The notes beneath the pieces are model-generated. The model did not search any database, was not told where the DNA came from, and was given only the letters and a program-made list of their open reading frames with translations. A stretch of 46,487 nucleotides of DNA, from positions 1 through 46,487 of the IMG/VR virus record IMGVR_UViG_3300037993_000311; one strand, given 5' to 3'. Each line of letters opens with the position of its first letter. The stretch's first letter is position 1. This DNA comes from a virus. The translations under genes and the position numbers were made by a program. Positions 1 through 46,487 of this stretch are shown here, one piece after another.

Positions 1-92
1 AGGAGAGCCCGAAGATCGGCTGGGTGAACGGCCTTCAGGTAACCGAACTTGACGAAGGGGTTCTACAAATCTACCTGAAATTCAAGAATTGA
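1..92 (+). CDS. 3' end of structural protein (partial; duplicate of 46071-46373)
   Basis: Reading from base 3 gives the last 29 residues of the 100-residue protein encoded at 46071-46373, ending in TGA at 90-92. It is the same gene seen across the contig junction. Base 47 is silent (GAA against GAG). Bases 78-79 change a Gly codon (GGA) to Lys (AAA) five residues before the stop. Confidence 0.85.
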   Translation, partial: ESPKIGWVNGLQVTELDEGVLQIYLKFKN

Positions 93-206
93 AGGGGGCG
101 CTCGATGCCCGGCGCTCTCCAATCTAAAGGCGATGGCGAGTATCCCTACTCCGCGCCATTTACCGGCCTCAATCTTTCTCTTCCCTCCATCGTCTTGCCG
201 CCTACG
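1..206. repeat. Terminal direct repeat, left copy
   Basis: These 206 bases recur at 46282-46487. I see three mismatches, at left-copy positions 47, 78 and 79. The repeat spans the end of one structural gene and the start of the next, so it most likely reflects a circular or terminally redundant genome assembled slightly past closure. The unique genome is then 46281 bp. The mismatches suggest population variants or end-of-contig errors. Confidence 0.9.
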
Positions 207-2225
207 GCGCAGGATGCCGCGACCTCGCCTAACTTTTCCATCGTGCGCGGGTCGATTGCTGCGCCGTGGCCTTATACCGATACGCTTTTCGGAAGCACGC
301 TCAATAGCGGGGAGTATCTGTTGTTTGTCACGGCTTCCGGCTACGTCGTAACCAATCAGGCCATCTACCAGATTCAGCCCACGGCAACCCCGGCTACGGC
401 GTGGCAGTTGGTATCCGTCGCCACCATGCCGCCGGGAGCGTGGCCGGCGCAGGGAAACAACAATCCCATTCCCTTCATCGAGACTAACGGCTGCCTGTTC
501 TTTGCCTGCAACCTCGGCATCTACTTCTACTCCCCGCTCAATACGCCCACAATCAAGCCCTGGGCCATCAACTTCTCGGCCAACTACCTCACCATCTTCA
601 ATCAGCGCATGGTGTTGGTGGGATTGTTCGCCACCACGCAAGCCACAATTCCCGGTTTGCCTTCAGGAGCGCAGGGAGCTTCCGGCACTTTGGCTGACGG
701 AACGTACTACGCGGTGGTGACGGCGCTGTTTGGCGATGGCACGGAATCGGCGGCCAGCCTCGAGGGAACCGGAACGGTAATTGCTGGGGGCGGTGCCGCG
801 GATCTGGTCTGGACCTGGACAGCGGTTCCGGGCGCCGTGAGCTACAACATTTACATTGGTTCGGCGGCGGGAGAGGAAAACGAAGTTTTCAATGTTGCTG
901 TCAACACTTTCGATTTGACCAGTTATAGTGCGGGCACGGTTTCGCCTCCAGTGGTAGCGCCGATCACTCCCTGGACGGTTGCGTGGAGCGCGGTCTCGAC
1001 ATTCTCCAATCTTTCCGTGGGCAGCTTCAACGCCGCGCCCAACACCGATGCCGGCGTGGTGGGCGGGTGGGACGTGCTGACTAACTATAGCCAAGGTATC
1101 CCGGTAGGTATTGTCAATCTTGGTCACTCCATCTACATCCAGATGACGCAGGGGATTGTCGAGATGGATCCGGCGGCAAGTGGTTTGGGTCCGTACACCT
1201 TCTACAACTACTGGCAGGAGCGCATTCCCGTGGGCGCGATTCAGGGCAGCGTCGACCAGTTCGGACCCATCGCATCGTTTCTCACTCCCGACAACGTAAA
1301 CGTGTGGATACCGGGATCGCAGACGCAGATTGGCCTTCAGGTGATGCCGTTGATTCGCAGCCTGCTTATCAATACGGAACAGCAGATCATCGCCGGTGCG
1401 GCGTATCCCCTGATCCAGAATCCCACACTCAACGCCAGTTTCTATACCTTTTACAACGAGTTGCACTATGCGCTGATCTTTCAGATGTATGGAGTGAAGC
1501 CGGGACCGGGCGATCAACTGGCCAATCCCTCGTGGTTCGGCTTGCTGCTCGATTACAACTTCGCTTCCCAAGCGTGGTCGATGCAGATCGTGCCGCCGCT
1601 GACGACCAAGCTGTTTCAGGTGAACGGCCCGCCGATCACTGAGACGACGTTCTCCGGCGTTCCCAGTCAGAGCTTCCTGATTGCCGGATCTCAAGAGGGG
1701 CCGAATGCTCCTACCGAATGGGTAGTCTTCGCGGGCGATGTGTTCAACCGCGTCATGTTTTCGGGCTACCAGTGTCAGGCATTGGCCAGCGTTCCGCAGC
1801 CCTGCCAAGTAGGATTTCCGCAGACGCCTATCTCTGCCGGCCACAGGCCCGCGGTGCGGCGGGTGAGGATTGAGTATTCCTGGGACGAAATGGCGCTGGC
1901 CAGCGGTCCCGCTCCGGTCGACCTTGAGATCACGATGACGGGAACCATTACGCAGAACACCGGATCGAGCGGCGGCAACGGGGTTGCCACGACTTCGATT
2001 TTCAGCAAGACGGTGACAATTCAGGTTGAGCCGCCAGGTGCGGTGGGCAACGCCTTGGCAACCGCGATTATTCCCTGCCTGACGGCCACCGCTTACGCGG
2101 ATTTTGTGCTTTCGGTGGAGAATCCGCAGGTAACGCTCCAGTGGACCGATCCGAGTGCGGAACAAAGGCTTTTGATTCATCGAATTACGCTACTTTGCAA
2201 CGACACTAAAGGGACCACCCAATAA
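105..2225 (+). CDS. Tail nozzle / tail stabilisation-like protein, 706 aa
   Basis: This large late gene follows the head genes after circular closure and starts at ATG 105, behind a GAAGGGGG ribosome site. The sequence is beta-rich. A fibronectin-III-like segment lies near residues 184-285, with the typical stretch [15 protein letters not shown] near 240. Residues about 300-480 alternate short strands with G, N and Y turns (for example [10 protein letters not shown]). That pattern and the gene order (capsid, small head genes, this, adaptor, internal proteins) fit a podovirus nozzle protein of the T7 gp12 or P22 gp10 kind. The assignment rests on position and sequence style, with no diagnostic motif. 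No signal peptide is seen. Confidence 0.5.
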
Positions 2226-2226
2226 C

Positions 2227-3096
2227 ATGGCTCCGCCTACCACACGCCCGGTACTGACCTCGCCGCCGACGCGCATGGCGCTGGGCAACGATCAGTGGTT
2301 CATGCGGGAGAAGTTCTGCGACGCCATTGGAGCGTTGAATCTCGCGGTGCAGAACCTTGAGGGAATTGTCGGCCCAGAGAGCTTTCCCGCCGTTATGCAC
2401 GAGTTCATCAATTCCTACGACGCCACGACTGGCATATTCACAGCGCTGCAGCCGCATTTCGACGACATTTTGGGCGTAGCGGCAACCGATCAGATCGGCA
2501 CGGGCACGCCTCTGGCGGGTACGTACGTCGATGGCGGCAGCGGAGCATGGACGCCGCTTTCTTCCGGGCCTGCAGGATCGACGGGAGCCACCGGCGCGAC
2601 GGGCGCAACAGGTGCGACCGGAGCTACCGGCCACGTCGGTCCAACAGGCGCAGTCGGTCCTACGGGCGACACGGGAGCGACGGGTACGATAGGTCCGAAT
2701 GGTGCTACAGGTAGTACGGGTGCAACGGGTGCCACAGGTTTTGGCGCGACAGGTTCGACTGGAGCAACTGGAGCGGTAGGTGCAACCGGATCGACGGGTA
2801 GCACAGGAGCAGCCTCAACCATTCCCGGCCCAACCGGCGCTACCGGTGCGACCGGCTCAACTGGAGCGCAAGGACCAAATTGGACTCCGGTTCGCAACGA
2901 AGGGGTTACTGGAAGCGGGACATCATGGACGTTGGGCGCGACGGCACTTTACGGAGTAAGCCTCTACGCAGAGAGTGCGCGGCTTTATCCTGGCGCAACG
3001 GCGGGCGCTGCCGACTATGTCATCTCTGGGCTCTCGATCACTACGACAAATTCCTATGCAGCGGGGCAAATCAATGCGGACTATGAAAAAGCTTAA
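2227..3096 (+). CDS. Collagen-like tail fibre protein, 289 aa
   Basis: The start codon lies one base after the preceding stop. Residues about 1-110 form a globular N-terminus. Residues about 115-217 are almost uninterrupted Gly-X-Y triplets, mainly GAT, GST and GPT, interrupted once near GFGATG and once at ASTIPGP. The final 70 residues form a mixed beta head. Phage collagen-like proteins make trimeric fibres, so this is probably a virion appendage attached near the nozzle. The C-terminal head could contact the receptor or act as a trimerisation foldon. The last 23 bases overlap the next gene. Confidence 0.75.
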
Positions 3097-3937
3097 GCCA
3101 TATTTCATCCTTGGCGGAATCATCGTTGTCTGCCTTGCGCTCTCGGCTGCGACCAGTTTCGTGCTTGCTGTCAATGGTGGCACAGGCGAAGCGGGAACAA
3201 TCACAGGCATTCCCTACGCCAACGGGACCAGCGCGTACACGGCGGCGACGACAGCACAGATCAACACTTTGATCGGATATACGCCTGCACCGAGCTTGCC
3301 GTACCTCGTGAAAAATACCTACGTTTCGCCCGGTGGGTCCACTTTAGCCTCGGTCACAAGCCCAGCAATCACGGTCGCGGCGGGGGATATAGTCGTGGTA
3401 TTTTGCAGGAGCAACGGAACCCCTACAGCCGATGTGGCCAGCAGTACACCTTCAAATTCATTTACCCCGCTTACGATTCAGCAAGCGGGAAGTTCGCCAT
3501 CTTCCCAAATGTCATACTCGTCTGTGGCTGCTGCATCCACGACCTTCACTTGCACGCCAAGCGTGTCAGAGCCTTACATCGGCATGGTCGTAATGGATCT
3601 CAGGGGAAGCTCTCTAACCAGCACCGTGAACACATCGACGGGGAATACGAAGGTATCGGCTACCAATTTCGACACCATGACGCTCACGACGACGCAGCGC
3701 ACAGCAATTGTGGACTGCGGAACCTTTGCTAACGCCTCTTATGCAGCTTATGGGCTTCCTTTGGCTGGACCCTATCCCGCTACAGCGATAGCCGGTGATA
3801 GTGCAAGTTTGGTCACTCTCGGAAGCGACGAATGCGGTCTTATCATCGCACCAAGCACTTTCGTGGGAAATGTAAGTATTGGACCCCTTTCTGCTGCTGC
3901 GGCTTGGTCTGGAAGCGCAGTAGCGTTTGATTATTAA
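3074..3937 (+). CDS. Secreted or membrane-anchored fibre-like protein, 287 aa
   Basis: I start this at ATG 3074, with a GGGG ribosome site six bases upstream; ATG 3083 is an alternative. After a basic MRTMKKLK stretch there is a hydrophobic segment at about residues 12-32 (signal peptide or anchor). The rest is Ser/Thr/Ala/Gly-rich beta sequence with four cysteines. It overlaps the collagen-like gene and precedes a tail-adaptor gene, so it sits inside the virion operon. A Sec-type N-terminus is odd for a virion component. Function is not recognised. Confidence 0.6.
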
Positions 3938-3968
3938 GGCTGTAAAGGGGTTATGATAGGGAGCAACG

Positions 3969-4748
3969 ATGTCTACATGGAATCCGTTAGCGCCGAATCT
4001 TCCTAATCTGGGCACTGTAGAAAGTCTTGTTCCCTCGGTCGTTCAGAAGTTCGGCAACAGGCAGGATCTGAACTCGACCGAAGACGGCTCGCCCGCGGTG
4101 GTAGCGATTCTCGAATCGGTTGCGGAACTGACCGAAACCTACGAGTTTGAGGAGTTGAAGTATCGCTCTCCCACAGGCCAACTCGTAGCCACACAGAGCG
4201 AGTATTCCATTGCCTCTCTGATTGCAGGCAACCCCATCAATGCTAAAGACTTGACCAAGATGTTCACCATCACCTTCTGGTTTAAGGGCAAGGTAAAGGC
4301 AGTCCGCAATCTCAAGTACCGGCGCTATCCCACGGTTGTGATGTACGCCTTCGGTGAGGGCGGGCCAGGCAATATCTCGACGCCGCCGATCTACTGGTCG
4401 CGCTACAACAACAACATCTCGCTTGGACCTGCTCCAGACCAGAATTACTACTTTTTCACCATGTTGCAGTTGCGGCATCCGAATCCCACCACAAGCCAGT
4501 CCGCGCAGCTTATTTACATGGCCGACTCGTGGCGGGACATTGTGGCGTACTCGGCGGCAATGCGGCTGGCGGCGAACGAGGGCGCATTCGATTACCGCGA
4601 CAATATATATCGGATGCTGCATGGCGATCCTAAAACGCGCCAGCCTGGGCTTATCATGGGACGAGTGCCCCAGATGGAGCGCGACGAAATGTCCAACGAG
4701 CGCCAGTTGAGCGTGGCCATCTCGCGCTACGGACATGGGAGGGTGTGA
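3969..4748 (+). CDS. Tail adaptor (tail tubular A)-like protein, 259 aa
   Basis: The start follows a clear GGGAG ribosome site. The protein is soluble, mixed alpha/beta and about the size of podovirus head-to-tail adaptors. A helical region at residues 20-65 (ILESVAELTETYEFEELKYR) precedes a long beta region and a C-terminal helix bundle. Its place between the nozzle/fibre genes and the internal-protein genes supports an adaptor or gatekeeper role. There is no signature motif, so the family is inferred. TGATG coupling links it to the next gene. Confidence 0.45.
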   Translation: MSTWNPLAPNLPNLGTVESLVPSVVQKFGNRQDLNSTEDGSPAVVAILESVAELTETYEFEELKYRSPTGQLVATQSEYSIASLIAGNPINAKDLTKMFTITFWFKGKVKAVRNLKYRRYPTVVMYAFGEGGPGNISTPPIYWSRYNNNISLGPAPDQNYYFFTMLQLRHPNPTTSQSAQLIYMADSWRDIVAYSAAMRLAANEGAFDYRDNIYRMLHGDPKTRQPGLIMGRVPQMERDEMSNERQLSVAISRYGHGRV

Positions 4749-5614
4749 TGGGCGGATTCAACATGCCGACATTCGGTGCGCAACCTGTAACTGTTCCGCC
4801 ATCGCTCTATGCCGGAAATCAGGGCGCGGGCGGAATGCCGGTTCCCATAGGCTCTCCAGTGAAAGCGACGACAGGCAACCCAATGCTGCCTACTAGCCTT
4901 CCCGGTCCTCAAGCTCCGGCCATGCCGGTTGCACCATCGGCTCCCAACGGCCTTACCGCATCTCCAACTCCCGGCAGTCCGCAGGCTCCCGGAGCGCCGG
5001 GCACCGCGACCGGCACCATGAGCGGGTTGACCTCGACACAGGCCGGCCGCGTGCTTGGCGAGAATCAGAATTATCTCGGGCAGGGCATGGGTGCGTTGGT
5101 GACGAATTATCTTGAGACCGGCGCCGGGTACAACGGGCCTCTGGCGCAGCAGGCCATCACCGCAACCGATACCGCCATGCAGCAGCAAATCAATCAGCAG
5201 TACGGTTCGCTGCAAACTTCGCTGGCCAATGCGGGTTTGAGTCCGAATTCGAGCGCATCGGCGCTGGCAACGTCGAATTTCCTGTCGAACGCATCGGCAC
5301 AGGAGAATGAAGTCGCTGCGCAGCAGTACACGCAGATGTACTCGCAATCGCAGCAGGATTACCTTTCCATGTTGCAACAGTTAACGGGCATCAATAATTA
5401 CGGCACGCTGCATCAGCAAACGGCTATGGGCGCAATCGGCTCGTTCCTGACGGGCGGTGTTGGCGGGCTGGTGCAATACGAAGGCGGTCCAGCGGGTACG
5501 GCGGGAAACGTGACAGATCAGCAGGGCATCATGGGACCATATGGAAGCTCGTCGGGTGGCGGAAGCGCGGCTAACATCGCGCAATCTCTCGCAGGCACGA
5601 GCATGGAGTTTTAG
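4748..5614 (+). CDS. Internal virion / ejection-like protein, 288 aa
   Basis: ATG 4748 overlaps the previous TGA, so the gene is translationally coupled. The first 90 residues are Pro/Gly/Met-rich and disordered. Residues 95-220 are Gln/Ala/Asn-rich helical sequence resembling short internal virion proteins (compare P22 gp7-like or T7 gp14-like ejection proteins). The Gly/Ser-rich tail is flexible. It is the first of three consecutive large proteins of this compositional type. Membrane-active ejection is an inference from composition and position only. Confidence 0.5.
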   Translation: MGGFNMPTFGAQPVTVPPSLYAGNQGAGGMPVPIGSPVKATTGNPMLPTSLPGPQAPAMPVAPSAPNGLTASPTPGSPQAPGAPGTATGTMSGLTSTQAGRVLGENQNYLGQGMGALVTNYLETGAGYNGPLAQQAITATDTAMQQQINQQYGSLQTSLANAGLSPNSSASALATSNFLSNASAQENEVAAQQYTQMYSQSQQDYLSMLQQLTGINNYGTLHQQTAMGAIGSFLTGGVGGLVQYEGGPAGTAGNVTDQQGIMGPYGSSSGGGSAANIAQSLAGTSMEF

Positions 5615-7678
5615 ATGAGCACAATGCCGATGCCAGTTCCGCAACAGCAAACACCGCCTATGCCGCAGGGCCAGTCACCACAACAGTCTCCGCAGCCATT
5701 GGCGGGGTTTCCTGGGCAACCACAGCAGCCACAAGCTGCGCAGCCGATGCCGGTAGCGCAATCTCCGCAACCCGATCCGCGGCAGAAGATTCAGCAGGGT
5801 GTGCAGAAAGCTACGGCCACGCTCTCGAAGGCGGCTACCTCGCTTCCGCAAGTTGTTCAGCAATCTGTCCAGCAGCATGATTCGATGACCAAGTTGCGCG
5901 ATAAGCAGGTCATTGACCTTGTAGCCAATTCGCATGTGGCGCAGGTAACGGCGCTCGACAAGATCAACAATCAGTTGAAGCCGCTCGTCGAAGAGCTCGA
6001 CCAGCACATGAAGGAAGCGCAGGCGTTGCCCGATTCCGACCCGCAGAAGATCGGCAAGATCGGTTACCTCGCGCATCTTCACGCCGATGTGGTAGGGGCA
6101 ATCAAGCAGCAGATGCAGGCGGTTCAGCAATCGCAGCAGGCAGTTCAGGCCATCATGGCCGATCCCAAGAATCGCAAACTGCTCTCCAAAGCTGTCGGCT
6201 ACGACGAGAAGCAGGCCAACTCACCCGAGCGCCAGATGATGATTGCGGCGATCAATGCGGGTATGCAGCAGATTCAGCAGGGCGCAAAGAAGGCGATGGC
6301 GAACCTGCCGCCGCCTGTTCCGCAGACGCAGCAAGGCGAAGGCCCAAATCCCAATATGCCACCCAGCGCGTTAGGTGGGAGTGAATCTGTACCGCCATTG
6401 CCTGCCTCTGCCGCGCAGCCGCCCAATGTCCAGCAGGGTACGCCGAAATGGGGCCAGATGAGCGGCGGCCAGAAACTGGCTCGCGTGGCTGAAATCATCG
6501 GCACTATCGCCATGCCTCAGCAGATGCAATTGATTCCTGGCACGCCACAGAACAAGCAACTCTTGCAGCAGAAAGCGATTGCGCTTCAAGAGCAACTTCT
6601 CAAGATGAAGCAGGAAGAAGCCACAATCGAAGAGACGAAGGCTAAGGCTGGTGCGGCGGCGCTTACCCCCGCATCGCAAGAGGAAGCCGATGCTTACGGT
6701 GTTCCCGTTGGCACTATGCTAAATGCGGCCAGTCGCGCGGCTCTTGCCAAACAGGCAGGAATCAATGTAACAAAAGTCAAGACGACCGGGATGACCGATC
6801 AGACGAGAAAGGACATTGCCGACGCCGGTAACTTGACGAAGATTAAGCTCGCGCAACTCAAGCCTGAGCAGAGGGATGATCGTGCGATTCGATTAATGGA
6901 AAAGCCTCCGGAAGACCGTACCCAAGAGGAGAATGCTTATCTTGGTGCATACGCTCGTTGGGTGGAACAGACCAAAGTCTTGCCGGGTGTGGCGCGTGCG
7001 CAGGCTTTTGGATCATTCCGTCCTGTGCAGGTTGTGAATGCTGACGGATCAACGCGGTATGAATTCAGTGGGCAGGCGATTTCTTCTGGTGCTCCGGGTA
7101 CTTCAAGTCTACCCTTCCGCACTGCGGTAAGAATGGCGTCTTACATGACTTCCGGTAAAGGCGGGGTGACGCTTACTGCATATAGAACCGCTTACGATCA
7201 CCTTGATCTTTTACAGAAAGCTGTGGATGCGCTTCAGAATGGGGATATGCAGACACTGAATAGTATGAACAATTTCTTCAAGGAACAATTCGGCCAACCG
7301 GCGCCTACCAATTTCGATGCTATCAAAACTATGCTTGCGGGAGAGGTTGCCAACGTAGCAAAGGCGACAGGAGCTACGGATCAAGAAATAGAGGCCACTC
7401 GTAAAGAATTTGTTCGGAACGCATCGCCAGCACAATTTGCGGGAGTTATTCAATCAAATCAGGATTTGCTAGACCAAAAGGCGCAGGAAATGCTCAAACA
7501 GTACACCGGAGGAATGCAGGGACAGCCGGTGTTTGGGCATGGTGCAACGGCGGGCGGTGGCCCGACTCCGCAAACCCATAAATTCAGCGTCAGTGCATGG
7601 CAAAGAGCCAATCCGAAGGGTGATGTGAACGCAGCAAAGGCTGCTGCACAACAGCAGAATTATCAAATAGTGCCATAA
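5615..7678 (+). CDS. Large internal virion / ejection-like protein, 687 aa
   Basis: The gene starts immediately after the preceding TAG. Residues 1-60 are Pro/Gln-rich and disordered. Residues 60-230 are long Gln-rich helices likely to form coiled coils (for example VIDLVANSHVAQVTALDKIN). A second Pro-rich linker lies near 235-270, and further amphipathic helices run to about 640. The pattern suits an elongated ejected virion protein or tape-like component. No transglycosylase or protease motif is visible. The stop overlaps the next start as TAATG. Confidence 0.5.
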   Translation: MSTMPMPVPQQQTPPMPQGQSPQQSPQPLAGFPGQPQQPQAAQPMPVAQSPQPDPRQKIQQGVQKATATLSKAATSLPQVVQQSVQQHDSMTKLRDKQVIDLVANSHVAQVTALDKINNQLKPLVEELDQHMKEAQALPDSDPQKIGKIGYLAHLHADVVGAIKQQMQAVQQSQQAVQAIMADPKNRKLLSKAVGYDEKQANSPERQMMIAAINAGMQQIQQGAKKAMANLPPPVPQTQQGEGPNPNMPPSALGGSESVPPLPASAAQPPNVQQGTPKWGQMSGGQKLARVAEIIGTIAMPQQMQLIPGTPQNKQLLQQKAIALQEQLLKMKQEEATIEETKAKAGAAALTPASQEEADAYGVPVGTMLNAASRAALAKQAGINVTKVKTTGMTDQTRKDIADAGNLTKIKLAQLKPEQRDDRAIRLMEKPPEDRTQEENAYLGAYARWVEQTKVLPGVARAQAFGSFRPVQVVNADGSTRYEFSGQAISSGAPGTSSLPFRTAVRMASYMTSGKGGVTLTAYRTAYDHLDLLQKAVDALQNGDMQTLNSMNNFFKEQFGQPAPTNFDAIKTMLAGEVANVAKATGATDQEIEATRKEFVRNASPAQFAGVIQSNQDLLDQKAQEMLKQYTGGMQGQPVFGHGATAGGGPTPQTHKFSVSAWQRANPKGDVNAAKAAAQQQNYQIVP

Positions 7679-9303
7679 TGCCGACACAGGTGGACATTTC
7701 GTCGGGTCTTGTACCAAGTGCGCCGCCTATGGGTGGGCAAGGTATTGATCTGTCTGCCGGTTTTGTGCCAGCAGATCCAAATGCGGGAATTACATCCGCT
7801 TTGGATCGTTTTCAATCGCGTCGAGATATCGCCGCTCGTGAACAATGGATGCGCACGCCTCATGGCGGCGGTCCCGCGCCATTCATGGGACAAGGCGAGT
7901 CGGAACGATTCAAGATGCACGCTGGAACTGTGATTCCCGAGGCGCTACCCGTTGCGGGCATGACGGTCGGAAGTATTGCTGGCGGTGCGGTGGGAGGCCC
8001 GCCGGGCGCAATGGTCGGGTCGATGGCGCTTGGGGCGGCAGGCGAATATGGTCGCCAGAAGCTCGAAGATGAGGAAACCAGCCCCGGCAAGATTTACGAC
8101 GTTGGCGTGGGTAGCGGTCTCGCGGAAACTGGCGGCGCGTTGCTTACCAAGGGTGTTACGAAGGGCTTAGAAGCTGTTGCCGGATCGAGTCGCGCCAATA
8201 TCCTCATTGATCGGTTGCTCAAGCCGTCCGTGAAGAAGCTCATCTTGGGTACTAAAACCAAGGTGGACACAGCCGATGCAATCGCTAGTGAAGTGAATAA
8301 GGTTGCCGGGAATGCGCATACTCTGCCACAACTCAAAACAAAAGTCGATTCCGCAATTGAGGATTTGACGATCAAGACGCAGAAAATTGTCGATTCTTAT
8401 GCTCCGCAATACGTTGAGTCCAGCGTTTCGCCCGCCGCGAAGGCTGGCGGCGCTATCTCAACTCCCGGTGAAGTTCTCCCGCCAGCATCGCGGATGCTGA
8501 CCTCTGGCGCTTCGCAACTGACGGCGGGAAGCGAAATCGCTGCGGCAGGTAAACCAGCACTTACACCTTCCGAAATCGCTGCGGTGACTGGCAGGACAGC
8601 AACTCCATCGGCGGCGGGTGGAACGCCGACTGTTAAGATGTTTACCAAGCAGGGCGGTATTCCGCTGCGTAGTATTCTACGGGCAAGCGCCAACAAGACG
8701 GCGAACGAACTGAGCGAAACCGAAGTTGCCAACAAGAATAAGGTTGTGGCCCGGCTGGCACAGATGATTTATCAGCACGCCGGAAAGCCGGAAATCACGC
8801 CCTCGGAGGCGCTTCAGTTGCGGCGCTGGCTCTATTCCAGCGTCAAGTGGCCGAAGGCTGCGCTGGGGATGCGCGATGATATTTACAGTGCCTTGAATCG
8901 CCAGATCGAAGTGTTTCTGCAACCCGAGGATGCAGCAGCATTCAAGGCAAACAACGCTTCGGTTCACAAATTACTCAGGGCGCGGGATGCTATTGATCTC
9001 CGCAGCCTTGAGCAGAACCGCCGGGGCGTACATCTTACTCATCGTTGGTGGGTATTGCCGCTTGTAGGTTCCAGCGCCGGGGGTGCTCTCGGCTATGCTG
9101 CTGGGGGCGGAAAGGGTGCTGCAGAGGGTGCTGGAATCGGAGCAGGAATAGGCGAATTGGGATCATTGGGATTCGGTATGGCGGAAAGCCCTGGAGGATT
9201 GCTGGCGCAGTCGGCAGTAAGCAGAACAGCATCGAAAGCGGCGCAAAAGGCTTTACCGCTTGCCAAGAAGGCGGCGCAGACGTTCTTTGGAACTCAACCG
9301 TAG
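7678..9303 (+). CDS. Large ejection-like protein with Gly/Ala hydrophobic segments, 541 aa
   Basis: The start overlaps the previous stop (TAATG). Two Gly/Ala-rich hydrophobic segments, at about residues 80-125 and 455-510, resemble glycine-zipper membrane-insertion elements. Between them lie helical Lys/Asp-rich sequence and a Ser/Thr/Pro linker around 245-325. Such zippers are known in phage proteins that form trans-envelope channels during DNA injection, which fits the third position in an internal-protein trio. The specific role is inferred. No catalytic motif is recognised. Confidence 0.5.
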   Translation: MPTQVDISSGLVPSAPPMGGQGIDLSAGFVPADPNAGITSALDRFQSRRDIAAREQWMRTPHGGGPAPFMGQGESERFKMHAGTVIPEALPVAGMTVGSIAGGAVGGPPGAMVGSMALGAAGEYGRQKLEDEETSPGKIYDVGVGSGLAETGGALLTKGVTKGLEAVAGSSRANILIDRLLKPSVKKLILGTKTKVDTADAIASEVNKVAGNAHTLPQLKTKVDSAIEDLTIKTQKIVDSYAPQYVESSVSPAAKAGGAISTPGEVLPPASRMLTSGASQLTAGSEIAAAGKPALTPSEIAAVTGRTATPSAAGGTPTVKMFTKQGGIPLRSILRASANKTANELSETEVANKNKVVARLAQMIYQHAGKPEITPSEALQLRRWLYSSVKWPKAALGMRDDIYSALNRQIEVFLQPEDAAAFKANNASVHKLLRARDAIDLRSLEQNRRGVHLTHRWWVLPLVGSSAGGALGYAAGGGKGAAEGAGIGAGIGELGSLGFGMAESPGGLLAQSAVSRTASKAAQKALPLAKKAAQTFFGTQP

Positions 9304-9327
9304 TACAATTCAACCGAGGAGAAACGT

Positions 9328-9528
9328 ATGTCCAGAGATGTAGGCACTTTCGAGGAATCCAAGCGCGTGCAGGCCATGCTGGAGTCGCGCGAAGCCGGCG
9401 CTTCAGAGAGCGGTCCCGGTCCGTCCAGTATGAACTGGCAGCAGACGTTTAAGGGCGGCAAGGTGCAGCCCACGTTTAAGACGTTCACAAAACCACCGAA
9501 GGGCCAAGTCAGAACCCACATGGAGTAG
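9328..9528 (+). CDS. Small hypothetical protein, 66 aa
   Basis: A strong GAGGAG ribosome site precedes ATG 9328. The protein is hydrophilic, with a short N-terminal helix and a basic, Pro/Lys-rich C-terminal tail (TFKTFTKPPKGQ). It lies between the last internal-protein gene and a small basic gene. No family is recognised. It could be a minor virion component made from the end of the structural operon. Confidence 0.65.
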   Translation: MSRDVGTFEESKRVQAMLESREAGASESGPGPSSMNWQQTFKGGKVQPTFKTFTKPPKGQVRTHME

Positions 9529-9531
9529 GCC

Positions 9532-9669
9532 ATGCCGCTCAAGAAAGGCACATCTCGCAAGACGTTCTCGAAGAACGTCTCTGAAATGGTCCGCGCTGGA
9601 CATCCACAGAAGCAGGCCGTGGCCGCAGCTTATGCGGAGAAACGGAAGTCGCAGCGCAAGAAAGGCTGA
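9532..9669 (+). CDS. Small basic phage protein, 45 aa
   Basis: The ORF starts at ATG 9532, three bases after the preceding stop, and ends at TGA 9667-9669. The peptide is Lys/Arg-rich with a central helix; [19 protein letters not shown] resembles small proteins found near head genes of many phages. The TTG start of the ATP-grasp gene directly follows its stop. Nucleic-acid binding is plausible from charge. A peptide-substrate relation to the ATP-grasp enzyme is conceivable but unsupported beyond adjacency. Confidence 0.65.
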
Positions 9670-10953
9670 TTGCGTGTGCGGATTGCACTCGTTTCCGCCG
9701 ATGGCTCCGGTGCCTGGTTCCTCTTGCGCTTGATGCGCGAAGGAAACTCGTGCGACTACTATCTCACCACAGAGGACAAGACGGCGCGGGGCATGGCGGG
9801 GTTGGTTCCCGAACCCATCCATAATGCGCCGAAAAGCTGGAAACAGTACGATCTGGTCGTCTTCGACGGCAATTCCGACGGCGAACTGGCCGACAAGATT
9901 CGCAAGCAGACCAATGTTCTCGGCTGCTCGGAACTGAGTTGCCGCCTCGAAGATGACCGCCTGTTCGGCCTCGAAGCCATGCAACAAATGGGCATCGAGG
10001 TTCCCACCTACGAACCCTTCGACAATCCTAAAGACGCGCGCAAGTACATCTCCGAGAACCCGGATCGCTACGTTTACAAGCCCTTCCAAGACCCCGGCGA
10101 GCTTGAAATCGACTCGTCAGTAACATATGTCGCCCATTCTCCTTCTGACATGGAGCGTTCGTTAGATCGGCTATTCCGCGAGTCGAAGGGCGCTCCATTC
10201 CTTTTGCAGAAGTTTGTCGAGGGCACGGAGATCAGCGTCGAGGGTTGGTTTGACGGGTCGAATTTCCACTTCGTTAACGCCACGCTAGAGGAAAAGAAGT
10301 TTCTGGCAGGCGGCTTGGGACCGAATACCGGTTGTGCGGGCAATATCGTTTGGCCGTTTCGGGGAGTGCCTCTGGTATTCGGGCGCGGTTTGATGAAGGG
10401 AACCGAATGGTTGCGCGAACACAATTACCGGGGCATGATCGACCTCAATACCATCGTTACCCGCAATCAGGTATATGGCTTGGAGTGGACGCCGCGCCTG
10501 GGCTTTCATGCCAGCGCCACACTGCTCAATATGCTCACGACACCCTGGGGCGAGTTTCTGGCGCAGTTTGCTGAGGCGCCGGAGGGTGGAATCGACTCAA
10601 TAGGCGAGGTAGATGCCGATTTTGGGGCAGGAATCGATGTGAGCGTGCCGCCGTTCCCCGAAATCAAGGCAAAAGCGGATGCCGGCTTGCCGGTTGAGGG
10701 CATCGACCCAGAGGAGGCATGGCGCGACTGCTACCTCTACGACGCCATGATGCCGGATGGCGATTTAGTGACGGCGGGCATCAACGGCGATATTGGCTGC
10801 GTGCTTGCTAAGGGTTACACTTTCCGAGGCGCATGGGCAAACGCGCTGGAGCAGGTGAAAAAGATAAAAGCACCTGATTTACAATGGCGGATAGACCTCG
10901 AAACCAGCACAGGCCAGCGTTACCGGAAGTTGCAGGAGCAAGGGTGGATTTGA
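9670..10953 (+). CDS. ATP-grasp ligase, PurD-like, 427 aa
   Basis: The only sensible start is TTG 9670, directly after the previous stop, with AAAGG five bases upstream. The protein has an ATP-grasp layout: a Rossmann-like preATP-grasp part (1-95); an ATP-lid region with YVYKPF at 134-139; QKFVEGTEISVEG at 180-192; GPNTG at 217-221, as in glycinamide ribonucleotide synthetase (PurD); and an EWTPR metal-site segment at 272-276 in place of the usual E-x-N. The family ligates a carboxylate to an amine through an acyl-phosphate. The substrate is unknown. No other purine gene is present, so classical purine synthesis is unlikely. It overlaps the next gene by one base. Confidence 0.75.
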   Translation: MRVRIALVSADGSGAWFLLRLMREGNSCDYYLTTEDKTARGMAGLVPEPIHNAPKSWKQYDLVVFDGNSDGELADKIRKQTNVLGCSELSCRLEDDRLFGLEAMQQMGIEVPTYEPFDNPKDARKYISENPDRYVYKPFQDPGELEIDSSVTYVAHSPSDMERSLDRLFRESKGAPFLLQKFVEGTEISVEGWFDGSNFHFVNATLEEKKFLAGGLGPNTGCAGNIVWPFRGVPLVFGRGLMKGTEWLREHNYRGMIDLNTIVTRNQVYGLEWTPRLGFHASATLLNMLTTPWGEFLAQFAEAPEGGIDSIGEVDADFGAGIDVSVPPFPEIKAKADAGLPVEGIDPEEAWRDCYLYDAMMPDGDLVTAGINGDIGCVLAKGYTFRGAWANALEQVKKIKAPDLQWRIDLETSTGQRYRKLQEQGWI

Positions 10954-11330
10954 TGGATATTCGTTTGTACGACATCCCGCATAATCAACATCGTTATGAA
11001 ACGGTAGGCGATTGGAAGACGGCAGACGGCGATTTGACAGAAGTTGTCGTAAGTACCATGCAGCCGGAGGACTACAGTTTTCTTGTAGCCTTGCATGAAC
11101 TCGTGGAAGGTTGGCTTTGCGTGAAGCGCGGCATCACACATGAAGAGGTAACGGCATTCGATGAAGCTTATGAAGTGCAACGACCAGAGGGTGACGAGTC
11201 AGAGCCGGGTGATTCAGAGTTAGCCCCTTACCGAAAGGAGCATCGCTTCGCTACACGGATTGAGCGCATGATGGCAAAAGAGTTGGGCGTGAATTGGAGG
11301 GAATATGACAAAATGGTTGCTTCTCTTTAG
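10953..11330 (+). CDS. Hypothetical protein with HELVEGWLC motif, 125 aa
   Basis: I use ATG 10953, which shares one base with the ATP-grasp stop (TGATG). The protein is acidic and soluble. Residues about 45-55 contain HELVEGWLC, and a C-terminal helix contains FATRIERMMAKELGV. The HE pair resembles part of a metal site but lacks the HExxH spacing of zincins, so I do not call a peptidase. Tight coupling suggests a partner of the ATP-grasp enzyme. Its end overlaps the next gene by 26 bases. Confidence 0.6.
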   Translation: MDIRLYDIPHNQHRYETVGDWKTADGDLTEVVVSTMQPEDYSFLVALHELVEGWLCVKRGITHEEVTAFDEAYEVQRPEGDESEPGDSELAPYRKEHRFATRIERMMAKELGVNWREYDKMVASL

Positions 11331-13476
11331 TCTGCTGTTCCCGCTGATTCTTACCGCTCAAACCACGAGCCTGACCGCGACAATTACCGACAGCACGAGC
11401 ACTGTCTGGGTTGCGGGAACCTACTCCATCCAATTTGTTCCGGTGCCGAATATGCCCAATAACTACTCCTGGCAGGGCGCAAAGTTTGTGCCGCAGAAGT
11501 ACACCGGCACCATGAATGGAAGCGGAACCTTTTCGGTAACTCTCCCTGACAATAACACCATCACGCCCGCCCGGACACAGTGGCAATTCACGCTCTGCTC
11601 AAACACTTCCGCTCCGTGTTCGACCATCATTACGCCAATTACCGGCGCAAGCGAAAACCTGTCCACTTTCTTCTCTTCGCGTGTCACCGCGCCTACCATT
11701 TTTGCTGCCGCTGTGCCGCGTGCTTATTCTTCCAATGAAGTAGCGCCGCCGCCGCTCAATCAGGGTGGCGAATTCTTCCGAGTGACAAATAACCTTCTCT
11801 ATTTGTGGACAGGATCGGCGTGGATTTCATTTGGCGGTTCGGGATGCATCGTGTCTGGCTTTGCCAATCAGATTGTCATCAATAGCGGTAGCGTGAGCTG
11901 TTTGGCTTCAACCGCGACGGCCGATACCAGTGGAAACATCAATACTCCCGGCTCCGTCACCGCTGGTTCTGTGAATGGCTTGACGAATGCCGCAACACTT
12001 ACAGGATCCGATATTGGTGCACAGATCAATGGTTTCGGGCCGATTGGGGCGCTCTGGATTCCTGAAGGCACCTACAATTTCTCGACGCCCATCTCAATCA
12101 CCCAAGCGGCGGGCAATAATCTCCATATCACTTGTGCCTCGCGTAATTCAATCCTTAATTTTACTGGAAGCGGAGATGCGATTTTCGTAAACGGAGGGCA
12201 ATCGCCAACTGCACAGTTTGACATAGAAAACTGCCAACTTACCGGAACAGGTTCTGCAACACATGGCATTCATTTGTTCGATACGCAGAATTCCCGTTTG
12301 ACGAATCTAAGCATATCCGGCTTTAGCGCTGGGGCAGGTGTTTACGGTGAAGGGTCTCTTCTGGGAATGTTTGTAGGAGATGACCTTATCGACAACCAAT
12401 ATGGCGAGTGGCTTGCGCCCGATACGACAAATAGCTTTGCGTCGACCAGAAACAGCACCATCGGTGGCTCGATGCAATACAACACGGGCTTCAACTTCTG
12501 GGACGAAGGAAATTCGAGTGCTTATGGCGGCGACACCAGCAACACACTCGATGGCGTGACGATGGAAGAGAGCGCCAATGTCCCGCAGTTTCTTGTCGAA
12601 GGAACCTGGAACGATGCTATTACCAACAGCTATCTGGAATACATCTCGTTTACGACCTCGACGGCAGACCTCTTCAATGGCATCGTGGGTAATATCACAG
12701 GTAGCGGGTATGGGTCGAATACGACCTACACTGCGGCGAATTTCACTTTTGAAAACAATTATCTGATTACACCAGCCAAAGGTATTGGATTCACCACTGC
12801 ATCACTGCTAGCTGAAAATACCGCGCAGTTGCTTGTCGAAAATGTGACCGACGAAGGCGCAGCGACTTATGGCATAGATTTCAATGCTTTTGGAACCAAC
12901 TCATCATCCGTTGTAGGACCAAACCAGATGCAATGGATTACGGCGGAATTCCTCAACCCGCCGGCTGATGGAAATTTGTGGGCTGCTGGTGGAACACCTA
13001 CCTTATCGGGCTGGAACGGCACAGCGAATGGCTTGAAGCTGAACACGATTCTGCCCAATATCATTGCCGGAAATCCCGATGTTAGCGAGGGAGAATACAT
13101 CGGTACTCCCGCAGGAACAGTTGCGGGAACAGGTATCTACCCACAGACCCACGGACAGCCTATTTATTGGGAAACGAACGTGGGTTCCGTGTCATCTCGA
13201 TATTGCGTAGGAACCGGATCAACAATTCCCAGTACCCTCGGCGACTGTCAACTTACAATGGATTTTCACGGAAACATCTATAATGCTTCCGGCAACATGA
13301 TTATTCCGTACACGGCGACACTTCCCTATGTTGGGGCAAAAGTTATTGCGGGGACAAGTGCGCCGACCGATCCTTGCTCTGCGACAGATAACACATTCGC
13401 AATCGAGATCAACGCTACACCAACCTCGTATCAGTGTTCCAACGCGACAGGAAGTTATGCCTGGAACGCACTTTAA
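11305..13476 (+). CDS. Signal-peptide-bearing beta-helix fibre/tailspike-like protein, 723 aa
   Basis: GGAGGGAAT precedes ATG 11305. The N-terminus has a Sec signal peptide: basic MTKW, a hydrophobic core, and probable cleavage after LTA. Residues about 22-125 form a beta-sandwich module shared with the proteins at 13486 and 14025. Residues about 205-560 look like a right-handed parallel beta-helix, with repeated short strands and N/T/S turns and the opening LTGSDIGAQIN, typical of tailspike or pectate-lyase folds. The tail is a short beta domain. It may be an envelope adhesin, depolymerase or host-range fibre. Export of a tailspike would be unusual. Confidence 0.65.
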   Translation: MTKWLLLFSLLFPLILTAQTTSLTATITDSTSTVWVAGTYSIQFVPVPNMPNNYSWQGAKFVPQKYTGTMNGSGTFSVTLPDNNTITPARTQWQFTLCSNTSAPCSTIITPITGASENLSTFFSSRVTAPTIFAAAVPRAYSSNEVAPPPLNQGGEFFRVTNNLLYLWTGSAWISFGGSGCIVSGFANQIVINSGSVSCLASTATADTSGNINTPGSVTAGSVNGLTNAATLTGSDIGAQINGFGPIGALWIPEGTYNFSTPISITQAAGNNLHITCASRNSILNFTGSGDAIFVNGGQSPTAQFDIENCQLTGTGSATHGIHLFDTQNSRLTNLSISGFSAGAGVYGEGSLLGMFVGDDLIDNQYGEWLAPDTTNSFASTRNSTIGGSMQYNTGFNFWDEGNSSAYGGDTSNTLDGVTMEESANVPQFLVEGTWNDAITNSYLEYISFTTSTADLFNGIVGNITGSGYGSNTTYTAANFTFENNYLITPAKGIGFTTASLLAENTAQLLVENVTDEGAATYGIDFNAFGTNSSSVVGPNQMQWITAEFLNPPADGNLWAAGGTPTLSGWNGTANGLKLNTILPNIIAGNPDVSEGEYIGTPAGTVAGTGIYPQTHGQPIYWETNVGSVSSRYCVGTGSTIPSTLGDCQLTMDFHGNIYNASGNMIIPYTATLPYVGAKVIAGTSAPTDPCSATDNTFAIEINATPTSYQCSNATGSYAWNAL

Positions 13477-13485
13477 GGAGTCGTC

Positions 13486-14011
13486 ATGCGCAAAACGTGG
13501 ATCATTTCGCTGCTTGCAATGGTTGCCATCTATGGCAGAGCAACGACCGTAACCGGCACCGTCACAGACAGCGATGGACAGACTTGGAACAACGGCGCCA
13601 TCACAGCCACATTCGTTCCCGGCCCGTCGGGCACCGGAACCCATGGCACAATTCCAAGTCCGGTGAAAGCCGCGCTCAACGGATCGGGCGCATTTTCCAT
13701 GACGGTTGCCGCGAATTCTACGTTCACGCCTCCCGGCTCGAAGTGGCGGTTTACGGTATGTCCCAACGCTACGACCGGATGCGTGAGTGCCACACTTGTC
13801 ATTTCTGGGGCGAGCGAGAGCATCAGCACGCAATTAAGTGCCCATCCATATCAGCAACAAACTTACGAACGCAGCGAATGTTACGGTAAACGCTACGGGC
13901 GGTCCGGCGATTGGAAATTCCGGTAACGATACGTCCGATGTGCTCTGGAATTATGGCAGCACAGACACATTCCAGTGGGACGGTAGCATGTGGTGGGTAA
14001 TCGCGCACTGA
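13486..14011 (+). pseudogene. Frameshifted small paralogue of the fibre N-terminal module
   Basis: The gene starts at ATG 13486 after an AAGGAG ribosome site. The first frame gives a signal peptide (MRKTWIISLLAMVAIYG) and the same beta-sandwich module as its neighbours (TWNNGAITATFVPGP). Conserved sequence ends at ISTQLSA near 13842. The first frame then reads unlike its paralogues and stops at 13926. The +1 frame from about 13844 continues with fibre-like sequence (NVTVNATGGPAIGNSG) to TGA 14009-14011, just before the next ribosome site. The intact product would be about 174 aa. The break could be a real mutation, an assembly error or recoding. No obvious slippery site is seen. Confidence 0.6.
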
Positions 14012-14024
14012 GAAGAGGAAGCAC

Positions 14025-17000
14025 ATGAAGACCCGTTGCATATTGGCAATTGTTGCAAGTTCTCTGACACTTCACGCTCAATCGACAATCGTCAGCGCGA
14101 CCATCACCGATTTCCCTGACGGCCAATCCTGGAACAACGGCGCTGTCACCGCTACCTTTGTTCCCGGTCCTACCAAGGCCTACAAGTGGCCCGGCGGCGC
14201 AATCCCGCTCAACGTGACGGGCACGATGAACGGATCAGGAACCTTTACTATCAGCGTGCCCGATCCTACGACCATTACGCCCCGGGGATCAGGCTGGCGT
14301 TTCACCATCTGCCCCAACGCAAGCTCGGGATGTCAGACGAAGCAAGTTCCAGTGTCAGGAGCATCCATCGACATCAGTGCGCAACTGAGCGCGATTGCCG
14401 CGAGTCCGCGCTTCCCAGCGAAGGCATGGACGTATGGCTATCTTGATGCGGAGATTCAGTCGGTGCCGCTTCCCGGTGGCATGTACTGGAACGTGACGGC
14501 GCGGGTGCAACGCTGCTGGACAGGGACGGCGTGGGCTACATGCTCCAGTGGCGGCGGCGGCAATCTTCCTGCCAACGCCTTCGGCGCACTCAACAATGAC
14601 GGCTCTGGCGGCTTGGCATGGGTGCCTCCGTTCGCCGTGGACGTGACGCAGGCTCCGTACAGCGCGGTGTGTGATGGCTCGACGGATGATAGCGCTGCGA
14701 TTCAGGCGGCACTCGATAACAATGCGGCTGTTTATATTCCAGTTAGAAGTGGCGGCGCTATAAGCTGCGAGATACCGGAAGGACTGACACTTTGTAGCGG
14801 AGGCGGCAAAAATCTCGTCTATAATGCCCTCTACGGAAATGGACAGGTTCTTGAGTATTCTGGAACAGGTGGCGCGATTCAAACTTCCGGCAACTGTAGA
14901 CAATTTCTTGTCAGCGGTGCCTACGTTCGCCTGACTACCGCGACGGGCTCTCCGACAGCTTATCTACTGAGCGAAGGTGATGGGTCAGGAATAATCGAGA
15001 ACTCAAAGGATGCTGCAACGGTAGTCGGCAACGCCTATACATCAATAAGCGATTCCGATGCCGACGCTGCAATCACAATCGAAAATATACAGAGCGCAGG
15101 AAATGTGGTTTTAGGCGCCGCGGACTACACTACGATCTTGTCGGGTGTCTGGGGAGGAACTCTATCTGTCAGCAACACTAATCGTCTACAAATTTCCAGT
15201 TCTATTTTCAAAGATACACTCAATTCTGGAAGTTCAATTTCACAACCTAGCGGACCGACTGAACTGTCAGGAACGGAATTTGATGGAGTACTTACTTTAA
15301 CTGGTAGCGGCAATCAGTTCGATACAACATTTTCTTCGGTAAGACTTCAAAGTTTAGTATTCTCCGGTACTAACATTGTTGTTGCGGGCGATGCTGAATT
15401 TGAAGCACCCGGAGTTCCGGCAATAACGGGAACCGCTTCGGGATCGCTATCGCTAAATGATGAAACCGGCGTGCCCTATCTATGGCAGAATGGCATTTTC
15501 ACCAACGGACAATACTACAATGTGGCGGGTAATACTCTGCCAGTATGCAATTCTGGATTGATTAGCGGCGGATTCGGCATCAATCTCTGGGTCAGCGATG
15601 CCACCTCTCTCAGTGGTCCCTATGTCGGAAGCGGCTCCTACACCGCTCCCGTCTACTGCGGATACGACGGCGTGAGCTACTCGTGGCAGATGACCTCGCA
15701 AGGTAATCTCACCGGCACCCTGACTCCTGGCACGTACCCCATCGCCACGGGAGCGAACACGCTGGGGAACGGGACGATTTTTACCGGTTCCTTAGTGGGC
15801 CTCGTGATTCACCCGCCGTCTAGCGGCGTTCAAAATATACTCATCGATACCAACGGCGCGCCGACAGGGACTCTGAGTCTTTACGGGGATCAGGTGACGA
15901 ATATAGGTGCCGGCGGAACGCAAACGACTCTATTGAGCGACACAATTGTGTTGCGAAACCTCCCCGGCCACGGTACACCCGGTGTAGTCAACGCAGATGT
16001 AAGCGGGAATCTGTCAATCGGGGGAACACCACCGCCTGCAATTATCTACAGCGTCGCAGGGACTCCACTTCCTACTTGCGATTCCTCTATAGTTGGATTG
16101 TTTCTTACCGTCAGTGACGCGACAAACCTGTATGGTGCTTACATCGGTAGCGGTCCTTATACTAGTCCCGTCTACTGTGGATATGATGGTGTGAATTACG
16201 CATGGCAGATGTACGCGCCTCCCAGCGCAGGCGGAACTTACGTCGGAGCCGCGCCAATCGTAGTAAGCAGCGGCACCATCTCGTGCCCGACTTGCTCGGT
16301 AGGATCGGGAAGCAATGTCACGGTAAATGGTGGATCGCCTTTGGGTACGGCAAATCTAGCCAACAATACCGGCGCGGGTGAGATTGATTTCACGAATCCT
16401 GCTGGATCGACAGTCAATGCGACACTGCACAATACGACGATTTCCGGCATCTCTCTGGGCAACAACCTCGACACGCTGACCTTCGGGACACACTTGGCAG
16501 CGGGCGGATCATCCTATAACGGCTCTGCCAATGTGACCATCACGAGCGATGCGACCAATGCGAACACGGCATCAACCATCGTGGCGCGGGATGCAAGCGG
16601 GAACTTTGCGGCGAACATAATCAGTGCAGCACTGAATGGCAATGCGCTAACAGCGACCAGCGCAGCCGGGTTGAGTGGCAATCCTAATATCAGCGTAACC
16701 AACTTTACCGCGTTGGGAACACTCACTTTGCCTAGTGCTTCGATCAGCAACGCAGCCCTTGCGCATGCATCGACAACCGTGAACGGGCAGACCTGCACGC
16801 TCGGATCGACTTGCACGGTATCTTCGGCAGGCGTTGCTTCTTTCAACACGCGCACAGGCCCGGTAACGCTTACTGCCGCTGACGTAAATGCAACGGGGGC
16901 AAGCGTAACCATCAACGGCACATCCTGTGCGATCGGATCAACCTGCTACCCTCCAGTGAACGCTTTCACGCCGATTACCACGCCCAGCGTGAATCTGGGC

Positions 17001-17318
17001 GGCGGCTCCTATGCTTCGTACAAGACGGGTGTGATCTTCAACGCGCAGTCTTCGGCTGCATCGGCATTTGCCGTCACACTTCCCACACCGACTCTGGGCG
17101 CATACTGGTGCGTAAAGAACTGGTACAACGGATCTGCATTCAACACTGGAGTCATTACCGTGACCGTGGCAAATGCGGGAACGCAGAAGATCATTTACGC
17201 ACAGACTTCGTTTGCGGGAACCTCCATCAGTTCGGCGGGCGCAGTTGGCGACTATGGATGTTTTACGGGTATCAGCAGCACGCAATGGGACTTCAACCCA
17301 AGTGCAGGCACATGGTAA
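14025..17318 (+). CDS. Giant signal-peptide-bearing fibre/adhesin-like protein, 1097 aa
   Basis: The start follows GAAGAGG. A Sec signal peptide with likely cleavage after LHA precedes the shared beta-sandwich module (residues about 20-125). A beta-helix-like region runs from about 205 to 490 (opening YSAVCDGSTDDSAAIQAAL, the Pectate_lyase_3-type entry). Two copies of a roughly 50-residue module follow near 515-560 and 690-735; both contain PVYCGYDGV. The C-terminal third (about 780-1010) is Asn/Thr-rich fibre repeat sequence with SFNTRTGPVTLTAADV, a motif frequent in phage fibres. Paired cysteines in TVNGxxC...GSTC suggest an oxidising compartment. Confidence 0.65.
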   Translation: MKTRCILAIVASSLTLHAQSTIVSATITDFPDGQSWNNGAVTATFVPGPTKAYKWPGGAIPLNVTGTMNGSGTFTISVPDPTTITPRGSGWRFTICPNASSGCQTKQVPVSGASIDISAQLSAIAASPRFPAKAWTYGYLDAEIQSVPLPGGMYWNVTARVQRCWTGTAWATCSSGGGGNLPANAFGALNNDGSGGLAWVPPFAVDVTQAPYSAVCDGSTDDSAAIQAALDNNAAVYIPVRSGGAISCEIPEGLTLCSGGGKNLVYNALYGNGQVLEYSGTGGAIQTSGNCRQFLVSGAYVRLTTATGSPTAYLLSEGDGSGIIENSKDAATVVGNAYTSISDSDADAAITIENIQSAGNVVLGAADYTTILSGVWGGTLSVSNTNRLQISSSIFKDTLNSGSSISQPSGPTELSGTEFDGVLTLTGSGNQFDTTFSSVRLQSLVFSGTNIVVAGDAEFEAPGVPAITGTASGSLSLNDETGVPYLWQNGIFTNGQYYNVAGNTLPVCNSGLISGGFGINLWVSDATSLSGPYVGSGSYTAPVYCGYDGVSYSWQMTSQGNLTGTLTPGTYPIATGANTLGNGTIFTGSLVGLVIHPPSSGVQNILIDTNGAPTGTLSLYGDQVTNIGAGGTQTTLLSDTIVLRNLPGHGTPGVVNADVSGNLSIGGTPPPAIIYSVAGTPLPTCDSSIVGLFLTVSDATNLYGAYIGSGPYTSPVYCGYDGVNYAWQMYAPPSAGGTYVGAAPIVVSSGTISCPTCSVGSGSNVTVNGGSPLGTANLANNTGAGEIDFTNPAGSTVNATLHNTTISGISLGNNLDTLTFGTHLAAGGSSYNGSANVTITSDATNANTASTIVARDASGNFAANIISAALNGNALTATSAAGLSGNPNISVTNFTALGTLTLPSASISNAALAHASTTVNGQTCTLGSTCTVSSAGVASFNTRTGPVTLTAADVNATGASVTINGTSCAIGSTCYPPVNAFTPITTPSVNLGGGSYASYKTGVIFNAQSSAASAFAVTLPTPTLGAYWCVKNWYNGSAFNTGVITVTVANAGTQKIIYAQTSFAGTSISSAGAVGDYGCFTGISSTQWDFNPSAGTW

Positions 17319-17325
17319 GGGGATT

Positions 17326-19149
17326 ATGAAACGTCTACTGATTTTTCTCGCCCTGCTGCTCCCCGCTGCGATGTGGGGGCAATGCAGCCAAACTGCGGCC
17401 TCATCCTCGCTTGCCAATATGCAGACGGCAGTAAACGCCGCAACCTCCGGCCAGACCGCATGTATGCCCGTAAGTTCTGGTAGCGTGACTTGGGGCACGA
17501 ACACAAATACGGATGTCGGATTGAATGTGCCAGCGGGGATTATCGCGAATCTGGAAGGTTGGAACATCACCGATAACGTCTATAAAGGCGGCAACAGTTG
17601 CTCGGGCGGCGCTCCGCTGGTCACGGTCAACGCTACATCGAGCACGGTATCCCGCGTGACTAACGGCACCATCACTGCGGAACTGATCTCTGCCAACTGC
17701 GGCGAAAGCGAGGAACATATATTTGCTACGGGCGCGAACAGCGGTTATTTCCGCGTGGATCACATCACGTTCAACGGCATCGCGCAATCAGGAGCAAATT
17801 ACGATCAAGTAGGCATCAACACCGAAGATGCCTGGGGAGTAGTCGATCACAACACCTTCAACAATCCCGGCGATGTGTTCCCGACCGCGATCCACGATAC
17901 CGCCTACCAGGGCACAGGATGGTATGGAGACAACTCATGGGCGCAGGCTGACACTTTCGGATCTGAGAGCGCCGTCTACATGGAGAACAACACTTACGTT
18001 TACACGGCGAATGGGCCGTTCCCGACCGGCTGCTTCGACGCCGAAGAAGGCGGCCGGCTGGTATTCCGCTTTAATACCGGCTGCCCATTTGTCGGCACGC
18101 ACGGCCTCGATTCTTCTGGGCGCTATCGCTCCGTCCGGCAATGGGAGGTCTACAACAATTCGTTCACGGCTCAGCCCAACTCAAACAACAATATGTATAC
18201 CGGCGTGTTCATGCGCGGCGGGACGGGATACGTGTTCTCGAACATCTTCACCGACACAGGACTCTCGACGCCTTACATCACTCTCATTCAGCTAAACAGC
18301 TATCGTGACACATCGGGTTACGCGCCGTGGGGTTATCAAGGAAATTACGAAGCCTGCGACGGCAGAGGCCCGTTCGACACCAACTCGGGAACGACCTACG
18401 CGAGTTTTACGGCATCCTCCGCCTCTTCGCTCGACTCGACGGTGGCGACAACCTCGCCGGGATGGTCAACGAACCAGTGGGCCAGCGGATTCACGACGAA
18501 TCCGACCTATTCACTTGTGGACACGACGTTGAACTGGGGTTCGACTATCGCATCGAATACATCTAATACCATCGTCACGAACTTCGCCGCGCAGGGTGGC
18601 GCGGGGCCGGCGCACACAGCATCGAATGGCGATGCAATGCAGATTCGGGCTGCGTACCCCTGTACAGACCAGATCGGGCGCGGCGCCGGGGTATATGTCT
18701 CAGGCACGAGCGGGACAGGTGGAGCGCCGACGCCAACCGCACCCATTAATCAGGCTTTAGATCCAGCTTACGAGTGGTTGAACTCGCTGGACGGGACAAC
18801 GCAATCCCCGGCTTACACTGTGGGCGGGACGGGCTACTACCATCTCCACGCCAACCGTGATTACTACGGATATGCTTCGAGCTTTACCGGAGTGACCGGC
18901 GTTGGCAGCGGAACCCTAGGAGCACGGCCGGCTACCTGCACCACCGGAACTGCCTACTGGGATACCAGCGAGGGCACTTGGAACAACGGCGCATCGTCCA
19001 GCGGTGCTCTGGATAAATGCACATCGACGAACACTTGGACGAATGCGGCTTACACGCCATACACCTATCCACACCCGCTGGTGGGTGGAAGCCCACCACC
19101 GCCCACAACGCCGGGTGCGCCGGCGAATTTAATCGCATCACCGCTCTAA
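17326..19149 (+). CDS. Secreted parallel beta-helix protein, 607 aa
   Basis: I start at ATG 17326, behind AAGGGGATT; an in-frame upstream extension overlaps the previous gene and lacks the signal sequence. MKRLLIFLALLLPAAMWG is a Sec signal peptide. The mature N-terminus (SSLANMQTAVNAATSG) and the following V/G-rich repeats, including FRVDHITFNG and VVDHNTFNN, indicate a right-handed beta-helix such as polysaccharide lyases and adhesins use. The C-terminus ends in a Pro-rich linker and GAPANLIASPL. It lacks the shared N-terminal module of its three upstream neighbours. A surface or capsule-directed role is inferred. Confidence 0.65.
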   Translation: MKRLLIFLALLLPAAMWGQCSQTAASSSLANMQTAVNAATSGQTACMPVSSGSVTWGTNTNTDVGLNVPAGIIANLEGWNITDNVYKGGNSCSGGAPLVTVNATSSTVSRVTNGTITAELISANCGESEEHIFATGANSGYFRVDHITFNGIAQSGANYDQVGINTEDAWGVVDHNTFNNPGDVFPTAIHDTAYQGTGWYGDNSWAQADTFGSESAVYMENNTYVYTANGPFPTGCFDAEEGGRLVFRFNTGCPFVGTHGLDSSGRYRSVRQWEVYNNSFTAQPNSNNNMYTGVFMRGGTGYVFSNIFTDTGLSTPYITLIQLNSYRDTSGYAPWGYQGNYEACDGRGPFDTNSGTTYASFTASSASSLDSTVATTSPGWSTNQWASGFTTNPTYSLVDTTLNWGSTIASNTSNTIVTNFAAQGGAGPAHTASNGDAMQIRAAYPCTDQIGRGAGVYVSGTSGTGGAPTPTAPINQALDPAYEWLNSLDGTTQSPAYTVGGTGYYHLHANRDYYGYASSFTGVTGVGSGTLGARPATCTTGTAYWDTSEGTWNNGASSSGALDKCTSTNTWTNAAYTPYTYPHPLVGGSPPPPTTPGAPANLIASPL

Positions 19150-19158
19150 GGAGACTTT

Positions 19159-19533
19159 ATGAAGAAGATTCTGGCAACTCTCACGTTAGCGCTACTGGCC
19201 CCTATCGGGCTCGCGGCCGCACAAACCACACATACCGTGGCTATGAGCTACACGGCGTCCACCGATTCCACCACGGCAAATCCTGGGACCGTGACGGCGT
19301 TCTATGCTACATCGGCGTGCGGAACCAGTGGGCAGACTTTCGCTCAACTTGCCGCGAATGGACCGGCCAGCGCCACGGCAGCCGCTCCGTGGAAGGTCAA
19401 TCTCGCCGGGCCAGGCACGTATTGCTTTTATGTCGAAGCGGTCATAGGAGGGGCGTCAAGCGTGCCGAGCAACACCTCGGGCGGCTCCGCCAATCCCTTT
19501 CCCCCCGCCGCCTTCACCGTCACCGTGCAGTAA
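19159..19533 (+). CDS. Small secreted fibronectin-III-like protein, 124 aa
   Basis: AAGGAG precedes ATG 19159. MKKILATLTLALLAPIG is a Sec signal peptide, with likely cleavage after LAAA. The mature part is one beta-sandwich domain rich in Thr, Ser and Ala with two cysteines (TSACGTSG and GTYCFYVEAV). It has the strand pattern of an FN3 or Ig-like domain and closes the secreted-protein array. Binding to a carbohydrate or a neighbouring surface protein is a reasonable guess. No specific family is recognised. Confidence 0.65.
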   Translation: MKKILATLTLALLAPIGLAAAQTTHTVAMSYTASTDSTTANPGTVTAFYATSACGTSGQTFAQLAANGPASATAAAPWKVNLAGPGTYCFYVEAVIGGASSVPSNTSGGSANPFPPAAFTVTVQ

Positions 19534-19596
19534 TTGGTGGTATCGGCTTTTGCATTGGAAGCAGTGTCAAGGCCAATGAGGGGAGACCAGCACGAT

Positions 19597-19899
19597 ATGG
19601 TCGAACACAGTCCGGGGCTTGTTGCCGAGCACGTCCATCGGTTTGAAAGAATTGAGGGTCGTTTAGATGGCGTGCAAGATAAAGTTGATACGCTGGAGCA
19701 GAAAATGGAAAGGGTCATCACCAAACAGGAGCAAGTTTGGAGAGATCTTCGCGGCAACGGGAATGATGAGGGAATTGTGAAATTCGTTACGCAACTCCAG
19801 GGTCAGGCGCGGCTTATTATCTCGCTGGCACTTATCTTCGGAACATTGTTCACGGGTGGCTTATTCTTGCTTGCATGGATAGATTTAGTGCGAAAATAG
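19597..19899 (+). CDS. XhlA-like coiled-coil membrane protein, 100 aa
   Basis: I choose ATG 19597, preceded by GAGGGGAG; an upstream ATG (19576) and TTG (19534) are in frame but less convincing. Residues 10-50 form a heptad coiled coil (FERIEGRLDGVQDKVDTLEQ). A hydrophobic segment at about 73-95 precedes a basic end (DLVRK). This matches the size and layout of haemolysin XhlA/holin-accessory proteins. It opens the lysis-like cassette. Roles in anchoring endolysin or tuning holin timing are known for the family and inferred here. Confidence 0.55.
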   Translation: MVEHSPGLVAEHVHRFERIEGRLDGVQDKVDTLEQKMERVITKQEQVWRDLRGNGNDEGIVKFVTQLQGQARLIISLALIFGTLFTGGLFLLAWIDLVRK

Positions 19900-19938
19900 C
19901 TTGCCAACCGCGCCGGAAGGCGTGAGAATGGAGACGTT

Positions 19939-20190
19939 ATGGGTACACCGAACGCAACACCAGTGTTCAAATCCCCTACCGTGCTGGGACTGAGCAAGAC
20001 CAGCGTACAGGGGGTTTTGAGCCTTCTTATCGTGATCGGGCTGCAACTCAGCGCGATTCAGCTTCCATCGACGCTTGCCACACCGAACCTGTCGCACGCG
20101 CTGCTGTGGACAACCTTCATCGCCACAACCGTTGTAGGCATCCTGAAGGCCGTGCTCGCACTCAGCCAGGGGGATGCAACCAATCAATAG
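19939..20190 (+). CDS. Small membrane protein, holin candidate, 83 aa
   Basis: ATG 19939 follows a weak GGAGACG site. The protein has a short polar N-terminus and two hydrophobic segments, at about 24-43 and 54-76, with a short polar tail (LSQGDATNQ). Two TM helices in under 100 residues, next to an XhlA-like gene and upstream of an endolysin, make it a good class II holin candidate. No family motif is available. It overlaps the following small ORF. Confidence 0.5.
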   Translation: MGTPNATPVFKSPTVLGLSKTSVQGVLSLLIVIGLQLSAIQLPSTLATPNLSHALLWTTFIATTVVGILKAVLALSQGDATNQ

Positions 20191-20356
20191 CATGGACTTC
20201 CTATACTGGCTGACGGCTGTCGTGAGCTTCGTGGTGCAAGCAATCGCCTGCTGCTTCGTGATCTTCGGCCTGTTCATTGTTGCAGCGCTTTTTACGGCCG
20301 GGGCCATGTTCGCGGGGAGATTGTGGAGGGAACGAAATGGCGTTCAAGCTCGGTAA
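20174..20356 (+). CDS. Very small membrane protein, 60 aa
   Basis: The ORF can start at ATG 20174 (overlapping the previous gene) or at ATG 20192. Neither has a well-spaced ribosome site, so coupling to the upstream gene is likely. One long hydrophobic stretch (about 10-48) could make one or two TM helices (AIACCFVIFGLFIVAALF), followed by a basic tail. Its end overlaps the next gene by 20 bases. It may be an antiholin or a second holin-like protein. Not recognised otherwise. Confidence 0.45.
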   Translation: MQPINSMDFLYWLTAVVSFVVQAIACCFVIFGLFIVAALFTAGAMFAGRLWRERNGVQAR

Positions 20357-21098
20357 ACTGCCCGTTGACCGCACCCGCGAATACATCGCGCTTTCTGACC
20401 ATCTGGACCGCGCGACAAGCTGGCCTCCTGTTCCAGCCACGGGATGGGAATACGCGCTCCCCGTATCCGCGCTGAGCATCCTCGGAAACGATACTGTGGG
20501 AGACTGCGTTATCGCAGCGATGATGCACTACGCGCAGACGGAGACGGCCAACACCGAAAACCCTCTGACACCTACAACTGCTCTAGCTCTCCAGACCTAT
20601 AGCGCCATCACCGGCTACGATCCCAATGATCCTTCGACCGACCAAGGAACGACCTGGGCGGCGGCGCTCACATACTGGCAAGCGAAGGGCATACCGCTGC
20701 TCGATGCAAAGGGGAAAGAGGTCATCCACAAGATCATCGGTTCCGCCGCTCTCGACCTCAACTCCGTCGCGCAGATTCGCTACGCCTGCTACACGTTCGG
20801 CGGGACTCTGATGGGGATTCAATGCCCTGCATCGTGGGAGCAGAACACCGCCAACTGGAACGATCCATCCGGTCCTGTAGCTGGTGGCCATGGCATTGTG
20901 AGGCACGGCCAAGGCGCAGCCGGCTGGCATGTGGATTCATGGGCGTTTATCATTCCGGGTACATGGACCGCATCGCAACAGGTGGCCGATGAGGATTACA
21001 TTGTTGTCACGCCGCTATGGCTCAACACGCAGGGAAAATCGCCGACAGGATTGGATCTCAACGGCCTTGTCGCAGCAATGAAAGGACTATCCGCATGA
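20337..21098 (+). CDS. Papain-like cysteine peptidase/amidase-like protein, 253 aa
   Basis: I use ATG 20337, with GGAGGGAACG upstream. A papain-fold triad can be proposed: Cys57 in NDTVGDCVIAAMMHY, His185 in VAGGHGIVRHG and Asp200 in VDSWAF, the counterpart of papain NSW. There is no signal peptide. Related phage proteins with GDC...GGH are often found near lysis or tail genes. It may cut peptidoglycan peptides as a second endolysin or process another phage protein. Activity is inferred from motif order only. An ATGA overlap links it to the lipoprotein gene. Confidence 0.5.
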   Translation: MAFKLGKLPVDRTREYIALSDHLDRATSWPPVPATGWEYALPVSALSILGNDTVGDCVIAAMMHYAQTETANTENPLTPTTALALQTYSAITGYDPNDPSTDQGTTWAAALTYWQAKGIPLLDAKGKEVIHKIIGSAALDLNSVAQIRYACYTFGGTLMGIQCPASWEQNTANWNDPSGPVAGGHGIVRHGQGAAGWHVDSWAFIIPGTWTASQQVADEDYIVVTPLWLNTQGKSPTGLDLNGLVAAMKGLSA

Positions 21099-21646
21099 AT
21101 CGCAGACATTTCCTGAAAGCATCCTCCGGTCTGACACTGGCCGCGCTCTGTCCGTGGCTCACCGGCTGTTCTCTTAAAGGAGACGCCCAGAACGTCCTCG
21201 ACATTTTGACTGCAATCTATAACGCCGACCCGACTGCGAGTTGGGCACCCGACCTCAAGATTGCCATTGGCGATATGCAGGTAGCGATTGCGGACTGGAA
21301 CGGCACAAGCGTCAACTGCGAGTTGCAGAGTGCGGTCACGATTGCCGCCGCGATCCTCGACTCCATCCCGCTAGGCGCGGCCATCGACCTGATTGTGACC
21401 GTGGCGCTGGCAGGAATCAATGCGCTACTGAGCGATCTGCTGCCCTGCACTACGGCACAACTTGCACCGCTTCGGGCGAAACTGTCACACAATTACAGCG
21501 GCAAGTTCCACAGCACCACGCCGGCCTACATTCAAGACTACGCGCAGTTCAAGGGCGCGGCGTCATGGCATGTGGGCGCAGACGTGAAAAAGGCGTTCAA
21601 CCAAGCGGCGAAGGATAGCGGGTTGCCTCAAGCTGAGATAAAGTAA
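21095..21646 (+). CDS. Putative Tat-exported lipoprotein, 183 aa
   Basis: ATG 21095 overlaps the preceding TGA. The N-terminus NRRHFLKASSG is a twin-arginine motif, and LTGC at about residues 22-25 is a lipobox, so the protein should be exported folded and lipidated. The mature part has a hydrophobic Ala/Ile-rich stretch near 90-120 (IPLGAAIDLIVTVALAG) and a polar C-terminal helix. Phage lipoproteins can act as outer-membrane spanins or in superinfection exclusion. Its position favours a lysis role, although Tat routing is unusual for a spanin. Confidence 0.65.
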   Translation: MNRRHFLKASSGLTLAALCPWLTGCSLKGDAQNVLDILTAIYNADPTASWAPDLKIAIGDMQVAIADWNGTSVNCELQSAVTIAAAILDSIPLGAAIDLIVTVALAGINALLSDLLPCTTAQLAPLRAKLSHNYSGKFHSTTPAYIQDYAQFKGAASWHVGADVKKAFNQAAKDSGLPQAEIK

Positions 21647-21648
21647 AG

Positions 21649-21724
21649 TTTGCGCGGGCGGCGTGAATCCCGGCCCCTAGCGGGCACCGCCAATGTACGC
21701 CGTATCGGGTCGGCACCGCGCAAA
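21649..21724 (+). ncRNA. Candidate structured RNA element
   Basis: TTTGCGCGG (21649-21657) pairs exactly with CCGCGCAAA (21716-21724). Between them two smaller hairpins can form: one with CCCG/CGGG and flanking GGCGG/CCGCC, and one with GCCG/CGGC around TATCGGGT. The result is a three-way-junction-like fold in the 185-base gap after the lipoprotein stop. A TTG-start reading frame (21650-21835) also crosses it and ends overlapping the next start, so coding is not excluded. It is not a tRNA: no TpsiC-like arm or CCA-adjacent acceptor. Confidence 0.3.
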
Positions 21725-21831
21725 GCAGGAGTGAGCCATGTAGAGCGCAGCGCGGATGTGGTTCCTGTGACAGGGGAGGGGTTTCAGAGCCATTCCTTAG
21801 CGCACAAATGGCATGTAAAAGGGAGCAAACC

Positions 21832-21975
21832 ATGAAGCACCAGCGCCTCTATTCCGCCGCGTATCAGCGCGTGATCCTTGTCACCAAGCGCACGAAGAAA
21901 TTCCTGCGCGATACGTCTGGAATCTGGTATCTGCGCAGGCTGTTTGTGCCGTTCCCGGGAGCGGGTAACTTCTGA
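21832..21975 (+). CDS. Small basic protein, 47 aa
   Basis: GGGAG precedes ATG 21832 by a good distance, and the stop (21973-21975) overlaps the endolysin start as TGATG. The peptide is strongly basic and aromatic (LVTKRTKKFLRDTSG, WYLRRLFVPFPG). Basic amphipathic peptides beside lysis genes can disturb membranes, but no family is recognised. It is supported mainly by ribosome site, coupling and position. Confidence 0.55.
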   Translation: MKHQRLYSAAYQRVILVTKRTKKFLRDTSGIWYLRRLFVPFPGAGNF

Positions 21976-22361
21976 TGCCGCTGACCATCATCCAAGCCAT
22001 AGGTCGTCAAGAAGGCTACGGCATTCCCGGCGAACGCCCGACCCGTAACAACAATCCCGGCGATCTGATGGCCGGCCCCGAGGCTGCGGAGTTTGGCGCC
22101 ACCGGCGCTGACGGTCCCTACGCCATCTTCCCTGATGCCGATACCGGCTGGATGGCGCTTCGGCGCTGGCTGTCAGTGGGCGCGAAGTTCAACGCGAAGG
22201 GCGAGCTGGTGCGGGGATATATGGGTGCCACCATCGAGCAGGTCATCAACAGATTCGCGCCGGCCAAGGCAGGCAACCCCACAAGTGCTTATATTTCAAA
22301 TGTATGCACATGGGTCGGCTGCCAACCAACGGATGTGCTGACACCGGAACTCCTCGGCTAG
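21975..22361 (+). CDS. Endolysin, lysozyme/transglycosylase-like, 128 aa
   Basis: Coupled to the previous gene by TGATG. The start LTIIQAIGRQEGYG places Glu13 as a probable catalytic acid. RNNNPGDL at residues 24-31 is the hallmark of a lysozyme-like group of phage lytic enzymes related to PRD1 P5/P7-type transglycosylases. GWMALRRWL near 60 is also typical. It should cut the glycan backbone of peptidoglycan at the end of infection. No signal peptide is present, so it relies on the upstream holin candidates. Its 3' end overlaps a convergent minus-strand ORF. Confidence 0.75.
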   Translation: MPLTIIQAIGRQEGYGIPGERPTRNNNPGDLMAGPEAAEFGATGADGPYAIFPDADTGWMALRRWLSVGAKFNAKGELVRGYMGATIEQVINRFAPAKAGNPTSAYISNVCTWVGCQPTDVLTPELLG

Positions 22362-22541
22362 CCTACGTGCCAGCCGCTCAACAGGATCGACAGCACCCAA
22401 CATGCCAGTCAGATTCAGAAATCCATAGGAATTTCCGCAGGCGCACCTGTCAGGATTGTTCCCAATCAGGCCACACGGACACAAGACAGCTCCCGCCAGC
22501 GGCAGGTAGGTCCATTTCCAGTCTTTGATCCAGGTGTTCAT
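22296..22541 (-). CDS. Small hypothetical protein ending the early operon, 81 aa
   Basis: Its ATG overlaps the stop of the upstream nuclease gene (ATGA). Residues 9-25 are hydrophobic, followed by Cys motifs (CPCG and CACGNSYG). The 3' third runs antisense to the end of the endolysin gene. Coupling argues it is translated; the odd overlap and lack of any family argue for caution. It fills the 22362-22540 gap. Confidence 0.4.
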   Translation of the reverse strand: MNTWIKDWKWTYLPLAGAVLCPCGLIGNNPDRCACGNSYGFLNLTGMLGAVDPVERLARRLAEEFRCQHIRWLAADPCAYI

Positions 22542-22864
22542 CTCAACATCTCCAGTACATCGTTGATCGCCTGGCCGGCCAGCACCATGTCCGTCGAGTA
22601 CCGCAGCACAAGGAATCCGAGTTTTGCCGCGGCGTTATACTTTTCCGCGTCTTCTTCAAATCCTTTGCCCCGCGTGTGTGCACCGCGCTTCCAGATCCCG
22701 CCCTCTATCTCTATAGCAATCCTAGACTTAGGCAAAACAAAGTCAAAGCGCCATTTGCGTTCCTTATGAAAGCGGTACTCACGGATGAACAGGATCTTCT
22801 CGGCGCGCAGATGAAGTGCCATGGCCTCTTCGCCGGGGCTTAACGCTCGTGGAATCTTGCTCAT
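22538..22864 (-). CDS. DUF559/VSR-like restriction-fold nuclease, 108 aa
   Basis: The protein has the compact PD-(D/E)XK layout of DUF559 and very-short-patch-repair-like nucleases: WRFDFVLPKSRIAIEIEGG supplies the D-x(n)-E-x-E core, then HTRGKGFEEDAEKYNAAA and LGFLVLRYSTDMV complete the fold. It may nick or cut DNA during phage replication, recombination or host DNA breakdown. A gene downstream is coupled by ATGA. The start Met follows a weak site near the end of the upstream gene. Confidence 0.7.
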   Translation of the reverse strand: MSKIPRALSPGEEAMALHLRAEKILFIREYRFHKERKWRFDFVLPKSRIAIEIEGGIWKRGAHTRGKGFEEDAEKYNAAAKLGFLVLRYSTDMVLAGQAINDVLEMLR

Positions 22865-23106
22865 GGCTTAATCTCCTCCGGATGAGGTGGGTGAGTTGGC
22901 TGCGTGCGCAGGCGGGCGTTCTCGCGGATTAGCTGACTTTGCGTCCGTGCGCCGTCCTTCACGAGTCCCATTAGTCGCTCTACCTCGGCCTGCAAGCCGG
23001 CATAATCCTCGTAGCGCACCCATCCGCCATCAGGAACCGGCCCCTCAGGTTCGCGCGTATCCCCGCAGTCGCAGGTTGCCGGCCTGTATCGTTGCACGCT
23101 CATCAT
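22861..23106 (-). CDS. Small coiled-coil protein with CxC segment, 81 aa
   Basis: An AGGAGGG ribosome site lies upstream of ATGATG; the start is Met at 23106 or, with better spacing, 23103. The N-terminus contains ATCDCGDTREPEGP. Residues 30-70 form a coiled coil (YAGLQAEVERLMGLV). The tail is Pro/His-rich. The AGLQAEVERL stretch is shared in style with the next gene upstream, typical of variable accessory phage proteins. Function not recognised. Confidence 0.6.
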   Translation of the reverse strand: MMSVQRYRPATCDCGDTREPEGPVPDGGWVRYEDYAGLQAEVERLMGLVKDGARTQSQLIRENARLRTQPTHPPHPEEIKP

Positions 23107-23579
23107 TTGCCCTCCTGGGCGCCCCGTTCGGCCATTAGCGCGTCCACGTTTTCCCGTAGAATGTAGTGCGCGTTGTATCCGCGCTTCCGCCATTCCTCGT
23201 TCGTCACCGGCGCGGTCGCCGCTGCAAGCTGGGCGCGCAGACGGCATACCGCATCGAATGCGACAGACCATCCATAATCACCTTGCTTACACTTGCCGTC
23301 ATCCCACCCCTCGGCTGCGGTCAAACATCCGGCTAGCTGCACATCTGTTTGTTCACCACGTTCCCGCAGCCGCTCTACCTCGGCCTGCAAGGCGGCGATC
23401 TTATCATCACGCTCTTTCAGGTGCTGGTAATTTCTGGCACAGAGAAAGCACGTAGCATCCCACACATCATCGTCTTCACAGTAACGATTCGCGTGTCCAC
23501 CGCAAGCTGCTTGTGACCACCTCGCGTGATTTACTTCCAGAGGCTCCGGAATCGCCTGCTGCGTCACTTCGTCGCTCAT
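23103..23579 (-). CDS. Cys/Trp-rich accessory protein with coiled coil, 158 aa
   Basis: I choose ATG 23579, preceded by GAGGG, and not the longer upstream frame. The protein has a Cys/His cluster (WSQAACGGHANRYCEDD, CFLCARNY) that may bind zinc, then a coiled coil (IAALQAEVERLRERG), then a mixed C-terminus with NEEWRKRGYNAHYI. The composite build resembles Ea22/Lar-type variable phage proteins. It is coupled to both neighbours by short overlaps. Confidence 0.6.
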   Translation of the reverse strand: MSDEVTQQAIPEPLEVNHARWSQAACGGHANRYCEDDDVWDATCFLCARNYQHLKERDDKIAALQAEVERLRERGEQTDVQLAGCLTAAEGWDDGKCKQGDYGWSVAFDAVCRLRAQLAAATAPVTNEEWRKRGYNAHYILRENVDALMAERGAQEGK

Positions 23580-23749
23580 CGCATCCCTCGTTTCAGTTCC
23601 TCCAGCGCGGCTTGTCTCGATACGAGGATGCGCTGATCTACGTGCCTCCATTGCTCCCATCCACGTATTTTGATACGCAACTCCATCAATTCAATTTCCT
23701 CCTCAACCTCCGCGATTTGCTTGAGTTGTTCATCTGCCGTCATGCTCAT
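23576..23749 (-). CDS. Coiled-coil microprotein, copy 1, 57 aa
   Basis: This short gene has AAGGAG five bases before ATG 23749, and its stop overlaps the next start as ATGA. It begins MSMTADEQLKQIAEVEEE and ends AALEELKRGMR. A paralogue at 23943-24122 has nearly the same first 19 and last 13 residues and a different middle. The whole protein should be one charged helix. Duplication with a variable centre suggests a partner-binding role, not known. Confidence 0.65.
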   Translation of the reverse strand: MSMTADEQLKQIAEVEEEIELMELRIKIRGWEQWRHVDQRILVSRQAALEELKRGMR

Positions 23750-23946
23750 CGCTGCTCCTTTGACTTACACCGATTCCTCTTCTTAAATTCTTTGCATTTA
23801 TACTTGCATCCACCTCCGCGCAATCCTATGTGCTGACATGGACCTGATACGATGCCCCAACAGTATCCTAGAAATAAGCCATGCTCGCCGCGTACGTGCT
23901 CACAATGAGAACATTTCTCACGAATTCTCGGCTTACGCTTGCTCAT
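23746..23946 (-). CDS. Cys-rich zinc-binding small protein, 66 aa
   Basis: GAGGG precedes ATG 23946, in a leader nearly identical to that of the gene at 23579. Cysteines in EKCSHCEHVRGEHG, GYCWG, PCQHIG and GGCKYKCKEF form at least two probable zinc knuckles in a strongly basic protein. Such minimal zinc proteins are common in phage early operons and often bind nucleic acid or host enzymes. It is flanked by the two copies of the duplicated coiled-coil microprotein. Confidence 0.65.
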   Translation of the reverse strand: MSKRKPRIREKCSHCEHVRGEHGLFLGYCWGIVSGPCQHIGLRGGGCKYKCKEFKKRNRCKSKEQR

Positions 23947-24122
23947 CGCATCCCTCGTTTCAGTTCATCCAGCGCGGCCTGCTCGCGGGCAATAACCCTG
24001 TCTAGCGCGTGAGCTTTAGCGTCGGCGCGCTGTGCTCGTAGGTTCATCCAAGTACGTAGCCACTCGATCTCCTCCTCAACCTCCGCGATCTGCTTGAGTT
24101 GTTCATCTGCCGTCATGCTCAT
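23943..24122 (-). CDS. Coiled-coil microprotein, copy 2, 59 aa
   Basis: Paralogue of the gene at 23576-23749. It shares the N-terminus (MSMTADEQLKQIAEVEEE) and C-terminus (AALDELKRGMR), while the middle (WLRTWMNLRAQRADAKAHAL) differs. A GGAGGGG site lies just upstream of ATG 24122, and the stop overlaps the next start as ATGA. The 5' end overlaps the upstream gene by 20 bases. Helical throughout. No family recognised. Confidence 0.65.
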   Translation of the reverse strand: MSMTADEQLKQIAEVEEEIEWLRTWMNLRAQRADAKAHALDRVIAREQAALDELKRGMR

Positions 24123-24393
24123 CCCCTCCCTCGCCGCTATGCCTGCCGTTCCCTGTTGTCCGGCCGTCGTTCTTCATTAGCAGCCGCCGCGCATCGTCCG
24201 ACTGGCAACGGTCGAGCTGATCCATCAGCGCAACAGATAGCGTTCGACCGGGATGTATATTGCTGACATTAAACATCTTCACGTACTTGTCCCTGCGGAG
24301 GTCACGCGCCAAGCCGGGTTTGGGACCAGGTTTACTGAATCCGCGCTCCCGCCAATTTACAGCCGGCCGGATTGAATTGTCGCCTCTAGGCAT
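24103..24393 (-). CDS. Small basic hypothetical protein, 96 aa
   Basis: ATG 24393 follows GGGAGGAAAT. The N-terminal half is basic with Pro/Gly (WRERGFSKPGPKPG) and resembles AT-hook-like or disordered nucleic-acid-binding sequence. A helical part follows (LSVALMDQLDRCQSDDARRL). The C-terminus is acidic with His. It overlaps both neighbouring genes slightly. DNA binding is a guess from composition. Confidence 0.55.
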   Translation of the reverse strand: MPRGDNSIRPAVNWRERGFSKPGPKPGLARDLRRDKYVKMFNVSNIHPGRTLSVALMDQLDRCQSDDARRLLMKNDGRTTGNGRHSGEGGDEHDGR

Positions 24394-24571
24394 ATTTCCT
24401 CCCGTGCCTTGCCTCGTAGCATTCGCGCCAGCGGGATACGTGTTCTGTCTCCTCGGCAAATCGCGCTTCACTTTCTTCCACAGCATCGAGCCGCGCTTGA
24501 TTCTCTGCATCCAGTGGCTCCGGCGGATTGACGGCGCCGCGCAGCAGCGTGCTTACGATAACGTGCCTCAT
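24386..24571 (-). CDS. Small acidic helical protein, 61 aa
   Basis: ATG 24571 overlaps the stop of the next gene upstream (ATGA). The peptide (DAENQARLDAVEESEARF in its centre) is a charged helix ending in a basic tail. Longer readings of this frame extend antisense-like into the upstream gene and are less likely. No function recognised. Confidence 0.5.
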   Translation of the reverse strand: MRHVIVSTLLRGAVNPPEPLDAENQARLDAVEESEARFAEETEHVSRWRECYEARHGRKYA

Positions 24572-24729
24572 CGTGTCCGGCACTTCGTGCACACGCAATG
24601 CCGGTGGATGTGGTACGCCGTCTCCCAAGCGACTTGTGGGCCGATCCACACGCCTTCCCAACGGCGCCCTACGAGCCTGGTAGCAAGCCATACCGTGCGC
24701 CAGAAGCGTTCCCAGGCCGATCTGTGCAT
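24568..24729 (-). CDS. Trp-rich microprotein with CVCTKC end, 53 aa
   Basis: GAGGGGGGGG precedes ATG 24729. The product is rich in Trp and Arg (WERFWRTVWLATRLVGRRW) and ends in HCVCTKCRTR, a possible metal site. Its stop overlaps the next start (ATGA). The ribosome site and the coupling make it a credible gene despite its size. Confidence 0.55.
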   Translation of the reverse strand: MHRSAWERFWRTVWLATRLVGRRWEGVWIGPQVAWETAYHIHRHCVCTKCRTR

Positions 24730-24774
24730 AATCCCCCCCCCTCAGTTATTTAGCGTCTCCTGCATAGCACGCAC

Positions 24775-24972
24775 CTAGAACAACTTCCCTTGCTCTACAA
24801 GAGGCTTACTTTTCTTCTGCCATTCTGCAATCTCTGCCACTTTGCGGTCGTAGCAGACTAAGCAAAACTGCCGCCTGCCATCTGCAATCTTCCACGGCGT
24901 CTCCTTCATGCAACGGTTGCAGAATATAGCCGCCTGTACTGTAGCTTTCGTAAAGTGAAATTTGCCACTCAT
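24775..24972 (-). CDS. Zinc-ribbon small protein, 65 aa
   Basis: ATG 24972 overlaps the preceding stop (ATGA). Two CxxC pairs (FCNRCMKETPW and FCLVCYDRKV) 22 residues apart form a classical zinc ribbon, with a charged helical tail (AEIAEWQKKSKPLVEQG). It is likely a nucleic-acid or host-protein binding early protein. Specific role unknown. Confidence 0.7.
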   Translation of the reverse strand: MSGKFHFTKATVQAAIFCNRCMKETPWKIADGRRQFCLVCYDRKVAEIAEWQKKSKPLVEQGKLF

Positions 24973-25334
24973 GCGTTTAGTGTCTCCTCCATGGCGAAGA
25001 TTGCCCGCTGATGCTTTGCCGCTTGTTCCTTCCAACTCTTCGCAATCTCCGCATATTCCTTGGCGTGTTCCGGCTGTTTTGCCGCCATGCCGATGATGTG
25101 CTCCTGCATCCCGTGACAGAAGTCGCGCCACTCCTTGTGCCCATCCAAAGTGAGCCGCTTGCCCATCTGCGCCGGCAGCTTCTCTGGCTGCGGGGCGAAG
25201 TCGACCACTAATGGCGTTTTTGCTACACATTCTTCCTTAACCTCAACAGAATCAACCGAAACAGGTGTCGACGGCATAGCCTCAAAATCGAAAACCGCCT
25301 GATTTTCCAATGACTTGCATCTTTGTTTCCCCAT
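24969..25334 (-). CDS. Hypothetical early protein, 121 aa
   Basis: The start at 25334 lies behind a weak GAAAGAG site and a 490-base stretch with no strong gene. The first 60 residues are extended and Val/Pro-rich. The C-terminal half is helical with His and Trp (HKEWRDFCHGMQEHIIGM). It is coupled to the zinc-ribbon gene downstream. No family recognised. Confidence 0.55.
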   Translation of the reverse strand: MGKQRCKSLENQAVFDFEAMPSTPVSVDSVEVKEECVAKTPLVVDFAPQPEKLPAQMGKRLTLDGHKEWRDFCHGMQEHIIGMAAKQPEHAKEYAEIAKSWKEQAAKHQRAIFAMEETLNA

Positions 25335-25544
25335 GAAAAGACTCTTTCAGGCAATACGGCTTCCCTCGGGGTTTTATACCCGTTGGGCTTTTCGTTCGTG
25401 CATGGCCGTCAGCTTCTTGGCTTGACTCGCAGGTTAGTGAAGAGAGCTTGCGCTCAACCCGATTTCGACCAGGACGTAGCCGCATTGCGGAATCGAGTAT
25501 CCGCCCGTTGCCTGGGTTTCCCTGTCTGCCTTCGCCATCGGTGC
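25335..25544. other. Intergenic stretch, no convincing gene
   Basis: Frames here are short, lack ribosome sites and read as shadows. This is the longest apparently non-coding part of the minus-strand operon and may be the leader of the gene at 25334. I see no strong -35/-10 pair. Confidence 0.4.
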
Positions 25545-25835
25545 CTATGTCCGTAAGCTGTGAAGCATAGCGGCCCGTTGTCTTGAGGATGAGGAGTGCC
25601 GCGAACCAGCCTGGGATGTGTTCTGCACACCCCTGCCATGCACAGGCGCAGCCACAGCATCGAAAGGGCGCGAAACGTCGATTTGTCGAGGATTTTTGCT
25701 ATTTTCCGTTTCTGTGACGGAATCAGTCTTGCATAAACCCCGGCAAAGTGCAACAATCATTTTGCGGGATGCCGCCACATCCTGTGCCTGGTGCCGCTTC
25801 TGTGACGAGTTGTAGCCCCGGCATCCCGTAATCAT
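25545..25835 (-). CDS. Doubtful small ORF coupled to the methyltransferase, 96 aa
   Basis: Its ATG overlaps the methyltransferase stop (ATGA), as in most of this operon, which is the main reason to keep it. The predicted protein is Ser/Arg-rich and low complexity, with no motif. A 10-bp inverted repeat (CGGGATGCCG at 25765-25774 and CGGCATCCCG at 25819-25828) lies inside it and could form a long hairpin, so the region may act as RNA instead. Confidence 0.3.
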   Translation of the reverse strand: MITGCRGYNSSQKRHQAQDVAASRKMIVALCRGLCKTDSVTETENSKNPRQIDVSRPFDAVAAPVHGRGVQNTSQAGSRHSSSSRQRAAMLHSLRT

Positions 25836-26968
25836 CTTGATTCTCCCTCAAAGTCGAATACACTCTGCTTCAGCCGCCGCTTGCCGATCTCGATGTAATC
25901 CGCGTTCAACTCGATAGCGATTCCCTTGCAATTCAGGTCACGCGCTACCTTCATGGTCGTCATCGCGCCGCCGAAGGGGTCGAGCACGGTTCCGCCGATG
26001 GGACAGCCGGCGAGGATGCACGGCTTGATTAACTCTTCGGAAAACGTGGCGAAATGCGCCTCGGGAAACGGCTGCGTGGCCACTTCCCACACGCTGCGCT
26101 TGTTGCGCTTGCCATCTCCTGCCGTCCTCGAGTCAACTCCTTGGTCCTGGCGGGCCCGGATTGACGGCGCGTGCCAAGCGATCTGGGTGTGCTCACCATT
26201 TGCTCCCTTTCCACGCAATAGTCCCAGATCGCAACCTTCGACAGCGTCTTCCGCAATCGCGTCCGCATCGTAGTAATACCGCTCGCTCTTGCTCAGCAGG
26301 AAAATGTACTCATGCGCCTTGGTGCAGCGGTCCTGCACGCTCTCCGGCATGGGGTTGGGCTTTGACCAGATGATGTCTTGGCGGAGATACCAGCCGTCAG
26401 AGCGGAGGGCGAAGGCGAGCATCCAAGGGATGCCCACTAAATCCTTCACTTTCAATCCGTGATCTAATCGTCTCGCCTCATACCTTGAGCCGTGATTGCT
26501 CAACTGTTTCTCGCTCGGCCCGCCGGTGCCCTTACTGTCACTCGCGTAAGAATCCCCCATATTCAGCCAGAGCGTTCCATCATCTCGCAGCACGCGCCGC
26601 ACCTCGCGGAACACTTCGACCATCTTGGCGACGTACTCGTCCGGTGTGCGCTCCAAGCCGAGCTGACGATCAATCCGAGTTGCACCGCATTTCTTGCATG
26701 TGTTCCGGTATTGCCCACCAGATTCAAAGTCTTTGCGCTTCACTTCAACCTGCAGCCTCGATGCTGGACCGGTTCCACCAGCTTTGGGCGCCAAGTGATC
26801 ACACTCCTCATCCCCGCCTTCCCATTCTGCCGTGCCGTAATTGCGCAGGCCCCAGTAGGGCGGACTGGTCACGCAGCAGTTCACGGAGGCATCCGGCAGC
26901 GTGCGCAGCGTTTCCAGCGCGTCACCGTGGAAGATGCGGATACCGTTGCTGTCGAAGACTATGCTCAT
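25832..26968 (-). CDS. DNA methyltransferase, SPPY type (probably N4-cytosine), 378 aa
   Basis: I use ATG 26968, with GGGAG five bases upstream; the longer frame overlaps other genes. The catalytic motif TSPPYWG is at residues 34-40, and the AdoMet-binding motif DPFGG lies near 330-334, an order seen in beta-class methyltransferases. SPPY is usual for N4-cytosine enzymes, DPPY for N6-adenine. KCGATRIDRQLGLERTPDEY, including part of a possible zinc site, and WSKPNPMPESVQDR are typical of phage enzymes. No restriction partner is adjacent, so it probably protects phage DNA against host restriction. Coupled to the ORF downstream. Confidence 0.85.
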   Translation of the reverse strand: MSIVFDSNGIRIFHGDALETLRTLPDASVNCCVTSPPYWGLRNYGTAEWEGGDEECDHLAPKAGGTGPASRLQVEVKRKDFESGGQYRNTCKKCGATRIDRQLGLERTPDEYVAKMVEVFREVRRVLRDDGTLWLNMGDSYASDSKGTGGPSEKQLSNHGSRYEARRLDHGLKVKDLVGIPWMLAFALRSDGWYLRQDIIWSKPNPMPESVQDRCTKAHEYIFLLSKSERYYYDADAIAEDAVEGCDLGLLRGKGANGEHTQIAWHAPSIRARQDQGVDSRTAGDGKRNKRSVWEVATQPFPEAHFATFSEELIKPCILAGCPIGGTVLDPFGGAMTTMKVARDLNCKGIAIELNADYIEIGKRRLKQSVFDFEGESR

Positions 26969-26988
26969 CCGCGCTCCCTGCGCCGCGC

Positions 26989-27342
26989 CTACTTCTTCGC
27001 GCGCCAATCTGGAAATGGCTGTTCTAGGTTTCGATCCCACCATCGCACGCGCAGACCGCGAAACCCTGGGATTGCAAACGGTACAGTACAGGCCACAGCG
27101 CTTCCGCGACGGCATATAACACCGCTTCCATAGCTCCATTCGACTCGCGTCACCGGTGCCCATCCCCGCAGCTTGTTGTGCGCTACAACGTAGAAACGGT
27201 CCCCAGGCTTGATCGTTTGAGCGAGAGTGTGCCGTGTATACCAGCCCCACTCTTCACCCGTGTAAGGCTCACCAGCCGCGTCGCCCTCCGCAATCCACTC
27301 TTCCCAGAAGTCTTTCGGGCAGGTGCCTACTAAATCAGCCAT
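26989..27342 (-). CDS. Trp-rich protein, possible PUA/ASCH-like barrel, 117 aa
   Basis: ATG 27342 follows GAGGAG. The protein is Trp/Tyr-rich, and GDRFYVVAHNKLRGWAPV looks like the barrel strand pair of ASCH- or PUA-like domains that read modified nucleotides or RNA. It sits directly upstream of the methyltransferase gene, so a link with DNA modification is possible. The fold call is tentative. No catalytic residue can be named. Confidence 0.5.
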   Translation of the reverse strand: MADLVGTCPKDFWEEWIAEGDAAGEPYTGEEWGWYTRHTLAQTIKPGDRFYVVAHNKLRGWAPVTRVEWSYGSGVICRRGSAVACTVPFAIPGFRGLRVRWWDRNLEQPFPDWRAKK

Positions 27343-27350
27343 CTCGCTCC

Positions 27351-27695
27351 TCACTTCCCGCGCAATCTGTCAATCTCGGCCAAGAGCTGTTCCACCACCC
27401 TGCGCAGCCGCTCGTCGCCCTCGACGACGCCGGCCAGCCAGTCGTTGAACTCTTCTCTGCCGGCCGCCATGCTCATATCCCAGCGTACGGCCGGCACATT
27501 GAGGTAGAAGCTCTCGCGCGGCACCCCTTTATCGCTGCGTGGCTTCCGGGTGCGCTGCGGCTCCTGTTGGCTCGTGTCGCGCAGGATGATGTCTGGAGGC
27601 TTGGCAATGACCCGCGTGATTGCTTCCGTCTTCTGCGCCAACTGCTCACGTGTCAGGTTCAATTCTGCAAGTTCGGCTTGCTCAACTTTGGTCAT
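27351..27695 (-). CDS. Helical hypothetical protein, 114 aa
   Basis: I choose ATG 27695, with AAAGGAAAG upstream; an in-frame ATG five codons earlier overlaps the nuclease stop. The N-terminus is a helix (MTKVEQAELAELNLTREQLA). The middle is basic (PQRTRKPRSDKG), and the C-terminus is a second helix (RRVVEQLLAEIDRLRGK). Position next to the nuclease suggests a replication or recombination accessory. Not recognised. Confidence 0.55.
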   Translation of the reverse strand: MTKVEQAELAELNLTREQLAQKTEAITRVIAKPPDIILRDTSQQEPQRTRKPRSDKGVPRESFYLNVPAVRWDMSMAAGREEFNDWLAGVVEGDERLRRVVEQLLAEIDRLRGK

Positions 27696-27706
27696 TCTCT
27701 TTCCTT

Positions 27707-28495
27707 TCAATGTGTTGCAGTGGGGCCCAACGTGCCCAATTCAAACGATGGATCGTATTTCTTCCACAGCTTCCACAGTGTCAGCGATGTCTGGAAGAAC
27801 TGCCATCCTTCTTCAATCTGCTGCTCGCTCCACAACACACCCTTGACTACGCCCGGATGCGTGCGCGAGAAGAACACGTTGGCGCACTTGGCGCGGGGTA
27901 GGCGTAAGCCTTCCTGGTAGGGTGCCAGTTGCCAATGTTGGTCGTAGGCGAGCTTTTTCGCGTCCGAGAAATCGCCGTCTTTTCCTTTAAAGTCAACAAT
28001 GTAACCCATTGATGGAGAATGTAGATCAACACGGCCGCCAAAACCCAAGGGATGTGCAAAATGCTTCTCTGTTACCCAATCATGCACATCGGGAAACAGG
28101 CGGCCTACTTCGTCCACAACGCCAAGGACATAGGGTTGCATTTCTTCCAGCACGGGCCGATCACTGTAGAACTTCTCGCAGGCATCGTGTACCTGCGTCC
28201 CAATATCGGCCGCATCTGTAACCTGCTGGAATGCTTCTTCCCTGATGCGGCTGCAGAACTGCTCATCCGTCTCGCCATCCTTGCGCGATGTGGTCAGCGC
28301 GGCCAGCATCATCTGGTTCTGCTTCCAGATTTCAAGCTGTGGCTTGGGCGTGACGGACAACACCGTGGTTACGCTGGGAACAGGATTCAGCGCTTTGTCC
28401 CAAGCAAGATTGACGCCGCGCATCCGGCCATCTTTGGTCGGGACTTCGTACAGCGGAGATCCATCACGTCGGTAGTAGTGACCTGTGTCGTTCAT
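27707..28495 (-). CDS. RecB/Cas4-family PD-(D/E)XK exonuclease-like protein, 262 aa
   Basis: ATG 28495 has AAAGGG four bases upstream. The motifs of RecB-like nucleases appear in order: IGTQVHDACE (His103), Glu143 in TEKHFAHP, GRVDL with Asp157, IVDFKGK with Asp168 and Lys170, and QLAPYQEG with Gln189 and Tyr193. The first 60 residues contain the usual PSVTTVLSV entry. Such phage nucleases resect DNA ends for recombination with a partner annealing or SSB protein; the SSB-like gene upstream fits. No Cas4-type Fe-S cysteine cluster is visible. Confidence 0.8.
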   Translation of the reverse strand: MNDTGHYYRRDGSPLYEVPTKDGRMRGVNLAWDKALNPVPSVTTVLSVTPKPQLEIWKQNQMMLAALTTSRKDGETDEQFCSRIREEAFQQVTDAADIGTQVHDACEKFYSDRPVLEEMQPYVLGVVDEVGRLFPDVHDWVTEKHFAHPLGFGGRVDLHSPSMGYIVDFKGKDGDFSDAKKLAYDQHWQLAPYQEGLRLPRAKCANVFFSRTHPGVVKGVLWSEQQIEEGWQFFQTSLTLWKLWKKYDPSFELGTLGPTATH

Positions 28496-28508
28496 TGCGC
28501 CCTTTCTA

Positions 28509-28622
28509 CTCACAGGACAGGCGGCTATGCTCGTGGCACCCACCGCCTGTATCAAAATTCTCCCTGTGAGCCTTACTGCCGGCGTTACCTAGGATTCGCC
28601 CCCACCTTGCGGCGGTGCCGGC
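28509..28622 (-). ncRNA. Candidate structured leader RNA of the nuclease gene
   Basis: CTCACAGG (28509-28516) pairs with CCTGTGAG (28563-28570), and the contiguous ACAGGCGG (28517-28524) pairs with CCGCCTGT (28543-28550). This gives a 16-bp stem broken only by a 12-base bulge. A second element bounded by GCCGGC (28578-28583 and 28617-28622) follows. The gap between the two flanking genes is 137 bases, unusual in an operon where genes otherwise overlap. The minus-strand transcript would carry it as the 5' leader of the nuclease. Regulation or RNA processing is inferred. Confidence 0.35.
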
Positions 28623-28632
28623 TTGGCGAAAG

Positions 28633-28878
28633 TTAAAACGCTTTTGACAAACTCAGTTTCCTTTTCCATTCGCGTTGTTCGGGTGTGCTTCCCCAACGAC
28701 CGCGTTCTGCGGCAACCTGAGCTACACCGCGATAATCAATCGCAAAGCCTTGGTTGGCAAACCATCGTACTTTGTGATCTTCACAGCAGAATCGCTTCGG
28801 TTGGCGGCAAATCTCTCCGCACTCCATGCAGCGATTGGGCAGCATTGCGGCGGCGGTTCCGTAGCATAATGGACTCAT
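28633..28878 (-). CDS. Zinc-finger-like small protein, 81 aa
   Basis: AAAGGTG precedes ATG 28878. Cysteines in NRCMECGEICRQ and FCCEDHKVRWF form a probable zinc site (C-x2-C-x3-C ... CC-x2-H), with a basic helical C-terminus (GSTPEQREWKRKLSLS). The layout resembles small HNH-less zinc proteins in phage early regions. Overlaps the upstream gene by a few bases. Confidence 0.65.
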   Translation of the reverse strand: MSPLCYGTAAAMLPNRCMECGEICRQPKRFCCEDHKVRWFANQGFAIDYRGVAQVAAERGRWGSTPEQREWKRKLSLSKAF

Positions 28879-29099
28879 GGTGTCACCTTTGTTTTCTCGC
28901 TGAAGTGATTCTCAAATTCGCGGCGCAAAGGACCATCCGGTAAAGTGCGCCAGTCTGTGCCGTTCTTTTTCAGTGTTTCGAGACATTTGTCTTTGTGGAT
29001 AGGCACAGTTTGGTTTAATAAGATTTCTTTGAGAAATGTATCACCGCAAAGAATGCACTCTCCGAGATTTCCCCCTATTCCAGGTATCGAAATTCTCAT
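28875..29099 (-). CDS. Small CxxC protein, 74 aa
   Basis: ATG 29099 has only a weak GTGAAG site and is probably coupled to the tiny ORF upstream. GECILCGDTF holds one CxxC pair, and HKDKCLETL may complete a zinc site as C-x2-C...H-x3-C. The rest is a charged C-terminal region. Coupled to the downstream zinc-finger gene. Function not recognised. Confidence 0.6.
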   Translation of the reverse strand: MRISIPGIGGNLGECILCGDTFLKEILLNQTVPIHKDKCLETLKKNGTDWRTLPDGPLRREFENHFSEKTKVTP

Positions 29100-29103
29100 C
29101 ACT

Positions 29104-29142
29104 TCACTCTCGAATTATTTTCTGGATTTCTTCGGGTTGCAT
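29104..29142 (-). CDS. Possible 12-residue coupling ORF
   Basis: Reading MQPEEIQKIIRE, this ORF has GAGG six bases before its ATG, follows the SSB-like stop by eight bases and ends just upstream of the next start. It may serve only to pass ribosomes along the operon. Chance cannot be excluded at this length. Confidence 0.25.
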   Translation of the reverse strand: MQPEEIQKIIRE

Positions 29143-29150
29143 GAAATACC

Positions 29151-29885
29151 TCAAAATGGAATGGTTTGTCCGTCCACTTCGTCATCCTGCATGTTGTCGG
29201 GAAGATCGGCGTAGGTTATCTCCAAGCTGTCGTCGCTGGTAGCTTGGAAGATCGTGGTTGAATCCGTCGATGCGTACCAATTGCAGTTGTCGTAATCTTC
29301 AGGCGGAGGCGCCTGTGGCTCTGCCGGCTTCTCCGGCAATATCTGCGCGTCGATCTTCTTGCGCAGCCATTCGGGGAGTTGCTGATATGTGGCCGTGTTG
29401 TCGGGCGAGTAAACCACGGCCGCAATCTCGGGGATGATGGTTTTGCGATCAATCCCCTTGGGCAGCGGTCCTATGCCCGTGATGTTGGCGTATGTCTTGT
29501 CGCCTTTCTGGGTATGCATGACAGTCAACATGCAGGGCTTGCCGAGCACGGCCGCAACGTCGAATTGCGCTGCCTCTTCGTCCGTGAATTGCCGGCCGCG
29601 CCAGCTTTCCAGGTGATGCCGCAATGTGGCTTTTTCGTTCATGCTGGCCGTATAGGTTTTGCCAATCACCATGGGGCCAACCTGCTTCTTGCCATCCTTC
29701 GTGAATTCAATGCGCTCGTTTGGCAGTTCCCAGCGCACATAGACTTGCTGCTTTGCCTGTGGATACAGCGTCGATCCAGACTGCAATCCCAAGTCGCAGA
29801 CGCAATCGCAAACTGCGATATGGCTGCCGGCTGGAACCGGATCGAAATCGACCCCTCCGCTTTTTGCTGGATAATGCAATGGCAT
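29151..29885 (-). CDS. Phage single-stranded DNA-binding / annealing-type protein, 244 aa
   Basis: The protein starts MPLHYPAKSG and has a beta-rich N-terminal half typical of phage OB-fold replication proteins: PAGSHIAVCDCVCDLG, YVRWELPNERIEF, then SMNEKATLRHHLESWRGRQF and VLGKPCMLTVMHTQKGDKTY. The C-terminus (about 228-244) is acidic and ends in a hydrophobic tip (TIPF), as in SSB proteins whose tails recruit partner enzymes. It lies a few genes upstream of the RecB-like nuclease, forming a plausible recombination pair. The ribosome site is GAGAGA. Confidence 0.7.
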   Translation of the reverse strand: MPLHYPAKSGGVDFDPVPAGSHIAVCDCVCDLGLQSGSTLYPQAKQQVYVRWELPNERIEFTKDGKKQVGPMVIGKTYTASMNEKATLRHHLESWRGRQFTDEEAAQFDVAAVLGKPCMLTVMHTQKGDKTYANITGIGPLPKGIDRKTIIPEIAAVVYSPDNTATYQQLPEWLRKKIDAQILPEKPAEPQAPPPEDYDNCNWYASTDSTTIFQATSDDSLEITYADLPDNMQDDEVDGQTIPF

Positions 29886-29895
29886 ATCTCTCTCC

Positions 29896-30096
29896 TCAAT
29901 CTTCGGTTAAATGAAAATGCTCTAACACCCTCGGCGGCAGGTAGTGTGTCCGGTAATGCTTTCTCACCCAGTCGCGCACGAGAATGCTTCTCAGCGCGTC
30001 ATCTTCCCGCATGTGCAGCGTTTCCAGAAGCTCCTGCCACGCGCTCAGGCGCGGCGGAACCTTGGGGATGAAGGGCGCTAAGTGCGGGTGCTTCAT
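29896..30096 (-). CDS. Small basic hypothetical protein, 66 aa
   Basis: ATG 30096 overlaps the previous stop (ATGA). The N-terminus is His/Pro-rich (MKHPHLAPFIPKVPPRL); the rest is two helices (SAWQELLETLHMREDDALRS, ILVRDWVRKHYRTHY). It ends ten bases before the SSB-like start, consistent with a co-translated accessory. Not recognised. Confidence 0.55.
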   Translation of the reverse strand: MKHPHLAPFIPKVPPRLSAWQELLETLHMREDDALRSILVRDWVRKHYRTHYLPPRVLEHFHLTED

Positions 30097-30353
30097 TTGG
30101 GCGTATCCTCGGCCACTTCCGCGACGTGAGCCTTGTACCAAACAAAGATCACATCATTGGCAATGACCGTATTAACAATGATGCCGCGCCCCTTCATTGC
30201 TTGTCTGATCTGTTGACGAAAACTGTTGCCCGCCTTGTCGGCGGGGCAAGGCACAATAACAGATTTTCCAAGTTCTTTAGCTTGCAGTACAGCTTCTTCC
30301 AACTCGTCAAACTCATTGCGAAATTGCGGAATCTCTGCAAAATTAAACGCCAT
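30093..30353 (-). CDS. Small alpha/beta protein, 86 aa
   Basis: GAGGAAG precedes ATG 30353. The sequence alternates helix (FDELEEAVLQAKELGKS) and strands (VIVPCPADKAG, GIIVNTVIANDVIFVW), a compact alpha/beta fold. Coupled by ATGA to the next gene. No motif recognised. An alternative frame covers much of the same DNA (see 30194-30418). Confidence 0.6.
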   Translation of the reverse strand: MAFNFAEIPQFRNEFDELEEAVLQAKELGKSVIVPCPADKAGNSFRQQIRQAMKGRGIIVNTVIANDVIFVWYKAHVAEVAEDTPK

Positions 30354-30418
30354 TGCTTCCTCAATTCTGTCGCGCGCTGCGCGTCCTCGAGATCCTTCAT
30401 GCGCTGTTCTAGTGTCAT
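30194..30418 (-). CDS. Possible overlapping ORF, 74 aa
   Basis: ATG 30418 overlaps the stop of the gene at 30415-30882 (ATGA), and the first residues (MTLEQRMKDLEDAQRATELR) look like a genuine helix. The frame then runs for 160 bases inside the gene at 30093-30353. It may encode only a short helical peptide, a frameshift relic or a true overlapping gene. Confidence 0.3.
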   Translation of the reverse strand: MTLEQRMKDLEDAQRATELRKQWRLILQRFRNFAMSLTSWKKLYCKLKNLENLLLCLAPPTRRATVFVNRSDKQ

Positions 30419-30882
30419 GCGCGATCCTCGAACTTCCTGTCCAGAAACTCGTTCACGCGATCTACAAACGGTTGCTCCTCGCGCCGGCACACACACGCCG
30501 AAGTCAACGCGCCGCACTCAAAACAGCGTTGCACAACCTGCTCAACAATCATGCGCCGCCATGCAATGTACCAAGCTGCCGCCGGCCCTGCCAGCGCGAG
30601 GAACGCGACGATGGCGAGTGCGGTCTTCCAGCCAACAAAGAAATGCAGGCAGATGGCAAACATGGCCGCTGCGCTAGCGAAGACGTAGACGCGGAGCGCG
30701 TTGGAGACTACCGGCGTGTCATTGTACATCTCTTCCATGCGCTCGCGGACAGCAGCAGGCACATGCCAGTTACACCATCCACCTTTAGGGCACACCTGCA
30801 AGTGTCCTGCCGGAATGAGCTGCCCGCATTCGACGCAAGTAGACTCAGGCCACACTACCGGCTTTTGGTCGATCTGTTCCAT
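30415..30882 (-). CDS. Zinc-binding membrane protein, 155 aa
   Basis: GGAAGGAT precedes ATG 30882. STCVECGQLIPAGHLQVC and GGWCNWHV make an N-terminal zinc module. Two TM helices follow (about 67-85 and 88-108; for example ALAIVAFLALAGPAAAWYI). A second Cys cluster (RCFECGALTSACVC) and a charged tail complete it. The cytosolic zinc domains on a membrane hairpin suggest an anchor or a superinfection-exclusion type factor. This is inference. Confidence 0.65.
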   Translation of the reverse strand: MEQIDQKPVVWPESTCVECGQLIPAGHLQVCPKGGWCNWHVPAAVRERMEEMYNDTPVVSNALRVYVFASAAAMFAICLHFFVGWKTALAIVAFLALAGPAAAWYIAWRRMIVEQVVQRCFECGALTSACVCRREEQPFVDRVNEFLDRKFEDRA

Positions 30883-30968
30883 TGCGTGTATCCTTCCTTG
30901 GCTGCGTACAGGCTGCGCGACACCCCCACAGCCAGCACTGCGATCATTGCGGCGAAGATGACGATCAT
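30855..30968 (-). CDS. Single-TM microprotein, 37 aa
   Basis: ATG 30968 overlaps the upstream stop (ATGA). The peptide is one hydrophobic helix (MIVIFAAMIAVLAVGVS) with a basic tail (WNRSTKSR) and overlaps the start of the next gene by 28 bases. It is one of a train of tiny membrane proteins. Confidence 0.55.
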   Translation of the reverse strand: MIVIFAAMIAVLAVGVSRSLYAAKEGYTQWNRSTKSR

Positions 30969-31177
30969 GGCGTAGCCTCCCAAGTTGTCGCCTGGCTGCA
31001 TTCCTCTATCTTTCCGTCTCTCCAAATCCGCACAACCCCGACCTCGCACGGTGATGGTGATTTCTGTAGCGCCCTTATCTGTTCGCGCAAATTCTCATTG
31101 TCGCTTCGCAGGAATGCGTTATTAACGACTAGTCCCAAGAGCCCAAGAACGACGCAAATTACTGCGAGAGTACGCAT
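30965..31177 (-). CDS. Rz-like signal-anchor protein, 70 aa
   Basis: GAGGGAG lies five bases before ATG 31177. A hydrophobic signal anchor (about 3-20, TLAVICVVLGLLGLVV) precedes a short coiled coil (SDNENLREQIRALQKS) and a beta tail with two cysteines. The layout is that of small inner-membrane spanin-like or periplasmic anchor proteins, but its place in the early operon is unusual for lysis. Overlaps both neighbours. Confidence 0.6.
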   Translation of the reverse strand: MRTLAVICVVLGLLGLVVNNAFLRSDNENLREQIRALQKSPSPCEVGVVRIWRDGKIEECSQATTWEATP

Positions 31178-31260
31178 CACCACTCCCTCTCCGCCGGCAG
31201 AATCATCATCAGCGCGATAGCCGCAAACGGCACGATGCAGAACAATTCAAGCAGCGTCAT
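31177..31260 (-). CDS. Single-TM microprotein, 27 aa
   Basis: ATG 31260 overlaps the upstream stop (ATGA), and its own stop overlaps the next start (TGATG). The peptide is a hydrophobic helix (ELFCIVPFAAIALMMIL) ending AEREW, preceded by AAAGGGAATTT. Two-sided coupling and the ribosome site support translation. Confidence 0.5.
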   Translation of the reverse strand: MTLLELFCIVPFAAIALMMILPAEREW

Positions 31261-31481
31261 AAATTCCCTTTTTCCTTGCAAACCGAGCAATGACATGGTC
31301 CCCACAATACGGCCTTAAACACAAAGGGTGCCGCTACTGCCATCAGTCCACAACATAGGATTAAGTCGTCATCGTGTCCCGCGACCATATCCCAAGCGGT
31401 CGAGATAGCCAACGCCTCGATAATTGCGACACACACCGCCCACCATACCCATCGCCCCTTGATGCTCATACAATTTGCCAT
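31257..31481 (-). CDS. Small two-TM protein with CxC motif, 74 aa
   Basis: ATG 31481 follows AAGGTGAAG. Two hydrophobic segments (WVWWAVCVAIIEALAIS and LILCCGLMAVAAPFVF) flank an acidic HDDD loop, and the C-terminus GPCHCSVCKEKG is a compact Cys cluster. It is probably an inner-membrane protein with a metal or redox site. Family unknown. Confidence 0.55.
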   Translation of the reverse strand: MANCMSIKGRWVWWAVCVAIIEALAISTAWDMVAGHDDDLILCCGLMAVAAPFVFKAVLWGPCHCSVCKEKGNL

Positions 31482-31522
31482 CACTTCACCTTGATTTCAG
31501 ACGCGATTCCAAGCAGCGTCAT
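31481..31522 (-). CDS. 13-residue ORF, degenerate copy of a repeated tail
   Basis: The ORF reads MTLLGIASEIKVK. Its ATG overlaps the upstream stop (ATGA), and its stop abuts the next start (TGATG). It resembles the C-terminal GIASGIKV/GIASGIRE sequence found at 31662-31730 and in the gene at 31989, so it may be a decayed duplicate kept as a ribosome bridge. Confidence 0.35.
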   Translation of the reverse strand: MTLLGIASEIKVK

Positions 31523-31665
31523 TTCTTGTCTTCTTTCTTGCAGATCACCGCGTGTATGTCTTCGACCATTGGTCCGATGCAAACATGGATCGCGACAATA
31601 CCGACAAAAATACCAACAAGGAGGGCGAACGCGAGTACTGAAAACAGAGCTATCAGATCTATCAT
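31519..31665 (-). CDS. Single-TM microprotein, 48 aa
   Basis: AAGGTG precedes ATG 31665, which overlaps the upstream stop (ATGA). The sequence has one long TM helix (LIALFSVLAFALLVGIFVGI) and a short polar tail with two Cys (VCIGPMVEDIHAVICKKE). It is part of the coupled microprotein train. Not recognised. Confidence 0.55.
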   Translation of the reverse strand: MIDLIALFSVLAFALLVGIFVGIVAIHVCIGPMVEDIHAVICKKEDKK

Positions 31666-31730
31666 TTGTTCACCTTGATTCCCGACGCGATCCCGACGCC
31701 ATGCGCCGCAATGCCGGTGTAGGTCTTCAT
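31662..31730 (-). CDS. 22-residue peptide carrying a duplicated protein tail
   Basis: The ORF starts at ATG 31730, overlapping the upstream stop, and ends overlapping the next start. After MKTYT it reads GIAAHGVGIASGIKVNK, nearly the same as the C-terminus of the protein at 31989 (GIAAHGVGIASGIRER). The underlying DNA includes a 40-bp exact repeat. It may be a functional Gly-rich membrane peptide or a duplication remnant. Confidence 0.4.
   Translation of the reverse strand: MKTYTGIAAHGVGIASGIKVNK
31676..31715. repeat. 40-bp direct repeat, copy A
   Basis: This segment is identical to 32000-32039 (starts TGATTCCCGACGCGATCCCG). It encodes the GVGIASGI-type tail in both places on the minus strand. 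A weaker third relative lies near 31486-31522. Confidence 0.85.
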
Positions 31731-31987
31731 ACCTTCCATGCTTTCGCGGCTACACGATTCTCGCGGATCATAGCTCTCTTGTCTGGTTTCTCGCCATACT
31801 CCAGATCTAACGGATGCATGGGAGAATCGCACTTATTCCCGTCGAAGCGCACGTGCACATATTGGTCATATACGCGCTTTTTGACGACCGTTCCGGTGCG
31901 CACGACGCGGTGAGTATCTTTCATAGTCACGCGCTGGCCAACTTCGACAGGCACCCCGTAATATTGCTTCACGTATTCGTAAGCCAT
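31727..31987 (-). CDS. Small basic beta-barrel-like protein, 86 aa
   Basis: GGAGAGA precedes ATG 31987. The protein (MAYEYVKQYYGVPVEVGQRV, then HRVVRTGTVVKKRVYDQYVH) has the short-strand pattern of SH3-like barrels, with a basic helical end. Similar small proteins starting AYEYVKxYYGV occur in phages as uncharacterised nucleic-acid-associated factors. Coupled to the next peptide by ATGA. Confidence 0.6.
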   Translation of the reverse strand: MAYEYVKQYYGVPVEVGQRVTMKDTHRVVRTGTVVKKRVYDQYVHVRFDGNKCDSPMHPLDLEYGEKPDKRAMIRENRVAAKAWKV

Positions 31988-31988
31988 C

Positions 31989-32492
31989 TCATCTCTCCCT
32001 GATTCCCGACGCGATCCCGACGCCATGCGCCGCAATGCCCACGACCGGCGCAATCCACCAGAAGCGCGAGTGGCGCCGCTTCAAGTAATAGCTGTCCACA
32101 ATGCCGCCGCCGACGAAGGCAAAGCCCAGCCCAAGCTGTCCACCAAGTGACGACGGCATCAGCGGATTTCCCTCTTTGCATGTGCCCGCATTGATGCAGT
32201 GACGCGTCATCTGTACGTCCAGCAACATCATCTCCAGATGCACACCGTTGATCAGGTAATAGCGCGCGTCAACGGTGTGCTGCGGGGGAGGGCTGAACTT
32301 GTACGGCTCTGCCACATACGGCGCCGGCGCAGCGACGACGCTTGCCGGCTGCGCAAGCTCGGGCAGAGCGAGCTTGACCTGCTGGGCACTAGACGCCGAT
32401 GCTGCCAGAAGTACGACTAACGCGAGATGCCTTATGCGGCTGCCTTGACTTTCTTTGGTACATTCCACTTCGGTGAGTGGCAGTGCGGACAT
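31989..32492 (-). CDS. Exported or membrane Gly-rich protein, up to 167 aa
   Basis: The start is uncertain. ATG 32492 has no good ribosome site and leaves a 20-residue polar extension before the signal-like segment RIRHLALVVLLAASASSAQQ; a GTG in between could be used. The mature part has Pro/Ala sequence (LAQPASVVAAPAPYVAEPY), an alpha segment with two Cys, and a Gly-rich hydrophobic region (LGGQLGLGFAFVGGGIVDSY). It ends GIAAHGVGIASGIRER. Probably periplasmic or outer-membrane directed. Overlaps the zinc-ribbon gene. Confidence 0.5.
   Translation of the reverse strand: MSALPLTEVECTKESQGSRIRHLALVVLLAASASSAQQVKLALPELAQPASVVAAPAPYVAEPYKFSPPPQHTVDARYYLINGVHLEMMLLDVQMTRHCINAGTCKEGNPLMPSSLGGQLGLGFAFVGGGIVDSYYLKRRHSRFWWIAPVVGIAAHGVGIASGIRER
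32000..32039. repeat. 40-bp direct repeat, copy B
   Basis: Exact second copy of 31676-31715, lying at the 3' end of the gene at 31989. The two copies are 324 bp apart, so recombination between them would remove the small gene at 31727-31987. Confidence 0.85.
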
Positions 32493-32560
32493 TGGCGCGG
32501 ATTGCCTGGTATTCGTGTCTGCCATTTGTAGCCACACCGCTTACAGTTTCTTGTTGCCAT
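32432..32560 (-). CDS. Zinc-ribbon protein, 42 aa
   Basis: The ORF reads NCKRCGYKWQTR, then QCPHCHSPKWNVPKK: two CxxC pairs 16 residues apart in a basic minimal zinc ribbon of a type widespread in phages and archaea. ATG 32560 lacks a strong ribosome site. It overlaps the 5' part of the gene at 31989 in another frame. The motif makes this the likelier reading of the shared DNA. Confidence 0.7.
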   Translation of the reverse strand: MATRNCKRCGYKWQTRIPGNPRQCPHCHSPKWNVPKKVKAAA

Positions 32561-32605
32561 GTGCACCAGAATAAATGGTTATCATAATCATGTCAAGAAT
32601 TATTT

Positions 32606-32929
32606 TCACCGCGCCAGAATCTTGCCCACGGCGCCCACCGTCCAGGGCTTGCCGCTGCGCGCAACCGTGCCTTGTAGGTGCAAGTCGTCGGTGATCTTCT
32701 GGAGCGTCATACCGGCAGCTCGTGCCTGTCGCATCCATTCCAGCGTCTCCGCCTCGCCGGGCTTGCTGCCATAGGGCAATCTGCCCTCGCGCCAGTCCGG
32801 ATCCGCAATTCGCCGGCGTTCCTTGGCGCCGCGCATTTTGAGCACGATTACGCACCGCTCAAACTCGCTCACGGCGCTTAGAATCTGGCGCACCAGCTTT
32901 GCAGTCGGGTTCGAGTCGTCGCCTTTCAT
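32606..32929 (-). CDS. Orphan C-terminal half of a serine recombinase, 107 aa
   Basis: AAGGA precedes ATG 32929 at good distance. The sequence matches the region after the catalytic domain of serine resolvases: the long E-helix (TAKLVRQILSAVSEFER), the basic linker (VLKMRGAKERRR) and a helix-turn-helix Recombinase part ending SGKPWTVGAVGKILAR. The N-terminal catalytic domain with its nucleophilic Ser is absent, and no coding remnant of it lies upstream. It cannot recombine DNA alone. It may be a DNA-binding regulator or a degraded integrase. Confidence 0.7.
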   Translation of the reverse strand: MKGDDSNPTAKLVRQILSAVSEFERCVIVLKMRGAKERRRIADPDWREGRLPYGSKPGEAETLEWMRQARAAGMTLQKITDDLHLQGTVARSGKPWTVGAVGKILAR

Positions 32930-32930
32930 A

Positions 32931-33191
32931 TCAGAATCCTTTCTTTCCTGGTCGATACGCGTTAAGCGCGTTGGCGATTCTGTGCGCCATGGTGTGCGAC
33001 ACGGCCCGCGCGATCAGCTCGCTTCCCTTGAGTACCTGCTGCTTGACGGCGACAAAGATGGGAAGCCGGCTCCGCGCTACTGTCTGCGGATCGCCGCCCT
33101 CCTTGAGATAGAGCATCCGCGTCTCCTCGTCGGCCAGGAACTCGGCAGCGTCGTAGACGCGGGGCAAGCGCTTGTGCGGGGGAGTGCTCAT
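32931..33191 (-). CDS. Small hypothetical early protein, 86 aa
   Basis: ATG 33191 overlaps the preceding stop (ATGA). A basic N-terminus (STPPHKRLPRVYDAAEFL) precedes a helical region with TVARSRLPIFVAVKQQVLKG and a His/Arg tail. It ends two bases before the recombinase-like start, so it is co-translated. Not recognised. Confidence 0.6.
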   Translation of the reverse strand: MSTPPHKRLPRVYDAAEFLADEETRMLYLKEGGDPQTVARSRLPIFVAVKQQVLKGSELIARAVSHTMAHRIANALNAYRPGKKGF

Positions 33192-33385
33192 GCGCGATCT
33201 AAGGCCCGCTCGCCTTCGTGAATCCTGCCATAGCAATCGCACTGCATCGCGTCAGGATGACCGCAGCGCGTGTAGAAGCCAGACTCGATCCACGCCTGAT
33301 TGCGGTAATCGAACCCAAAGCCATTCTCGTCAACAGCGATGCTGCGCTCTTCCAATTCCTGTATGTGTGTGGGAGTGAGTTTCAT
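33188..33385 (-). CDS. Small Cys/His protein, 65 aa
   Basis: AAAGGAG lies eight bases before ATG 33385. The N-terminus is helical (KLTPTHIQELEERSIAVDE), and the C-terminus has YTRCGHPDAMQCDCYGR, a possible zinc site. It lies near the promoter-proximal end of the minus-strand operon. Family not known. Confidence 0.6.
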   Translation of the reverse strand: MKLTPTHIQELEERSIAVDENGFGFDYRNQAWIESGFYTRCGHPDAMQCDCYGRIHEGERALDRA

Positions 33386-33433
33386 GTGCTGAACTCCTTT
33401 CGGATGTGAGGGCGAACCCTCATTGATTGATGG

Positions 33434-33574
33434 TTACGAGACGAGGACAAAGAGAATGCGAATCACTATAGCTATAGCAATGACGGCGCCCACACAATGA
33501 ACAAAGCACCGAAATCGGCGCCCTTCCCTTGCTATTGCCATTACGGCTTCCATTTCTTCATGTGTCATCGTCAT
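33434..33574 (-). CDS. First gene of the early operon: small membrane protein, 46 aa
   Basis: The ORF can start at ATG 33574 or, with better spacing from GAGG, at ATG 33568. A polar helix (MTMTHEEMEAVMAIAREGRR) precedes one TM helix (VGAVIAIAIVIRILFVLV). It is the most promoter-proximal minus-strand gene that I can support. A possible -10 (CATAAT on the minus strand, 33631-33626) lies upstream without a clear -35. Confidence 0.5.
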   Translation of the reverse strand: MTMTHEEMEAVMAIAREGRRFRCFVHCVGAVIAIAIVIRILFVLVS

Positions 33575-33859
33575 ATCCTCATTACAAAACAACGATGCGC
33601 TTCATTCGCTAAACGTGTCAAGCGAATTATGAGGCGATAAGCGAAGAGAGTTTCATGACATCAAAACTGTGTCGATAGCATCACAACATACATCATTTGG
33701 TGTTTACTACTCTGCCAACACTACAGGTTGTGGTTTAGGACTCAATCTGCGATTAGACCACAACCTATTGTGGTATCGGTTCCAGAAACCACAACCTATG
33801 GTGTTTACTATCTCGTCATCTTGACACGGTGCGGGATAATAAAAGACACAGAGGCGTCC
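33575..33859. promoter_or_regulatory. Divergent control region with operator-like repeats
   Basis: No convincing gene lies here. ACCACAACCTATTGTGGT (33757-33774) is a 7-bp-arm palindrome. AGGTTGTGGTTT (33725-33736) is the exact inverted repeat of AAACCACAACCT (33786-33797). TGGTGTTTACTA occurs at 33698-33709 and 33799-33810. Such iterated sites between diverging genes are what a phage repressor or RHH protein binds. TTGACA at 33821-33826 and GATAAT at 33835-33840 are spaced too closely to be one promoter. Confidence 0.6.
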
Positions 33860-34030
33860 TTGAGAAGACAACAGCCAAACCAACCCAATCCTCTACATCC
33901 CCATCCTTCAATTAAGATCACTCACTGCCCTCCAGGTGCTCATGGACCACAATGGACGCGTGAAACTCTCCAGCGTGATCTGGTGAAGATTCTGGCCAGC
34001 GTCAAAGTCTCAGACTTCAAACCACGTTGA
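33860..34030 (+). CDS. Doubtful ORF with TTG start, 56 aa
   Basis: No ATG exists in this frame. TTG 33860 has GAGG five bases upstream. The product is Pro/His-rich at first, then a helical part (TRETLQRDLVKILASVKVSD). It lies just after the operator cluster in the orientation of the RHH gene. Retained only because of its ribosome site and a plausible C-terminal helix. Confidence 0.25.
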   Translation: MRRQQPNQPNPLHPHPSIKITHCPPGAHGPQWTRETLQRDLVKILASVKVSDFKPR

Positions 34031-34137
34031 TTTATGCGCACTTACATCAATTCAATCACTTGCATCGCTATTTATACATCTATTCGACAACAAATCTTTC
34101 TTAGCTACGTCATGCAAACCAGTGATACGATAACCCC

Positions 34138-34353
34138 ATGGCGAGCAAATACAATTTACTGCTCGAGGATTTGCCGATTGAGATGCAGCGGGGATTGCGG
34201 TTAGCTTCCGCAACGCGAAATTCGCATCTGCGCGAATTCATTATACTTACACTCTATGAGGCCATCGACCGTGCGCTTGCCGGCCGTATTGACTGGCGTT
34301 CTGGAGACGCTCGCACAGCTCCCATCCGCAATCTTCCCCCAGGTGCCCGCTGA
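34138..34353 (+). CDS. Ribbon-helix-helix-like regulator, 71 aa
   Basis: The first residues (KYNLLLEDLPIEMQRGLRLA) give a short strand followed by a helix, then SATRNSHLREFIILTLYEAI, the second helix of an Arc/MetJ-like fold. The tail is disordered. No ribosome site precedes ATG 34138, and a TACGAT -10-like box lies seven bases upstream, so the mRNA may be leaderless. Location beside the operator cluster suggests it controls the early and late transcripts. Confidence 0.5.
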   Translation: MASKYNLLLEDLPIEMQRGLRLASATRNSHLREFIILTLYEAIDRALAGRIDWRSGDARTAPIRNLPPGAR

Positions 34354-34454
34354 ATGGGGGTATTTCTAGGGGTATATCGGCAATACAGCCCACCACACAA
34401 TTGATTCTATGGACGTTACACATCGATATGAATCCTCGTGTAGCATTCGTGTGG

Positions 34455-34498
34455 CTGTGATCCACCTGCGCCCCTGTGAGCCACCTGCGCCCGGTGGC
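34455..34498. repeat. Tandem 19-bp repeat with hairpin
   Basis: CTGTGATCCACCTGCGCCC (34455-34473) is followed directly by a second copy with one mismatch (34474-34492). The second copy overlaps a hairpin, GCCACC (34480-34485) with GGTGGC (34493-34498). An AT-rich stretch lies at about 34573-34675. Iterons beside AT-rich DNA are typical of origins; regulator binding is the alternative. Confidence 0.55.
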
Positions 34499-34520
34499 GC
34501 CCAGCGTGCCGGCCCGCTGG

Positions 34521-34588
34521 CCCCCTCCCACCTCTCAATTTTGCAGGAGGGGGTATTGATGCGCATTCCGCCCGCCCAAAATTTATAG
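34521..34588 (+). promoter_or_regulatory. Sequestered ribosome site with 9-residue leader ORF
   Basis: CCCCCTCC (34521-34528) can pair exactly with GGAGGGGG (34546-34553), which is itself a near-perfect Shine-Dalgarno five bases before ATG 34559. The ORF reads MRIPPAQNL and stops at 34586-34588. A hairpin masking the SD of a tiny ORF containing Pro-Pro resembles a translational switch or attenuator for the regulator operon downstream. The transcript that would carry it is not proven. Confidence 0.35.
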
Positions 34589-34643
34589 AAATTTCTGTTC
34601 TACTAGTAACTAGAGAGTAACCCCACAAAATAAATCTGTAGAT

Positions 34644-34658
34644 TTCCCGTTTCGGGAA
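34644..34658. promoter_or_regulatory. Inverted repeat upstream of the promoter
   Basis: TTCCCG-TTT-CGGGAA lies 16 bases upstream of the -35 box at 34675 and is followed by AATTTT. It could be an operator for the regulator encoded just downstream, or a short terminator for the upstream transcript. Confidence 0.35.
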
Positions 34659-34674
34659 TTTTGCTATTGTGTTC

Positions 34675-34702
34675 TTGACAGATCGCATGGTTGTGATACT
34701 GT
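34675..34702 (+). promoter_or_regulatory. Sigma-70-like promoter
   Basis: Consensus TTGACA (34675-34680), 16 bases of spacer and TACTGT (34697-34702). The predicted start near 34709 coincides with GTG 34710 of the RHH gene, pointing to leaderless translation. This is the clearest promoter in the window. Confidence 0.6.
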
Positions 34703-34709
34703 GTATTAC

Positions 34710-35249
34710 GTGAGTCGAGCGCAGATCATTTCGGTACGGATGCCAGTTAAGTTGTTGGAATGGTTGGATGAGCGGGCTCGGAGGCAAGAAATGAGCCGTT
34801 CACAGGTGTTAGTGCGCACACTGCGATACGCTTCACGGAAAGAGTCTAATGAAGACGATTTGCGGCCGTTGCAACGTGAATCCGAATCGGATTGGCCAGC
34901 GTCGGTGCCTAGTTTGTCATCGGGAAGTGATGCGAGAGTTTCGCAAGACGCATTCTCTAAAGCCGGATCAGCGTTGGGAGATGAACAGCCGGTCCTACGC
35001 AAACACTTACCAGAAGCGGGGCAAATTGATTCCACAATCATGCTGGAGATGCGGCGATCCGAAAGCGCAGAAGCATCACCCGGATTATTCGAAACCGCTC
35101 GAAGTGGAGTGGCTGTGCCGGACCTGCCATCTTCTGCACCATCAGAATGTCCGGTCCATGGCTTAACCTGCGGGGCCGCAAAGGACGGCGAAGGAATTCG
35201 CTGCGGATTAACAAAAACTGTCTACCATGTACTTGAGGCTGATTTATGA
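34710..35249 (+). CDS. Ribbon-helix-helix regulator with long overprinted tail, 179 aa
   Basis: I choose GTG 34710; ATG 34740 would remove the first strand. AQIISVRMPVKLLEWLDERA followed by EMSRSQVLVRTLRYASR is a classical RHH DNA-binding domain (residues about 4-45). From 34849 the frame continues for about 130 Ser/Glu/Pro-rich residues while another gene, in the +1 frame, lies entirely inside it. The stop at 35247-35249 overlaps the next start (ATGA), which argues that the long reading is used. It may repress the region, including its own promoter. Confidence 0.6.
   Translation: MSRAQIISVRMPVKLLEWLDERARRQEMSRSQVLVRTLRYASRKESNEDDLRPLQRESESDWPASVPSLSSGSDARVSQDAFSKAGSALGDEQPVLRKHLPEAGQIDSTIMLEMRRSESAEASPGLFETARSGVAVPDLPSSAPSECPVHGLTCGAAKDGEGIRCGLTKTVYHVLEADL
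34849..35166 (+). CDS. HNH-like zinc-binding protein nested in the regulator gene, 105 aa
   Basis: Read in the +1 frame within 34710-35249. Cysteine pairs in ICGRCNVNPNRIGQRRCLVC form a first zinc site. SCWRCGDPKAQKHHPDYSKP followed by VEWLCRTCHLLHHQ is the zinc and His-His core of a widespread HNH-like phage protein family. The family match makes this the ancestral-looking reading. ATG 34849 has only a weak AAAGAG site, so it may depend on translation of the RHH gene. A nuclease or DNA-processing role is inferred. Confidence 0.7.
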   Translation: MKTICGRCNVNPNRIGQRRCLVCHREVMREFRKTHSLKPDQRWEMNSRSYANTYQKRGKLIPQSCWRCGDPKAQKHHPDYSKPLEVEWLCRTCHLLHHQNVRSMA

Positions 35250-35701
35250 TCGAGCCTGAAGAAAAGAAAATGCTCAAGGTTCTTGAGCACATTCTCTACG
35301 AGCTGCGCGAGATACGGCACGAGCTCCGACCTAAACTGTTAACAACCATCGAAGTCCAGTTCTCGAAAGGAACTTTTATGCCAACACCCGGACCTCTCAC
35401 TCTCACTACTGTTGGTCAGACCGACACCGCTGTTGTGGTCGGCATTGACCAGTACGGCAATCCATGGACAGGGGCAATTCCGCCCGTAACCTACGCCATC
35501 GACGATGCAACGATTGCGACTTCGACGCCGAACGCCGATGGCCTGACGGACCTGATTACCGCCGTAGCCAACGGGACCGCAAACCTGACCGCAACGCTTA
35601 GCACCGCTGAATGGTTGGCGCTGAGCGACGTGGAGCAGGTGATCGTCGCCATTCAACAGGCTCCCCCGGTTCTGTCGGCTATCAAGGTCGAGTTTCAGTA
35701 G
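35246..35701 (+). CDS. Ig-like-domain protein with coiled-coil N-terminus, 151 aa
   Basis: The ATG overlaps the regulator stop (ATGA). Residues 1-30 are a charged helix (LKVLEHILYELREIRHELRP). Residues about 45-150 form a Big-2/Ig-like domain (ITAVANGTANLTATLS). An internal ATG at 35378 with AAAGGA six bases upstream could yield the Ig-like domain alone, so two products are possible. Phage Ig-like domains usually decorate capsids or tails. A strong terminator follows. Confidence 0.6.
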   Translation: MIEPEEKKMLKVLEHILYELREIRHELRPKLLTTIEVQFSKGTFMPTPGPLTLTTVGQTDTAVVVGIDQYGNPWTGAIPPVTYAIDDATIATSTPNADGLTDLITAVANGTANLTATLSTAEWLALSDVEQVIVAIQQAPPVLSAIKVEFQ

Positions 35702-35715
35702 TCCTCCCCTGGCAA

Positions 35716-35761
35716 GCGGCGCGGCTCAGGCCCCGTATGGCTCATCCCGCGCCGCATTTTT
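35716..35761 (+). terminator. Rho-independent-type terminator
   Basis: GCGGCGCGG (35716-35724) pairs perfectly with CCGCGCCGC (35747-35755), directly followed by ATTTTT. The 22-base loop is long. It separates the regulator/Ig-like unit from the packaging operon. Confidence 0.7.
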
Positions 35762-35772
35762 GAAAGGAACCC

Positions 35773-36456
35773 ATGATTCACGAAGTTGATTTGGCGGGCG
35801 AGACGGCGGAGACCCGCGCCTTAGAGGGTATTGACCGCTCCTCGGACGGCACGCTGGGATTTAGCCGGGCGCACTCGGCGGAGCAGGAGTTGGTGCGGGA
35901 TGGGTTGGAAATCAGAGAGTATGCCTACGATGGGCCAAGTGGGCGTGCCTCTCTGCTTATCAACGCCTCGGCCGCTCCGCCCCTGCTGCGCGGCTGGTCG
36001 ATCACGCCGCTCGATGACCGCCTGCTGGTCGAGTACGCCAGTTTCAAAGAGGGCTATGTGTGCGAAGCGTGCCAGGGATCGGGCATGTCCAAAATACCCT
36101 GTGCAACTTGCCAAGGAACGAAAAAGCAGGAGATTAAGCCGGGACGATTTGAGGCATGCGATAGGTGCAGAATCGTCGGCGCCGATGCACACGAGCCGTC
36201 TTCTTGCGGGTTTTATCCCTGCGTGGGTTGTAACGGTTCCGGTCTCGCCCCTGGGATCCTCGCCATGCCTGACTCCTCGAAGCAGGATCACAGCTACGGC
36301 GATATTCTGGCGGTGGGGCAATCGGTGATGGATTTGCGCCCCGGCGACAGAGTAGTATTCTCGAAGATGGCGGGAATTTATCTGAAGGGCGATACCCGTA
36401 ACTGCTGTCTGCTAAGGCGCGGCGAAATCATGGGGTTGATGGTGAAGAAGGGCTAG
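35773..36456 (+). CDS. GroES-like co-chaperonin with inserted DnaJ-type zinc module, 227 aa
   Basis: GAAAGGAA precedes ATG 35773. Residues 1-72 are a unique extension. Residues 76-90 (SITPLDDRLLVEYAS) match the first GroES strands. Where GroES has its mobile loop, residues 97-157 carry four CxxC elements, CEACQGSG, CATCQGTK, CDRC and CVGCNGSG, like the DnaJ Cys-rich domain. The GroES fold then resumes: GILAMPDSSK (161-170), GDILAVG (176-182), LRPGDRVVFSKMAG (188-201) and RRGEIMGLMV (215-224). Viral GroES homologues such as T4 gp31 help fold capsid proteins. Here the loop that docks on GroEL appears replaced by a zinc-binding client or partner module. Confidence 0.8.
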   Translation: MIHEVDLAGETAETRALEGIDRSSDGTLGFSRAHSAEQELVRDGLEIREYAYDGPSGRASLLINASAAPPLLRGWSITPLDDRLLVEYASFKEGYVCEACQGSGMSKIPCATCQGTKKQEIKPGRFEACDRCRIVGADAHEPSSCGFYPCVGCNGSGLAPGILAMPDSSKQDHSYGDILAVGQSVMDLRPGDRVVFSKMAGIYLKGDTRNCCLLRRGEIMGLMVKKG

Positions 36457-36458
36457 CG

Positions 36459-36620
36459 ATGACCAGCGAAGAGCTTGCTAGTTTGCGTAGACTCACAGAA
36501 CGAGCAGTTTATAAACTGGAACTCGAACAAGAGAGAGATTGCAACTGCGTATGGCACGAATTTGAGACATTGATTTTATGGCTTGAGGATTATTTTAAGG
36601 AGCAGAACACAAAGAAATGA
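36459..36620 (+). CDS. Small helical protein, 53 aa
   Basis: ATG 36459 lies two bases after the co-chaperonin stop. The peptide is one charged amphipathic helix (LRRLTERAVYKLELEQERD, then VWHEFETLILWLEDYF). Its stop overlaps the small-terminase start (ATGA). Tight linkage on both sides supports it. Function unknown. Confidence 0.6.
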   Translation: MTSEELASLRRLTERAVYKLELEQERDCNCVWHEFETLILWLEDYFKEQNTKK

Positions 36621-37123
36621 GCTTTAAAGGCTTTCCCATGGATCAGAAGAAGAAGGCGCCGAAGACGACCTGGAAACAGCGCCGGCGCATTCAGCGGATT
36701 CACGCTATCCGGCTGGCTAACGCGGATTTCTTCTATGCTCTCGATCCCGACCTGAGCGCCCACATGCTCAATATCTCTCCCGAGGAAGCCTTTCGCGCCC
36801 GCAAGAACCCGGTCTACGACGAGCGCCTAAATCAACTGGAAAACGAAGAGATGGGCCAGTTGCGGCGCACCATGAAAGAGGATACCGACAAGCTGCGGCT
36901 GGCGTTGCAGGCTAAGGTTCCCCGCGCCATGGAAGTTCTCGACGAAGCTCTTTGGAGTGGCGATATGAACGTGGCCGTGCGCGCTGCCCAGGAAGTGCTG
37001 GACCGCGATGGGCGGATGCCCAAGGTATCGCGCTTGCAGACCGCGCCGGCGGACGAAAACACGATGCCCGATGTCGAGCCCAAGCTGCTGGCTGAGTTCC
37101 TACCCACATCAAAGCCGAATTGA
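36617..37123 (+). CDS. Small terminase subunit candidate, 168 aa
   Basis: ATG 36617 is coupled to the previous gene; ATG 36638 with AAAGG is an alternative start. A basic N-terminus (KTTWKQRRRIQRIHAIRLAN) suited to DNA binding precedes a long helical centre (LNQLENEEMGQLRRTMKED) and VPRAMEVLDEALWSGDMNVA near the C-terminus. The size, the helical build and the position just upstream of TerL fit a TerS that recognises pac/cos DNA. No signature motif. Confidence 0.6.
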   Translation: MSFKGFPMDQKKKAPKTTWKQRRRIQRIHAIRLANADFFYALDPDLSAHMLNISPEEAFRARKNPVYDERLNQLENEEMGQLRRTMKEDTDKLRLALQAKVPRAMEVLDEALWSGDMNVAVRAAQEVLDRDGRMPKVSRLQTAPADENTMPDVEPKLLAEFLPTSKPN

Positions 37124-37133
37124 GGGTAAGGTA

Positions 37134-37196
37134 ATGAAACAAACTCAAAGGAAAAAAGAAAAGGCTGTTCTTAAGCACCGGAAAGGTCGTAAGTGA
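37134..37196 (+). CDS. Possible 20-residue Lys/Arg-rich peptide
   Basis: Reads MKQTQRKKEKAVLKHRKGRK between TerS and the next small gene; its stop overlaps the following start (TGATG). It is highly basic, so DNA binding is possible. A short chance ORF is equally possible. Confidence 0.35.
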   Translation: MKQTQRKKEKAVLKHRKGRK

Positions 37197-37426
37197 TGGG
37201 AGTCCTGTTGGTATCTACCACACTTCTAACTTGCGATTCTTGCGGCAAGCGCGAGGTTGATCCACAGTTTCCAGCACGGATGAACAACTGGTTTACCGTG
37301 TTTCGCGGCGGATACACTATGTTCCCCGGACACGATCCAGACGCGATCTTCTGCCTTGAGTGTATGCATAAGATCAAGAATCTATACGACATGAAATATA
37401 GTCCGGCTGCTACGAAAAAAGATTGA
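37196..37426 (+). CDS. Small zinc-binding protein, 76 aa
   Basis: ATG 37196 follows GGAAAGG. CDSCGKREVDPQFP and FCLECMHKIKN give two CxxC pairs, likely one zinc site around a Phe/Gly-rich centre. It ends three bases before TerL. It may assist packaging, but no family is recognised. Confidence 0.6.
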   Translation: MGVLLVSTTLLTCDSCGKREVDPQFPARMNNWFTVFRGGYTMFPGHDPDAIFCLECMHKIKNLYDMKYSPAATKKD

Positions 37427-37429
37427 GCC

Positions 37430-39154
37430 ATGGCGACCGACGTAATCGCCGCGTTCCCCGAAATACTTCCCCCCACACCCCTGAAATGGCAGTTCCTGCC
37501 TTGGGATAAGAGTGTCAGCGAGCGCGCCCGCAAAGTGGCCATGCGGCTCAATGCGCTGGCTGACCCCTATTTCTTCGGCAAGGTGGTGCTGCAGCGTGAT
37601 CGTCTTGTGCAGCACCTTCATGGCGCATGGCTTCAGACATTATCCAACCCGCAACTGCACATGCTTTTCGAGGCTCCGCGCGACCATTTCAAGACCACAT
37701 GCGGGACGGAGATTTTGTCAATCTGGTGGGCATTGCCTTTTGAAGCCCGCGAAGAGGACTGGATGCGAGCCAGAGGAGCGGGCGATGAGTGGATCAGGTA
37801 CATGAAACGCATCCACTCGCGCAACCTGCGCATTCTGATTGCTTCAGAGACTGAGCCGAACGCGGTTGAGATGGGATTCTGTTTCGATCATCAATACGAG
37901 AAAAACGAACGCTTCCGCAGCGTGTTTTTCGATCTGATACCGCCGACCGGGGCAACCTGGAACCAGCTTTCCAAGAGCCACAACCGTACTTCTTTCACCG
38001 GACAGGGAACATATAGCTTTGTGGGCGTGGGCACGGTGCTGCAATCGCGGCATTTCGACCGCGCGGTAGAGGACGATCTTTTTGGAGAAGAGGCGCTGTA
38101 CTCGGAGTCAAGCCGCAAGACGACAATCGAATGGCACCAGCGGCTGCCCGGCGCCTTCGACAGCGATTCCGATTCGGAAACGAAATTGAATCTCGAGCTG
38201 GTGACGGGCAACAGATGGAGCCTGAACGATCTCAATGCCCACATCAGGGAGAACAATCCCAGTTTTCATGTGGAGAGCCATTCGGCTGAAGGCGGCTGCT
38301 GCACCAGACACCCTGCCGGCCAGCCCATTTTCCCTGAAGAATTCTCGATGGAAAAGTTGCACGAATTGCGGGTGCGCTTCGGGATTCGCAACTATTCGGC
38401 CCACTATCTCAACCAGCCCGTCACGGAAGAGGAGTGCAGTTTCAGGAAGGCGTGGCTCCGCAAATACCGGCTATTCAGGAAGCAGATGGGTTTCAAGGTG
38501 GACGGCACGCCCATCGAGCGCACCATGCTGGAGCGCATCCCATCTGATTCCAACTCCATGCTGGAGGACGTTCCGCTCTCGGAACTAACCCGCGTGTTGA
38601 TCCTCGACCCTAACCATGGCGGCGAGAAAGGTCGAGCGCGTCATGCCGCAGTTGTCGTGGGATATAGGAGATTTCAGGGCAAGAAGGAGATTTATCTTCT
38701 CCAGGCCTGGGCCAAGGCGGTCTCGCACGATCAGATGGCGGGTAATGTGAAGAAGATTGCCGAACGCTGGCATGTGGAGCGCGTGTTTGTCGAGACCATC
38801 GCCGGCCAGGACGGTTGGCTGCTTTATTTCGAGCGCGAACTGCGCGCCAGTTTGCCGCAAACATTTGTTGAAGCCTGCCCCAAGGAGCGCGGCGCCGGTG
38901 CGAAAGAGCGGCGGATTCTCTCGATGTCTCCCCTCTATGAGCGCGGCCAGGTTTGGGTTCCGGTCACAGGCGCGGAGGATTTTCTGCACGAGTACGAGTA
39001 CCACCCCAACGGCACTACGGTAGACTTGATCGACGCAATGGGGTATCTTTTCAACATCGTGGAGACTCAGGAAGTGGACGGCGCTCTCTGGAAACGACAG
39101 TTTGGCATGGACATGGAGCGCAGGCGGCGTAGCATAGGAAGCGCAGGTTACTGA
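37430..39154 (+). CDS. terL: Large terminase subunit (packaging ATPase-nuclease), 574 aa
   Basis: The ATPase half has a non-canonical Walker A (EAPRDHFKTT, residues 81-90) and a Walker B-like VEDD (213-216), followed by the LNLELVTGNRW coupling region. The nuclease half has the RNase H-like acidic residues: Asp393 in LILDPNHGG, Glu455 in VFVETIAGQ and Asp532/Asp535 in VDLIDAMGY. It pumps DNA into proheads through the portal and cuts concatemers. The arrangement places it with podovirus-like or headful terminases; the exact packaging type cannot be told from this. Confidence 0.9.
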   Translation: MATDVIAAFPEILPPTPLKWQFLPWDKSVSERARKVAMRLNALADPYFFGKVVLQRDRLVQHLHGAWLQTLSNPQLHMLFEAPRDHFKTTCGTEILSIWWALPFEAREEDWMRARGAGDEWIRYMKRIHSRNLRILIASETEPNAVEMGFCFDHQYEKNERFRSVFFDLIPPTGATWNQLSKSHNRTSFTGQGTYSFVGVGTVLQSRHFDRAVEDDLFGEEALYSESSRKTTIEWHQRLPGAFDSDSDSETKLNLELVTGNRWSLNDLNAHIRENNPSFHVESHSAEGGCCTRHPAGQPIFPEEFSMEKLHELRVRFGIRNYSAHYLNQPVTEEECSFRKAWLRKYRLFRKQMGFKVDGTPIERTMLERIPSDSNSMLEDVPLSELTRVLILDPNHGGEKGRARHAAVVVGYRRFQGKKEIYLLQAWAKAVSHDQMAGNVKKIAERWHVERVFVETIAGQDGWLLYFERELRASLPQTFVEACPKERGAGAKERRILSMSPLYERGQVWVPVTGAEDFLHEYEYHPNGTTVDLIDAMGYLFNIVETQEVDGALWKRQFGMDMERRRRSIGSAGY

Positions 39155-39255
39155 TGGAAGCGAAGTCTGAGAATGTTTTTATGACTATCGCCGTGCTGGC
39201 ATTCGGTGTTTGGTTATTCAGTGTGTTAATGCGCGTGTTTCTCGGAGTACGCTGA
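39154..39255 (+). CDS. Single-TM microprotein between terminase and portal, 33 aa
   Basis: ATG 39154 overlaps the TerL stop (TGATG), and its own stop overlaps the portal start in the same way. The peptide is one TM helix (MTIAVLAFGVWLFSVLMRVF) with a charged N-terminus. Double coupling makes translation likely. Role unknown. Confidence 0.55.
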   Translation: MEAKSENVFMTIAVLAFGVWLFSVLMRVFLGVR

Positions 39256-41177
39256 TGGCGCTACCCAGGATCATTCGCTGCGATGAGTATTTCGGCCCCG
39301 ACACCATGGCCGAATTGCGCGGCTACGCTTTTCAGTATCTCGAATCCCTGCGCACCCAACTCCGCGAAATCCGCACCGACCGCGTGACCGACATGCGGCG
39401 TATTCTCGAAGGCAAGCCCAAAGAGCCCATCAAGAGTTTTCCTTGGCAGTACGCCGCGAATACCATTGTGCAACTGGTGGCGAGCTTTACCGATCAGTTT
39501 GCCGCCCGCATGGTGATGGGCGTGCACAACACTGTGCCGGTATTTCCGGTAAAGATCCTGGGCGGCATGGACGTAAAACTCCAGCCCGAGAAGCGCCGCG
39601 AACTGCTGGAAGACTTTCTCCAGACTTCGGCCATCGACCCGGCGACCGTGAACCTGATCGAAACCGAGTACACATGGTTCCGCAACGCCATCGCTTACGG
39701 TTGCCGTGCCCTCAAAGTCAATCTGGTATCCGACACCAGCTACGTGATGCGTGGCAAGGAACCGCAACTGGTGCGCGGCTACCAGGGGCCGGAACTGGTC
39801 TCGCTCGAATACGAAGATTTTCTCATGCCTCCCGAGGCCATGCCGGTCTCGCGGATGCCGTTCAAGGCTCAGGCGATTCACCTTTCCCGCTGGGACATCG
39901 AGCAGCGCGTAGCATCCGGTGTCTGGGACAAGGACGAAGCGCAGGCGGTATTGACGGCGTCGACCACCACCGCCGACGACCAGCCGCGCAAGGAACTTCA
40001 ATCCGATCAGAAGATCGCGCCATCGGCTACCAAGGAAGCGCAGATATTCACTCTCTACGAGTGCCACGTAAAGTTCCTGCATTCAAAGACTTTCGACTGT
40101 ATCCTGACTTTACACCCCGAAACTAAAGCCTGTCCCAAAGCGATATTCCGTTTCTACCCGCCGGATATTCAGGAATTCATCCTGCTGCGCGTGGGCGGAG
40201 GCAATCGGGCTTACGGGCTGGGCTTGATTGAAGCTCTGCAGGATTATCAGGAGGAAGTTTCCCAGATTCACAACCAGCGCCGCGATGCCGCGACGGCCGC
40301 CAACACCAACGTGCTGCGCGTTACCCCCGGTTCGCAACTCGATACCATGACTACGCTTTACCCCATGGGCATTATTCCCGCGCCGCCGGGAAGTATCGAA
40401 TGGCTGCAACTGGGGCGTAACCCGGTCGAGACTATTCAGGACGAGAATCTGGTGCGCATGGAAGCCAGCGAGCGCGCGGGCGTCCATCCGTCGTTCTCCG
40501 GCTCCGGCTCCGGCGGCCCCAACAAGCGCGGCGTCTACTCCGCGATGGGCACGATGTCGGTGATGCAGGAGGGCAACTCCCGCACCGACATGAATCTGGC
40601 GCTATTTCGCAATGCTCATGTGCTCTTGGGGCAGACACTTCTAGGTCTCTACTCCCACTTCGGCGTGGATAAAAAGGTGCTGGCGCGCTACGGGACAGAC
40701 GAAAAACTGCTCTCCTCGGCGCTTGAGGACTATGCGGCAGGCAATATGCAGGCCGTGGTTCATGCGGGAACGGCGAGCGTCAACCGCGAAGTCGAAAAGC
40801 AGAACCTGATGTTGATGATGCAGAACCTGCGCCAGCACTATCAGCAGGCAGTGGGGATGCTGCAGATGATCGAGAACCCCATGACGCCGCCCGACACGAA
40901 GAAATATCTCGCGGAGGCGCTGGCGGGACTCAATACCCTGATGAAGTGGGCCATCCGCAACTTCGGCATCGGTGCCGGCGGCCAGGATTTCGTGCCCCAG
41001 ACCGAGAATCTGGTCGTTAAACAACAGCAGCAACCGCAGCCGCCGCAACTCGGTCAAGGGCAAAATCCAGGGGGGAATCAAGATAGTCAACAGGGAGGCG
41101 GTATGCCGGTGCCGAACGGCGCCGCTGCGCCTCCGCAACCGCCCACTCAACCCCCCATCACAGGGAGACCGCAATGA
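39255..41177 (+). CDS. Portal protein, 640 aa
   Basis: I start at ATG 39255, coupled to the microprotein stop. Length, position directly after TerL and the helix/strand pattern match podovirus-type portals: an N-terminal helical wing (ELRGYAFQYLESLRTQLREI), the central beta region, and a long C-terminal helix (EVEKQNLMLMMQNLRQHYQQ). The last 50 residues are Gln/Pro/Gly-rich and disordered. It forms the dodecameric DNA channel at the capsid vertex. Confidence 0.8.
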   Translation: MALPRIIRCDEYFGPDTMAELRGYAFQYLESLRTQLREIRTDRVTDMRRILEGKPKEPIKSFPWQYAANTIVQLVASFTDQFAARMVMGVHNTVPVFPVKILGGMDVKLQPEKRRELLEDFLQTSAIDPATVNLIETEYTWFRNAIAYGCRALKVNLVSDTSYVMRGKEPQLVRGYQGPELVSLEYEDFLMPPEAMPVSRMPFKAQAIHLSRWDIEQRVASGVWDKDEAQAVLTASTTTADDQPRKELQSDQKIAPSATKEAQIFTLYECHVKFLHSKTFDCILTLHPETKACPKAIFRFYPPDIQEFILLRVGGGNRAYGLGLIEALQDYQEEVSQIHNQRRDAATAANTNVLRVTPGSQLDTMTTLYPMGIIPAPPGSIEWLQLGRNPVETIQDENLVRMEASERAGVHPSFSGSGSGGPNKRGVYSAMGTMSVMQEGNSRTDMNLALFRNAHVLLGQTLLGLYSHFGVDKKVLARYGTDEKLLSSALEDYAAGNMQAVVHAGTASVNREVEKQNLMLMMQNLRQHYQQAVGMLQMIENPMTPPDTKKYLAEALAGLNTLMKWAIRNFGIGAGGQDFVPQTENLVVKQQQQPQPPQLGQGQNPGGNQDSQQGGGMPVPNGAAAPPQPPTQPPITGRPQ

Positions 41178-41410
41178 AGTCTGAAAAGAGCGAACAGATT
41201 GTCGATTTGGCTGCAAGCCTAGCAGCGAAGGCTGACGACATCGATCAAGTTCTGATTATCTATCGGAACAAACAGCGTGAAGGCGAAGACGATATTCAGG
41301 GGTCGATGGACAACGAACTTACGCTTTCGCAAAGTCTGTGGCTGGTCGAAGGATTCAAATTCTGGTTGCAGGCGGGAGCGATCGGGATTCTTAAGGAGAA
41401 ATCGAAATGA
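41174..41410 (+). CDS. Small acidic helical protein, 78 aa
   Basis: ATGA overlap with the portal stop. The sequence is helical and acidic (EQIVDLAASLAAKADDIDQV), with a Trp-containing amphipathic segment near the end (SLWLVEGFKFWLQAG). It may bind the portal or the scaffold. Not recognised. Confidence 0.6.
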   Translation: MKSEKSEQIVDLAASLAAKADDIDQVLIIYRNKQREGEDDIQGSMDNELTLSQSLWLVEGFKFWLQAGAIGILKEKSK

Positions 41411-41580
41411 AATTTATATTTGGCAGACGCGAAATTGTGAGCTTTACGCTCGGAATGGAGCTTTGCCATCTTAACCATGCCTCGAAGCAACTTCTATTTC
41501 GATTGGAACTCGGGTTTTCTGAGTATTTTCTTCTTGCGGATTGGAGACGAGCAGCCTTTTTTCTAAGGAGTATCGCATGA
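41407..41580 (+). CDS. Small aromatic protein, 57 aa
   Basis: Coupled on both sides by ATGA overlaps. The peptide is rich in Phe and Leu (LLFRLELGFSEYFLLADW) with a basic start (KFIFGRRE). It could associate with membrane or capsid. No family known. Confidence 0.5.
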   Translation: MKFIFGRREIVSFTLGMELCHLNHASKQLLFRLELGFSEYFLLADWRRAAFFLRSIA

Positions 41581-41744
41581 CCTTCAAGAAAACGTATATC
41601 GAGAACGACGTTCCGAGCATGAAGAAGCCCGCCGGGATGCTCGACCATCACCCGCACAAAGGCTTTCCCTCGCACGGCAAGATTATGTTGAGATCGGGAA
41701 AGACGCATTTGCTGGACTGTATCACCAAGCCGAAGAAGGGCTGA
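41577..41744 (+). CDS. Small basic protein, 55 aa
   Basis: TAAGGAG lies five to eight bases before ATG 41577. The peptide is His/Lys-rich (GMLDHHPHKGFPSHGKIM) with a short strand-forming end. It is coupled to the next gene. Possible capsid or DNA-associated accessory. Confidence 0.55.
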   Translation: MTFKKTYIENDVPSMKKPAGMLDHHPHKGFPSHGKIMLRSGKTHLLDCITKPKKG

Positions 41745-42016
41745 TGACCGAGGAAGAGAAAACCTCGAAGAAGCTGGCGCTGGCTCACCGGATGCTTGAA
41801 GCTGCGGCTTCTCCCGTATGGCGCGACGTGATTCTTCCCTACATCGAGCAGGAGCGCGTCCTGCAGATCGACCTCATGGCCGCGCAGACCGAAGCCCTGC
41901 AACTGATGCGCTATGCCGGCGCGGTGCAGGCGCTCAAGAATTTAAGCGAACTCGAATCCCGCGCCCGGCAGGTCATCGAGCAGGAAAGCTCCCGAAAACT
42001 GGAGAAATTTAAATAA
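41744..42016 (+). CDS. Helical hypothetical protein, 90 aa
   Basis: TGATG coupling with the previous gene. Almost entirely helical (IEQERVLQIDLMAAQTEALQ, ELESRARQVIEQESSRKLEK) with heptad character. A chaperone- or scaffold-like role in head assembly is plausible from position. Not recognised. Confidence 0.6.
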   Translation: MTEEEKTSKKLALAHRMLEAAASPVWRDVILPYIEQERVLQIDLMAAQTEALQLMRYAGAVQALKNLSELESRARQVIEQESSRKLEKFK

Positions 42017-42067
42017 AAGTTTGACTTTTTTGGTAATCGGGGATAAAGAGTGTGGAGAGAACAATCT

Positions 42068-42742
42068 ATGGCTTTTGGTAAAGTTGATCCCGTTGAAGTG
42101 ATCGGTATGAGCGCTGACGAACTCAAGGGAAAACTTGATAGCGCGGCCTCCAAAGACGATCTCAAGGCAGTCACGGATGGTCAGACGGCGCTGCAAAACA
42201 CGCTGACCAGCCTTCAGCAAAGCATCGAATCGCTGAAATCGAAGCCTAAGGATGACAGTGGAAGCGAGGGCGACTTGGATTTCCTGGCCGATCCCGACAA
42301 GGTGCTCAATTCCCGCCTCAAACCCCTTACCGACCAGACCTATGCCAACACCATCATGCTTCAGCACGATGCGGCGCGGAAGGCGCATCCCCGTGACTTC
42401 GACCGCTGGGGTACGGAGATCGTGAAGAAGATGGGCGAATTGTCCGCCGACCAGCAATCCGATCCCCGCGTGTGGAAGGCGATGGTGCTGATGGTCAGGG
42501 GTGAGCATGCCGACCAGATTGAGAGGGACGGCGCCACGGGTCAGTTCGGTTTTCTCGAACCCGTATCTGCTGGCTTGCGGCCAGACCCCAAGAACAACGA
42601 GAATCTTTCGCCGGCAGAGCGTGAGATGGTGAAAACGCTCTCGCCCTTCGGCGTGACCGCCGACAAATACAAGAGGGGCAAACAGCGGCTTGTGGAATCC
42701 CGCGCCGCGCGTCTCGGGCGCTTTGCCCAGGTGGAGGGATAA
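42068..42742 (+). CDS. Scaffolding-like protein, 224 aa
   Basis: I choose ATG 42068, with GAGAGAAC upstream. The N-terminal third is a coiled-coil helix (LKAVTDGQTALQNTLTSLQQ), then an acidic linker (KPKDDSGSEGDLD), then a helical basic C-terminus (ADKYKRGKQRLVESRAARLG). Length, charge pattern and position upstream of the capsid gene match phage scaffolds, which guide prohead assembly and then leave. Coupled to the next gene by one base. Confidence 0.6.
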   Translation: MAFGKVDPVEVIGMSADELKGKLDSAASKDDLKAVTDGQTALQNTLTSLQQSIESLKSKPKDDSGSEGDLDFLADPDKVLNSRLKPLTDQTYANTIMLQHDAARKAHPRDFDRWGTEIVKKMGELSADQQSDPRVWKAMVLMVRGEHADQIERDGATGQFGFLEPVSAGLRPDPKNNENLSPAEREMVKTLSPFGVTADKYKRGKQRLVESRAARLGRFAQVEG

Positions 42743-43332
42743 TGCCGCCGGAGAAAAAACCTGTTCAGGTCAGCCCTGACCGCCATTTTGTCGAGTACGA
42801 AGGCACGGCAATTGAGATTCCCAAACCGATTCAGGAGATGACGCAATCGGATTGGGTGCGGCTCTCGACCGGCGAGCGGAGTCCCCTGCGCAAGATTCAG
42901 GTTGAGAATCAGAGTTTTCTCGGCCTTCATGTCGTCCTCAAAGACAAGAATTACGTTCCCGTATGGCTCTATGCGGGTAACCGCAACGGCGATATTCCGC
43001 GCGCCTTCGATACCTTGGAGCGCGCCGTGGCTATAGGGGCGCAACTGGTCTCGACGCTCGACGACATCGACGTGCCCAATCACTTCCAACTCTCCGCAGA
43101 CGGCCATATCCACCGCGACGATGTGGTGCTGGCCAAGGTTCCCATTGTGGCCTACTACGCGCTTCAGGCCGAAAACATCCGCAAGTCCAAGGCGGCCATC
43201 GAGTACAAAGCCGTCGAGGGAAAAGCATACGAGAATGTTGATGGGCCGCACTACGTCAAAGGCAACATCGAACATCCCGTATTCCAGGCAACCGAACATT
43301 CGGTCCAATATCAGGACCGGCCGAGATTCTAG
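42742..43332 (+). CDS. Head-associated hypothetical protein, 196 aa
   Basis: The start overlaps the scaffold-like stop. A mixed alpha/beta protein with several short strands (SFLGLHVVLKDKNYVPVWLY) and a basic, Tyr-rich C-terminus. Found between scaffold and capsid genes, so probably a structural or assembly factor. No recognised domain. Confidence 0.55.
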   Translation: MPPEKKPVQVSPDRHFVEYEGTAIEIPKPIQEMTQSDWVRLSTGERSPLRKIQVENQSFLGLHVVLKDKNYVPVWLYAGNRNGDIPRAFDTLERAVAIGAQLVSTLDDIDVPNHFQLSADGHIHRDDVVLAKVPIVAYYALQAENIRKSKAAIEYKAVEGKAYENVDGPHYVKGNIEHPVFQATEHSVQYQDRPRF

Positions 43333-43346
43333 TTAGGAGCTGACCG

Positions 43347-44255
43347 ATGTCGAACCTTGCTGTTCACAATCCAATCACGATGTGGGAGACTATCTCCGGC
43401 AACACGGAGCTTACCCAGAATCCTCCGCAGCAATCCGGGCAGACCTTTAAGGTGGGCTCGCCGCTGGAACTCGCCGTGGCCTTGCCTCCGGTCCCCGGCA
43501 ACCCCCAGGTTGCCCAGGTGTGGGACGGCACGCTCGGTTCGCTGATTTACGGTGTGGCTCTTGAGGGCGGTGGAAACCTTGCCACGGCGGGTGAAGGCTA
43601 CCCTGCCAACTTCGGCCAGCAGGGACCGCCATGGTCAGCTTTTTCCATCGGCTCTCCGCAGAATCAGCCCGACGCGGTCATCATTCCCTACGGAGCCCCG
43701 TCTCTTACCGGCGGCGTGCTGACCATGCTCGCGGTGCAGGATACAATTTTCCAGGCCCAGGTCGATACCTCCGAGCCCGAGACCGCCATCACCGCAGCGG
43801 CCATCGCCTTAGGTGTTATCACGGCAACCGCCGCCAATGTGCATTACGTGGGTGAAGTCATTGTTTTTTCCGGGTTCGCTGGCCTCGGCGCTCCCCTGAA
43901 CGGACAGACGGCTACGGTCCTCACGCTGATCGGCGGGCCGCCGTCTACCGGCTACACCGCGCAGCTTACCTCGTCTTACAAGGGCGGAGACATTGCCGTG
44001 GCGGGTGTGGGTGCGGATGATCCCGGCCCCGTGTCGCCAGGCCAGTGGAATGTGGGCCAGCAGTATGGCCTCAACGTGGACGCCAACGGCTACTGGTATA
44101 TCGACGTGAATTTGCGCACCCCGGCGACCAACACCATGGTCTCCATCTTCGGCATGTATCAGGGTGATGTGCTGCAATCGAACGCTTTTCTCGAAGTGCC
44201 CAACGGGCAACTGCTGTTCCAGTTCCTGCCTGTCCAAACAGTGCAGGGATCGTAA
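43347..44255 (+). CDS. Beta-rich structural protein, possible capsid decoration, 302 aa
   Basis: TTAGGAG precedes ATG 43347. Gly/Ala/Val-rich beta strands run throughout (TMLAVQDTIFQAQVDTSEPE, TAANVHYVGEVIVFSG), with an Ala-rich hydrophobic segment near 150. It lies directly upstream of the capsid gene, the usual site of decoration or stabilising proteins. A minor head protein is the alternative. No motif. Confidence 0.55.
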   Translation: MSNLAVHNPITMWETISGNTELTQNPPQQSGQTFKVGSPLELAVALPPVPGNPQVAQVWDGTLGSLIYGVALEGGGNLATAGEGYPANFGQQGPPWSAFSIGSPQNQPDAVIIPYGAPSLTGGVLTMLAVQDTIFQAQVDTSEPETAITAAAIALGVITATAANVHYVGEVIVFSGFAGLGAPLNGQTATVLTLIGGPPSTGYTAQLTSSYKGGDIAVAGVGADDPGPVSPGQWNVGQQYGLNVDANGYWYIDVNLRTPATNTMVSIFGMYQGDVLQSNAFLEVPNGQLLFQFLPVQTVQGS

Positions 44256-44274
44256 GGGTTAGGAGAGTAACGCT

Positions 44275-45231
44275 ATGTCCATGGTTCGCGCGAATTTCCC
44301 GCAGCTTCTGGCTCCCGGTGCGAGTGAAATCTTTACCGATTTTCTCGACCTCAAGGACCGTAAAGACTTTCTCGAAGACATCTTCCACGAGCTGCCTTCG
44401 ACGCGCGCCTACGAGGATGACGCCTTCATCTCGGGCTTCTCCGCTGCGCAGATCACCCCCGAGAACGCGCCGGTTCCGTTCGTCAACTTGATCGAGGGCG
44501 GTAGCGTGCGCTACATCATGCTGAAAAGCACGCTGGCGGCGCGCGTTTCCTGGGAACTGGTCGAGGACGATCAGTACGACAAGATTTCCAAGTTGCTCGA
44601 AGGCTTGGCCAACTCCGCGAACTTTACCATCTCACAGACCGGCGCCAACATCTTCAACAACGGTTTCTCGATCATCAACACCGTGGATGGCGTGAGCTTG
44701 TTCAACTCGCAGCACCCGCTGCTGCGCGGCTCCGAGGCTACCAACATCGGCCCCGGCGCAAACTTTACCAGCTACGCTCCCGGCACCTTCCCCAACCGGC
44801 CGTCGGTCGACGTGCAGTTGTCGGTTGCGGGCGTGCAACTGGGCACAACCCAGATGGAGCGCATGATCGACCAGAGTGGCCTGAGCATTTCGATCAAGCC
44901 CAAGAAGGTTATCATCCCACCCGAACTTCGTTTTACGGCGCGTGAAATCTTCGGCTCTGCCGGAAAACCGGATACGAGCGACAACAATCTCAACTCGATT
45001 CTGGGCGAGAACCTGACGTATCGGGTCTGCGACTACCTGACCGGTCCGACCAACTGGTTCATGGTGGCCGAAAAGGGGCAGCACCGGCTAAAGCACTTCA
45101 CCCGCACGCCGATCACGTTCGACTTAGACGACGATTTCAATACCCTTGCCTTCAAGTTCCTCATGTTCTACCGCGAGGCGTGGGGTGTCACGGTATTTTA
45201 TGGAACCTGGGGATCAAGCCCCACGGTTTAG
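44275..45231 (+). CDS. Major capsid protein, HK97-fold type, 318 aa
   Basis: TAGGAGAG precedes ATG 44275. The size and the sequence progression fit the Mu gpT-like group of HK97-fold capsid proteins: an N-terminal helix (DLKDRKDFLEDIFHELPSTR), a spine-helix region (YDKISKLLEGLANSANFTIS), LFNSQHPLLRG, KPKKVIIPPELRFTAREIFG, and DYLTGPTNWFMVAEKGQHRL. It should form the icosahedral shell and is a likely client of the co-chaperonin encoded about 9 kb upstream. No protease gene is recognised nearby. Confidence 0.8.
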   Translation: MSMVRANFPQLLAPGASEIFTDFLDLKDRKDFLEDIFHELPSTRAYEDDAFISGFSAAQITPENAPVPFVNLIEGGSVRYIMLKSTLAARVSWELVEDDQYDKISKLLEGLANSANFTISQTGANIFNNGFSIINTVDGVSLFNSQHPLLRGSEATNIGPGANFTSYAPGTFPNRPSVDVQLSVAGVQLGTTQMERMIDQSGLSISIKPKKVIIPPELRFTAREIFGSAGKPDTSDNNLNSILGENLTYRVCDYLTGPTNWFMVAEKGQHRLKHFTRTPITFDLDDDFNTLAFKFLMFYREAWGVTVFYGTWGSSPTV

Positions 45232-45240
45232 GGAGGCGAG

Positions 45241-45543
45241 ATGCCAGGGTATCGCGGCATAGGTTGTGCAGTTGGGGGAAAAACCGGCGTGCGGCAGGCT
45301 CGCCGTCGGTTTGCTCCCGATTACCACTACGACTCGCTCTCCGGCTTTCGCGTGGGCATCGGCGACTCCATCTGGCAGCAGGGCAATCTCAGGGCAGGGA
45401 AGTTCGCTGATACCGGGACTTATGCCCTGATCGGATCGCGGGATGCGGCGATTGCACGGGCGATTGAGTACTCGACGAGCGATTTGCAGCCCGACCCGAA
45501 GCTGGCGCAGCCCAATATGCCGGAAGACGATGTGTTCTTTTAA
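45241..45543 (+). CDS. Small head-completion candidate, 100 aa
   Basis: GGGAGGCG precedes ATG 45241. The N-terminus is basic and Gly-rich (GCAVGGKTGVRQARRRFAPD), the middle has beta character (VGIGDSIWQQGNLRAG), and the tail is acidic (NMPEDDVFF). Position just after the capsid gene suggests a head-tail connector or stabiliser. Confidence 0.55.
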   Translation: MPGYRGIGCAVGGKTGVRQARRRFAPDYHYDSLSGFRVGIGDSIWQQGNLRAGKFADTGTYALIGSRDAAIARAIEYSTSDLQPDPKLAQPNMPEDDVFF

Positions 45544-45552
45544 GGAGTTGTT

Positions 45553-46071
45553 ATGCCCGTAAGCAAAGCGCCGTTTCTTTCCAGTCCGGTAGTTGGTTTC
45601 TTTCCCGCCACACCCGCCAACGTGGTTGCCGGCACGGTAACGGTGAGTGCGCCCGCTCCAGGCAATTTCGGTATTGCGCTGGGCAATACAGATACGGGCA
45701 TCTTTCAATTTCCGATTCCGGGGCTGGGGCAGTGTCCCGCCGAAGCGCTTCCGCCTTACGAACAGTACAACAATTCGGTTGCGGTCGAGCTCGATCAGAA
45801 CCTTCTCACGGTGAATTACTCGGCTGCCGGCGATGCGTTGGTCGTGGCGGCTGTCGGTATCTATGCAACTTACTATGACGCCACGGGCGCTACGGTGACG
45901 ACGCTGCTGGATCAGACGGCACTGCCGACGGATATTGGGACGTATGCCGCGCAGATTCCCATCAACAAGCTGCCTGCGGTTCCGGTGCCGAACAGTGTTG
46001 TGGTGGTGATCCTGGAAATGGTTACCTCGGGCAACGGCACGGCGGTCATAAACGGAATTTCGGTGAACTGA
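45553..46071 (+). CDS. Beta-rich structural protein, 172 aa
   Basis: AAGGAG precedes ATG 45553. Strands dominate (VVAGTVTVSAPAPGNFGIAL, SVVVVILEMVTSG) and suggest a single beta-sandwich like head-decoration or tail-knob domains. It overlaps the next start by one base. Specific role not assigned. Confidence 0.6.
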   Translation: MPVSKAPFLSSPVVGFFPATPANVVAGTVTVSAPAPGNFGIALGNTDTGIFQFPIPGLGQCPAEALPPYEQYNNSVAVELDQNLLTVNYSAAGDALVVAAVGIYATYYDATGATVTTLLDQTALPTDIGTYAAQIPINKLPAVPVPNSVVVVILEMVTSGNGTAVINGISVN

Positions 46072-46373
46072 TGGCGAATAACGCAGCGTGGAATCCGATC
46101 TATGTAGACACGGCGCCCTTCGTGTGGAATCCCAATGTGGCTGGCGAGCCTGGCCGCATTCCTCTGCGCATCGAAACGATTGTCTGGTCTGGCTATACAG
46201 CCAACGACAACAAGGCTGTGGTGCAGGATGCCTACGGGCACATGATCTGGAACGCCTACGGATATGCCGCCGACTTCCAGCAGGAGAGCCCGAAGATCGG
46301 CTGGGTGAACGGCCTTCAGGTAACCGAGCTTGACGAAGGGGTTCTACAAATCTACCTGGGATTCAAGAATTGA
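46071..46373 (+). CDS. Structural protein, 100 aa
   Basis: Starts at ATG 46071 overlapping the previous stop and ends just before the 706-residue gene that begins in the terminal repeat. Sequence is strand-rich with Trp and Tyr (ETIVWSGYTANDNKAVVQDA). Probably a head-tail joining or tail protein. The copy of its end at bases 1-92 differs by one residue (Lys for Gly). Confidence 0.65.
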   Translation: MANNAAWNPIYVDTAPFVWNPNVAGEPGRIPLRIETIVWSGYTANDNKAVVQDAYGHMIWNAYGYAADFQQESPKIGWVNGLQVTELDEGVLQIYLGFKN

Positions 46374-46487
46374 AGGGGGCGCTCGATGCCCGGCGCTCTC
46401 CAATCTAAAGGCGATGGCGAGTATCCCTACTCCGCGCCATTTACCGGCCTCAATCTTTCTCTTCCCTCCATCGTCTTGCCGCCTACG
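46282..46487. repeat. Terminal direct repeat, right copy
   Basis: Right-hand copy of bases 1-206, offset 46281, with three substitutions. It shows that the contig is a closed circle or a terminally redundant molecule. Confidence 0.9.
46386..46487 (+). CDS. 5' end of the nozzle-like protein (partial; duplicate of 105-2225)
   Basis: The first 34 codons of the 706-residue gene are repeated at the right end, starting at ATG 46386, and run off the window. The sequence is identical to 105-206. Confidence 0.9.
   Translation, partial: MPGALQSKGDGEYPYSAPFTGLNLSLPSIVLPPT

Follow-up and report, generated by a model that had tools for sequence, protein, structure and literature searches.

We asked what is encoded by a phage gene that resembles a GroES co-chaperonin and in which the GroES-like strands are interrupted by cysteine motifs like those of DnaJ, where in the fold the interruption falls, and which role the additional domain could play. 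The gene lies in the window, that is, the whole stretch of 46,487 nucleotides analysed (IMG/VR virus record IMGVR_UViG_3300037993_000311, positions 1 to 46,487), and its product is called Zn-GroES here. Few chaperone components are as conserved and as simple as GroES, and a Cpn10 that carries an inserted folded domain next to its mobile loop has, to our knowledge, not been described. An earlier note on this DNA had described the protein as a co-chaperonin in which a DnaJ-type zinc domain takes the place of that loop; the open reading frame, the CxxC elements, the GroES strands and the N-terminal extension of about 72 residues that it recorded were all recovered in our analysis, but the replacement of the loop was not.

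Identity and predicted fold of the encoded protein

Between the window and the nearest distinct homologue (L002, 72%), the nucleotide differences at the first, second and third codon positions amount to 45, 41 and 115, respectively, a spread that indicates a coding-type gene, and the open reading frame is a genuine conserved gene (Table 1). Pfam Cpn10 (PF00166) matched residues 162 to 222 of the product with 34.6 bits against a cut-off of 21.1 (E 2e-8), the relatives scanned also scored above the Pfam gathering cut-off, and a profile built from the Zn-GroES family retrieved solved Cpn10s at 1e-16. As far as sequence comparison goes, the 227-aa protein is a divergent Cpn10/GroES with a four-CxxC DnaJ-type zinc hairpin inserted. 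No model covering the whole fusion is present in Pfam, PHROGs or NCBIfam, and no paper on a zinc insertion in a co-chaperonin was found in the open-access literature; the arrangement, a phage GroES barrel broken by a DnaJ-type zinc domain, matches in its order no described family, as the earlier note had supposed.

The full-length AF2 model (pLDDT 52) gave fold-search matches only at E>0.08 and was discarded as too poor for this purpose, whereas the model of the core (residues 73 to 227, pLDDT 78) was usable. In the zinc hairpin, the pLDDT blocks over residues 103 to 132 and 143 to 152 are mostly at 91 to 94, with one block at 69, and the barrel 3' of the mobile loop reaches 81 to 85. The only run of the core model with a pLDDT below 50, residues 164 to 170, falls in the mobile loop, and such low predicted confidence is typical of a flexible loop. 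When Foldseek was run with the core model, the top matches were nearly all Cpn10 proteins (4pj1, 4.5e-5; 1p3h, 2e-4; gp31, 1g31, 0.05), and the structure prediction of the monomer, proposed earlier as a check, thus came out in favor of a GroES-like barrel. That barrel model was built on 15 sequences, a shallow alignment, with a pTM of 0.51, and a Cpn10 beta-barrel fold is predicted for the core with moderate confidence.

Table 1. Features of the Zn-GroES locus in the window
Feature	Position	Strand	Evidence or remark
Zn-GroES, putative phage Cpn10 co-chaperonin with DnaJ-type zinc insert, 227 aa	35773..36456	+	Cpn10 match, alignment, AF2, Foldseek
Shine-Dalgarno-like AAAGGA upstream of the Zn-GroES ATG	35763..35768	+	sequence
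N-terminal extension, residues 1-72 (about 72 aa)	35773..35988	+	differs between groups; AF2 confidence low
First Cpn10 strand region, residues 73-96, WSITPLDDRLLVEY..., aligned to GroES residues 1-18	35989..36060	+	hhalign; AF2 strand at 83-89
DnaJ-type zinc hairpin insert, residues 97-157, four CxxC motifs	36061..36243	+	conservation, hhalign, AF2
Zinc motif I, CEACQGSG	36061..36084	+	sequence
Zinc motif II, CATCQG	36100..36117	+	sequence
Zinc motif III, CDRCRIVG	36157..36180	+	sequence
Zinc motif IV, CVGCNGSG	36220..36243	+	sequence
Retained mobile loop GILAMPDSSK, residues 161-170	36253..36282	+	Pfam, hhalign, conservation; low pLDDT at 164-170
Rest of the Cpn10 barrel, residues 171-224	36283..36444	+	Pfam, hhalign, AF2, Foldseek
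GroES roof hairpin site, shortened to 8 residues (QSVMDLRP)	36319..36342	+	hhalign, alignment
168-aa gene between Zn-GroES and TerL	36617..37123	+	similar ORFs in L002 and L003; without family match
Terminase large subunit (TerL)	37430..39154	+	
Portal protein, SU10 type	39210..41177	+	
Major capsid protein, proposed client	44275..45231	+	relatives annotated Mu gpT-like

The zinc hairpin and its point of insertion

The four CxxC pairs of the insert (C97/C100, C110/C113, C129/C132 and C150/C153) comprise eight cysteines, all of which are invariant in the 15 distinct homologues. Furthermore, alignment of the insert by hhalign with 11 bacterial DnaJ zinc domains gave a probability of 95.5 and a score of 43.3, with the four motifs in order, against a maximum of 25.3 in 100 control shuffles in which the Cys columns were held fixed. 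The 15 homologues and the shuffles rule out chance runs of CxxC, and the likeness to the DnaJ Cys-rich domain reported previously is thus borne out. The profile comparison that had been proposed along with it gave a divided result: PF00166 scored above its cut-off, but PF00684, the DnaJ zinc domain, did not match the window protein. In the members scanned PF00684 stayed below cut-off (best relative, 22.7 against 32.7), and for this reason the insert is named DnaJ-type and not a DnaJ domain proper. Motifs II (CATCQGTK) and III (CDRCRIVG) deviate from CxxCxGxG, and PF25436 (BSD2) matched residues 96 to 166 of the window protein weakly (E 0.014). The likeness to the DnaJ zinc domain may reflect kinship or convergence. 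In the DnaJ structure, motifs I and IV hold one zinc and motifs II and III the other; with this pairing the ends of the domain meet, so that it could easily be inserted into a loop.

As for the place of the insertion, the strand upstream of it (residues 73 to 96) aligned with GroES residues 1 to 18 with an hhalign score of 20.6, whereas none of 200 column shuffles scored above 14.2, and GroES-like strands therefore flank the insert on both sides, as had been noted before. Downstream, the Cpn10 match starts at Pfam profile position 23 and the hhalign match at GroES residue 21, which identifies GILAMPDSSK as the mobile loop; in the comparison with 13 bacterial GroES sequences, LAPGILAMPDSSKQDHSYGDILAVG was aligned to the GroES segment (99.5%). 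Since strand 1 corresponds to GroES 1 to 18 and the loop is aligned after the insert, the zinc domain is inserted at GroES residues 18 to 21, at the N-terminal root of the mobile loop, which follows directly 3' of the last CxxC. None of the 15 distinct relatives has lost the loop or its hydrophobic GroEL-binding tripeptide, and the loop residues G161 and P166 are invariant. Some homologues came from patterns demanding a P-[DE] loop, so the search itself accounts for part of this conservation; the P-[DE] loop is also kept in the members found by tblastn (L002, L003, L020, L022, L024 and L069 to L071).

The retained loop bears directly on the earlier proposal that the zinc domain stands in for it and docks on GroEL or on the capsid protein. 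The insert does sit at the root of the loop, as that proposal would have it, but the loop itself, whose persistence the note had named as evidence against its own reading, is present, aligned and conserved, and we reject the replacement on the alignment, leaving it next to no probability. With the mobile loop still present, no new surface needs to be invoked in its place for the recruitment of GroEL.

The roof segment of the barrel has 8 residues in 15/15 Zn-GroES members versus 12 to 17 in bacterial GroES and mostly 15 to 21, with two short cases, in the plain Cpn10s of sister phages (the automatic value for L094 is a parsing error). The roof hairpin of GroES is thus missing from Zn-GroES, which recalls the roofless gp31 of phage T4. 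Among the plain proteins, the annotated GroES of Alcaligenes phage QDWS535 (L112, 3531-3872, P0004) has the loop segment KSAKALGIDLSASQDLQ, without the usual GIxLP.

Relatives, gene neighborhood and capsid protein

Searches of IMG/VR proteins and DNA patterns, in line with the viral-metagenome search suggested by the earlier note, returned the same architecture in 15 distinct Zn-GroES members, which fall into four divergent sequence groups: A (the window, L002 and L003), B (L019, L020, L022 and L024), C (L051) and D (L059, L061, L062, L063 and L069 to L071). Apart from the eight Cys and the two loop residues, R83, G115, G146, G155 and G157 are invariant in all members, as are, beyond the loop, G176, G182, G191, R193, V194 and G201. 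The fusion was absent from the 50,697 annotated phages searched, where partial matches concerned only the Cpn10 part, and when 84,980 cellular genomes were scanned with a pattern of one loop spacing, the 13 matches were all by chance and none encoded a Cpn10. Plasmid matches were weak and mostly annotated as plain co-chaperone GroES, and they were not accepted as homologues.

In the window, the Zn-GroES gene lies upstream of the terminase, SU10-type portal and capsid genes. Among the loci examined, this head-module neighborhood is shared by L007, L019, L020 and L022, and also by L051, where terminase and portal are inverted. All 9 Zn-phage records searched, the window included, have a capsid protein homologous to that of the window. 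The closest annotated relatives of this protein, some of them labeled Mu gpT-like, occur in phages of Roseobacter, Pelagibacter, Alcaligenes, Caulobacter and cyanobacteria and to phages from spring metagenomes. All 12 annotated phages sampled that carry a homologous capsid protein also carry a plain Cpn10, usually no more than a few kb away from the capsid gene, versus none of six phages related by TerL without a capsid match; the association gives a Fisher value of 5e-5, to be read with the fact that the phages are related and the rows are not independent. In the capsid-protein tree, ten Zn-phages, a set selected by presence of the insert, all lie on one side of a branch (96/94), which fits a single gain of the insert. 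A script scan counted no CxxC in any of the 11 plain Cpn10s from the capsid-homologue sister phages. No GroEL was found in the seven Zn-phages searched, so that host GroEL is the expected partner.

Several observations concern other genes of these phages. Between Zn-GroES and TerL, the window (37193-37426) also encodes a 77-aa protein with two CxxC pairs and no family match. At 34701-35249 and 34849-35166 it has two overlapping plus-strand ORFs in different frames, both family-matched, one to ribbon-helix-helix over its first 40 residues and the other to the endonuclease family phrog_2340. Elsewhere in the window we noticed a collagen-like repeat protein (2227-3096; PF01391), an ATP-grasp protein like phosphoribosylglycinamide synthetase (9670-10953; PF01071) and, on the minus strand, a DUF559-type endonuclease-like protein (22538-22864; PF04480, 5e-6) with a similar ORF in L007 (2581-2913). 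The capsid region of Pelagibacter phage HTVC023P has a purM-like gene. In L022 (2659-5400), TerL has 913 aa and an insertion right after EVPMSHFK that contains a LAGLIDADG-like match (PF14528, 1.4e-6) and looks like an intein.

Possible role of the zinc hairpin and comparison with known systems

Our main reading, to which we assign a probability of about 0.72, is that Zn-GroES is a phage co-chaperonin, a lid of host GroEL dedicated to the major capsid protein of the phage itself, with the hairpin most likely touching that client. Synteny and co-occurrence with the capsid protein make the capsid-client role well supported, so that Zn-GroES probably helps to fold the capsid protein, as the earlier suggestion of a GroES substitute for capsid folding had anticipated. 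In the proposed mechanism, seven copies would cap one ring of host GroEL through their mobile loops and form a roofless dome like that of T4 gp31, its rim bearing seven hairpins of two zincs each at the junction of lid and GroEL. The client would be the major capsid protein, whose gene lies in the same head module; most likely the hairpin would touch it, either to help load it or, as BSD2 does with Rubisco, to keep hold of the folded subunit when it is released. Instead, or also, the hairpin could provide an extra contact with GroEL and a tether at one end of the mobile loop. We infer by analogy which job the zinc domain has, be it client capture as in BSD2 or an additional GroEL contact. It is possible to hypothesize, rather tentatively, a lid with built-in client capture, in which the hairpins would keep hold of the capsid protein on its way into or out of the GroEL cage and would join capsid folding and assembly in one ring; we know of no co-chaperonin that binds its client through a dedicated extra domain.

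A serious rival, to be regarded as somewhat doubtful, has the hairpin acting on GroEL, where it would tether the N-terminal end of the mobile loop, add an apical-domain contact and outcompete host GroES. With only three residues between G157 of the last motif and G161 of the loop, the hairpin necessarily lies close to the interface of lid and GroEL, and the AF2 prediction is confident over the insert and low over loop residues 164 to 170, as such a contact would have it. However, GroEL is highly conserved, and a surface fitted to it should be conserved too, whereas the insert surface besides Cys and Gly is poorly conserved between the sequence groups, which a co-evolving client fits better than a near-invariant GroEL.

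It is improbable that the insert is a passive spacer that raises the lid and enlarges the cage for the capsid protein, like the longer mobile loop of gp31, given that this capsid protein, at 318 aa, is small enough for an ordinary GroES cage. Sister phages with similar capsid proteins have no insert, although the roof of Zn-GroES is short as well and gp31 does gain chamber volume by a longer loop and no roof (PMC6318259). We attach little credence to a virion or scaffold component built on the Cpn10 fold that has lost its co-chaperonin role: the gene does lie in the head module and its GroEL partner is only predicted, but the protein still has the GroEL-binding loop, and plain Cpn10s persist in annotated sister phages, several of them between the portal and capsid genes. 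Just as unlikely is an Hsp70-Hsp60 bridge, in which the zinc domain would recruit DnaK-bound clients, even though the DnaJ zinc domain of E. coli has an established part in DnaK-dependent cycles. The kindred Hsp40-Hsp60 link suggested in the earlier note found no direct support, since a J-domain (PF00226) was found in none of the seven Zn-phages searched, the window included, and the free-standing DnaJ-type protein ZnJ2 works without DnaK (PMC5818400).

The insertion and the roof loss in one capsid-protein lineage, across four divergent sequence groups and next to sister phages with a plain Cpn10, amount to a natural experiment that could show which properties of the GroEL lid a phage requires to fold its capsid protein, and Zn-GroES offers a case in which client recognition by a co-chaperonin can be tested.

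Among known systems, the plain phage Cpn10s of Roseobacter phage CRP-902, Pelagibacter phage HTVC023P and Alcaligenes phage QDWS535 have the same barrel and mobile-loop position and are likewise head-module genes near a Mu gpT-like capsid gene; such plain proteins differ from Zn-GroES in having no CxxC and, for the most part, a long roof segment. T4 gp31 and RB49 CocO are phage co-chaperonins, as we propose for Zn-GroES, and gp31 folds the capsid protein gp23 and has no roof loops, a lack considered to help it in that task (PMC6318259, PMC3012670); unlike in Zn-GroES, the mobile loop of gp31 is longer and free, and no zinc domain is described for it. PHROG 931 (head morphogenesis), taken as the gp31-like group, did not match the window protein at E<=0.1 and matched one group B member at 3e-5. 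The DnaJ cysteine-rich domain (PF00684) shares with the insert four CxxC motifs in the same order, but Zn-GroES has neither the J-domain nor the C-terminal client domains of DnaJ, and its zinc domain lies inside another fold. Finally, BSD2 and ZnJ2 are DnaJ-type zinc hairpins without a J-domain that bind Rubisco, a chaperonin client, BSD2 acting after the client leaves the chaperonin and ZnJ2 as a DnaK-independent holding chaperone (PMC5859369, PMC5818400); BSD2 (PF25436) and ZnJ2 are free-standing plant or algal proteins, whereas the putative zinc hairpin of Zn-GroES is fused to the lid itself.
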